This document shows positions 1 through 37,769 of a stretch of DNA of 37,769 nt, piece after piece. Under the pieces are notes generated by a model. The model did no database searches. It had not been told where the DNA came from and saw nothing but the letters and a program-made list of their open reading frames with translations. The stretch comes from Dokdonia sp. (GTDB lineage Bacteria; Bacteroidota; Bacteroidia; Flavobacteriales; Flavobacteriaceae), in assembly GCA_023299935.1 (NCBI GenBank), contig JALZVV010000234.1, forward strand, positions 1 to 37,769. Reading direction: 5' to 3'. Position 1 is the stretch's first letter, and the number at the start of each line of letters is the position of its first letter. The position numbers and the translations under genes were made by a program.

Positions 1-404
1 AGGGCGTCTCTCATCTCTCCTTTTTCCCAACCTTTGGCCACATCAATCATACGTTTGATGTTATTTCCATAAAAGCGGTATTTAGGAAAATTTTGAGGAT
101 AGCCTAAAGGCTCTGGACGCTCAGCTAATTCTTCTCTAGAAGGCACTGGATATGGAGAGTCTACATCCAACTTAAAATCAGAAATGATAAATAACTGATC
201 CCAAAGTTTATGTTGGAAATCTGGGACATCTCTTAGATGAGGCTGTAAATTTCCCATCACAGCAATAATAGCTTTAGCTATTTTATTGCGTTCTTCTTTG
301 TCTTCTATTTCTGTGGCTTGATCTACCATTTTCTGAATATGACGTCCATATTCTGGTATGATAAGATGCACACGCTCTGTGTTGTATTCTAATTGATCTA
401 TCAA
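1..404 (-). CDS. DUF4290 family protein, 3' part beyond window edge
   Basis: Reading the minus strand from 404 to 1 gives an uninterrupted frame containing EYNTERVHLIIPEYGRHIQK, MGNLQPHLRDVPDFQHKLWD, DFKLDVDSPYP and FPKYRFYGNNIKRMID. This is the pattern I know for the DUF4290 family, conserved across Bacteroidetes and of unknown function. The frame runs off the window, so the C-terminus is missing. No ATG exists between the upstream stop codons (about 430-435) and the conserved EYNTER block. The best conventional start is TTG at 404-402 (M-I-D-Q-L-E-Y-N); ATT and ATA codons nearby are alternatives. The 185-bp gap upstream holds a compound inverted repeat. Family assignment is confident; the start is not. 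Confidence 0.85.
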   Translation of the reverse strand, partial: MIDQLEYNTERVHLIIPEYGRHIQKMVDQATEIEDKEERNKIAKAIIAVMGNLQPHLRDVPDFQHKLWDQLFIISDFKLDVDSPYPVPSREELAERPEPLGYPQNFPKYRFYGNNIKRMIDVAKGWEKGEMRDA

Positions 405-535
405 TTGTAATGAATTAAGTGAAGTAATTTACTATTGTAAACAGTTGCAAAATACTAAAAATTGTAGGAACCTAGAAACGTCCTACTTTAAATGATTCTT
501 ATTTTCTATAAATGCGTTGAGATTGGTGAGATAAT

Positions 536-573
536 GCTTTCGCGCCTGCTTGCCGGCAAAGGCAGGAAAGCGC
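536..573. repeat. Compound inverted repeat, expanded variant of the GCTTTCGCGAAAGC palindrome
   Basis: GCTTT (536-540) pairs with AAAGC (567-571), and CCTGC (545-549) pairs with GCAGG (562-566), around the self-complementary core TTGCCGGCAA (550-559). It looks like the 14-bp palindrome found elsewhere in this window, opened in the middle by a second GC-rich inverted repeat. It lies 3' of the minus-strand DUF493 gene and upstream of the minus-strand DUF4290 gene. It could fold in RNA, but no T-run follows on either strand, so it is not an obvious intrinsic terminator. Confidence 0.6.
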
Positions 574-589
574 AACAATTATCCTCATA

Positions 590-880
590 TTAAAGTGAAA
601 TAACCCCCTCTACAACGGATACTTCTTTATATTTTTCTATTACGGCATCAGGATTTTTCATCTTTACATTAATCGACACACTGGTATATTTTCCTGTGCG
701 CGAATCCTTAGTGTTAATAACGGCTCCCATATTATCAAAAATAGTAGTGATTTGTTCCACTTTCGCAGCGCTAGCAGGAACGATAAACTTAAACAAATAA
801 GGAGCTGGCCATAAAGAGGTGTCACTCAATTGAGATTTTAATTTTGCATAAAATTCATCTGGGTTTTGTGACGCACTCAT
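590..880 (-). CDS. DUF493 family protein (YbeD-like)
   Basis: This 96-aa protein starts at ATG 880-878. The segment PAPYLFKFIVPASAAKVEQI followed by a TSVSINVKM strand and a C-terminal VIEKYKEVSVVEGVISL matches the DUF493/YbeD family. Members have a small ferredoxin-like, ACT-like alpha/beta fold and are presumed regulatory; no catalytic residues are expected or seen. A perfect minus-strand -7 box (TATCTTTG, 906-899) lies about 20 bp upstream. The gene is divergent from the NadR-like ATPase at 972. Function unknown; family assignment fairly sure. Confidence 0.85.
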   Translation of the reverse strand: MSASQNPDEFYAKLKSQLSDTSLWPAPYLFKFIVPASAAKVEQITTIFDNMGAVINTKDSRTGKYTSVSINVKMKNPDAVIEKYKEVSVVEGVISL

Positions 881-898
881 AGTTAATATTTATAGTAG

Positions 899-906
899 CA
901 AAGATA
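899..906 (-). promoter_or_regulatory. -7 promoter box for the DUF493 gene
   Basis: The minus strand reads TATCTTTG, a full match to the Bacteroidetes -7 consensus TAnnTTTG, 19 nt before the ATG. No clear TTTG -33 element is visible. Confidence 0.55.
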
Positions 907-943
907 CCACAAGCAAGCAGTTTTCTCTTACTTTAGTAATAAC

Positions 944-951
944 TAATTTTG
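944..951 (+). promoter_or_regulatory. -7 promoter box for the NadR-like ATPase gene
   Basis: TAATTTTG matches TAnnTTTG exactly. A weak TTTT (921-924) sits 19 bp upstream in the -33 position. The start codon is at 972. Confidence 0.55.
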
Positions 952-971
952 TGTAAAGTATAACCATTTTT

Positions 972-1511
972 ATGCCAAAGCGAATTCTCCTGATTGGAGG
1001 CCCATCTACAGGAAAAACTACCTTGCTTAATCACCTAAAGTCATCGGGCTATACTTGTTTGGAAGAAATTTCTAGAGTAGTGATTAAAAAGGCCCAAGAG
1101 GAAGGAATAAATCAATTATTTCTTGAGCAGCCTTTGTTATTTAGTCGCTTGCTCAAGAATGCGAGAATACAGCAATTCAAGGCTGGTCAAAACTATCCAG
1201 ACGACTATATATTTTATGATAGGGGTATACCTGATACCGTAGCCTATATGGATTATATACAGCAAGAGTATCCTAAAGAATTCGTTACTGCTTGTGAGCA
1301 ATATATTTATGACATGGTTTATGTACTGCCTCCCTGGGAAAAAATACATACAACAGATAATGAACGTTATGAGAATTTTGAACAGGCTCAGAGAATCCAT
1401 AATGAACTATTAAAGACCTATAGTTCATACAACTATACTCCTATTGAGATTCCCATTGGAAAAGTTGAAAAACGGGCACAATTCATCATTAATACACTCC
1501 ATAACAATTAA
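972..1511 (+). CDS. AAA family ATPase, NadR/Ttd14-like
   Basis: A 179-aa cytoplasmic P-loop protein. Residues 9-16 (GGPSTGKT) form a Walker A loop directly after the first beta strand, and FYDRGIPD (81-88) supplies the acidic second motif typical of the NadR-like AAA_28 group. These proteins bind ATP and resemble the nucleotide-kinase half of NadR, but no NMN-adenylyltransferase domain is attached, so the substrate cannot be named. The gene precedes recQ: a TTG-started recQ frame would overlap its last 68 bp, while a start at 1501-1507 would overlap by only a few bases. Translational coupling is therefore likely. Assignment as a P-loop ATPase is firm; the biological role is unknown. Confidence 0.85.
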   Translation: MPKRILLIGGPSTGKTTLLNHLKSSGYTCLEEISRVVIKKAQEEGINQLFLEQPLLFSRLLKNARIQQFKAGQNYPDDYIFYDRGIPDTVAYMDYIQQEYPKEFVTACEQYIYDMVYVLPPWEKIHTTDNERYENFEQAQRIHNELLKTYSSYNYTPIEIPIGKVEKRAQFIINTLHNN

Positions 1512-3399
1512 AGAGCCTAAGGACATATTAAAGCATTATTGGAGCCATACGGCTTTTAGACCTTTACAAGAAGATATCATATCATCTGTCTTAGCCAAAA
1601 AAGATACCATTGCGCTACTTCCTACGGGAGGAGGAAAATCTGTATGTTACCAAATCCCAGCAATTGCACAAGATGGTATAGGACTCGTTGTTTCTCCGCT
1701 AGTCGCTTTAATGAAAGACCAAGTTTCTCAACTCAAACAAAAGGGCATTAAGGCCTTGGCCATTCCTAGTGGCATCCCCTTATCAGAACTAGATGCATTG
1801 CTTGATAATTGTATTTACGGCAATTACAAAATGCTCTATCTATCGCCTGAAAGATTACAGCAAGAACTTGTAATCGAGCGTATTAAACAAATGGATATTT
1901 CGCTTATTGCAGTAGATGAAGCGCATTGTATCTCGCAATGGGGACATGATTTTAGACCAGCCTATCTCGATATCCAAAACTTAAGAGCGCTCAAACCAGA
2001 AGCTCCCATTATTGCCCTTACAGCAACAGCAACGTCAAAGGTTCTTAGGGATATTAGTGCGCAGCTCAAATTAGACAATGAAATCCTTTATAAAAACTCC
2101 TTTAATAGACTTAACCTAACCTATACAGTAAGCGCTGTAGCAGACAAAAACTTTAAACTAGAGCAACTACTCACTAGGAGTTCTAATAGTGCTCTTGTTT
2201 ATGTTAGGAATAGGAAGGCTGCAATGCAAACCGCACAATTCCTAGAAGCTAAAGGAATCACAGCCACATACTATCATGGGGGTTTAACTACAGCAGATAG
2301 AACCAAGCATCAGGAGTTATGGATGCAAAACAAAGCAAAAGTAATGGTAGGTACTAGCGCTTTTGGGATGGGTATTGACAAAGAAGATGTAGATATTGTA
2401 ATCCATACAGAGATTCCTGATAGCCTAGAGAATTATTTTCAAGAAGCGGGAAGAGCAGGAAGAGCGGGCCAAGTGTCCAAGGCCGTCCTCTTATATAATA
2501 AAAATGATGAAATACGATTACAGAATCAATTCATCGCAGTCATTCCTTCAATTGCAGATATGAAAACGGTGTACAAAAAATTGAACTCTTATTTTCAAAT
2601 CGCCTATGGCGAAGGGCAAAATGAATCTTACCCATTTAATTTTAACGATTTTTGTCAGACCTATTCCCTACGGTCTATCCTAACCTATAACTGTCTGCAG
2701 ATGTTAGATAGAAATAGTATTATCAAACTCTCCAAAGAGTTTTCCAAAAAAGCAACCATAACCTTTAAAGTAGCCCATGTTGCATTGACTTATTATCTAG
2801 TTAAAAACCCACAGTTTAGCGAAGTGGTGCAAACCATCTTAAGAACATATGGTGGCGTTTTTGAACAAGTAGTTTCCTTAAATCACGCGCTTATTGCTAA
2901 TAAGGCAACTACCAGTATAAAAAAAGTACACGAAATACTTTTAGCCTTAGACCAAGATGATATATTAGATTACACCCACCAAAACTTTGATAGTAGTATT
3001 GTCTTTTTATCACCGCGAGAAGATGACCGAACGATAAACGCCATTGGCCATCATATAAAAGCACATGCTAAAACTAAAAAAGAACAAATACAAAGTGTAA
3101 AGGCCTACCTTGCCAATAAAGAAAGCTGCCGAAATATTCAATTGTTGAGCTATTTTGAAGAAGAAGAAACCGAAATTTGCGGTCATTGCGATGTTTGTTT
3201 AAAGGATAAGTCCATACAAAAGGAAGATTTCTTACCTATTAGCAAGGCTATTCTAAACCAACTTAAAATTAAAGAATGTTCTTCAAGGGACTTATGTGAG
3301 CTTCCTTATTCTGAAAAAGTTATATTAAGCACCTTGAAATTATTACTAGAAGAACAAAAGATAACAATAACACCTTCCAATACCTACAAGCTATTATGA
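1444..3399 (+). CDS. recQ: ATP-dependent DNA helicase RecQ
   Basis: SF2 3'-5' DNA helicase of recombination and repair. Motif 0 is visible in FRPLQEDII, motif I in LLPTGGGKS (near 1618-1641), motif II plus the RecQ aromatic loop in DEAHCISQWGHDF (1915-1953), motif III in TATAT, motif V in GTSAFGMGID and motif VI in QEAGRAGRAG. The C-terminal zinc cluster uses Cys in ESCRNIQ and ICGHCDVC (3121-3198). I see no HRDC domain, so this is a short RecQ. The coordinate uses TTG 1444, the outermost conventional start. The first 19 residues so encoded are antiphase translation of the upstream gene's tail, and homology begins at EPKDILKHYW (about 1513). The native start is probably ATA 1501 or ATT 1507. 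There is no in-frame ATG before the helicase core. Confidence 0.95.
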   Translation: MRFPLEKLKNGHNSSLIHSITIKEPKDILKHYWSHTAFRPLQEDIISSVLAKKDTIALLPTGGGKSVCYQIPAIAQDGIGLVVSPLVALMKDQVSQLKQKGIKALAIPSGIPLSELDALLDNCIYGNYKMLYLSPERLQQELVIERIKQMDISLIAVDEAHCISQWGHDFRPAYLDIQNLRALKPEAPIIALTATATSKVLRDISAQLKLDNEILYKNSFNRLNLTYTVSAVADKNFKLEQLLTRSSNSALVYVRNRKAAMQTAQFLEAKGITATYYHGGLTTADRTKHQELWMQNKAKVMVGTSAFGMGIDKEDVDIVIHTEIPDSLENYFQEAGRAGRAGQVSKAVLLYNKNDEIRLQNQFIAVIPSIADMKTVYKKLNSYFQIAYGEGQNESYPFNFNDFCQTYSLRSILTYNCLQMLDRNSIIKLSKEFSKKATITFKVAHVALTYYLVKNPQFSEVVQTILRTYGGVFEQVVSLNHALIANKATTSIKKVHEILLALDQDDILDYTHQNFDSSIVFLSPREDDRTINAIGHHIKAHAKTKKEQIQSVKAYLANKESCRNIQLLSYFEEEETEICGHCDVCLKDKSIQKEDFLPISKAILNQLKIKECSSRDLCELPYSEKVILSTLKLLLEEQKITITPSNTYKLL

Positions 3400-4352
3400 A
3401 CAGATTACGCATTCTATTTATGGGCACACCAGAATTTGCCGTAACAATATTAAATGGACTATTGAGTACTAGTCACGAAGTTGTAGGGGTAATTACCGCT
3501 CCAGACAGACCAGCTGGCCGCGGACAAAAAATAAGAAAGAGTGCAGTAAAAATTGCTGCCCAAGAGCATAATCTAACCATCCTGCAACCTACTAATCTCA
3601 AAGACAAGACCTTTTTAGAAGAATTAAAAAGCCTAGAAGCAAATTTACAAATAGTGGTAGCTTTTAGAATGCTCCCTAAAGCGGTTTGGGCTATGCCATC
3701 ATTAGGCACCTTTAACCTGCACGCTTCCCTGCTTCCTCAATATCGAGGTGCTGCTCCTATTAATTGGGCCATTATTAATGGAGAAAAGACCACAGGGGTT
3801 ACTACCTTCTTTATAGACGAAAAGATAGACACTGGTGCTATTATCAAGCAAAGTACATTAACTATTGGGCCTAATGAAAATGCTGGGAGCCTTCACGATA
3901 GATTAATGTACTCAGGAAGTGCGCTTGTGCTAGATACAGTAGAAACAATTGCACAAGGCAATACAAGTACACATATACAACCACAAGATGTGGATCTAAA
4001 AACAGCTTATAAACTCCATAATGACAATACAAAAATAGATTGGACACAATCTAATGAAACGATTCACAATCTTATTAGAGGTCTTAATACATATCCAGGA
4101 GCGTGGTGTTATTTAAAGACTAATGGAGAAGAACTGCGAGTAAAAATCTATACTGCTTTCGCGAAAGCATACTCAGAAGAAATGGAAAAGAAAGAAGTGG
4201 GTCAGATTAGTATAGAAAACGATGTAATGCTAGTACATACCCTCGATGGGCTAATTACAATAGAAGAAATCCAACTTCCAGGGAAGCGAAAAATGCTAAT
4301 AAAAGATCTTTTAAATGGTTATAAATTGTCCGAAAATTCTAAAATGCTGTAA
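3396..4352 (+). CDS. fmt: Methionyl-tRNA formyltransferase
   Basis: A 318-aa enzyme that formylates Met-tRNAfMet from 10-formyl-tetrahydrofolate before translation initiation. The N-terminal Rossmann-type domain starts RILFMGTPEFAV. Catalytic residues are visible as N107 and H109 (FNLHASLLP) and D145 (IDTGAI). The signature SLLPQYRG is at 111-118 and the C-terminal OB-like domain begins near residue 205. The start ATG overlaps the recQ stop by 4 bp (ATGA), indicating coupling. Residues 254-259 (AFAKAY) are encoded by the 14-bp repeat palindrome, in a region that is variable in the family. Length is normal. Confidence 0.97.
   Translation: MNRLRILFMGTPEFAVTILNGLLSTSHEVVGVITAPDRPAGRGQKIRKSAVKIAAQEHNLTILQPTNLKDKTFLEELKSLEANLQIVVAFRMLPKAVWAMPSLGTFNLHASLLPQYRGAAPINWAIINGEKTTGVTTFFIDEKIDTGAIIKQSTLTIGPNENAGSLHDRLMYSGSALVLDTVETIAQGNTSTHIQPQDVDLKTAYKLHNDNTKIDWTQSNETIHNLIRGLNTYPGAWCYLKTNGEELRVKIYTAFAKAYSEEMEKKEVGQISIENDVMLVHTLDGLITIEEIQLPGKRKMLIKDLLNGYKLSENSKML
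4155..4168. repeat. Intragenic palindrome GCTTTCGCGAAAGC (copy 1)
   Basis: A perfect 14-bp palindrome inside fmt, read as Ala-Phe-Ala-Lys-Ala and flanked on the right by ATAC. One of four exact copies in the window. Confidence 0.9.
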
Positions 4353-4454
4353 ACCCGCACCCTCATTGGGCTAAGAAGAATAGCAAAAAACACCCCTCTT
4401 TATTAACAATCGCCTTGATTTATCAACAAAAACGGCGATTTCCCACGCTATTAC

Positions 4455-4484
4455 TTGCGTGAGAAGATATTACGTATAATTTTG
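4455..4484 (+). promoter_or_regulatory. Promoter of the HU gene
   Basis: TTG at 4455-4457, a 19-bp spacer, and TAATTTTG at 4477-4484 fit the Bacteroidetes -33/-7 pattern. Transcription would start near 4488-4491, leaving a leader of about 50 nt that is A/T-rich and has no Shine-Dalgarno. Confidence 0.65.
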
Positions 4485-4538
4485 TTGACAGATTAAACAT
4501 CGCGTTTATCATCTATATTAACAATTTAAATAAACATT

Positions 4539-4811
4539 ATGAACAAATCGGAATTAATTGACGGAATGGCGGAACACGCAGGAATTACTAAAGCATCTGC
4601 AAAAAAAGCACTAGAATCTTTCTTAGGAAACGTTGAAGGAGAGCTTAAAAAAGGAGGACGTGTTTCTTTAGTAGGTTTTGGATCTTGGTCAGTATCTAAG
4701 CGTAATGCACGTGAAGGTAGAAACCCACAAACTGGAAAGACTATCCAAATTGCTGCAAAAAATGTAGTAAAGTTTAAAGCAGGATCCGAGCTAGGTACTG
4801 CGGTAAACTAA
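4539..4811 (+). CDS. hup: HU family DNA-binding protein
   Basis: A 90-aa histone-like protein that bends and compacts DNA as a dimer. The N-terminal helical part (MNKSELIDGMAEHAGITK) is followed by GFGSWSVSKRNAREGRNPQT, the diagnostic HU/IHF signature leading into the DNA-clasping arm. The C-terminus KNVVKFKAGSELGTAVN is also typical. It has its own promoter and a strong terminator, so it is a single-gene transcript. Its position after recQ-fmt matches an order I recall from other Flavobacteriaceae. Confidence 0.97.
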   Translation: MNKSELIDGMAEHAGITKASAKKALESFLGNVEGELKKGGRVSLVGFGSWSVSKRNAREGRNPQTGKTIQIAAKNVVKFKAGSELGTAVN

Positions 4812-4830
4812 TCTAAGTTTATACAGAATA

Positions 4831-4860
4831 AAAAACCTCTCCAGATGGAGAGGTTTTTTT
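4831..4860 (+). terminator. Intrinsic terminator after the HU gene
   Basis: Stem CCTCTCC/GGAGAGG with loop AGAT, flanked by a run of A on the left and eight T on the right. It could act in both directions. Confidence 0.9.
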
Positions 4861-4861
4861 A

Positions 4862-4910
4862 TTTGATTATTGTAATAATTAGTCTACTTTTAATTAGACT
4901 AATTACAATG
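4862..4910 (+). promoter_or_regulatory. Promoter with operator-like inverted repeat ahead of the YqgE gene
   Basis: TTTG (4862-4865) and TACTTTTA (4885-4892, seven of eight to TAnnTTTG) are 19 bp apart. The -7 box lies largely in the 10-nt loop between the arms ATTAGTCT (4878-4885) and AGACTAAT (4896-4903). The arms extend outwards as TTGTAA/TTACAA with a 3-nt bulge. The dyad ends three bases before the ATG at 4913. A repressor bound here would cover the promoter; a hairpin in the DNA or leader is the alternative. Confidence 0.45.
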
Positions 4911-4912
4911 CC

Positions 4913-5476
4913 ATGAACCAATCAGTACACAAAGGGCATTTATTGATTGCAGAACCATCCATTATTGGGGATGTCTCTTTTAATAGAGCTGTCATATTAC
5001 TCGCAGATCATACCGAGAAAGGTTCGGTAGGGTTTATTATGAATAAACCTTTAGAAAATACGCTTGCAGATTTTGTGCCTGAGGCAGAAGCTTGTTGTGA
5101 TATCAAAGTGTATAATGGTGGTCCTGTAGAACAGGATAATCTGTATTTTATTCATACCGCTCCTAAGCTTATCCCTAATAGTACAGAAATCTCTAATGGT
5201 ATTTTTTGGGGAGGTGATTTTAGTAGAGTCATTGAACAGCTAAAATCAGGAGAATTGCAAGACAGTGATATTCAGTTTTTCCTAGGCTATTCTGGCTGGG
5301 ATTCTCAACAACTTACTGGAGAATTAAAGGAAAAAATCTGGGTTGTGGTAGAAAATGAACACGGAGAGAAATTGCTTTGCAATAGCAGGCCTAATCTATG
5401 GAGAGAAAAAATTATGGAACTAGGCGGTGACTACCTTATCTGGTCTAATGCTCCTGAGCATCCTCACTACAACTAG
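4913..5476 (+). CDS. YqgE/AlgH family protein (UPF0301)
   Basis: A 187-aa cytoplasmic protein. The opening KGHLLIAEPSIIGDVSFNRAVILLADH and the later GSVGFIMNKP, VYNGGPVE and FFLGYSGWDSQQL are the conserved blocks of the UPF0301 (YqgE/AlgH) family. The biochemical function is not established; AlgH was named for an effect on alginate expression in Pseudomonas. A second ATG at 4908 is out of frame. Its TAG stop overlaps the stop of the convergent aminotransferase gene, sharing a CTAG. Confidence 0.93.
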   Translation: MNQSVHKGHLLIAEPSIIGDVSFNRAVILLADHTEKGSVGFIMNKPLENTLADFVPEAEACCDIKVYNGGPVEQDNLYFIHTAPKLIPNSTEISNGIFWGGDFSRVIEQLKSGELQDSDIQFFLGYSGWDSQQLTGELKEKIWVVVENEHGEKLLCNSRPNLWREKIMELGGDYLIWSNAPEHPHYN

Positions 5477-6318
5477 GCTAATCTCGCCTTTACATTAAGT
5501 AATTTCAGTAATTCACTTGCTACAAGATTATCATATACTTTTTTACGGTACTTCGTAATAGATTGTATCCCTATAATACTATTGGTTATAAAAAGCTCAT
5601 CTGCCTTCTGTAATTCAAATGGAGAAATGGATGTTTCTTCTAGTACGTATTCCTTTTTTTGACCAATAATACTCAGCAATTGCTTTCGTATAATACCTCG
5701 CAAGCATCCATCTTCTAGAGGCGGTGTTTTAATCACATTACCCTTTACTAGAAATAGGTTCCCTTGCAAGGCTTCAACCACATTCTTATTAGTATTGATT
5801 AATAGACAATTATCATAGCCATTTTCCTTAGCAAAGATACTACCAGTCACGTGCAAAATTTTATTAGTAGTCTTGAGCGTAGATAAAATACCGGCATTTA
5901 CATAATGGTCCTTGTACAATTCTACTTCATAAGGAGCACCTGAAAGGGTGTAGAAAGGAGACGATAGCGCTTTCGCGAAAGCATAAAAACCAATTTCATT
6001 TTTTTCTGGAAGATAAGCGCCTTGACCCTCTCTATATATCGTGATGCGCACTCTGGCGGCAGTATTAGATAAGCCAGAAGCTTCTATAGTCTTTAGTAGT
6101 TCTGCTTCTAGAAAATCTGGAGTAAAATTCATAGGAATCTCCATACGGAGTATACGCATAGATGCCATTAATCTAAAATAGTGATCTTCCCAAAAAAAGA
6201 GCTTGCCATTTACAGCTCTTAAGGTCTCAAAAACACCATCCCCATAAAGGAATGCTCTATTATGCGGTGAGACGCGAGTTGCTTCTTGTTCTTGTAATAT
6301 TCCGTTTGCATTAATCAT
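5473..6318 (-). CDS. Aminotransferase class IV (PLP fold type IV)
   Basis: A 281-aa PLP enzyme of the branched-chain aminotransferase / aminodeoxychorismate lyase / D-amino-acid transaminase fold. RAFLYGDGVFET (21-32) is the N-terminal signature. K149 in LKTTNK is the probable PLP lysine and NVVEALQGNLF (179-189) the cofactor-binding glutamate region. I cannot separate pabC from a transaminase by eye. ATG 6318 is chosen because the longer TTG frame (to 6348) would translate through a hairpin. Residues 113-117 (AFAKA) come from the repeat palindrome. Convergent with the YqgE gene, sharing stop bases. Confidence 0.9.
   Translation of the reverse strand: MINANGILQEQEATRVSPHNRAFLYGDGVFETLRAVNGKLFFWEDHYFRLMASMRILRMEIPMNFTPDFLEAELLKTIEASGLSNTAARVRITIYREGQGAYLPEKNEIGFYAFAKALSSPFYTLSGAPYEVELYKDHYVNAGILSTLKTTNKILHVTGSIFAKENGYDNCLLINTNKNVVEALQGNLFLVKGNVIKTPPLEDGCLRGIIRKQLLSIIGQKKEYVLEETSISPFELQKADELFITNSIIGIQSITKYRKKVYDNLVASELLKLLNVKARLA
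5969..5982. repeat. Intragenic palindrome GCTTTCGCGAAAGC (copy 2)
   Basis: Exact copy inside the aminotransferase gene, read on the minus strand as Ala-Phe-Ala-Lys-Ala. The plus-strand right flank is ATAA, close to the ATAC of copies 1 and 3. Confidence 0.9.
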
Positions 6319-6320
6319 AT

Positions 6321-6346
6321 AAAAAGTCCTGCTTTTAAGGCAGGAC
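6321..6346 (-). terminator. Intrinsic terminator of the START-like gene, just upstream of the aminotransferase ATG
   Basis: On the minus strand the stem GTCCTGC/GCAGGAC (6346-6340 and 6332-6326), loop CTTAAAA, is followed by TTTTTAT. It sits between the stop of the START-like gene (6372) and the aminotransferase ATG (6318). It overlaps the end of a -7 box, so it could also lie at the 5' end of the aminotransferase mRNA. Confidence 0.65.
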
Positions 6347-6353
6347 AAATATA
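6346..6353 (-). promoter_or_regulatory. -7 box for the aminotransferase gene
   Basis: The minus strand reads TATATTTG, a perfect TAnnTTTG, 28 nt before ATG 6318. Its last base is the first base of the terminator hairpin. No TTTG is evident at -33. Confidence 0.5.
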
Positions 6354-6371
6354 CTGAGATTTAAGACCGTT

Positions 6372-6758
6372 TTAAGCCGATCCTATAATCTGTTTGAGCT
6401 CTGAAATTTGATTCTCCCAAAACATCTTCCCCTCTTCTACCTCATCGTCATCTGCAAAATCTGTAATTATTAGGGAGACATCTTTTGTAATCTCATCTAC
6501 TAAAATACGAAGCTCAAAATAAGCATCATCATCTTCTTCTTCTGCCCATCTAAATTTAATGCGTTCTGGTTTTTTCTTTGATAAAAGTTCTGCTCTCTCT
6601 TCTGTTCCTTCCCATATGAAGGTGTAATATTCCCCCCGAGAATTTACATTATCTGCAAACCACTCACTCATTCCAGAAGGAGTTGCCATATATTGATATA
6701 ACAATGAAGGTGAGGCCTTAACCACAAACTCCATTTCAAATTTCACTTTACCACTCAT
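6372..6758 (-). CDS. START-like (AHSA1/SRPBCC-type) domain protein
   Basis: A 128-aa protein. It opens KVKFEMEFVVKASPSLLYQY, then ATPSGMSEWFADNV, FIWEGTEERAEL and FRWAEEEDDDAYFELRI, the pattern of the helix-grip START/AHSA1 fold as found in a protein conserved in Bacteroidetes. The C-terminal helix WENQISELKQIIGS closes the fold. The ligand is unknown. ATG 6758 (MSGKVKF) is preferred over an upstream TTG at 6779. The protein is very acidic (EEEDDD, DFADDDEVEEG). A minus-strand TAGTTTCG (6792-6785) may be its -7 box. Confidence 0.85.
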   Translation of the reverse strand: MSGKVKFEMEFVVKASPSLLYQYMATPSGMSEWFADNVNSRGEYYTFIWEGTEERAELLSKKKPERIKFRWAEEEDDDAYFELRILVDEITKDVSLIITDFADDDEVEEGKMFWENQISELKQIIGSA

Positions 6759-6838
6759 AATTAATTGTTGAAGCCCCAATATATCGAAACTAAACTCGGG
6801 AACAAAAAAATAATTTTGTTTTTATTTTTTCTAATCCC

Positions 6839-6870
6839 TTTGAGTAACAATTATTAGTTTTTTATATTTG
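6839..6870 (+). promoter_or_regulatory. Promoter of the tRNA-Met gene
   Basis: TTTG (6839-6842), a 20-bp spacer, and TATATTTG (6863-6870): a full match to the Bacteroidetes housekeeping consensus. Transcription would start near 6874, about 44 nt before the mature tRNA. Confidence 0.75.
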
Positions 6871-6917
6871 CACCCGCTTGCGCAAATCCATAGTAAATTC
6901 TGCAATAGTGGAAATAT

Positions 6918-6991
6918 GGCGAGGTAGCTCAGTTGGTTAGAGCGTCGGATTCATAACCCGGAGGTCACGAGTTCAATTCTCGTTCTCGCTA
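6918..6991 (+). tRNA. tRNA-Met (anticodon CAT)
   Basis: The cloverleaf is readable. The acceptor strand GGCGAGG pairs with TCTCGCT with wobbles at the ends, AGCTCAGTTGGTTAGAGC forms the D arm, the anticodon loop TTCATAA carries CAT at 6952-6954, and CGAGTTCAATTCTCG is the T arm. CCA is not encoded (the sequence ends ACTA), as is common in this phylum. The last pair of the anticodon stem is an A-C mismatch. I cannot decide by eye between elongator Met, initiator and the CAT-anticodon tRNA-Ile. Confidence 0.93.
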
Positions 6992-7034
6992 CTACTTAAA
7001 AGAGGTCAACTTATCGTTGACCTTTTATCTTTTT
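6969..7034 (+). repeat. Direct repeat, left copy (tRNA 3' end plus terminator), 66 bp
   Basis: Begins at GAGTTCAATTCTCG in the tRNA T arm and runs through the acceptor end and the rho-independent terminator to the T-run. It is base-for-base identical to 7330-7395 as read by eye. It stops exactly at the ATG of the GIY-YIG gene. Confidence 0.95.
7004..7034 (+). terminator. Terminator of the tRNA-Met gene
   Basis: Stem GGTCAAC/GTTGACC (7004-7010 and 7016-7022), loop TTATC, followed by TTTTATCTTTTT. Transcription reaching the GIY-YIG gene would have to read through it. Confidence 0.85.
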
Positions 7035-7295
7035 ATGCAACATCTTGTTTATACTCTATACTCTCAAAAGTTTAATAAATCCTATACAGGAATTACCTCG
7101 AGTATTATTGAACGATTCCATTCTCATAATACCTATGGCACTAAAGGATGGACATTAAGGTACAGACCTTGGGTAGCTGTGCATATTGAAGTCTTTAACT
7201 CAAAAAAAGAAGCCCTGAATAGAGAAAAATGGTTTAAATCTGGAATAGGACGTAATAGAAAACAAGAAATCATAAAGAAATTTCTAAAGTCATAG
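7035..7295 (+). CDS. GIY-YIG family nuclease, 86 aa
   Basis: A stand-alone single-domain GIY-YIG protein. VYTLYS (5-10) and YTG (17-19) replace the canonical GIY and YIG triplets. R27 in ERFHSHN is the expected catalytic arginine and E64 in NREKWFKS the metal-binding glutamate, so the nuclease looks intact. YRPWVAVHIEVF is typical of the small UPF0213-like group. Translation should start at ATG 7035, directly after the tRNA terminator T-run; an upstream TTG (7017) lies within the terminator and is rejected. There is no separate promoter or ribosome binding site, so expression probably depends on read-through. The gene is bracketed by 66-bp direct repeats of the tRNA end, which suggests a homing-like element. 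Confidence 0.9.
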   Translation: MQHLVYTLYSQKFNKSYTGITSSIIERFHSHNTYGTKGWTLRYRPWVAVHIEVFNSKKEALNREKWFKSGIGRNRKQEIIKKFLKS

Positions 7296-7302
7296 AACAG
7301 GA

Positions 7303-7352
7303 GGATTCATATCCGCCAGAAGCGGACAAGAGTTCAATTCTCGTTCTCGCTA
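7303..7352 (+). pseudogene. tRNA-Met 3'-half remnant with altered anticodon stem
   Basis: GGATTCATA (7303-7311) repeats the anticodon region of the intact tRNA (6947-6955). The following stretch is replaced by TCCGCCAGAAGCGGA, a 5-bp hairpin. The T arm and acceptor 3' strand (7330-7352) are then identical to the tRNA. The 5' half (acceptor, D arm) is absent, so it cannot form a tRNA. Confidence 0.75.
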
Positions 7353-7395
7353 CTACTTAAAAGAGGTCAACTTATCGTTGACCTTTTATCTTTTT
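7330..7395 (+). repeat. Direct repeat, right copy, 66 bp, including a second terminator
   Basis: Identical to 6969-7034. It contains the same GGTCAAC/GTTGACC hairpin (7365-7371 and 7377-7383) and T-run, so it can terminate the GIY-YIG transcript. Confidence 0.95.
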
Positions 7396-7459
7396 GTTTA
7401 GGTGCTATTATATCTTTTTAAGGATTCCGTATTTATTGAAATCACTCAAAATAAACGAC

Positions 7460-7504
7460 GAAATACACTATAATAATGTTGAAATACACAATTTTAACAT
7501 TTTT
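7460..7504 (+). promoter_or_regulatory. Upstream motif cluster of the carboxypeptidase gene
   Basis: GAAATACAC occurs at 7460-7468 and 7481-7489, 21 bp apart (two helical turns). TTTTAACATTTTT follows at 7492-7504, 11 bp after the start of the second copy. A matching arrangement precedes the next large T9SS gene (12569-12612). It looks like an activator site. Confidence 0.45.
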
Positions 7505-7547
7505 ATTCCTTTTACTTCATAAATTTTATATAGTTTCGCCATTGAAT

Positions 7548-7555
7548 TATTTTTG
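7548..7555 (+). promoter_or_regulatory. -7 box of the carboxypeptidase gene
   Basis: TATTTTTG fits TAnnTTTG. AGTCCCAA (7562-7569), a word shared with the leader of the gene at 12699, lies near the likely transcription start. No good -33 TTTG is visible, consistent with activator dependence. Confidence 0.45.
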
Positions 7556-7598
7556 CCCAGTAGTCCCAAACCTACTTTGAAAACCTACTTATTCTATT

Positions 7599-10500
7599 AT
7601 GAAAAACAGTACTTATTTATCTCGTTTAATAGGGTTATTCCTTTTAACTCTTACCCTCAATCTATCAGCCCAAAATAACACAACAGTTTTGGATGATGGT
7701 TTAGCAAAACGTATTTTAATTGATGCGCCTACAATAGAACAACTTCAAGCTATTCAAGCTTCTGGTTTAGACTTACATTGTGGAGCTAAATTTGAAGGAG
7801 AAAATTTACGCTTAGATTTGCAACATAGTGAAGCAATGACAATTCAAGAACTAGGACTCTCATTTCAAGTTATTGAAGAAGATCTTGTGACATTTTTTGC
7901 AGATCGTGCTGCCGCTACACTTCCTCAGGCCAGAATCAATCTGGAACAAATGAAGCAGGAAGCCCTTATTGAGCAACAAAATCGTAGTTCTCTAAGCACT
8001 GGAGATGCTACAGTTGAAAGTTTTATACAACGCGAAGAATGTGATGAGGTTGATTGGGTTGCACAAAATTTCAGATTAGGAGGTTTTAATGAGCCTGGAG
8101 TATCTTTTGGTGGTTGTCTTACTGTAGATGAAATGATTATAGAATTAGATAGAATGCGTTCATTGTATCCCAACCTCATATCTGTAAGACAAGACGCTTC
8201 GCCTACAGGACAGCAGACTTATGGTAATAATTCAGCCGGTACGGCTAATGATTTTGACCCGCAGACCATATGGTATGTACGTATATCAGATAATCCAGAT
8301 GAAGATGAAGATGAACCTGAAAACCTAATTACAGGTATGACCCATGCGCGTGAAGTAAATAGTATGATGAACATTATTTATTACATGTGGTGGATATTAG
8401 AAAATTATGACGCAGAACCTGCTATTAAAAACCTTGTAGATAACCAAGAAATGTATTTTATACCTATAGTCAATCCTGATGGTGTAAAATGGAATGAAGT
8501 GATAACACCTAATGGTGGAGGTTTTCAACGTAAAAACTTAAGACCTGGGGTAAATGATAACGGAACTACAGGTACAAACAATGCATTAAGAGGAGTAGAT
8601 CTTAACAGAAATGCTAGTTATTACTGGGGATTTGACAATTCTGGATCTAGTCCATCGCAATCTACTGACACTTATAGAGGCCCTTCTCCTTCATCAGAAC
8701 CGGAATCTCAAATCCTTAGAGATTTTGTGCAGTCTAGAGATTTTGAATATGCGATTAATCATCACTCAGGTATTAATTCTATAGTGACATCTTCATATAA
8801 TGGTAATCCTAATGCTGCTCCTTCTGGACGCGAAAATGAATACCAAAAATTGATGCACGATGCTACCCGCTTTAATAGATACATTCATGGTTCTGCGCCT
8901 AACACATTAACCTCTGCAAACGGAGATACTAATGATTTTATGTTGGGAGGACCTCCAGTTACCTATAATACATTAATAGACGATGATGGTGATAACTTTG
9001 GAAACCCAGCCACCTTACAATCTTATACAGCTCTAGGATCTGGTGAAAACATTATTACCTTCTCTCCTGAGAATGGTGATGATTTCTGGCCTCCAGCAAC
9101 AGATATTGTGCCGATAGCTCAGCGTGCGCTACGTATGAATTTAATGTCATCCTTATTTGCAGGAAAATATGCAAGATTGCACGATTTTACCATGACTAGC
9201 TTGACATCTACAAATCCTCAATTGGATTTTCAGGTAGAACGATTAGGTCAAACGGCTAGTGATTTAACATTGACCATAACCCCTATTTCGGCCAATATCA
9301 CTTCAGTAACACAGCCTAATGCTACAGGCCTAAATGGACTGGCTATGCTAGAACAGCGTGCAACTTCGGCTACATTAACACTTGATCCTAGTACCCAAGC
9401 TAATGATGCTGTAACGTATATGGTAACTTTAAGCAATGATTCTTATATCATTTATGAAACGACTTATACTAAATATTATACGCCTTCAGTAGTCACGGCT
9501 GCAGACGGTGATACGGATTGGAACTTAACAGGCACGTGGGCAGAAACTACAGATGGTTTTGATGGTAGTGCCAATGCAATTACCTCAACGCCTGCTCCAC
9601 CCTATGATAATAATCAACTAGGTTTTGCCACATTAAACACAGTTAGTGACTTATCAGGTGCAAATAGTGCTGTTGTACATTTTCATGCAAAATGGGATTT
9701 AGAACGTAATTTTGATTTGGCTCAACTGGAAGTTAGTACCAATGGTGGATCCACCTGGAATGCGGTATGTGGAAAGTATTCTAAAATCCCTTCAGAACAA
9801 CAATTTAATTTGCATTTAAATAAAAATAACAGTGATGAGCAACATCAATCGGCTAATGGAACATTTATCTATGATGGCGATTTAGTTGTTGACTTAAATG
9901 CTACAGTGACGGCCTCTGCATCAGATGATACCGATAAGTGGGTGCTGGAAGAGTTTTTGTTTGATAACACTAATAATCCAGGAATCGCCGGACAGTCTAA
10001 TGTACGTTTTCGCTTTAAGTTTGATACTGATTCCACCAACCGTGAAGATGGTTACGACACTAATTTTGAAGGATTTACTTTTGACAATTTCCAAGTCTCT
10101 ATTATAGATCAAATGGCTGACATCTGTAGTGAAGTGCTTAGAGAATTCCCGCAAACAACTAGTCTGGAAAGAGGTATAGGCATTTGGACACAAAATACAG
10201 GTGATGATGGAAATTGGACACTTGATGCAAATGGCACTGTATCGGGAGGTACAGGACCTGATGCAGGAGAAGATGGAGGTGATTATCTTTACCTTGAAGC
10301 TTCCGATCCCAATGCCGTTACAGATCCTAATGCTATAGGCTTTAATGCTACAGCAATCTTAACAAGTCCCTGCCTAGATTTAACTGAATTCTTCAACCTA
10401 GAACTCTCTTTTAATTACCATATGTTTGGGAGTGATACAGGAAGTCTTCAGGTAGAAGTACTCCCTAATGGAGAAAGCGTTTGGGAACTGATTACAGATT

Positions 10501-12368
10501 CTGTCTTAACAGGACAACAACAAACATCAAATGATGCAGACTGGTTAACACAGCGTATCAACCTCAATGATTACACAGGACAAATTATTCAACTGCGTAT
10601 TGTTGGAACAACTGGAGGTGATTTTAGAAGTGATATTGCCATAGATAATATCATAATATCAACTCCTTGCGCAAGTACTACAACATATACCAATACGGGT
10701 TGGGATCGCGGAGAACCTGATGCAAATACTACTGCAATTATTGCAAATAACTATGCAACATCTGGTGGTAATCTAACAGCCTGCACGGTAGTCATTAATT
10801 CTGGAGTTACTCTAACTGTTGGTGATGATGAGTTTATGAGTGTTGAAAATAACATAATTGTTAATGGAACCCTTAACGTTTCTAATGCTGGTAGTGTTGT
10901 ACAGGTTAATAATAATGCGCGGGTAATTAAAGCTACCGATGCTATAATAACGGTAACTAAAACAACACCAGATTTAACAGGTCGTGAGTTTATTGTACTC
11001 AGTAGTCCAATGAGTGCTGAGACTAATACTGGAGTTCACGCTAGTGCAGATCGTGTATTTGGAATTATTACTGATAATTTTGTGCCCAATACAGATGTGG
11101 CAGCTGCGTTTCCAGATGCAGTAAACTTCGCAGATGATAATGGTGACTATATAGACAATACAGTAACAGATTTAGGTGTAGGAACAGGGTATTTAGTATT
11201 CCCTTTAGCTAATGGAGACACGAATTCTATAAATTATGAACACACGTATACAGATGGTACACTTAATAATGGAGTGATAGATGTAGCAATAGAATATACA
11301 GGAACAACCTTAACAAACTTTAATGTATTAGGAAATCCTTATCCTTCTGCTATTGATACTGATCTATTGATTAGTAGTAATCCTGCCATTAACGAAGTAT
11401 ATCTCTGGGATCATATCACCCCTGCTAGTGCAGATTTACCTGGATTTTACGATTTTAATTTTTCAATGGATGACGTATCCGTGCGAAATATAATGATGGG
11501 AGTTGCTGCGGTTAATGATATGACAGGAAATATACCAGGACAATATATGGTATCAGGTCAAGGATTTGGAATTCTTGCAGATCAAGCAGCAGCGGCAGCA
11601 GCAACTCCTGTTACCTTTACAAATGCATTACGAGTTTCAGAAAACAATGGAACCATTCGCTCTGCAGAGCAAGACTATAATTTAATGTGGTTAAGCTTAA
11701 GTTCAAATACATATCCTATTCAAAGTAAAATAGGTATTGGATTTGTTCCAGAAGCTACGGCAGGATATGAATTAGGTTACGATAGTAAGCAACTCGCTAC
11801 TACAATATCCCTTTACTCTACAATAGAGAGTGGGGAGAAACTAACTATTCAAGGTCGTGAAGATTTTGATCCAGAAATGGAGATTCAATTAGGGTTTAGC
11901 TCATTAATTCCAGAATTAGAGAACTATACTTTAAGTCTTGACCATCTTGAAGGGATAGCACTACAAAATAATGATGTTTTCTTAATTGATAATATATTAG
12001 GCACAACAACAAACCTAAAAGAAGAAGCATATAAATATTCTGCAATACAGTCAGATCAGTCCAATAGATTTACTTTAGTATTTAAGGATAACGCAATCTT
12101 AAATACAGCTGATAATACTTCGTTAGATAATGATATTAGAATATTCCCTAATCCAACTAAAGATGCTATCACCCTACAATCCAATAATGCTCAAGGATTA
12201 ACTCAATTAGCAATAAGAGATATTCTAGGGAAAGTAATTAGAACTATTGATTTAAGATTGTTTAATCAACAACAAACTATTGATGTTAGTAATTTAAGTT
12301 CTGGTGTTTACTTTTTTCAAGTAATTAGTGAATCTTCTAGTGAAAGTATTAGAGTCATAAAATACTAG
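7599..12368 (+). CDS. Secreted M14 zinc carboxypeptidase with MAM-like domain and T9SS type A sorting domain
   Basis: A 1589-aa exported protein. Residues 1-25 are a signal peptide (hydrophobic core then LSAQ). The M14 catalytic domain covers about 170-525: zinc ligands H249 and E252 in MTHARE, NPDGVKWNE and DLNRN for substrate binding, H388 or H389 in INHHSG as third ligand, and E491 in SPENGDDFW as probable catalytic base. Beta-sandwich regions follow, with a MAM-like domain at about 854-1021 (WTQNTGDDGNW to SDIAIDNI). Then comes a module with LGNPYPSAIDTDL and GQGFGILA, and the T9SS type A sorting domain (IFPNPTKDAITLQS to the end), which directs outer-membrane export and surface anchoring or release. 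It probably digests environmental protein. It has its own promoter and terminator. Confidence 0.93.
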   Translation: MKNSTYLSRLIGLFLLTLTLNLSAQNNTTVLDDGLAKRILIDAPTIEQLQAIQASGLDLHCGAKFEGENLRLDLQHSEAMTIQELGLSFQVIEEDLVTFFADRAAATLPQARINLEQMKQEALIEQQNRSSLSTGDATVESFIQREECDEVDWVAQNFRLGGFNEPGVSFGGCLTVDEMIIELDRMRSLYPNLISVRQDASPTGQQTYGNNSAGTANDFDPQTIWYVRISDNPDEDEDEPENLITGMTHAREVNSMMNIIYYMWWILENYDAEPAIKNLVDNQEMYFIPIVNPDGVKWNEVITPNGGGFQRKNLRPGVNDNGTTGTNNALRGVDLNRNASYYWGFDNSGSSPSQSTDTYRGPSPSSEPESQILRDFVQSRDFEYAINHHSGINSIVTSSYNGNPNAAPSGRENEYQKLMHDATRFNRYIHGSAPNTLTSANGDTNDFMLGGPPVTYNTLIDDDGDNFGNPATLQSYTALGSGENIITFSPENGDDFWPPATDIVPIAQRALRMNLMSSLFAGKYARLHDFTMTSLTSTNPQLDFQVERLGQTASDLTLTITPISANITSVTQPNATGLNGLAMLEQRATSATLTLDPSTQANDAVTYMVTLSNDSYIIYETTYTKYYTPSVVTAADGDTDWNLTGTWAETTDGFDGSANAITSTPAPPYDNNQLGFATLNTVSDLSGANSAVVHFHAKWDLERNFDLAQLEVSTNGGSTWNAVCGKYSKIPSEQQFNLHLNKNNSDEQHQSANGTFIYDGDLVVDLNATVTASASDDTDKWVLEEFLFDNTNNPGIAGQSNVRFRFKFDTDSTNREDGYDTNFEGFTFDNFQVSIIDQMADICSEVLREFPQTTSLERGIGIWTQNTGDDGNWTLDANGTVSGGTGPDAGEDGGDYLYLEASDPNAVTDPNAIGFNATAILTSPCLDLTEFFNLELSFNYHMFGSDTGSLQVEVLPNGESVWELITDSVLTGQQQTSNDADWLTQRINLNDYTGQIIQLRIVGTTGGDFRSDIAIDNIIISTPCASTTTYTNTGWDRGEPDANTTAIIANNYATSGGNLTACTVVINSGVTLTVGDDEFMSVENNIIVNGTLNVSNAGSVVQVNNNARVIKATDAIITVTKTTPDLTGREFIVLSSPMSAETNTGVHASADRVFGIITDNFVPNTDVAAAFPDAVNFADDNGDYIDNTVTDLGVGTGYLVFPLANGDTNSINYEHTYTDGTLNNGVIDVAIEYTGTTLTNFNVLGNPYPSAIDTDLLISSNPAINEVYLWDHITPASADLPGFYDFNFSMDDVSVRNIMMGVAAVNDMTGNIPGQYMVSGQGFGILADQAAAAAATPVTFTNALRVSENNGTIRSAEQDYNLMWLSLSSNTYPIQSKIGIGFVPEATAGYELGYDSKQLATTISLYSTIESGEKLTIQGREDFDPEMEIQLGFSSLIPELENYTLSLDHLEGIALQNNDVFLIDNILGTTTNLKEEAYKYSAIQSDQSNRFTLVFKDNAILNTADNTSLDNDIRIFPNPTKDAITLQSNNAQGLTQLAIRDILGKVIRTIDLRLFNQQQTIDVSNLSSGVYFFQVISESSSESIRVIKY

Positions 12369-12404
12369 TCCTCAGCATCAACTGAGATAAATAACTTTTA
12401 GATT

Positions 12405-12435
12405 AAAACCTCTTGATGATTCAAGAGGTTTTTTT
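12405..12435 (+). terminator. Terminator after the carboxypeptidase gene
   Basis: Stem CCTCTTGA/TCAAGAGG (12409-12416 and 12421-12428), loop TGAT, with seven T downstream and AAAA upstream. Confidence 0.9.
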
Positions 12436-12498
12436 GGGTCATCAATTAAATTTCAACTTAAAAGATAATATATGTCTTAAGTTGGCTATTAGATATAC

Positions 12499-12517
12499 GC
12501 TTTCACGAAAAGTGAAA
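12499..12517. repeat. Degenerate relative of the 14-bp palindrome
   Basis: GCTTTCACGAAAAGTGAAA resembles GCTTTCGCGAAAGC with changes and now forms a TTTCAC/GTGAAA hairpin. It is intergenic. Relationship to the palindrome family is inferred from similarity only. Confidence 0.35.
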
Positions 12518-12568
12518 ATGAATTAAAGATTTTAAGTTTTAAGTGCTTAATAATATAATTTAACCGAT

Positions 12569-12612
12569 GAAATACACAAAAACAGGCTGAATAACGCAGT
12601 TTTAACATTTTT
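12569..12612 (+). promoter_or_regulatory. Upstream motif cluster of the 2354-aa T9SS gene
   Basis: GAAATACAC (12569-12577), the weaker GAATAACGC 20 bp later (12589), and TTTTAACATTTTT (12600-12612) 11 bp after that. Order and spacing match the cluster at 7460-7504. Confidence 0.45.
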
Positions 12613-12616
12613 TTCA

Positions 12617-12645
12617 TTGTGGGATGATAGAATTTCCTAATTTAG
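12617..12645 (+). promoter_or_regulatory. Promoter of the 2354-aa T9SS gene
   Basis: TTG (12617-12619), 18 bp, then TAATTTAG (12638-12645), seven of eight to TAnnTTTG. AGTCCCAA (12647-12654) sits at the probable transcription start, as in the carboxypeptidase leader. Confidence 0.4.
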
Positions 12646-12698
12646 CAGTCCCAATTAACTACAAAGACCCCAAATCCAAGTAGTACAATATCGACAAA

Positions 12699-15600
12699 AT
12701 GAAACAAATTACTTTTAAGAGTAATGTTTACACTCTACGTCTTACTGTTGTTACAGTAATATTTCTTTTTTTACAACTTACAACTGTCTTTGCAACTGAA
12801 AATGTTGATCTGCCTGTGGCTTGCACGGGCACCGTTGTAAACTCCTTTCCTTATGGTGAGAGTTTTGAAAATGGTCTAGGTGAATGGACTCAAAATACGG
12901 GTGATGATGGAAACTGGACCTTAAGGTCGGGTAGAACACCTAGTGGTAATAATGGAGGTATTGAAACTGGGCCTGCTCAAGCAAGTGACCAGTCATTTTA
13001 TTATTATACAGAATCATCGACAGCAGCTAATCCAGGTCCTAATGCGACCACAATTCTTACGAGTCCTTGTTTAGATTTATCCTCCTTATCAGAAGCTTAC
13101 TTTAGTTTTGATTATCACATGGCGGGAACTAACATAGGATCTATGGATGTAGAGGTAAGTGATGATTCTGGAGGTACTTGGACCAACGTATTTAGTCAAA
13201 CAGGGCAAGTTCAAACTCAAGAAATACATCCTTGGAGAAAGGAAATTATTGACCTTACCTCTTATGTAGGTACTACAATTAATGTAAGATTTGTGGGGAA
13301 TACAGGTCCCAGCTTTAGAAGTGATATTGCTATTGATAATATTAACCTTACCGAAGAACCTCAATATTGTGGTGCGATGGGTATTTTTAATAACTCCACG
13401 ATAAGAAGAGTAGTATTTAATACCATAGACAATTCATCTCCTATAGAATCAATAGGATATACAGACTTCACAGGCATAAGTACAGATGTCACACAAGGCG
13501 ATGCCCATGATTTAACCGTACAGATTAATACCAACGGAAATTTCATTTTTGGTATATATGCTTGGATTGATTGGAATCAAGATAATGTTTTTAGTGATGC
13601 TTCTGAAAGATATGATCTCGGTACAGCCACTAATGTAACAAACAGCCCAACCTCAAATAGTCCTCTCTCTATAACTGTTCCTGCTGGTGCAGTTATCGGA
13701 CAAACACGAATGAGAGTTATTTCAAGGTTTAATGGATTTCCCAACTCTTCTTGTGATGAGGATAATAACTTTTTTGGCGAAGTAGAAGATTATACCATAA
13801 ATGTGATTTCTGCAACTCCACAGCCGGAAATGGATATAACAGGTTTGGGGAATAGTATTCCAGATGGAGATACAACCCCTATACTTACTGATGATACAGA
13901 TTTTGGGTCTGTAATAATCGGAAACTCTAATGCAAATACATTTACTATTAGTAACAATGGAAATCTATCTCTCAATTTAACTGGCCCCACTCCTTATGCT
14001 ACAATAACTGGGTCTCCTAATTTTACACTTACAGCAACACCATCTAATACAATAGCAATAGGCGGAATTACTACTTTTCAAATCACCTACGCCCCTACCG
14101 CTATTGGCGCAGATACAGCAACGCTCTCTATAGCTAATGATGATTTAGATGAAGACCCCTATAATTTTACTATTACAGGGCAAGGAACAGGACCAGAACC
14201 TGAAATTGGAATTACAGGTCAAGGCAATAATATTTTAGATAACGATACGCTGCCCACTTCTTCAGATGGAACCGACTTTGGAAATTTACTCATAGGCAGT
14301 AGTTCTTTTACGGATTTTATTATAAATAACACGGGCAGCGCTAACTTAAATTTAACAGGGGCGGCACCATACGTTACATTAACCGGAGCAAATCCCGGAC
14401 AATTTGCACTCACAACAGCACCTACTACACCAATTCCCAGCAGTGGAGGATCAACTACTTTTAGAATAACATATAATCCTACATTCGGAGGAACCCATAA
14501 TGCTACTATTAGTATTGCAAATAATGACAGTAATGAGAATCCTTATAATTTTGATATCACAGGTTTTGCTAGTAATACCTTAATTCCTGAAATAGAAATA
14601 ACGGGTGAAGGCATGCCTATTCTTATTAATGATACTACACCTTCAATACTTGATGGATCAGACCTTGGAACAACTACAATCAATAATACACTTATATCTG
14701 ATTTTACAATAAATAATATAGGTTCTGGCCTGTTGACATTAACAGGGGTATTACCGCACATACAAATAACAGGTCCAGATGCTGCTCTATTTACTGTAAG
14801 TACAGTGCCTACTTCAACTATAACGGCAGGCGGTTCAACAACTTTTCAAATAAATTATAGCCCCGTGGCCATAGGAACTCACAATGCAGAAATAACTGTA
14901 TTTAATGATGATTCCAATGAAAGCAATTATAATTTCTTTATTAGTGGTTCGGCAGCGGCCAGTATAGGACCACAAACTACTGTATATTATGAAAATTTTG
15001 ACATAAATAATGGAGGTTGGACTGCTACCAATCCTGGGGGTAATTCTATATGGACCTATGGAACTAATGGTGTTGAACCAGGAACTGAAGGCGATTATTG
15101 GTATACAGACAACTATGACAATTATGCCTCTAATTCTGACACTTATTTAACGAGTCCTATCATTGACCTTACTGGTTTTAACAATGTACAAATCAAAATG
15201 GACATTAGATATGATACTAATAATGACACAGATGATGGAATGAATGTAGATTATTCTACTAATGGAGGTTCAACTTGGCAAATACTAGGTACTTCTGGTG
15301 GTGGTGTAGTTAACTGGTATAATAGTACCAGTGTAAATGCCTTAGGGTCTGGAGTTGATGGCTGGTCTGGGCTTAATACAGGAGGAGCTGGAGGTGGAAG
15401 ATCAGATTTTGTTCAAGCGATAATAAATGCTCCTGCATCCTTATTTAATAACGCAACTACAAGAATTAGAGTCCGTTTTGCATCTGATAATAGCATAAAC
15501 GACAATGGCGTTAATGTTGATAATATATTCATCCTAGGTGATGCTATTGTTCCATTAGGTGATCCAACTATTGGACCGGGAGATATTGCCACTAATTTAA

Positions 15601-18600
15601 AATTATGGCTCAAAACTAATTCAGGAACTAATGGGGTCACAGACGGAAACAATATAGCAAATTGGTCTGACCAAGCTTTTAATAATGATAGTAGATTAGC
15701 TAATAATACGGCTCCCGTCTATTACAATAATGCAACAGAGAACATAAATCATAACCCAGTTCTTTATTTTGATAGCATTAATGATACACAGCTCAAAGGA
15801 AAAGGGGGGTTCTATACCGATGAATATTGGATAGTTATGCAATCAGATGGCTCTATTAATAGCTCTTCTTCTCTAGAAGGAATAGTCTCCGGGCGTATCA
15901 CACCAAATGCATTTGGAGAAGATGGAACGGGTCTATGGATTAATCCGGGATCTATTCGTTTTCAAAATGAGGATAATATAGTAAGTCATATGATTGGAGC
16001 AACTCCAGGTAACACAGATAGTGGTTCGCCACAAAGTTACGGAAGAGCTTTTACTGATAATTCAACGAGTTATGATAATGAAGTAATCATTTTTAATGTG
16101 AAATTTGACCCCATCACAGGAGAAAGTGCCATATTTAAAAATGGCATACAAATAGATGATTATACGGGAAGAGCTTTTAATCAAACAACAGGCGTTCAAG
16201 GCGGTGTATTAGATTATGATACCGTAGAGAACAGCAACTATGTATTAGGTGTAGGTAGGATTACAATTGCAGGAACACCATTTGATTCTCATTATAATGG
16301 TAAAATGACTGAATTTATAAGCTACGCCGTTCCTAATTCTGTTTTTGATCAAGAAAGAATACAATCGTACCTAGCTATTAAAAATGGAGTCACGCTACAT
16401 GACAGAACTAGCACAACGGAAACTCGTGAAGGGGATGAAAATTATATTGATAGTAGTGGTGATATTATATGGGATACGATTGAACATAATGGTTTTAATT
16501 ACGACATTGCAGGGATAGGACGGGATGATGATTCTGAATTAAATCAAAAACAATCTACAAGTAGCAATCCTGGAACAGTAGTTACTATGGGGTTAACTGA
16601 TGTATATGATAATAATTTAGAAAATACATCCCTCAATACTAACATATTTCCTGATAGAAATTTCTTGATGTGGGGTAACAATAATGCTCCTTTTGCAGCT
16701 TCTACTCCAATATCTGTTAATCTTAGTGATGGCATAGCTGGTCTAAGTACATTAGTAGATTTTACTGCAATACAAAGAACTTGGAAAGTTGTTGAAACTG
16801 GCAGCGTAGATGATGTAAAAGTAGTTATTCCTGAAATAGCTCTTTCGGCTACACTATCTCCTCCTGGAGATTATTTAATGTTTATATCAGAAACCCCATC
16901 TTTTAGCCCAACTTCTGAGTTTAGAATTATGAGTCTCAATGGTTCTAATCTAGAAGCTTCCTATGATTTTAATGGAACTAAATATATAACTTTTGGATTT
17001 GCTCCAGAGTATTTTTATGAGCGCTCAATAACGTTTGACGGTAATCAGGACTATTTGGATGTTGACGATAATTTAAACCTTACAGGACCTTTCACAATTT
17101 CATTTTGGATGAACCGTGATAATACAGGGACAAGAACGGTATTGTCTAAAAGTGACGCAGGTTTTACTGAAGGATATGAAGTGCGGGTCTTAGGAGATGG
17201 AAGAGTTAATATGAGATGGAGAAATGCAACAGGTGCAAACCAGGCTTTAACCTCCTTCGCTAATATACCTAGTAATGAGTGGCATCAAGTAGCTTTTGTA
17301 TATAATGGCACTAGATTGTATATTTATGTAGACGGCGTGCTGGATCGATCGACGAATAGAAGTGTACCTGTTTCCACAAATAGACATTTTCTTATTGGCG
17401 CAGAGGATGATAGAAACCCATCCAGTTTTTATAGAGGAACACTAGATGAAATACGCATTTGGGATATAGCGCTTACAGAGGATCAGTTAAGATTCATTAT
17501 GAATCAAGAAATAGAAGAGAATATAGATTTTACCGTTGCTGGAGATATTGTCCCAACAACAATTTCTAAGAACGAGTTCTCGGCAACAAACTGGTCAGAA
17601 TTAGTGGGTTATTTCCCGATGAATAGATATACTTTTACCAATGTAAAAGACGAATCAAATAATGGTCTAATAGCCTCTATAAGAAATTTAGATACTGTAG
17701 ATTTTCAAACCGCTCCCCTACCTTATATATCAGAGGCGAATGGGAATTGGACAACAGCTTCCTCCTGGGAAAATGGATCTACACAAGAATTGCCAGGTGC
17801 AATATCAATTGCAGATCCCGCAATAACAATAGATTGGAATATTGTACAAACTGCTCATGATATAACGACTAACTCCAATAACACTGTTCTGAGTCTTCAG
17901 GTAATTAGTGATGAGCTTAGCATTGAGAACAACAGCAAGATGGAAGTCTCTCATTATTTGAAGCTTGATGGTATAATTGATCTTGTTGAAGAATCTCAAT
18001 TAGTCCAAACAGAGAATAGTGACCTAGACATTTCTAGTGGAGGAAATCTAGAAAGAGATCAACAGGGTACTGCTGATACATATTCTTATAACTTTTGGAG
18101 TTCGCCTGTAAGTACAGTTAATGCGACAGAAAACAATCAAGATTACTCTATATCAGATCTCATGTTAGATGGTTCTAGTATCAATAATCCAACCTCAATG
18201 CTTTTTTCTGGTGGTCTGAATGGTGCTCCAGGAAGCCCTATAGTTCTTAGCGCAGCCTGGTTATTCAAGTTTGCAAATGACCCTGCTGGAGATTATGCAT
18301 CCTGGCAATATGTAGGACCCTCTGGAAATCTAACGCCAGGTCAAGGTTATACTATGAAAGGCCCAGGAACAGGAGATGTTGCAGATCCTCAAAACTATAC
18401 TTTTAAGGGTAAGCCTAACAATAGTATTGATTCTGACGAAATAAACTTTGAAATTTTTGCAGGAAATCAATACTTGATTGGTAATCCTTTCCCATCAGCT
18501 TTAGATGCAGATGATTTTATTACAGATAATCCTCACCTCGACGGAACGCTCTATTTTTGGCAGCATTTTGGTGGTGGCACCCATATATTAGCAGGTTATC

Positions 18601-19763
18601 AAGGAGGTTATGCAACTTACACCCTCGCAGGAGGAGTGCCAGCGGTAAGTCATCCCAGCGTTGATCAAACAGGGAGTGGAACCATTACACCTGGAAGATA
18701 TATCCCTGTAGGTCAAGGATTCTTTGCGGGAGCTACTACTGCCGGAACTATAATTTTGAATAACTCACAAAGAAACTTCGTTAAAGAAACTTCTAGTTCT
18801 TCTTTCTTCTTCTTTACAGGTAATCAGATAGATAATACCACAGCATCTGCAACGGCAGATTCTGATTCAAATTCTGATTCAGAATTTCAAAGAGACGATT
18901 CTTATTATGATGCTCCCGATCTTAGACAAAAATTACGATTATCTTTTGTATCACCAGAGCAATTTCAAAGGGAAATTCTTCTAACTGTAGATGAGAATGC
19001 CACATTAGAATATGACAGAATGTATGACGGGTTAAATCCAGGAGGAGCTGAAAATGATGATATGAAATGGATGATAGATGGTCAACAATTTGTAATACAA
19101 GCAATTAAAGATATTCCTCAATATTTAGAATTACCTCTATTAGTTACTACTACAAGCAGTGGTTTTTCTTCAATTAGTATTTCTAATATCGAAAATGAAA
19201 ATCTCAATACCGACATTTTTTTAAAGGATGTAGTTCAAAATAGTTACACAAACCTAAAGGAGGATGTTTTTAACATTGATTTGGAGCCGGGTGTGCATAG
19301 TGATAGGTTTTATATAGTATTTAAAGTAGATCAAGAATCTAATTCTACTGATAATGAAACCGCAGACTCCGATAATGAAACAGCAGACTCCGATAAGAAA
19401 CCAGATGATTCTAATCAGGATACCACAGATGAAACTGATGACACCACAGGTGATTCAACCACGGATAATGAGTCAGAAACAGATCAAGACATTATTACAA
19501 CTATTGAAATAAATAATGAAATTACTGAACTAAGCTTGAGTTTTGACAATAATAACAAAATGATCTTAATTAGTAAAAATAGAAACACATCTATAACATC
19601 TGTAAGTTTATACAATCTATTAGGCCAAGTAATCAAACAATGGCAACCTAATTCAAATACAAGCGCTATACAACTCCCTGTTAGCGAAATAAGTACAGGG
19701 ACTTATCTTGTAAACTTGCAAACAGAAACTGGTATAGTCACTGAAAAGATTATTATTCACTAA
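12699..19763 (+). CDS. Giant T9SS-exported multidomain adhesin-like protein
   Basis: A 2354-aa surface protein. Residues 1-32 form a signal peptide (ends TTVFA). In order: a MAM-like domain (about 50-220), a GEVED domain ending GEVEDYTINV (about 225-368), and three choice-of-anchor-D Ig-like repeats (about 376-754). Then a second MAM-like/jellyroll domain (about 760-945), a DUF8202-like lectin-fold region (about 955-1241), and a LamG/concanavalin domain (about 1443-1608: FDGNQDYLDVDDN, FTISFWMN, WHQVAFVYNG, IYVDGVLD, LDEIRIWDIAL). A C-terminal module has IGNPFPSALDADDF and GQGFFAG. An acidic linker (about 2210-2265) contains two copies of DNETADS, and a T9SS type A sorting domain ends the protein. 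Binding of glycans or matrix polymers is likely; no catalytic site was recognised. Confidence 0.9.
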   Translation: MKQITFKSNVYTLRLTVVTVIFLFLQLTTVFATENVDLPVACTGTVVNSFPYGESFENGLGEWTQNTGDDGNWTLRSGRTPSGNNGGIETGPAQASDQSFYYYTESSTAANPGPNATTILTSPCLDLSSLSEAYFSFDYHMAGTNIGSMDVEVSDDSGGTWTNVFSQTGQVQTQEIHPWRKEIIDLTSYVGTTINVRFVGNTGPSFRSDIAIDNINLTEEPQYCGAMGIFNNSTIRRVVFNTIDNSSPIESIGYTDFTGISTDVTQGDAHDLTVQINTNGNFIFGIYAWIDWNQDNVFSDASERYDLGTATNVTNSPTSNSPLSITVPAGAVIGQTRMRVISRFNGFPNSSCDEDNNFFGEVEDYTINVISATPQPEMDITGLGNSIPDGDTTPILTDDTDFGSVIIGNSNANTFTISNNGNLSLNLTGPTPYATITGSPNFTLTATPSNTIAIGGITTFQITYAPTAIGADTATLSIANDDLDEDPYNFTITGQGTGPEPEIGITGQGNNILDNDTLPTSSDGTDFGNLLIGSSSFTDFIINNTGSANLNLTGAAPYVTLTGANPGQFALTTAPTTPIPSSGGSTTFRITYNPTFGGTHNATISIANNDSNENPYNFDITGFASNTLIPEIEITGEGMPILINDTTPSILDGSDLGTTTINNTLISDFTINNIGSGLLTLTGVLPHIQITGPDAALFTVSTVPTSTITAGGSTTFQINYSPVAIGTHNAEITVFNDDSNESNYNFFISGSAAASIGPQTTVYYENFDINNGGWTATNPGGNSIWTYGTNGVEPGTEGDYWYTDNYDNYASNSDTYLTSPIIDLTGFNNVQIKMDIRYDTNNDTDDGMNVDYSTNGGSTWQILGTSGGGVVNWYNSTSVNALGSGVDGWSGLNTGGAGGGRSDFVQAIINAPASLFNNATTRIRVRFASDNSINDNGVNVDNIFILGDAIVPLGDPTIGPGDIATNLKLWLKTNSGTNGVTDGNNIANWSDQAFNNDSRLANNTAPVYYNNATENINHNPVLYFDSINDTQLKGKGGFYTDEYWIVMQSDGSINSSSSLEGIVSGRITPNAFGEDGTGLWINPGSIRFQNEDNIVSHMIGATPGNTDSGSPQSYGRAFTDNSTSYDNEVIIFNVKFDPITGESAIFKNGIQIDDYTGRAFNQTTGVQGGVLDYDTVENSNYVLGVGRITIAGTPFDSHYNGKMTEFISYAVPNSVFDQERIQSYLAIKNGVTLHDRTSTTETREGDENYIDSSGDIIWDTIEHNGFNYDIAGIGRDDDSELNQKQSTSSNPGTVVTMGLTDVYDNNLENTSLNTNIFPDRNFLMWGNNNAPFAASTPISVNLSDGIAGLSTLVDFTAIQRTWKVVETGSVDDVKVVIPEIALSATLSPPGDYLMFISETPSFSPTSEFRIMSLNGSNLEASYDFNGTKYITFGFAPEYFYERSITFDGNQDYLDVDDNLNLTGPFTISFWMNRDNTGTRTVLSKSDAGFTEGYEVRVLGDGRVNMRWRNATGANQALTSFANIPSNEWHQVAFVYNGTRLYIYVDGVLDRSTNRSVPVSTNRHFLIGAEDDRNPSSFYRGTLDEIRIWDIALTEDQLRFIMNQEIEENIDFTVAGDIVPTTISKNEFSATNWSELVGYFPMNRYTFTNVKDESNNGLIASIRNLDTVDFQTAPLPYISEANGNWTTASSWENGSTQELPGAISIADPAITIDWNIVQTAHDITTNSNNTVLSLQVISDELSIENNSKMEVSHYLKLDGIIDLVEESQLVQTENSDLDISSGGNLERDQQGTADTYSYNFWSSPVSTVNATENNQDYSISDLMLDGSSINNPTSMLFSGGLNGAPGSPIVLSAAWLFKFANDPAGDYASWQYVGPSGNLTPGQGYTMKGPGTGDVADPQNYTFKGKPNNSIDSDEINFEIFAGNQYLIGNPFPSALDADDFITDNPHLDGTLYFWQHFGGGTHILAGYQGGYATYTLAGGVPAVSHPSVDQTGSGTITPGRYIPVGQGFFAGATTAGTIILNNSQRNFVKETSSSSFFFFTGNQIDNTTASATADSDSNSDSEFQRDDSYYDAPDLRQKLRLSFVSPEQFQREILLTVDENATLEYDRMYDGLNPGGAENDDMKWMIDGQQFVIQAIKDIPQYLELPLLVTTTSSGFSSISISNIENENLNTDIFLKDVVQNSYTNLKEDVFNIDLEPGVHSDRFYIVFKVDQESNSTDNETADSDNETADSDKKPDDSNQDTTDETDDTTGDSTTDNESETDQDIITTIEINNEITELSLSFDNNNKMILISKNRNTSITSVSLYNLLGQVIKQWQPNSNTSAIQLPVSEISTGTYLVNLQTETGIVTEKIIIH
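13825..14950 (+). repeat. Three tandem choice-of-anchor-D domain repeats
   Basis: Each unit of about 375 bp encodes a pattern like EIxITGxGxxIxDxDTxP, DGTDFGxxxIG, FxIxNxGxxxLxLTG, then GGxTTFxIxYxP and a closing YNFxIxG. The copies are diverged at the DNA level, so the duplication is old. Confidence 0.8.
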
Positions 19764-19783
19764 TTTGCATCCTACTAAGTAGT

Positions 19784-19813
19784 AAAAAACCCGCTTTAAC
19801 GAATGGGTTTTTT
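19784..19813 (+). terminator. Terminator after the giant T9SS gene
   Basis: AAAAAACCC (19784-19792) pairs with GGGTTTTTT (19805-19813) around a 12-nt loop. Confidence 0.75.
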
Positions 19814-19893
19814 CATTAAGCCTTACGTCTTGCTTAGATAGGATAACCTCCTTGCTATTTATTAATGATGTTTACTTTTTGGTGTAATTCCAT

Positions 19894-19927
19894 AAAAAAA
19901 GCCTTTCAAAATTGAAAGGCTTTTTTT
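19894..19927. terminator. Bidirectional terminator at the 3' end of the L31 gene
   Basis: GCCTTTCAA/TTGAAAGGC (19901-19909 and 19912-19920) with a 2-nt spacer, seven A on the left and seven T on the right. It can stop minus-strand transcription from the L31 gene and plus-strand read-through. Confidence 0.9.
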
Positions 19928-19946
19928 CTTATTTAAGGATAAACTA

Positions 19947-20198
19947 CTACTTCTTGAACTTAGCGTATTTATTCTTGAATTTATCAATTCTACCAGCTGT
20001 ATCGACCAGCTTAGCTTTACCTGTATAAAAAGGATGAGATGACCTAGAGATCTCCAATTTTATTAATGGATACTCAACGCCATCAACCTCTAAGGTCTCT
20101 TTTGTATCTGCAGCAGACTTTGTTAAAAACACATCGTCGTTAGACATGTCTTTAAAAGCTACTACTCTAAAATTTTCTGGGTGTATACCTGCTTTCAT
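19947..20198 (-). CDS. rpmE2: 50S ribosomal protein L31 type B
   Basis: An 83-aa ribosomal protein. [19 protein letters not shown] at the N-terminus and [20 protein letters not shown] identify L31 in its type B form. The CxxC zinc ligands of type A L31 are absent, so this is the zinc-independent paralogue type. A complete promoter lies upstream and a strong terminator downstream, so it is a single-gene transcript. Confidence 0.96.
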
Positions 20199-20234
20199 AT
20201 CTTCAAAATATTATCTTTCGCAATTTTCGAGCTG

Positions 20235-20264
20235 CAAATTTATGTATTTTTTTAATAGAAACAA
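20235..20264 (-). promoter_or_regulatory. Promoter of the L31 gene
   Basis: On the minus strand, TTG (20264-20262), 19 bp, then TAAATTTG (20242-20235), a full TAnnTTTG match, about 37 nt before the ATG. Confidence 0.7.
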
Positions 20265-20325
20265 TATTTATTTAATCAAAAATTGATTACAATATATATA
20301 TTGTGATTGCAATGTAACGTTTTAA

Positions 20326-20333
20326 TATCTTTG
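20326..20333 (+). promoter_or_regulatory. -7 box of the DUF4199 gene
   Basis: TATCTTTG, a perfect TAnnTTTG, 35 nt before ATG 20369. TTG triplets at 20301 and 20307 give spacers of 22 or 16 bp, neither ideal. Confidence 0.6.
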
Positions 20334-20368
20334 TGTACTAACCAAGCGAACTTTATAAACTAATCAAT

Positions 20369-20902
20369 ATGGAAAACACAGAACCTTCTATTAAAAAGTT
20401 AATGATAAATTACGGCGTGCTTTTGGGTATTTTGAGCATTCTCTTAAATGTTATCATGTATGTAACCAATAACCATTTGCAACCACATTGGACTGTACAG
20501 TTACTTGGCTTTTTTATTTTCGTTGTTGTAGTTGTAATGGCTCACAAGACGTTTAAAAAAGAGAATGGCGGTTATATGAAACTAGGGCAAGCATTAAAAA
20601 TAGGCCTAGGTGTTGCGCTAATATCTGCTTTAATAGGAATCATTTATACCTATTTATTAATGAATGTAATTGAACCTACCTATATGGAGCAGGTTATGGA
20701 TATACAACAAGAAGTAATGCTAGAGAGAAATCCTGATATGACCCAAGCACAAATTGATACCGCTCTAGAAATGTCAGAAAAATTTTCGGGACCAGGAATT
20801 GTAATCGCTTTTCAGTTAATTGCTGCTTTATTTTTTGGTTTTATTATTTCATTAGTTTCGGGTCTTATTCTCAAAAAAGACAATCCATACGAAGACGCTT
20901 AA
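20369..20902 (+). CDS. DUF4199 family membrane protein
   Basis: A 177-aa protein with four hydrophobic segments: about 12-32 (GVLLGILSILLNVIMYV), 42-60, 76-98 (IGLGVALISALIGIIYTYL) and 148-170. Between the third and fourth lies a polar amphipathic stretch (MEQVMDIQQEVMLERNPDMT). This layout is the DUF4199 family of Bacteroidetes; its function is unknown. The glycosyltransferase gene starts 10 bp downstream, so the two are probably co-transcribed, a pairing I recall from other Flavobacteriaceae. Confidence 0.85.
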   Translation: MENTEPSIKKLMINYGVLLGILSILLNVIMYVTNNHLQPHWTVQLLGFFIFVVVVVMAHKTFKKENGGYMKLGQALKIGLGVALISALIGIIYTYLLMNVIEPTYMEQVMDIQQEVMLERNPDMTQAQIDTALEMSEKFSGPGIVIAFQLIAALFFGFIISLVSGLILKKDNPYEDA

Positions 20903-20911
20903 TAAAAATCT

Positions 20912-21853
20912 ATGCAACTAACTGTTGTCATCCCTCTTCTTAATGAAGAGGAATCTTTACAAGAATTACACCATTGGCTTTCAGAAGTTCTGGAGGCCAA
21001 TGGTTTTTCTTATGAAATCATCTTTATAGATGATGGGAGTACTGATGGGAGTTGGAAGGTGATAGAGGCGCTTTCGCGAAAGCATACTGCTGTAAAAGGC
21101 ATACGTTTTAATCAAAACTATGGAAAATCTCAAGCCTTGCACGCTGGTTTTGAGGCCTGCAAAGGCGATGTGGTGATTACTATGGATGCAGACCTACAGG
21201 ATAATCCTGAGGAAATACCAGAACTTTATAGTATGATTACCCAAAAGGGATATGACTTAGTATCGGGATGGAAGAAAAAAAGATATGACTCTGTACTTGC
21301 AAAAAATGTGCCCAGCAAACTTTTTAATGCGGCAGCTAGACAAACAAGTGGGTTGAGTTTACATGATTTTAACTGCGGCCTTAAGGCCTATAAAAAAGAA
21401 GTCGTAAAAAGTATTGATGTCTATGGAGAAATGCATAGATATATCCCCGTATTAGCAAAGAACGCTGGCTTTAACGCTATAGGTGAAAAAATAGTACAGC
21501 ATCAAGCTAGAAAATACGGCACAACAAAATTTGGTATGGAACGATTTATTAATGGCTTTTTAGATTTACTAACTATTAGTTTTTTATCAAAATTTGGGAA
21601 AAGACCTATGCATCTCTTTGGAGCATTAGGGGCTATTATGTTTGTAATTGGGTTAGGATTTTCTATATTTCTAGGCGTAGATAAGCTATTTCTCAATCCA
21701 GACGGAAGGCTAATAACAGATAGACCACAATTTTACATAGCGTTAGTTGCTATGCTTATAGGAGTACAACTTTTTATTGCTGGATTTGTAGGAGAGCTTA
21801 TTTTACGCTCCCGTAAGGAAGAAAGCAGATACGGCATAAAAGAGACTGTTTAG
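20912..21853 (+). CDS. GT2 family glycosyltransferase with C-terminal membrane anchor
   Basis: A 313-aa enzyme of the DPM1/GtrB-like branch, which transfers a sugar from a nucleotide donor to polyprenyl phosphate. VVIPLLNEEESL (5-16) opens the GT-A fold, IDDGSTDGS (39-47) binds the nucleotide, and the DxD motif is MDADLQD (91-97). Two membrane helices (about 232-256 and 272-300) anchor the C-terminus. Sugar and lipid specificity cannot be read from the sequence. The repeat palindrome encodes residues around ALSRKH (53-58), in a different frame from copies 1 and 2. Its stop codon overlaps that of the convergent T9SS type B gene. Confidence 0.93.
   Translation: MQLTVVIPLLNEEESLQELHHWLSEVLEANGFSYEIIFIDDGSTDGSWKVIEALSRKHTAVKGIRFNQNYGKSQALHAGFEACKGDVVITMDADLQDNPEEIPELYSMITQKGYDLVSGWKKKRYDSVLAKNVPSKLFNAAARQTSGLSLHDFNCGLKAYKKEVVKSIDVYGEMHRYIPVLAKNAGFNAIGEKIVQHQARKYGTTKFGMERFINGFLDLLTISFLSKFGKRPMHLFGALGAIMFVIGLGFSIFLGVDKLFLNPDGRLITDRPQFYIALVAMLIGVQLFIAGFVGELILRSRKEESRYGIKETV
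21070..21083. repeat. Intragenic palindrome GCTTTCGCGAAAGC (copy 3)
   Basis: Exact copy inside the GT2 gene, read as Leu-Ser-Arg-Lys in a second reading frame. Its right flank ATAC is the same as in copy 1. Confidence 0.9.
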
Positions 21854-24501
21854 ATTTCCCTTCTTATTAATGTAAAATGCCCCATATATGTTTGTCCATC
21901 ATAATCTATACGATACCAATAGGCATTAGTAGGCATATTCACTCCTCCATAAGTGCCATCCCAACCCTGGCTTGTGCTTGATAAACTAGTTAGATTTTTT
22001 CCAAACCTATCCATAACTTGCACCGTCATCCCTGGATATGATTCTACATCATTAATATGCCAGAAATCATGTACACCATCACCATTAGGAGTAAAGTAAC
22101 GAGGTGCTCCTCTAACTTCTATTAGCTCCCTTATTTCATTACAACCTTCTAAATCTATAACCACTAACTGGTATTTATCTGAAGGTAAATCATTAAAAAC
22201 TCCATTTTGTTGATAGGTCAATCCACCGTCTATGGAGTAAAACAATTCAGCTGCAGGGTCCGTTGACGTGACAATAATAGAATTATTTTGTTGGAAATCA
22301 TTAACCACAATTTCTACATCTGCTTGCGGTACTGCTTCTACAGTAAAAAGAGAAACCGCCATACATCCAGCCGGATTAAAAACAGTAAGTTGATAGTTTC
22401 CTGCTTCAAATACCGTAATTGAAGAAGTAGTCTCTCCTGTATCCCATTCATAAGCAGCAAACTCTTCATCTAACGACAAGACAAGCCCATCATTAGTGTT
22501 ACACAAAATCTCTGTAAAATTAAACACCTCTGGCGCAGGAAATACATTAAAACCATAAAATCCAATGGCTAGACAGCCCGCTTCATTCTCAACTCTGTAA
22601 TATATACCAGAAACATTTGTAATAGTAGATATTGGATTTAAAAATAAGTCATTAGTCTCCAATACAGCACTTTCCAAATTAGGGTAAAGCACAATATCTA
22701 AATCAGGAAAATCAATTGCAAGTTCTAGCAGAATATCATCTAAAACAAGGTTTACATCTTGTTCACTGCCTACGATATCACAAATATCTCCTTCCCTATC
22801 TGGTGGCATCGAATTTGCTTGAACCATTAACTCAACAGACACAATCACAAGGCAGTCTATACTAATCGCAGCTCTTGCATAAATTACCTGACCACTAAAT
22901 GTATTTGGATAAAAATTACTATCTGCTATTTCATTAACGTCTAATAATGCATCATTCTCAGTTTCAAAAAATGTTACTCGAGTATTATCTATAAGCTCAT
23001 TACTTAAAATTAACGGAATAGATTTCTCTAGATTAAAAATTGACATTCCATCATCACTGCCATCGGTATCACATTGTCGCAATGTTACGCTATCTAAAGA
23101 AGGAAGGTCTACAACTTCTAATAGCTTCTCATAAGTACGTACTTCCCCATCACTATAAACTACCTGAGCAGATACTAGATAGGTGTTAAATGTAGAATAA
23201 ACATGAATAGGATCTATTGCTGTTGATGTATTATCAGGACTAGTAGGGTCATCAAAATTCCAGATAACACTATCAATGGCCCGTGAAGTATTAAGCGCAA
23301 ATTGCACAGTATCTCCAAGACATAGATTGTCATATTCAATAATCGAATCAAAAAAAGATTGTATACAAGCTGGAAGACCTAAAGACCCTACTCCAGTACC
23401 TAAATCCACCTCTTCAAATCTAAAGTCAGCTGCCTCATTATCCCTGTTTGGCCTGGCTATTACAGAAGTTTGATTATCTGTATTGGAAAAATATATCTTA
23501 CAATCTATCCCTATTTGTAAAGCCCCAGCAATATCACTCAGTGCATCATTCTCAATCTCTTCAATCAAAAATCTAGTAGAAGCAACATCTGTAGCAATCA
23601 AGTCATATTGAAATAATTGTATATTCCCTGTTAAAAGTCCTGCGGATACAAGTAATTTTCCACTTGCGTACATTCTTTCAGAATTAGAAGAGAATTCAAC
23701 ACCATAGTATACTAAATCATCTGCCAGCAATGTTTCATTAGAAACTACCCCAGACATATCATCAAAATCATACAAGTAAAGTAATCCATCCAAAGAAGGT
23801 TCAAAAAGAGTATGAGCTACACCTAGTTTAGATCCGTCTGGAGATAACTTAATCCAACCTCTAATATTATTAAAATTATCAACGACAGGTCCTATTGTAG
23901 TTATTATAGGTTCAGAAATTCCTGCTGCTGTTACAGAATAAGCATAAAAACTATCAATGGCATGGGTTAATACCCAAAATCCAAGATTATCGCCTCTAGC
24001 TACTACCGTCAATTTTTCTGATGACTCCGGAATTAAATTCACATTCTTCAAGGTGACATCACCAAATCCACCGTTAAGCGAAAGATCAACAATAGAATAA
24101 TTAAAACCTTCTCCCGTATTTGGAATAGGGCCTTCCTGATAATGTTGCACCGCATCTGCTGTAAATACATAATATCGATTCATATTCCCTGGATCTGGAA
24201 TTATAACAACACCTGTTGTTGATGAAACATGGCCCAAAATATCTTCCCCATTGGGCATAACATCAAATTGCCTATTAAAAATTTTTTGCCCATCTGAGTA
24301 AAACAACAAGTTTCCATTTGCTGAACTAATAGCACTGCTAGCCTCAACAGTATTAATCCCACTATTGTTCAAGCTCCTAGCATTACCTGTATTAAAATCA
24401 AGTCCCCCGTTAAATCCAAAGTACCAATTAGCCATCTCCCTTTGTCCAAAAAGGGAGCTAGAAAAAATCAAAGAAATAATAAACAAACTTCTCCAAATCA
24501 T
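21850..24501 (-). CDS. Secreted beta-propeller/PKD protein with T9SS type B sorting domain
   Basis: An 883-aa exported protein. The start is set at ATG 24501 (MIWRSLFIISLIFSSSLFGQ, a clear signal peptide); a TTG nine codons upstream only adds an unlikely polar tail. The N-terminal half (ANWYFGFNGGLDFNT, LLFYSDGQKIFN) looks like a WD/beta-propeller-type region common in gliding-associated proteins. A PKD-like domain is at about 405-480 (IWNFDD to LLEVVD). Ig-like domains follow. The last 80 residues (YFTPNGDGVHDFWHIND to the end) are the type B, 'gliding motility-associated' sorting domain. The ligand is unknown. Adhesion or motility roles are family-based inference. Confidence 0.9.
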   Translation of the reverse strand: MIWRSLFIISLIFSSSLFGQREMANWYFGFNGGLDFNTGNARSLNNSGINTVEASSAISSANGNLLFYSDGQKIFNRQFDVMPNGEDILGHVSSTTGVVIIPDPGNMNRYYVFTADAVQHYQEGPIPNTGEGFNYSIVDLSLNGGFGDVTLKNVNLIPESSEKLTVVARGDNLGFWVLTHAIDSFYAYSVTAAGISEPIITTIGPVVDNFNNIRGWIKLSPDGSKLGVAHTLFEPSLDGLLYLYDFDDMSGVVSNETLLADDLVYYGVEFSSNSERMYASGKLLVSAGLLTGNIQLFQYDLIATDVASTRFLIEEIENDALSDIAGALQIGIDCKIYFSNTDNQTSVIARPNRDNEAADFRFEEVDLGTGVGSLGLPACIQSFFDSIIEYDNLCLGDTVQFALNTSRAIDSVIWNFDDPTSPDNTSTAIDPIHVYSTFNTYLVSAQVVYSDGEVRTYEKLLEVVDLPSLDSVTLRQCDTDGSDDGMSIFNLEKSIPLILSNELIDNTRVTFFETENDALLDVNEIADSNFYPNTFSGQVIYARAAISIDCLVIVSVELMVQANSMPPDREGDICDIVGSEQDVNLVLDDILLELAIDFPDLDIVLYPNLESAVLETNDLFLNPISTITNVSGIYYRVENEAGCLAIGFYGFNVFPAPEVFNFTEILCNTNDGLVLSLDEEFAAYEWDTGETTSSITVFEAGNYQLTVFNPAGCMAVSLFTVEAVPQADVEIVVNDFQQNNSIIVTSTDPAAELFYSIDGGLTYQQNGVFNDLPSDKYQLVVIDLEGCNEIRELIEVRGAPRYFTPNGDGVHDFWHINDVESYPGMTVQVMDRFGKNLTSLSSTSQGWDGTYGGVNMPTNAYWYRIDYDGQTYMGHFTLIRREI

Positions 24502-24566
24502 AATATCAAATATCGTGCATTCTTGCAATAATTAAGGAATTCCCGATAAAAATTAACACAAAAACG

Positions 24567-24574
24567 TAACTTTG
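24567..24574 (+). promoter_or_regulatory. -7 box of the phosphohexomutase gene
   Basis: TAACTTTG, a perfect TAnnTTTG, 14 nt before ATG 24589, implying a very short leader. No TTTG at -33 was found. Confidence 0.5.
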
Positions 24575-24588
24575 CTCAAAGTTATTTT

Positions 24589-26316
24589 ATGATATATCAC
24601 GACCCCCAGATACTGGAAAAAGCTAATGCTTGGCTTCAGGACAATTTTGACTCTCAAACGCAGGAACAGATTAAAGAACTCATCGCTCATAACCCAGATG
24701 GGCTAGAAGATAGTTTTTATAAAAATCTAGAGTTTGGTACGGGAGGCATGCGCGGGGTGATGGGTCCAGGAACCAATAGAATTAATAAATATACCCTTGG
24801 AAAGAACACCCAAGGCCTTGCTCAATATCTAAAAAAACAGTTTCCCCAGCAACAACTTAAGGTAGCCATAGCGTACGATTGTAGACATAATAGCGATACA
24901 CTAGCTCAGATAGTGGCAGATGTCTTTTCTGCAAATGGTATCCAAGTATATTTATTCTCTGCTTTGCGACCTACTCCAGAACTGAGTTATGCCGTAAAGC
25001 ATCTAGGTTGTCATTGCGGTATTGTACTTACTGCAAGCCACAATCCACCAGAATATAATGGTTATAAGGTATATTGGCAAGACGGAGGACAACTTGTACC
25101 GCCGCAAGACAAAGAAATAATAAGCATAATAAATAGCCTTGATTTTTCAGAAATTCTGTTCCAATCTAATCCCGAGCTCATACAATTAATAGATACAGCT
25201 TTAGATAATGCTTTTATTAATGATAGCGTAAGCAACGTATCTTTTAATACAACAGCGGCAGTTAAAGAAAACTTAAGCATTGTATTTACTTCTTTACACG
25301 GCACTTCTATAACTATAGTGCCAGAAGCCTTAAAAAGAGCAGATTTTACAGATGTTCATATTGTAGAAGAGCAAGCCCTTCCAGATGGAAATTTCCCTAC
25401 GGTAAGCTCTCCTAATCCAGAAGAACCAGCGGCTTTAAAAATGGCACTTGATTTAGGTGAGAAAGTAAAGGCAGATATTGTGATTGGGACAGATCCAGAT
25501 TGCGACCGTCTAGGAATCGCAGTAAGAGGAGATGATGGCAAGCTTCAATTACTCAATGGAAACCAGACTATGATATTAATGACGGAGTATTTGTTAGAAC
25601 GCTTTCGCGAAAGCGAAACTACATACAATGCCCCTTTTGTAGGCTCAACCATAGTATCTACTCCTATGATGGAGCAATTAGCCACTTCCTATAATGTAGA
25701 ATGCAAGACGGGATTGACCGGTTTTAAATGGATTGCCAAGATGATAAAAGACCACCCTGAGCAACATTTTATAGGCGGTGGAGAAGAAAGTTTTGGGTAT
25801 ATGGTAGGTGATTTTGTGCGGGATAAAGATGCTGTTACCGCTACCCTACTCGCCTGTACGATCGCTGCGGAAGCTAAGGCCAATAAACTGACGCTTTTTG
25901 AAAAGCTTAAAACCTTGTACGTCAAGCACGGGTTTTATAAAGAAATACTTATTGCCTTGGTAAAAAAAGGTAAAAAAGGAGCAGAAGAAATTAAGCAAAC
26001 AATGATTGACCTTAGAGCAAACCCTATGGAATCCATTGATGGAAGTACAGTAACCGTAATTGAAGATTATTTGACTTCTACCCGAAAAAATGTCATTTCT
26101 GGTAATAGCACTGTAATGAATATCCCACAGTCTAATGTCCTTATTTATTATCTAGAGAACGGCAGTAAAGTTGCTGCAAGACCAAGTGGCACAGAGCCTA
26201 AGATAAAGTTTTATCTAAGTGTTAATCAAGCCCTAACTTCTGTGGCAGACTATGACAGTATTTCAGCTATCTTAGAACAGCGTATTAACGGCATAAAAAG
26301 TGCCCTTGGGGTATAG
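24589..26316 (+). CDS. Phospho-sugar mutase (phosphoglucomutase/phosphomannomutase family)
   Basis: A 575-aa cytoplasmic enzyme interconverting hexose 1- and 6-phosphates. The phosphoserine loop is TASHNPPEYNGYK with S150 as phosphoryl carrier. The metal loop GTDPDCDR is at about 300-307, the sugar-recognition loop GGGEESFGY follows, and the phosphate-binding loop RPSGTEPK is near 531-538. Length and order fit the PGM2-like subgroup of alpha-D-phosphohexomutases. Glucose versus mannose or pentose preference cannot be decided by eye. It supplies sugar nucleotide precursors and glycogen metabolism. It contains palindrome copy 4 within a region read LERFRESET. Confidence 0.95.
   Translation: MIYHDPQILEKANAWLQDNFDSQTQEQIKELIAHNPDGLEDSFYKNLEFGTGGMRGVMGPGTNRINKYTLGKNTQGLAQYLKKQFPQQQLKVAIAYDCRHNSDTLAQIVADVFSANGIQVYLFSALRPTPELSYAVKHLGCHCGIVLTASHNPPEYNGYKVYWQDGGQLVPPQDKEIISIINSLDFSEILFQSNPELIQLIDTALDNAFINDSVSNVSFNTTAAVKENLSIVFTSLHGTSITIVPEALKRADFTDVHIVEEQALPDGNFPTVSSPNPEEPAALKMALDLGEKVKADIVIGTDPDCDRLGIAVRGDDGKLQLLNGNQTMILMTEYLLERFRESETTYNAPFVGSTIVSTPMMEQLATSYNVECKTGLTGFKWIAKMIKDHPEQHFIGGGEESFGYMVGDFVRDKDAVTATLLACTIAAEAKANKLTLFEKLKTLYVKHGFYKEILIALVKKGKKGAEEIKQTMIDLRANPMESIDGSTVTVIEDYLTSTRKNVISGNSTVMNIPQSNVLIYYLENGSKVAARPSGTEPKIKFYLSVNQALTSVADYDSISAILEQRINGIKSALGV
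25601..25614. repeat. Intragenic palindrome GCTTTCGCGAAAGC (copy 4)
   Basis: Exact copy inside the phosphohexomutase gene, read as Arg-Phe-Arg-Glu-Ser in the third reading frame. The flanks differ from the other copies. A degenerate form, CGCTTTTGCGAAAA, lies in the gap after the gene at about 26325-26338. Confidence 0.9.
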
Positions 26317-26373
26317 GACTATCTCGCTTTTGCGAAAATCTCATTTCCTTTTTGAATGATGTAACTTAACAGT

Positions 26374-28200
26374 ATGAATTATTTTAAGAAGATTCTAAAG
26401 TTTGCTTTACCATATAAAAAATATGGTGTCCTAAACATCGTATTTAATATACTGTATGCACTTTTTGGGACACTCTCTTTTATTTCGCTTATTCCAATGC
26501 TAAAAGTATTATTGGGAGAAACTACCGCTCTAGCGGAAAAACCAATATATACAGGCATTAATAAGTTAAAAGATTTTTTAGAGAATTACCTGAATTATTA
26601 TGTTACCCAAACAAAAGAGATAGAAGGAGAAGTCTATGTACTCACAGTAATGGTTGTTCTTGTTATCAGTATGTTCTTTCTAAAGAATCTCTTCGGATAC
26701 TTAGCCATGTATTTTATCACTTTCTTGCGTAATGGCGTTTTAAAAGACCTAAGAAATGCCCTTTACAAGAAAACGGTTAATCTACCTATTAGTTATTTTT
26801 CAGAAAAAAGAAAAGGAGATACCATTGCCCGTATTACATCAGATGTGCTAGAAGTACAGCATTCCTTCTTATCTATATTGGAACTAATCGTAAGAGAACC
26901 GCTTATGATTATTTTCACTATTATAATGATGCTATTATTGAGTGCAGAACTCACCATATTTGTATTCATATTTATCCCAATCTCTGGGTTTATTATTTCG
27001 CGAGTAGGAAAAAGCCTAAAAAAGCAATCAGACCAAGTGCAGTCAGAGCAGGGTTACTTTCTTTCCTTAGTAGAAGAAACTTTAGGAAGTTTAAAAATTA
27101 TTAAAGGGTTCAACGCTGAACCAAGAGTTCAAGGTAAGTTTGAAGCATCAACACAGCGTTTTTTTAAATTCTCCAATAGATTACTCCACAGGCGTAATCT
27201 TGCATCTCCAATAAGTGAGTTTTTAGGAATCTGTGTTATTGCTATACTATTATGGTATGGAGGTAATATGGTACTTATAGCTAAATCCTTAGATGCTTCA
27301 GACTTTCTGGTATATATGGGACTAGCCTATAATATCCTTACGCCAGCGAAGTCTATTTCCAAAGCGAGCTACTCCGTTAAAAAAGGAGATGCCGCCGCCG
27401 CTAGAATATTAGAAATCCTTGAAACGGAATCAAATATAGTAGATGCAGTTAATGCTAAAGAAGCTTCTCCCTTTTCTAAAGAGATATCCTTAGAGAATGT
27501 AAGTTTCAAGTATGAAGATGACACCGTTCTAAATGACTTTAGCACAACCATTGGAAAAGGACAAACCATAGCTTTAGTAGGACAATCAGGTTCTGGAAAA
27601 AGTACTATTGCAAATCTGATTACTCGATTTTATGATGTAAATCAAGGCAGTATAAAGATAGATAGTATAGATATTAAATCATTAACTAAAAAGAGCCTAA
27701 GAGACCAGATGGGCCTCGTTACCCAAGATGCCATCCTTTTTAATGATAGCGTTCGTAACAATATTAACTTAGGTAATAGCCAAGCGACAGACGAAGAAAT
27801 TATTGAAGCCTTAAAAATAGCCAATGCCTGGGAATTTGTAAAAGACTTACCTGCAGGTTTAGATACATCCATAGGTGATGGGGGTAATAAACTAAGTGGT
27901 GGACAAAAACAACGATTATCTATTGCTAGAGCAGTACTAAAGAATCCTCCCATTATGATTCTTGATGAGGCCACCTCTGCATTAGATACCGAGAGCGAAC
28001 AATTGGTTCAGATAGCATTAGAAAATATGATGGTTAATAGAACGTCTATTGTTATAGCGCATCGATTGAGCACTATCCAGAATGCAGATAAGATACTGGT
28101 GATGCAAAAAGGGAAAATTATTGAACAAGGCAAACATCAAGAACTCTTAGACGCCAAAGGCACCTATCACAAACTTGTCTCTATGCAGTCTCTTGGATAA
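26374..28200 (+). CDS. ABC exporter, fused membrane and ATPase domains (MsbA-like)
   Basis: A 608-aa half-transporter that would act as a homodimer in the inner membrane. The transmembrane domain (about 1-340) has hydrophobic segments beginning LNIVFNILYALFGTLSFISL and FFLKNLFGYLAMYF. The coupling region contains SYFSEKRKGDTIARITSDV. The ATPase domain carries Walker A GQSGSGKST (about 403-411), the signature LSGGQKQR (about 507-514), Walker B IMILDEATSA (about 528-537) and the H-loop IVIAHRLS. The likely substrate is lipid A precursor or another lipid/drug. A hairpin at 28219-28245 follows the stop. Gene family is certain; substrate is not. Confidence 0.93.
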   Translation: MNYFKKILKFALPYKKYGVLNIVFNILYALFGTLSFISLIPMLKVLLGETTALAEKPIYTGINKLKDFLENYLNYYVTQTKEIEGEVYVLTVMVVLVISMFFLKNLFGYLAMYFITFLRNGVLKDLRNALYKKTVNLPISYFSEKRKGDTIARITSDVLEVQHSFLSILELIVREPLMIIFTIIMMLLLSAELTIFVFIFIPISGFIISRVGKSLKKQSDQVQSEQGYFLSLVEETLGSLKIIKGFNAEPRVQGKFEASTQRFFKFSNRLLHRRNLASPISEFLGICVIAILLWYGGNMVLIAKSLDASDFLVYMGLAYNILTPAKSISKASYSVKKGDAAAARILEILETESNIVDAVNAKEASPFSKEISLENVSFKYEDDTVLNDFSTTIGKGQTIALVGQSGSGKSTIANLITRFYDVNQGSIKIDSIDIKSLTKKSLRDQMGLVTQDAILFNDSVRNNINLGNSQATDEEIIEALKIANAWEFVKDLPAGLDTSIGDGGNKLSGGQKQRLSIARAVLKNPPIMILDEATSALDTESEQLVQIALENMMVNRTSIVIAHRLSTIQNADKILVMQKGKIIEQGKHQELLDAKGTYHKLVSMQSLG

Positions 28201-28210
28201 AATATACCAG

Positions 28211-28367
28211 AAATAAAAAGCGGTTATCTATTTTAGATAACCGCTCTCTTTAGGCTAAGTTTCTTACCTTATCCAATGTTATATTTAGGGCTCATAACAT
28301 ATAAGGTTTTGTAAGTCTTTAAAACTAGAAGTGGGGGCAACTAGCTTCTTCACAAATTTACAATAAC
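28211..28367 (-). ncRNA. Candidate structured small RNA, about 155 nt
   Basis: The minus strand has a consensus promoter (28403-28372) and, about 150 nt on, a 12-bp stem (AGCGGTTATCTA with TAGATAACCGCT, 28245-28234 and 28230-28219) followed by TTTTTATTT. No worthwhile ORF lies between. The transcript can fold into an imperfect rod: ACCTTAT with ATAAGGT and ATGTTAT with ATAACAT around an apical loop, continued outwards by CTAGTTT with AAACTTAG. A rod with internal loops is 6S-like, but I cannot identify the family by eye. It is convergent with the ABC exporter gene. Confidence 0.55.
28219..28245 (-). terminator. Intrinsic terminator of the candidate small RNA
   Basis: A 12-bp perfect stem with a 3-nt loop. 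The T-run (TTTTTATTT) is on the minus strand, while the plus strand has only CTCTTT. It is therefore mainly a minus-strand terminator and a weaker one for the ABC exporter. Confidence 0.75.
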
Positions 28368-28371
28368 AAGA

Positions 28372-28403
28372 CAAATATAGAATGTGATTTGCAAACATGC
28401 AAA
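28372..28403 (-). promoter_or_regulatory. Promoter of the candidate small RNA
   Basis: Minus strand TTTG (28403-28400), 20-bp spacer, TATATTTG (28379-28372). Element sequences and spacing are the same as in the tRNA-Met promoter at 6839-6870. Confidence 0.7.
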
Positions 28404-28540
28404 TAATTTGCGTATTTCATCGATAGAATATGCTTTTTATCGATTAATTTGCTGTATTTATAACAAATGTGCTGGCTACATTAACATTTTTAAGCCTATA
28501 TATTAATCGTAATTAAACCATTTAAGAAATATATAGTCTA

Positions 28541-29095
28541 ATCTTAAAACAACCTATCATAGGCGAGGAAGAACTCATAGCAGCATTAAAAGACAACCCT
28601 AGTAAGGCTTTTAACTTGTTAGTACAAAACTATCAAGAGCGACTCTATTGGCATATTAGACATATGGTTAAAAGCCATGAAGACACAGATGATGTTTTAC
28701 AGAACACCTTTATTAAAGTATATAAGAACATTGACAAGTTTAAGGAAGAAAGCAAATTATATACTTGGTTATATCGTATCGCCACTAATGAAGCACTCAC
28801 ATTTTTGAATAGACGGGCTAAACAAAAGAATATTAGTAATGAAGAATTACAAGACCAAGTCATTAATAGCTTAACCAGCGACGTGCATTTTGAAGGAGAT
28901 GAAATACAAATAGCATTACAAAAAGCAATTAACAGCCTTCCAGAGAAACAAAGACAAGTGTTCACGATGAAGTATTTTGAGGACTTGACGTATGAAGAAC
29001 TAAGTAATATCTTAGATACGTCTATAGGTGCACTTAAAAGCTCCTACCATATTGCTTCTAAAAAAATAACTGCATATATCAAGACAAGTATTTAA
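28541..29095 (+). CDS. ECF-type RNA polymerase sigma factor
   Basis: A sigma-70 family, group 4 protein. Region 2 is seen in AFNLLVQNYQERLYWHIRHM, EDTDDVLQNTFIKVYKNI and KLYTWLYRIATNEALTFLNR. Region 4 is seen in LQKAINSLPEKQRQVFTMKY and DLTYEELSNILDTSIGALKSS. The homologous N-terminus (EEELIAALKDNPSKAFNLL) extends upstream of the only conventional start, TTG 28616, and reaches an in-frame stop at 28523. No ATG, GTG or TTG precedes it in frame. I place the start at ATC 28541 (LKQPIIGEEEL), with ATA 28559 as alternative. The next gene begins 1 bp after its stop, forming an operon with a probable anti-sigma factor and a periplasmic sensor. Confidence 0.88.
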   Translation: MLKQPIIGEEELIAALKDNPSKAFNLLVQNYQERLYWHIRHMVKSHEDTDDVLQNTFIKVYKNIDKFKEESKLYTWLYRIATNEALTFLNRRAKQKNISNEELQDQVINSLTSDVHFEGDEIQIALQKAINSLPEKQRQVFTMKYFEDLTYEELSNILDTSIGALKSSYHIASKKITAYIKTSI

Positions 29096-29096
29096 A

Positions 29097-29588
29097 ATGA
29101 AAAAAGAGAAAGACACTTATCAATTACCTTCAGGATATTTTGAAGATTTTCAGTCTCGACTTCAAGTTAAAATCGAGCTAGAAAAACTTATAGGATCAGC
29201 AAATAAGGGCGGTTATATGGTTCCAGAAGATTACTTTGATACGCTTGCGCTAAAGCTTAGCCAGATTCCAACGCAACAGGAGAAATCTGTTAAAGTTATA
29301 ACACTTAAGCCTAAGAAATGGCAAGCTGTTAGTGTAGCCGCTTCAATTGCAATACTTTTTGCTTTGTTTTTGGGGAATATTGATACAGGTCAAAAAACCA
29401 TAGCCACAGAAGAATTATCTGCCTACCTAGATATCGAAAGCGCAAACTTACATGCAGAAGATATACTTGCTTTACTCTCAGAAGAAGAGTTAAATGCAAT
29501 CAATTTTAATGATGAAAACCATCAAGAAGACGAAATAATAAATTACTTAGAAACCTATTCAAATAATTACGATTTGATATTAGAATAA
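29097..29588 (+). CDS. Putative anti-sigma factor, single-span membrane protein
   Basis: A 163-aa protein with one membrane segment at about 76-93 (AVSVAASIAILFALFLGN). The N-terminal cytoplasmic part holds two related motifs, LPSGYFEDF (10-18) and VPEDYFDTL (42-50), a pattern seen in proteins encoded beside ECF sigma factors in Flavobacteriaceae. The C-terminal part outside the membrane is acidic. Its role is inferred from topology and from its place between the sigma gene (1 bp gap) and the sensor gene (4 bp gap); no zinc anti-sigma HxxxCxxC motif is present. It probably holds the sigma factor at the membrane. Confidence 0.65.
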   Translation: MKKEKDTYQLPSGYFEDFQSRLQVKIELEKLIGSANKGGYMVPEDYFDTLALKLSQIPTQQEKSVKVITLKPKKWQAVSVAASIAILFALFLGNIDTGQKTIATEELSAYLDIESANLHAEDILALLSEEELNAINFNDENHQEDEIINYLETYSNNYDLILE

Positions 29589-29592
29589 ACTT

Positions 29593-30030
29593 ATGAAAAC
29601 TATACTCACACTATTACTTGTACTGAGCTCCTTATCTGTATTCTCGCAAAAAAATAAGGAACAAAGACAAGAGCGCATAAGAACCCTTAAGGTAGGCTTC
29701 CTTACCGAGCGATTGGATTTAAGTTCTGAAGAAGCTCAAGGATTTTGGCCCATTTACAATGCTTTTGACAAAGAGATGGAAGCACTTCGCTCTAATGAAT
29801 TTATGGCCTTAAGAACCTACAGAAAGGATTCAGAGAGTCTTACTGATGAGCAAGCTCAAAACATATTAAATACAATCCTAGAAGTTCAACAGAAAAGAAT
29901 GTCTCAAAAAACAAGTCTTGCAAATGAACTTAAAGGTGTGATTTCCATCAAAAAAGTCTTAGCGTTGTTTAAAGCAGAAGAAGATTTTAAAAGACAACTT
30001 TTACATGAATTAAGAAAACGTAAATCCTAA
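29593..30030 (+). CDS. Periplasmic sensor of ECF-type sigma factor (Spy/CpxP/CnrX-like)
   Basis: A 145-aa exported protein. Residues 1-19 are a signal peptide (MKTILTLLLVLSSLSVFSQ). The mature part is almost all charged helix: RIRTLKVGFLTERLDLSSEE, AQGFWPIYNAFDKEMEALRS and a long basic C-terminus. This resembles the helical Spy/CpxP/CnrX-type heavy-metal or envelope-stress sensors, and databases use the label 'sensor of ECF-type sigma factor' for this group. As the third gene of the operon it would signal to the membrane protein upstream. Its stimulus is unknown. Confidence 0.75.
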   Translation: MKTILTLLLVLSSLSVFSQKNKEQRQERIRTLKVGFLTERLDLSSEEAQGFWPIYNAFDKEMEALRSNEFMALRTYRKDSESLTDEQAQNILNTILEVQQKRMSQKTSLANELKGVISIKKVLALFKAEEDFKRQLLHELRKRKS

Positions 30031-30032
30031 AA

Positions 30033-31106
30033 TTAATTTCTTTTAAAAAGTAATTTATCTACTTTATTCCTGCCGCTGGCAAAAGCGATACTATCATTTA
30101 AGAACCTAAAACTTAAGTAGGATTCTTTAGATATTTCTTTCCAGCTTTCTCCCCTATCCCTAGAATAAGAAATGCCAGAAAATCCAAGGGCAATAATCTC
30201 GTTTCCATTTGAATCGGGCACAAACTGAACACAGCTTTTATAACCCTGATTTACATTTTGACCTATTAATGACCATTGTTTTCCACCATCTGCTGTTAGC
30301 GCGATATTAGCTGAATTATCCTTTGGCTTCAAATAATCTCCACCATAAGCAATACCCAGATTTTCGTTGTAAAAATCCAATGAATATCCGCCAGTTGTTT
30401 CATTACCTTGTACAAGCGGTATAGATGAAATTGACCAAGTTCCTCCTTTATCAGGACTATATAGAACATTCGATTTTTGACCTCCCGTAATTATCCATGT
30501 CCTATCACCCACTACAACAATATTAGTATCACTAGCTGCAAAAGCAGCTTCGCCATCTACAGTTTTAGGAAGGATATCGCAACTTAATTTATTCCAAGTC
30601 TTTCCTCCATCTATAGTAACAATAATTGATAGACATTCATCTACTGGATCTCCAATTGCTATTCCTTCTTGCTCATTCCAAAAGGTCATTGAGTCATAAA
30701 ACACCCCATCTACATCTTCTACATACACCAAGGTGGTTTCCTTGTTCCCTTTATCATAAGCATAAAGCAATGCCGGTTGTGCGATACTCAGAATAAAAAT
30801 GTGACTTTGAGTTACAGCGATTGATCGAAAAGCAGGATTTTTACCTAAAAAATCAATTACACCAGAATTCTTTACTACTATTTCAGGATAATTCACAGCG
30901 TCAATACTATTCAATTCAAAATAACCATAAACACCATTACTTCCCGCAAATACAAGTTCTTCTGGAGTAAGCTCAATAGCTCTAATACTTGTAGAATCTT
31001 CAAAAACCCGTACATACTCCACAGATTGGATGGAAGCCCTCTTTTTAGTTATCTCAGAGGTACAGGAAATACTCAAAATAAACAGGAAACAAATAATAAA
31101 TCTCAT
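30033..31106 (-). CDS. YCF48/BNR-repeat beta-propeller lipoprotein
   Basis: A 357-aa protein with a lipoprotein signal (hydrophobic 3-14, lipobox LSISC, lipidated C15). It contains repeated S/T-x-D-x-G-x-x-W motifs of BNR/YCF48-like propellers: TIDGGKTWNKL, SPDKGGTWSI, TADGGKQWSL and SRDRGESWKEI. Homologues are often labelled oxidoreductase or photosystem-assembly-like, which is not meaningful here. The likely role is binding, at the periplasmic or outer-membrane surface. It ends 2 bp from the stop of the convergent sensor gene. Divergent from rsmB. Confidence 0.8.
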   Translation of the reverse strand: MRFIICFLFILSISCTSEITKKRASIQSVEYVRVFEDSTSIRAIELTPEELVFAGSNGVYGYFELNSIDAVNYPEIVVKNSGVIDFLGKNPAFRSIAVTQSHIFILSIAQPALLYAYDKGNKETTLVYVEDVDGVFYDSMTFWNEQEGIAIGDPVDECLSIIVTIDGGKTWNKLSCDILPKTVDGEAAFAASDTNIVVVGDRTWIITGGQKSNVLYSPDKGGTWSISSIPLVQGNETTGGYSLDFYNENLGIAYGGDYLKPKDNSANIALTADGGKQWSLIGQNVNQGYKSCVQFVPDSNGNEIIALGFSGISYSRDRGESWKEISKESYLSFRFLNDSIAFASGRNKVDKLLFKRN

Positions 31107-31149
31107 AGCGAATTTTTGATAAAAATAAAGCTATTAATTTTGTATACAA

Positions 31150-31157
31150 TACCTTTG
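31150..31157 (+). promoter_or_regulatory. -7 box of rsmB, implying a near-leaderless mRNA
   Basis: TACCTTTG is a perfect TAnnTTTG ending only 6 bases before ATG 31164. If the start site is at the usual distance, the mRNA has a leader of a few bases or none. A -33 TTTG is not evident. Confidence 0.45.
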
Positions 31158-31163
31158 TTAGCT

Positions 31164-32399
31164 ATGAAATTACACAGAAATCTCGTTTTTGCAGCAGTAG
31201 ATGCACTTGACTTAATCTTTAATGAGCAAAATCAAGCAGATAAAGTACTTAAAAAAGTACTTAAACACGATAAACGCTGGGGTTCTAGGGACCGCAGCTT
31301 TATAGCAGAAACTGTGTATGACATTGTAAGATGGAAACGTCTCTACTCAGAAATTGCTGAAGTTAAGGCACCATACAGCAGGCCTAATTTATTTAGATTA
31401 TTTGCGGTTTGGGCAACCCTACGAGGGATTACCATTCCAGACTGGAAACAAATAGAGCCTGTTCCTACACGACGTATTAAAGGTAAATTTGATGAGCTTT
31501 CTAAAATAAGAAAGTACAGAGAGTCTATTCCCGATTGGATGGATGAGTTAGGATTGGAAGTATTGAAAAAATCTTGGGACAATGAGATTGCAGCACTTAA
31601 CAAGCAGGCTCCTGTTGTATTAAGAGCTAATAGTCTTAGAACTAATCCTAAAGAGTTAAGAGCCGTACTTGCAGATCAAGAAATAGATACAGTTATACCA
31701 GAGGGATATAAAGATGCTGTACAACTTGTAGAACGCAAAAATGTCTTTACAACACAAGCATTTAAAGATGGTTTTTTTGAAGTGCAAGATGCATCATCGC
31801 AACGAGTTGCTAGGTATCTAGATGTAGCACCTGGAATGCGTGTGGCAGATATGTGCGCAGGAGCAGGCGGAAAAACCCTACACCTTGCTGCTTTAATGGA
31901 AAACAAAGGACAAATTATTGCAATGGATATCTATGAGGGCAAGCTCAAAGAACTGAAGCGTCGTGCAAAAAGAGCCAGAGCACACAACATAGAAACTCGT
32001 GTTATTGAAAGTTCTAAATCTTACAAAAAATTATATAACAAGGTCGATAGAGTATTGATAGACGCACCCTGCACAGGATTGGGTACGATTAAAAGAAACC
32101 CAGACCTTAAATGGAAATTACAGCCAGATTTTGTAGAGAAAGTAATAGCCCGTCAAGCAGATATACTTCAGAAATATAGCAAATTGGTAAAACCAGAAGG
32201 GAAATTGGTATACGCTACGTGTTCTATATTACCTCAAGAGAATGAGTTACAGATTAAAAAATTCTTAAAAACAGAAGAAGGACAACAATTTGCATTAGAA
32301 AAACAGGAGACTATTAGTCCGCACAAGACAGGATATGATGGATTTTATATAGCTTTGCTTTCACGCCAATCGAACCATCCGTCAGAAAATCAAAATTAG
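31164..32399 (+). CDS. rsmB: RsmB/NOP family rRNA cytosine-C5 methyltransferase
   Basis: A 411-aa SAM-dependent RNA m5C methyltransferase. The N-terminal part (MKLHRNLVFAAVDALDLIF) resembles the NusB-like region of RsmB. The Rossmann domain shows ADMCAGAGGKTLHLAAL for SAM binding, IDAPCTGLGTIKRNPD (C303, product-release cysteine) and YATCSILPQEN (C353, probable nucleophile). ATG 31164 is chosen; a longer frame from 31026 would overlap the divergent lipoprotein gene and adds unrelated sequence. The exact rRNA target (C967 in E. coli) is assumed from the family. Confidence 0.9.
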   Translation: MKLHRNLVFAAVDALDLIFNEQNQADKVLKKVLKHDKRWGSRDRSFIAETVYDIVRWKRLYSEIAEVKAPYSRPNLFRLFAVWATLRGITIPDWKQIEPVPTRRIKGKFDELSKIRKYRESIPDWMDELGLEVLKKSWDNEIAALNKQAPVVLRANSLRTNPKELRAVLADQEIDTVIPEGYKDAVQLVERKNVFTTQAFKDGFFEVQDASSQRVARYLDVAPGMRVADMCAGAGGKTLHLAALMENKGQIIAMDIYEGKLKELKRRAKRARAHNIETRVIESSKSYKKLYNKVDRVLIDAPCTGLGTIKRNPDLKWKLQPDFVEKVIARQADILQKYSKLVKPEGKLVYATCSILPQENELQIKKFLKTEEGQQFALEKQETISPHKTGYDGFYIALLSRQSNHPSENQN

Positions 32400-32496
32400 G
32401 ACAAACAACAACTTACAATTATTATAAGGCTGTTAATCGAGAATGTATTCATATTAGCTTTCTCGTACTTATACCCTATGCAGGTCAAATATCTAG

Positions 32497-32535
32497 TCAA
32501 TATAGAAACTAGTTAAAAGATAGTTTCTATATTGA
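32497..32535. repeat. Perfect 15-bp inverted repeat downstream of rsmB
   Basis: TCAATATAGAAACTA (32497-32511) and TAGTTTCTATATTGA (32521-32535) with a 9-nt loop. It is followed by TTATTTT, a weak U-tract, so it may be the rsmB terminator about 100 nt after the stop. The rest of 32400-32696 has no ORF or RNA gene I can recognise; a weaker stem CGAGAA/TTCTCG lies at 32438-32465. Confidence 0.75.
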
Positions 32536-32656
32536 TTATTTTAAGTCGTCCTAAAATAGGTTGACAATATTTAGATAATTATAGTAGAAACTACCCTGTC
32601 ATACATGCGGGGAAATTCCTTAAGGCTAGTGATCCAGTAGAAGTTCTATAAAGTGT

Positions 32657-32664
32657 TACCTTTG
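32657..32664 (+). promoter_or_regulatory. -7 box of the pseudouridine synthase gene
   Basis: TACCTTTG matches TAnnTTTG. It supports a transcription start near 32670 and hence a coding start upstream of GTG 32781. Confidence 0.5.
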
Positions 32665-32696
32665 AACAAGAAACCCTCCAAAACGGATTAAAGTAA

Positions 32697-33419
32697 ATAA
32701 AAACACCAACAATCCAAAATACTAACCTGCATAGCACCCCACAAACCCTTCAAGTACTCTACGAAGACAATCATATTATTGTGATTAATAAACGTAGTGG
32801 AGACATTGTACAGGGGGATAAAACGGGTGACAAACCCTTAAGCGAAGTTGTAAAAAAATACATTGCCACAAAATATAATAAACCGGGGGCCGTGTTTTTA
32901 GGGGTTGTACACAGGCTAGATAGACCTACAAGCGGTATTGTAGTATTTGCACGCACTAGTAAAGCGCTCACTCGTTTGAATAAACTTTTTGCCGAAAGGC
33001 AAACCCAAAAGACCTATTGGGCACTCGTTAAGAATGCACCGCAAGCTGCATCAGGGACACTTACCCACTATCTTAAAAGAAATAACAAACAGAATAAGAG
33101 TTATGCTTACGAAAAAGTGGTCCCAGACTCCAAAAAAGCAATCTTAGATTTTAGATTAATTAAAAAGCTCAAGACGTTTAGTCTCCTTGAGATTGATTTG
33201 CATACAGGACGTCATCATCAGATTAGAAGTCAGTTAACGGCTATAGGTTCGCCTATAAAAGGAGACTTAAAATATGGCGCATCCCGTTCTAACCCTGATG
33301 GCAGTATCAGTCTTCACGCCAGAAAATTATCTTTTACTCATCCTGTAAAGAAAGAAACCATGAGTTTTATCGCTCCTGTACCTGAGGGAGATACCGTTTG
33401 GATGGCATGTGAAAATTAA
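32697..33419 (+). CDS. RluA family pseudouridine synthase
   Basis: An rRNA/tRNA uridine isomerase. LQVLYEDNHIIVINKRSG is the usual N-terminal strand pair, HRLDRPTSG holds the catalytic aspartate (codon 32919-32921), and LHTGRHHQIRSQL and the C-terminal LHARKLSFTHPV complete the family pattern. No S4 domain is present. The conserved N-terminus starts upstream of the only conventional start (GTG 32781), and the frame is open back to TAA 32694. No ATG is available; ATA 32697 or CTG 32727 are the candidates, and I used ATA. Its stop overlaps that of the convergent pseudogene. The target uridine is unknown. Confidence 0.88.
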   Translation: MKTPTIQNTNLHSTPQTLQVLYEDNHIIVINKRSGDIVQGDKTGDKPLSEVVKKYIATKYNKPGAVFLGVVHRLDRPTSGIVVFARTSKALTRLNKLFAERQTQKTYWALVKNAPQAASGTLTHYLKRNNKQNKSYAYEKVVPDSKKAILDFRLIKKLKTFSLLEIDLHTGRHHQIRSQLTAIGSPIKGDLKYGASRSNPDGSISLHARKLSFTHPVKKETMSFIAPVPEGDTVWMACEN

Positions 33420-34143
33420 GGCATAAGAATAGGTCCTAGCCAAATTAACCAAAACCAGAATCCCAAAACACCTCCCAAAAGCCGGCTGATAATAAAAGTT
33501 AATCTCTCAGGTTTAGGGAGTATTACAAAAATGATATAGCAGGCAATTACAAAGGCCATAATCGCAAGCGGCAATGAGATACTTCCCTCCCACCAATTCA
33601 GATGCCTTGCCAGATGAATCTCATCGCTGCTTCCTGAAAACGAACTGTAATCACCGCCTACGATACTACGAACAATAGCTGTCATTACATTAAACCACTC
33701 TCTTAACAAGAAAAATCCAAGAAAAACGTAGAGCCAATCTAAAAGATATATTCCATTTTCTTGAATAATATGTCTTTTTCTATACAAAAAAAATAAAACC
33801 AATAGTACCAAACAAGATCGTTTGAAATGGGCCTCCTAAATACAACCAAAAACTTTGTAAGCTCCTCTTCCCAACGAGCCTTTTCTGGAAAACCCAAACC
33901 TTAAGAAATTTCATCTTTATATTTTTTTGATATTTCTTCAATATCTTTTGGTATACTATCCATATTAAAATTCATATACCCATAATGTAATGAAGTCTCA
34001 AACCCTTGCATCTTTGCAAAAGCTACCTGTCCTAATTCGTGAGTAAGCGTGCCTATTATTGTAAAAGAAATAAATCCTAAAAGCAACCATAAACCCAGCA
34101 TTGGTTTTATACTTAGCATTAGATATTTACTAAAAATAGCCAT
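33416..34143 (-). pseudogene. Decayed multi-pass membrane protein with HELGQ motif
   Basis: Three fragments in three frames make one protein. Part one (34143-33904) begins MAIFSKYLMLSIKPMLGLWL and carries THELGQVAFAKMQGF, reminiscent of the HExxH site of membrane metalloproteases but lacking the second His. It meets TAA at 33903-33901, although the same frame continues GLGFPEKARWEEEL. One base later in phase comes SFWLYLGGPFQTILFGTIGF (33854 to about 33795). A further +1 shift in an eight-T run (33793-33786) leads to YRKRHIIQENGIYLLDW and the C-terminal helices to 33416. One nonsense and two +1 frameshifts indicate a pseudogene, unless the base calls are wrong. Confidence 0.75.
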
Positions 34144-34182
34144 AGACTTATTGGTTTATTTTCTCATCATGACATCAATCCC

Positions 34183-34995
34183 TTATTTAAGCGCCCTCTT
34201 ACTCTCCACTACTACACTAACTAAAATTAATGCCCCTCCTATCAAGGTATTGACACTAGGTATCTCACTAAGGAAAATAATTCCTAATAGGATGCCATAA
34301 ATGGGCTGCGCACTACTCATTAAACTCGCTGTAGTTATAGAAAAATTCTTAAAGCTCATTAAAAACAGGGTATGTCCTATAGTGGTTGTAAGCAATCCTA
34401 ATAAGGCTAACCACGGGAGCTGACTCTCAATTGCAGGCCAAGAAGTATCCATAAAAAATACAGGGGTTAAACACAGTGAGATAATAGCAATCTGATACCA
34501 CATTAAAGTCGTACCAGGATATTTAGACACTTTACTCTTCATAATCAAATTACGAATAGAATAACAAAAGGCAGATAGCACTCCAAGTATAATAGCCAGC
34601 GTATAATCACTTTCAAAATCCAACTCTGGAGCTAAAACATACAATCCAAAAAGCACAAGTACCGCCAGTACAATATGTATGGGCTGAAACTTTGTTTTTA
34701 AGACAAAAGGTTCTAGCAAGCTAGTAATCACAGGATAAGTAAAAATAGACAGCATCCCTATCGCAACGTTAGACAACTGCAACGCATAAAAATAAAGCAC
34801 CCAATGCAAGCCTAAAAATATAGCTCCTATAGTGATCGCTTTCCAATCCTTCCTGGCGATATGCCAAGAGGTTTTTTTCCAGAGTATAAATATGCCCAGA
34901 AATAAGGCTGCAAACACCCCTCTTAAAGCAATAATGATTTTTGGGTCTAACTCAATATAGCGGCCCAATACACCAGAGGTACTAATAAATAGCAT
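34183..34995 (-). CDS. EamA/DMT superfamily transporter
   Basis: An inner-membrane permease of the drug/metabolite transporter superfamily with two EamA repeats, about 10 helices: LRGVFAALFLGIFIL, WKAITIGAIFLGLHWVLYFY, LAVLVLFGLYVLA, LAIILGVLSAFCYSI, LALLGLLTTTIGHTLFL and GALILVSVVV are clear. The substrate is unknown. ATG 34995 cuts into helix 1; the open frame continues upstream as IIKASLRPIIEINIA, which completes the helix. The true start may therefore be ATT 35040 or ATA 35037, and a -7 box at 35076-35069 fits this. It lies upstream of the pseudogene on the same strand. Confidence 0.88.
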   Translation of the reverse strand: MLFISTSGVLGRYIELDPKIIIALRGVFAALFLGIFILWKKTSWHIARKDWKAITIGAIFLGLHWVLYFYALQLSNVAIGMLSIFTYPVITSLLEPFVLKTKFQPIHIVLAVLVLFGLYVLAPELDFESDYTLAIILGVLSAFCYSIRNLIMKSKVSKYPGTTLMWYQIAIISLCLTPVFFMDTSWPAIESQLPWLALLGLLTTTIGHTLFLMSFKNFSITTASLMSSAQPIYGILLGIIFLSEIPSVNTLIGGALILVSVVVESKRALK

Positions 34996-35068
34996 CGCTA
35001 TATTGATTTCAATAATGGGTCGTAAGGAAGCTTTTATAATCCCAAAGTTTATAGTTTTCTATCTAAAC

Positions 35069-35076
35069 CAAATATA
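35069..35076 (-). promoter_or_regulatory. -7 box of the EamA transporter gene
   Basis: Minus strand TATATTTG, a perfect TAnnTTTG, 29 nt before ATT 35040 and 74 nt before ATG 34995. Confidence 0.5.
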
Positions 35077-35087
35077 ACGATAAGTAG

Positions 35088-35369
35088 CTAATCATAGGAG
35101 ATACGCTCTCGTATACCGCCACCTTCCCTATGGATAATTACATCTGCTTTGCGTTTTCGAGCGATGGTTTTGGCTATATTAATAGCCGTGCTTTGCTTGC
35201 GGTGTTGGGACGTAATGCGTTTGTTGCCTTCTCTACGCACTGCCCAATCCCCTTCATAAGGCACAACATGTTGATGCCAAGTACGTTTTCTGCTCGATTT
35301 TCGGGTACTCTCATAGACATCTTCTACAAATGCGAGAATACTTCTCAGAATAGATTTTAGACTGCTCAT
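35088..35369 (-). CDS. DUF2188 domain protein
   Basis: A 93-aa basic cytoplasmic protein. The C-terminal 60 residues (WHQHVVPYEGDWAVRREGNK, TSQHRKQSTAINIAKTIARK, DVIIHREGGGIRERISYD) match DUF2188 closely, a short beta-rich domain of unknown function found in many bacteria. The N-terminal 28 residues form a separate helix (LKSILRSILAFVEDVYEST). It is followed on the same strand by the EamA gene. Single-gene or co-transcribed status is unclear. Confidence 0.85.
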   Translation of the reverse strand: MSSLKSILRSILAFVEDVYESTRKSSRKRTWHQHVVPYEGDWAVRREGNKRITSQHRKQSTAINIAKTIARKRKADVIIHREGGGIRERISYD

Positions 35370-35483
35370 AAGGGTAACAATATACTATTTTACAACTATT
35401 ACTGGGCTTCTTTTAAGAGCAAGGATTTGTTTCTAGTGGCTAAGGGTGGTATTTTCACATGGAATCAATCAAAAATCAGTCCT

Positions 35484-36374
35484 ATGAAAAATACAATTAT
35501 ACTGGCCTGTTGCTTGCTACTATGCCTTGCTTGCAAACAAAAAGGTCACAGTGAGCAGGCCCTTGCTGCTTCAGATACATTGGAAACACAACAAACGCCC
35601 ACGGCTACTTTATTACACGAGATATTGGATCTGCCTGCTTGTGAAAGTGCGGTTTACGATGCAATAAATAATCGGGTGTATGCCTCTATGATAGGCGCTA
35701 GAAAAGCTGGAGATGGCGGTGTGGCGACAGTGAGTCTAGATGGTGCTATTTTAGATAAAAACTTTATTGATGACTTAAATGACCCTAAGGGTATCGCTAT
35801 AACACAAGACAGACTTTTTGTCTCTGATGTTACCGAACTGATTGAAGCCGATCGCAAAACAGGCAAAATATTAAAAAAACATACTGCTCCTGGTTGTCAG
35901 TTTTTGAATGATGTGGCTATTGACCCAGAAGGCAATGTTTATGTTTCTGATACTCGCACATCTGAAATCTATCTTTTAGACACCAATGGTGATTTTAAGC
36001 TTTGGCTAGCAGATAAAAATTTGGACAATCCCAACGGACTCCTCATTCAAGACAATACAATGTATATCGCTTCTTGGGGCAGAGACAGCGCTGGAGGTCG
36101 TGTATCTAAAATAGATATGAGCACAAAAGTGATTACTGTAGTTACTCCAGATATAGTAGGTAACCTAGATGGAATACGCCCATATGATGAGAATCGTTTC
36201 ATTATTTCTGATTGGCAAAGTGGTAGCATTTATCTTATGCATAAGGATGGCACGCTAGATAAAGTAGTACAAGTTGGACAGAGTGTTGGTGATATTGCCT
36301 ATCTCCAAGATAAAAAACTCCTCCTGCTTCCTATGAACAAACAAGCCCGTTTGCTTATTTATGAATTACAATAA
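35484..36374 (+). CDS. SMP-30/gluconolactonase-like beta-propeller lipoprotein
   Basis: A 296-aa lipoprotein. ATG 35484 gives a clean signal (MKNTIILACCLLLCLAC, lipobox CLAC, C17). A longer TTG frame from 35427 adds only polar residues and is rejected. The mature part has repeated propeller blades typical of the SMP-30/LRE/NHL superfamily: NDPKGIAITQDRLFVSDVTE, NDVAIDPEGNVYVSDT, NPNGLLIQDNTMYIASWG and GNLDGIRPYDENRFIISDW. The conserved N, D and G positions near the metal centre suggest possible lactonase-type activity, but the substrate is not known. It is probably attached to the outer or inner membrane facing the periplasm. Confidence 0.82.
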   Translation: MKNTIILACCLLLCLACKQKGHSEQALAASDTLETQQTPTATLLHEILDLPACESAVYDAINNRVYASMIGARKAGDGGVATVSLDGAILDKNFIDDLNDPKGIAITQDRLFVSDVTELIEADRKTGKILKKHTAPGCQFLNDVAIDPEGNVYVSDTRTSEIYLLDTNGDFKLWLADKNLDNPNGLLIQDNTMYIASWGRDSAGGRVSKIDMSTKVITVVTPDIVGNLDGIRPYDENRFIISDWQSGSIYLMHKDGTLDKVVQVGQSVGDIAYLQDKKLLLLPMNKQARLLIYELQ

Positions 36375-36455
36375 GATCGATTTTATCCTTCCAAATAGAA
36401 TATAAATGCATCGGTGGATTTGCTCCTAACAAGCATCTCCATAAAAACACAAAAA

Positions 36456-36803
36456 ATGACTCCAGAACAAGTTGTACAGGCTAATCTTGATGCCTATAAC
36501 ACTAACGATATTGAAGGTTTTATGCAGTATTTCTCACCACACATTGCAATGTACAGTTTTGAAACTGGAGAACAAACCGCGCAAGGTCTTGAAGCTGTAA
36601 GAGCGATTTACCAACCCTATTTTAAAGCCTCGCCTAAGCTTCATTCTACCATATTACAACGCACGGTTTTTGGGAATACCATTATTGACCACGAGTCTAT
36701 TACAGGTCGTTATGGCAGTGATGAAATTCTAGAATTGGTTCTTATTTACGAAGTTCACGATCATAAAATAGATAAGATTACGGTATTGCGTAGAACGGAA
36801 TAA
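36456..36803 (+). CDS. SnoaL-like / NTF2-fold protein
   Basis: A 115-aa protein of the cone-shaped NTF2-like fold. TPEQVVQANLDAYNTNDIEGFMQYFSPH is the typical helix-helix start (x-x-N-x-x-D-x-x-A-F), followed by QGLEAVRAIYQPYF and the strands TVFGNTIIDHESITG and ELVLIYEVHDHKIDKITVL. Family members include isomerases, steroid-binding and unannotated proteins. No signal peptide. ATG 36456 is chosen over an upstream TTG at 36414 because the fold begins there. It lies 82 bp after the SMP-30-like gene. Confidence 0.85.
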   Translation: MTPEQVVQANLDAYNTNDIEGFMQYFSPHIAMYSFETGEQTAQGLEAVRAIYQPYFKASPKLHSTILQRTVFGNTIIDHESITGRYGSDEILELVLIYEVHDHKIDKITVLRRTE

Positions 36804-36938
36804 TAGTACCCAACACCGTATTATTTGTAGGTGTATTACGCTCAGTATATAGGGTAAATGCCCCTTTCACAATCTTAGTGTTCCCATTAGTTTTACGTCT
36901 AATGCATTCCTCTTAATTTTTAAACTACTATTTAATCT

Positions 36939-37241
36939 ATGGGAAGAGCCCCGATCAATGCTAGACTTAAAGAAAAAACACTCTTGGTTATGCCTACAAC
37001 AATAAACTTATGCAAATTGCAATTTCATAAACTGTACACTCAAGCACGAAGATTAGGAATTGCGGAGTGGAACGATTCACTAGATTATGCAGATTTTATT
37101 CACGGGCTGTGGCATATTATGCGCACACACAAGGCCTTAAAAAAAGATGCTGAAAAAATTGTAGATCTATTAGAAAATGGTGATGCTATTGAGTTGCTTA
37201 GCGAAATCGTTCTTAATCACAGAAGAGCTACTTCAAACTAA
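36939..37241 (+). CDS. Hypothetical protein, 100 aa
   Basis: I do not recognise this gene. The product is soluble and largely helical, with the segments FHKLYTQARRLGIAEWND, DYADFIHGLWHIMRTHKALK and DAEKIVDLLENGDAIELLSE. No signal peptide or membrane span is seen. ATG 36939 is used; ATG 36990 is an alternative. It overlaps the end of the convergent pxpC-like gene by 9 bp. Codon use looks like its neighbours, which supports a real gene. Confidence 0.6.
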   Translation: MGRAPINARLKEKTLLVMPTTINLCKLQFHKLYTQARRLGIAEWNDSLDYADFIHGLWHIMRTHKALKKDAEKIVDLLENGDAIELLSEIVLNHRRATSN

Positions 37242-37769
37242 GCACAACTGTATCCTATCCCCAGATTTTTTTTGAGCTAAGCGATTCATTCCATTTTGGG
37301 TGAGTTGCAATACTCTGGGGTATCCCCCAGTGGTTTGACAATCCCGCATCAAAACAAACAAGCGACCGCTGGGCGTTAATTGTACTGTTCCAGGAAGTAC
37401 CGGACTACTTTGCATCACGTGATGCTGCGCTTGTAAGATGGGGTCTAAAACAATACCCATCCTGTTCCAAGATGTAATGCTCAAATTAGAATTCCATAAC
37501 TGTTGTCTACTAGCTGCAGCAAGCAAGTTAAATTCTGGACCTTTTTGAACCGAAATATTGTTGTCGTTTAGAATGGCAATTAGTTGTTTAGGGTGGAGAT
37601 GTACACCTTTTACATTACCAAAATTAGGCATTCCTGTTTCTAATTGCATTCCCTTTTCTAATGTAGGCTTAGGCGTTATTGGATAAAACTGACTCCTACT
37701 TCCCATATAACTCTCCGTAGAAAGACCGCCTTCTAAACCTAAATATACCCTACAACCTTTAGTCACCTT
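37233..37769 (-). CDS. pxpC: 5-oxoprolinase subunit C / KipA-like carboxyltransferase, N-terminus beyond window
   Basis: The C-terminal 178 residues of a biotin-dependent carboxyltransferase-family protein. CRVYLGLEGGLSTESYMGSRSQF is the characteristic glycine-rich block after the N-terminal strand set, and the C-terminus VQLTPSGRLFVLMRDCQTTGGYPRVLQL is typical of PxpC/KipA. With PxpA and PxpB this subunit hydrolyses 5-oxoproline to glutamate using ATP; the partner genes would lie outside the window. The frame is open to the edge, so a GTG at 37766 is not the real start. Full-length relatives are about 280-320 aa. Confidence 0.85.
   Translation of the reverse strand, partial: KVTKGCRVYLGLEGGLSTESYMGSRSQFYPITPKPTLEKGMQLETGMPNFGNVKGVHLHPKQLIAILNDNNISVQKGPEFNLLAAASRQQLWNSNLSITSWNRMGIVLDPILQAQHHVMQSSPVLPGTVQLTPSGRLFVLMRDCQTTGGYPRVLQLTQNGMNRLAQKKSGDRIQLCLV

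Follow-up and report, generated by a model that had tools for sequence, protein, structure and literature searches.

The stretch of DNA analysed here (37,769 nucleotides, referred to below as the window) belongs to a draft Dokdonia assembly of 2.6 Mb in 251 contigs that is 85% complete. At the locus of interest, an intact tRNA-Met gene is followed on the same strand by a very short gene for a GIY-YIG nuclease, and then by a broken copy of the 3' part of the tRNA. The features are:

6918-6992, plus strand: intact tRNA-Met(CAT), the presumed target gene (ARAGORN 6918-6992; Rfam 6918-6991)
6969-7034, plus strand: left copy of the repeat, with T arm, acceptor end and terminator (repeat comparison, sequence)
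7000-7034, plus strand: terminator-like hairpin and T run, between tRNA-Met and the gene
7035-7295, plus strand: GIY-YIG nuclease gene, 86 aa (PF01541, E 5.2e-11; AlphaFold2 model)
7303-7353, plus strand: tRNA remnant with anticodon arm, palindrome, T arm and acceptor end, not called as a tRNA
7311-7326, plus strand: palindrome ATCCGCCAGAAGCGGA within the remnant, with a 5-bp stem by the fixed hairpin rule
7330-7395, plus strand: right copy of the 66-bp repeat, identical to 6969-7034
7361-7395, plus strand: second terminator-like hairpin with T run, in the right repeat copy

The direct repeat that brackets the gene extends over 72 nt at 97% identity (6963-7034 and 7324-7395), and its 66-nt core, running from the T arm to the terminator, is identical in both copies, as the original prediction had claimed. 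An exact repeat of this length is far out of reach of chance, and an identical layout occurs in many genomes. The last base of the left copy immediately precedes the ATG at 7035, which confirms that this copy abuts the 86-aa reading frame, and a hairpin with a T run is indeed present in each copy. The right copy can be traced further back, into the anticodon arm, where 7303-7314 (GGATTCATATCC) corresponds to 6947-6958 (GGATTCATAACC). Beyond this point ATCCGCCAGAAGCGGA replaces the 3' strand of the anticodon stem and the variable loop, after which the T arm and acceptor end follow. Judged by its sequence, the right copy is a degenerate 3' part of a tRNA and more than a clean repeat; neither ARAGORN nor Rfam called a second tRNA anywhere in the window. 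Both terminators of the window are identical, so the window by itself cannot tell which copy arrived. Read-through expression of the gene past the tRNA terminator, as had been suggested, is plausible from the layout.

The product of the 86-aa reading frame matches the GIY-YIG family in Pfam; NCBIfam has no family for it. An alignment of 25 sequences shows no variation in any of them at Y6, Y17, G19, R27, T40, E64 and K68, a set that includes the two catalytic residues previously described as intact, R27 and E64. The AlphaFold2 model (mean pLDDT 92.9, pTM 0.79) consists of one compact domain, and neither the Pfam search nor the predicted structure contains a separate DNA-binding domain, such as the one that I-TevI carries. 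Foldseek gave modest E-values, the best solved folds being UPF0213 protein BH0048 (8.6e-4) and Slx1 (4.2e-3 and above), with the catalytic domain of I-TevI at 0.39. A fold like those of UPF0213 and Slx1 leaves room for recognition of hairpins or branched DNA, and hence for a possible role of the palindrome.

Relatives of this protein are common near tRNA genes. Matches at E 0.001 were found in 44 of 99 related genomes, and gene order was examined in 60 stretches around a subset of these matches together with three loci of the window's own genome, giving 79 gene matches in all. For short genes (60-91 aa), an intact tRNA on the same strand lies within 110 bp in 26 of 46 and within 1 kb in 35 of 46; the 20 short genes beyond 110 bp include members of arrays, genes at contig ends and genes of another kind (L066, L079, L085). 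Among longer genes (92-140 aa) the corresponding count within 110 bp is one of 29, namely L059, which is tRNA-linked and has an over-long start. The remaining four genes, shorter or longer, include two with such a tRNA. One locus listed here, L079 (G024:C21), carries a pair of GIY-YIG genes downstream of a tmRNA gene, at distances of about 400 and 800 bp.

Two arrangements recur. In type A, as in the window, the order is intact tRNA, gene and broken 3' part (Met, Val, Arg-TCT, one Arg-TCG and one Pro). In type B it is broken 5' part, gene and intact tRNA (Arg-TCG, Arg-ACG, Leu-CAA, Pro and Asp). The ATG follows shortly after the tRNA terminator in many loci, and in most type B loci inspected the stop codon lies about 10 bp or less from the start of the intact tRNA. 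Several genomes have two or three units in tandem, and one contig (G230:C34, loci L278 and L281) has at least six consecutive Met-type GIY-YIG genes at a spacing of roughly 340-360 bp. The genome of the window itself holds a second unit, of type A after tRNA-Arg(TCT) (L004, reverse strand, 3480-3880; C116), and a third, of type B before tRNA-Leu(CAA), with a frame-shifted gene (L285, 2580-3023; C162). The original prediction of a minimal, integrase-free homing unit of 361 bp is supported as regards a small unit without an integrase but was incomplete: the unit is one of a family found at several tRNA types, and what stands to the right of the gene is a broken tRNA end that contains a palindrome.

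A scan of species genomes with an alignment of the Met type found 328 coding stretches, and the analysis covered the 80 that scored best. In 58 of these 80 a tRNA lies within 430 bp upstream (within 150 bp in 44), and it is always tRNA-Met(CAT) on the same strand. For the other 22 of the best 80, the stretch examined contains no tRNA upstream; in one of them (L155) a tRNA-Met lies on the downstream side, and seven begin no more than 200 bp from the end of a contig. Record titles among the best 80 include Flavobacterium, Halpernia, Kaistella, Algoriphagus, Cyclobacterium, Olivibacter and Fluviicola, and the relatives found are in Bacteroidota. A Flavobacterium-like unit with its tRNA also stands on a MAG contig titled Rhizobium (L133), a title that may be a binning or naming slip. 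Rfam detected no group I intron in the window, where it called the tRNA only, or in 60 related loci, and the tRNA is uninterrupted. As to carriers, 50,697 phage records yielded no match, and the search for a vehicle returned only weak matches, to one plasmid record (38.5% identity) and to seven IMG/VR loci (35-39%).

The association with particular tRNAs is also reflected in the proteins themselves. A tree was built from 75 proteins, four of the 79 having been dropped for length (<65 or >140 aa), and labels were set by hand where the stretch held no intact tRNA (L035, L036, L037, L054, L064, L073 and the epimerase rows described below). The Met (7 rows), Pro (8), Leu (4) and epimerase (3) proteins each form one side of a supported branch, with genera mixed. 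The nine labels require 11 changes on the tree, compared with a mean of 43.6 after shuffling, and none of 200 shuffles was as low; the alignment has few columns, and near-copies from arrays were retained, which favours clustering. Val (2 changes) and Arg (6 changes) proteins do not each form a single group. Across genera, protein clades largely follow tRNA type, and since each clade largely keeps to one tRNA type, the family is suited to learning how a GIY-YIG domain of 80-90 residues chooses its target.

The broken tRNA ends share a further feature. Within 60 bp past the stop codon, the pattern TCCGCC-(0-8)-GGCGGA is present in 56 of the 79 Met-type loci that offered sufficient sequence (from the best 80 of 328), compared with one of 380 control 60-mers drawn from the same loci. 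The pattern is missing from 23 of these 79, some of which have a variant or decayed form. When hairpins were defined by a fixed rule (a perfect stem of at least 5, at least 4 G-C pairs and a loop of at most 12), a G+C-rich hairpin was found on the broken side in 21 of 25 tRNA-linked loci, covering several tRNA types, and in 4 of 136 control stretches. L038 was excluded from this count, as its contig ends inside the gene. The rule failed in L040, L041, L042 and L060; by eye, L040 and L042 have longer loops and L060 has a broken gene. In L053 the top-scoring hairpin is the terminator.

The remnant pattern was also used alone as a query in 395 genomes of the phylum, a search whose pattern the window's own, imperfect palindrome falls outside. 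It identified 17 places in 12 genomes, some of which share one array, and the reversed control gave none among the matches listed. A Met-type gene ends within 200 bp upstream in 10 of the 17 and lies near, on the same strand, in 14; there is no such gene in L267, L269 and L270. A tRNA-Met stands within 1.2 kb upstream in 8 of the 17.

The palindromes invite a reading in which transposition is directed by hairpins, as in REP/RAYT systems: the palindrome would be the working end, the GIY-YIG protein would act on extruded hairpins, and tRNA genes would be chosen as formers of hairpins. The frequency of the palindrome in Met-type remnants and of hairpins on the broken side are both consistent with it, as are the best folds, UPF0213 BH0048 and the branched-DNA nuclease Slx1. 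Furthermore, a genome-wide count of the palindrome pattern gave 32 in G059 against none in its control, and 14 against 3 in G014. In the window's genome, however, the count was 8 against 5 in the control, G016 and G044 were near their controls, G003 and G036 had none, and the Foldseek E-values were modest. Dispersed REP repeats were set aside as the main explanation on the grounds that the palindrome is not clearly enriched in the window's genome, and we regard this kind of transposition as unlikely.

The remnants of three loci (L049, L051 and L075) can still be folded by ARAGORN into a tRNA-like cloverleaf. This, and the pairing of protein type with a tRNA-like sequence, might suggest a defence or toxin-antitoxin function, with tRNA as the substrate of the nuclease and RNA from the remnant as its restraint. 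GIY-YIG enzymes are known mostly as DNA nucleases, however, most remnants are not scored as tRNAs, and remnants persist at scars that have lost the gene, all of which make such a pair extremely improbable.

The original prediction had proposed a search for empty sites in relatives, and these exist at three sets of orthologous tRNA genes, linked to START_2, era and prs; the comparisons are between species and not between strains. START_2 has a match in 16 of 18 genomes of the genus, and tRNA-Met is beside it in all 16. DNA matching the GIY-YIG gene occurs beside this tRNA only in the window (1 of 16), so that the gene is not vertically conserved and fixed in the genus. In the nearest relative (G017) the flanks match window positions 6706-7001 at 79% and 7457-7603 at 72%, and the gene for an M14 peptidase is next to the locus there too; the spacer of about 630 bp is otherwise unlike that of the window, so no exact junction can be read from this genome. 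The related unit in G014, with 69% protein identity, lies on the same contig as its START_2-linked tRNA, about 54 kb away. The arrangement in G014 might be taken to show that the left terminator is part of the element, but an island between the tRNA and the unit may explain it instead, so it does not serve as proof here.

The search with Era covered 61 genomes of the genus to which G183 and the near relatives of Flavobacterium L138 belong; 59 of them matched, and 30 loci were examined. A tRNA-Met is present in 29 of the 30 and is divergent from era in 24, as in L138. Three of these 24 loci are occupied (L251, L263 and L264), 20 are without a GIY-YIG gene, and L247 is unreadable because its contig ends 15 bp past the tRNA, giving an occupancy of 3 of 23 readable loci. 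None of the five era loci of other arrangement (L245, L252, L260, L261 and L262) has a GIY-YIG gene. For prs, matches were found in 17 of 18 genomes of the genus, with tRNA-Leu(CAA) at 16 loci. Four of these 16 loci carry a type B unit (those of G014, G010, G015 and the genome of the window); the remaining 12 are empty.

The limits of the insertion can be seen by comparing an occupied locus from Flavobacteriaceae bacterium PS02336 (L161) with an unoccupied one (L240). Positions 1-1443 of L161 match 1131-2573 of L240 at 88.7%, and 1750-3116 match 2519-3882 at 92.5%, the second match beginning at the base past the stop codon and at tRNA position 23. From these boundaries, the insertion consists of 309 bp of leader and gene plus a 52-bp repeat of the tRNA. 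The pair L128 and L246 gives a similar picture. When right and left terminators were compared against empty sites at 25 era-linked loci, the pattern failed in 12, and the right one matched better in 6 of the other 13. This count has no general value as proof, and only the pairs L161/L240 and L128/L246 are relied on.

Scars are also found. L242 has a remnant without a gene, and L297 has a 5' piece of a tRNA and a palindrome, also without a gene. These scars, the broken genes and tandem copies, and the lack of the gene at most orthologous tRNAs argue against a resident, vertically inherited gene that is expressed with the tRNA (for example for tRNA processing) and whose repeat is a simple tandem duplication. 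The close spacing in many loci would suit such a gene, with the ATG close behind the tRNA terminator and, in most type B loci, the tRNA about 10 bp or less past the stop, but overall we consider it very unlikely.

At the tRNA-Leu locus of G010, the two pieces can be told apart by allele. The remnant starts with GCCGAAATGGCGG, as do the tRNAs at 11 of the other 15 loci, whereas the intact tRNA-Leu starts with GCCTTGGTGG and ends with CCCAAGGTAC, an allele that the other 15 loci all lack. Most simply, the unit arrived with a foreign tRNA and the remnant is the native allele. A native displaced piece beside a foreign functional one is clear only in this tRNA-Leu of G010; the window, with its identical terminators, does not decide the matter. 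The tRNA-Met genes of the genus (L095-L110) have two T-arm alleles, each in 8 of 16, and these are possibly traces of past replacement of the 3' half.

Since tRNA 3' ends are classic attachment sites, the repeats could instead be attL and attR of a tyrosine-integrase island that has eroded to 361 bp, with the GIY-YIG gene as a passenger. Island-end-like repeated motifs do follow tRNA-Met in some genomes of the genus (L097, L098, L100 and L107), and in G014 an island may separate the tRNA from the GIY-YIG unit 54 kb away. Such a motif also stands upstream of the gene in L035. Against an island, many genera show this compact arrangement, with a gene of this kind, at several types of tRNA and also in tandem arrays, type B units carry a 5' rather than a 3' piece of the tRNA, and the two copies in the window enclose no reading frame large enough for an integrase, the GIY-YIG gene being the only one of at least 70 aa. 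Together with the L161 and L240 pair, the type B units make this explanation improbable. The view that the unit is small, free of integrase and spares both the tRNA and its terminator is upheld.

Similar genes are found in settings other than tRNA genes. At the GGAGF motif of a sugar epimerase/dehydratase gene (L062, 1500-1900; L066, 1480-1900; L072, reversed, 1470-1870), a 5' piece of the gene ending in ...GGATTT (or GGGTTT) AACCC(G/A)TGAAATG is followed by a GIY-YIG gene and then by a fresh, differently coded 5' end and the rest of the gene; Pfam Epimerase was found in L062 and L066. The logic of these insertions is that of type B at tRNAs. Longer GIY-YIG genes occur among dispersed, partly inverted repeats (L046, L057, L069, L070, L074, L076, L077, L078 and L082), many of the GTCATTGCGAG... 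kind, which they perhaps drive. In the window's own genome, L005 (1615-2583; C160) encodes a phosphoribosylanthranilate isomerase (PF00697) to which a GIY-YIG domain (PF01541) is fused in frame at the C-terminal end.

The sequence comparisons establish presence and absence at orthologous tRNAs, an intact tRNA together with a displaced remnant, a link between protein and tRNA type, and arrays. The anatomy of the window and the pattern of presence and absence are solid, and a mechanism driven by the nuclease is likely. Taken together, the locus is best explained as an integrase-free, homing-like minimal mobile unit that keeps or re-supplies the tRNA end, an explanation that we hold with reasonable confidence. 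The unit comprises a terminator or leader, a single gene for a GIY-YIG nuclease and a broken tRNA end that bears a palindrome. It is probably a minimal selfish element. The nuclease would cut an unoccupied tRNA gene of its own type, and repair from the occupied copy, using the tRNA sequence on either side as homology, would copy the unit in. Function of the tRNA would be preserved, which amounts to homing with a built-in replacement end. More speculatively, the palindrome may destroy the second copy of the target or act as a recognition feature, and repeated cutting with unequal recombination between tRNA repeats could generate the tandem arrays.

Several points count against this homing model. 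At occupied loci the remnant is altered by the palindrome and the intact tRNA is unchanged, so that the intact tRNA still bears the presumed target and the model leaves self-protection unaccounted for. In addition, the protein is predicted to be one bare domain of 86 aa. Further points are the identical terminators of the window, the unlike spacer in G017, the outcome of the terminator comparison at era-linked loci, the 22 of 80 Met-type loci with no tRNA upstream, the Arg and Val proteins that fall outside single groups, and the lack of a carrier among 50,697 phage records. A bolder version, which we put forward tentatively and consider rather doubtful, is that of a class of mobile element in which a bare GIY-YIG domain like those of UPF0213 and Slx1 lands on hairpin-forming tRNA DNA and lets its host survive by carrying or regenerating the tRNA end, with the palindrome as its recognition end. 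If this were true, tRNA halves and even whole tRNA alleles would be rewritten across Bacteroidota, and the same trick would reach protein genes, as at the GGAGF region of the sugar epimerase/dehydratase.

The homing-like unit would rank among the smallest mobile units with a nuclease of their own, and would target essential genes without splicing. It would also provide a natural route for the replacement of tRNA alleles. Pairs of occupied and empty loci make mobility directly testable in ordinary environmental bacteria, and such units may be the source of some of the many genes whose annotation says no more than 'GIY-YIG nuclease family protein'.

Several known systems resemble these units in part, and searches of the open-licence PMC literature yielded no description of bacterial chromosomal tRNA units of this kind. 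Tyrosine-integrase islands are flanked by an intact tRNA and, at the opposite end, by a second copy of the tRNA 3' end, and the window likewise has an intact tRNA-Met with the 3'-end copy across the gene; unlike these islands, the 361-bp unit lacks an integrase, type B has the 5' part and units occur in tandem. REP/RAYT systems have a small nuclease gene near short G+C-rich palindromes. The window unit shares this proximity but has a GIY-YIG domain, and its palindromes are not clearly dispersed in the genome.

The closest enzyme biology in the published work found is that of SegB of phages T4 and T6, described as a free-standing GIY-YIG homing endonuclease beside tRNA genes that cuts inside them and promotes segmental amplification (PMC13096335). 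In both cases a free-standing GIY-YIG gene adjoins a tRNA; cutting is documented for SegB and would be expected of the window protein, which shares with free-standing homing endonucleases of this family the catalytic residues Y6, Y17, R27 and E64 and presence or absence at the same locus. SegB differs in being phage-borne and beside a tRNA cluster, and the available part of that account reports neither a tRNA remnant with a palindrome nor a pattern of one enzyme type per tRNA type (PMC13096335).

The closest published mechanism found is that of fungal mitochondrial mobile ORFs with a replacement gene end, among them Allomyces atp6, Rhizopus atp9, Mortierella cox2 and Glomus atp6, atp9, cox2 and nad3 (PMC3630166). 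There, an endonuclease ORF enters an essential gene, which goes on working thanks to a duplicated end while the native end is displaced; the Glomus cases include one GIY-YIG enzyme (PMC3630166). The tRNA units are alike in combining a nuclease ORF with a duplicated end of the target gene. They differ in that the fungal elements concern mitochondrial protein genes and replace the C-terminal end (PMC3630166), whereas the units described here occupy bacterial chromosomal tRNA genes, involve 5' or 3' pieces, have a palindrome in the remnant, encode a single domain of 80-90 aa and have the relatives found for them in Bacteroidota rather than in fungal mitochondria.
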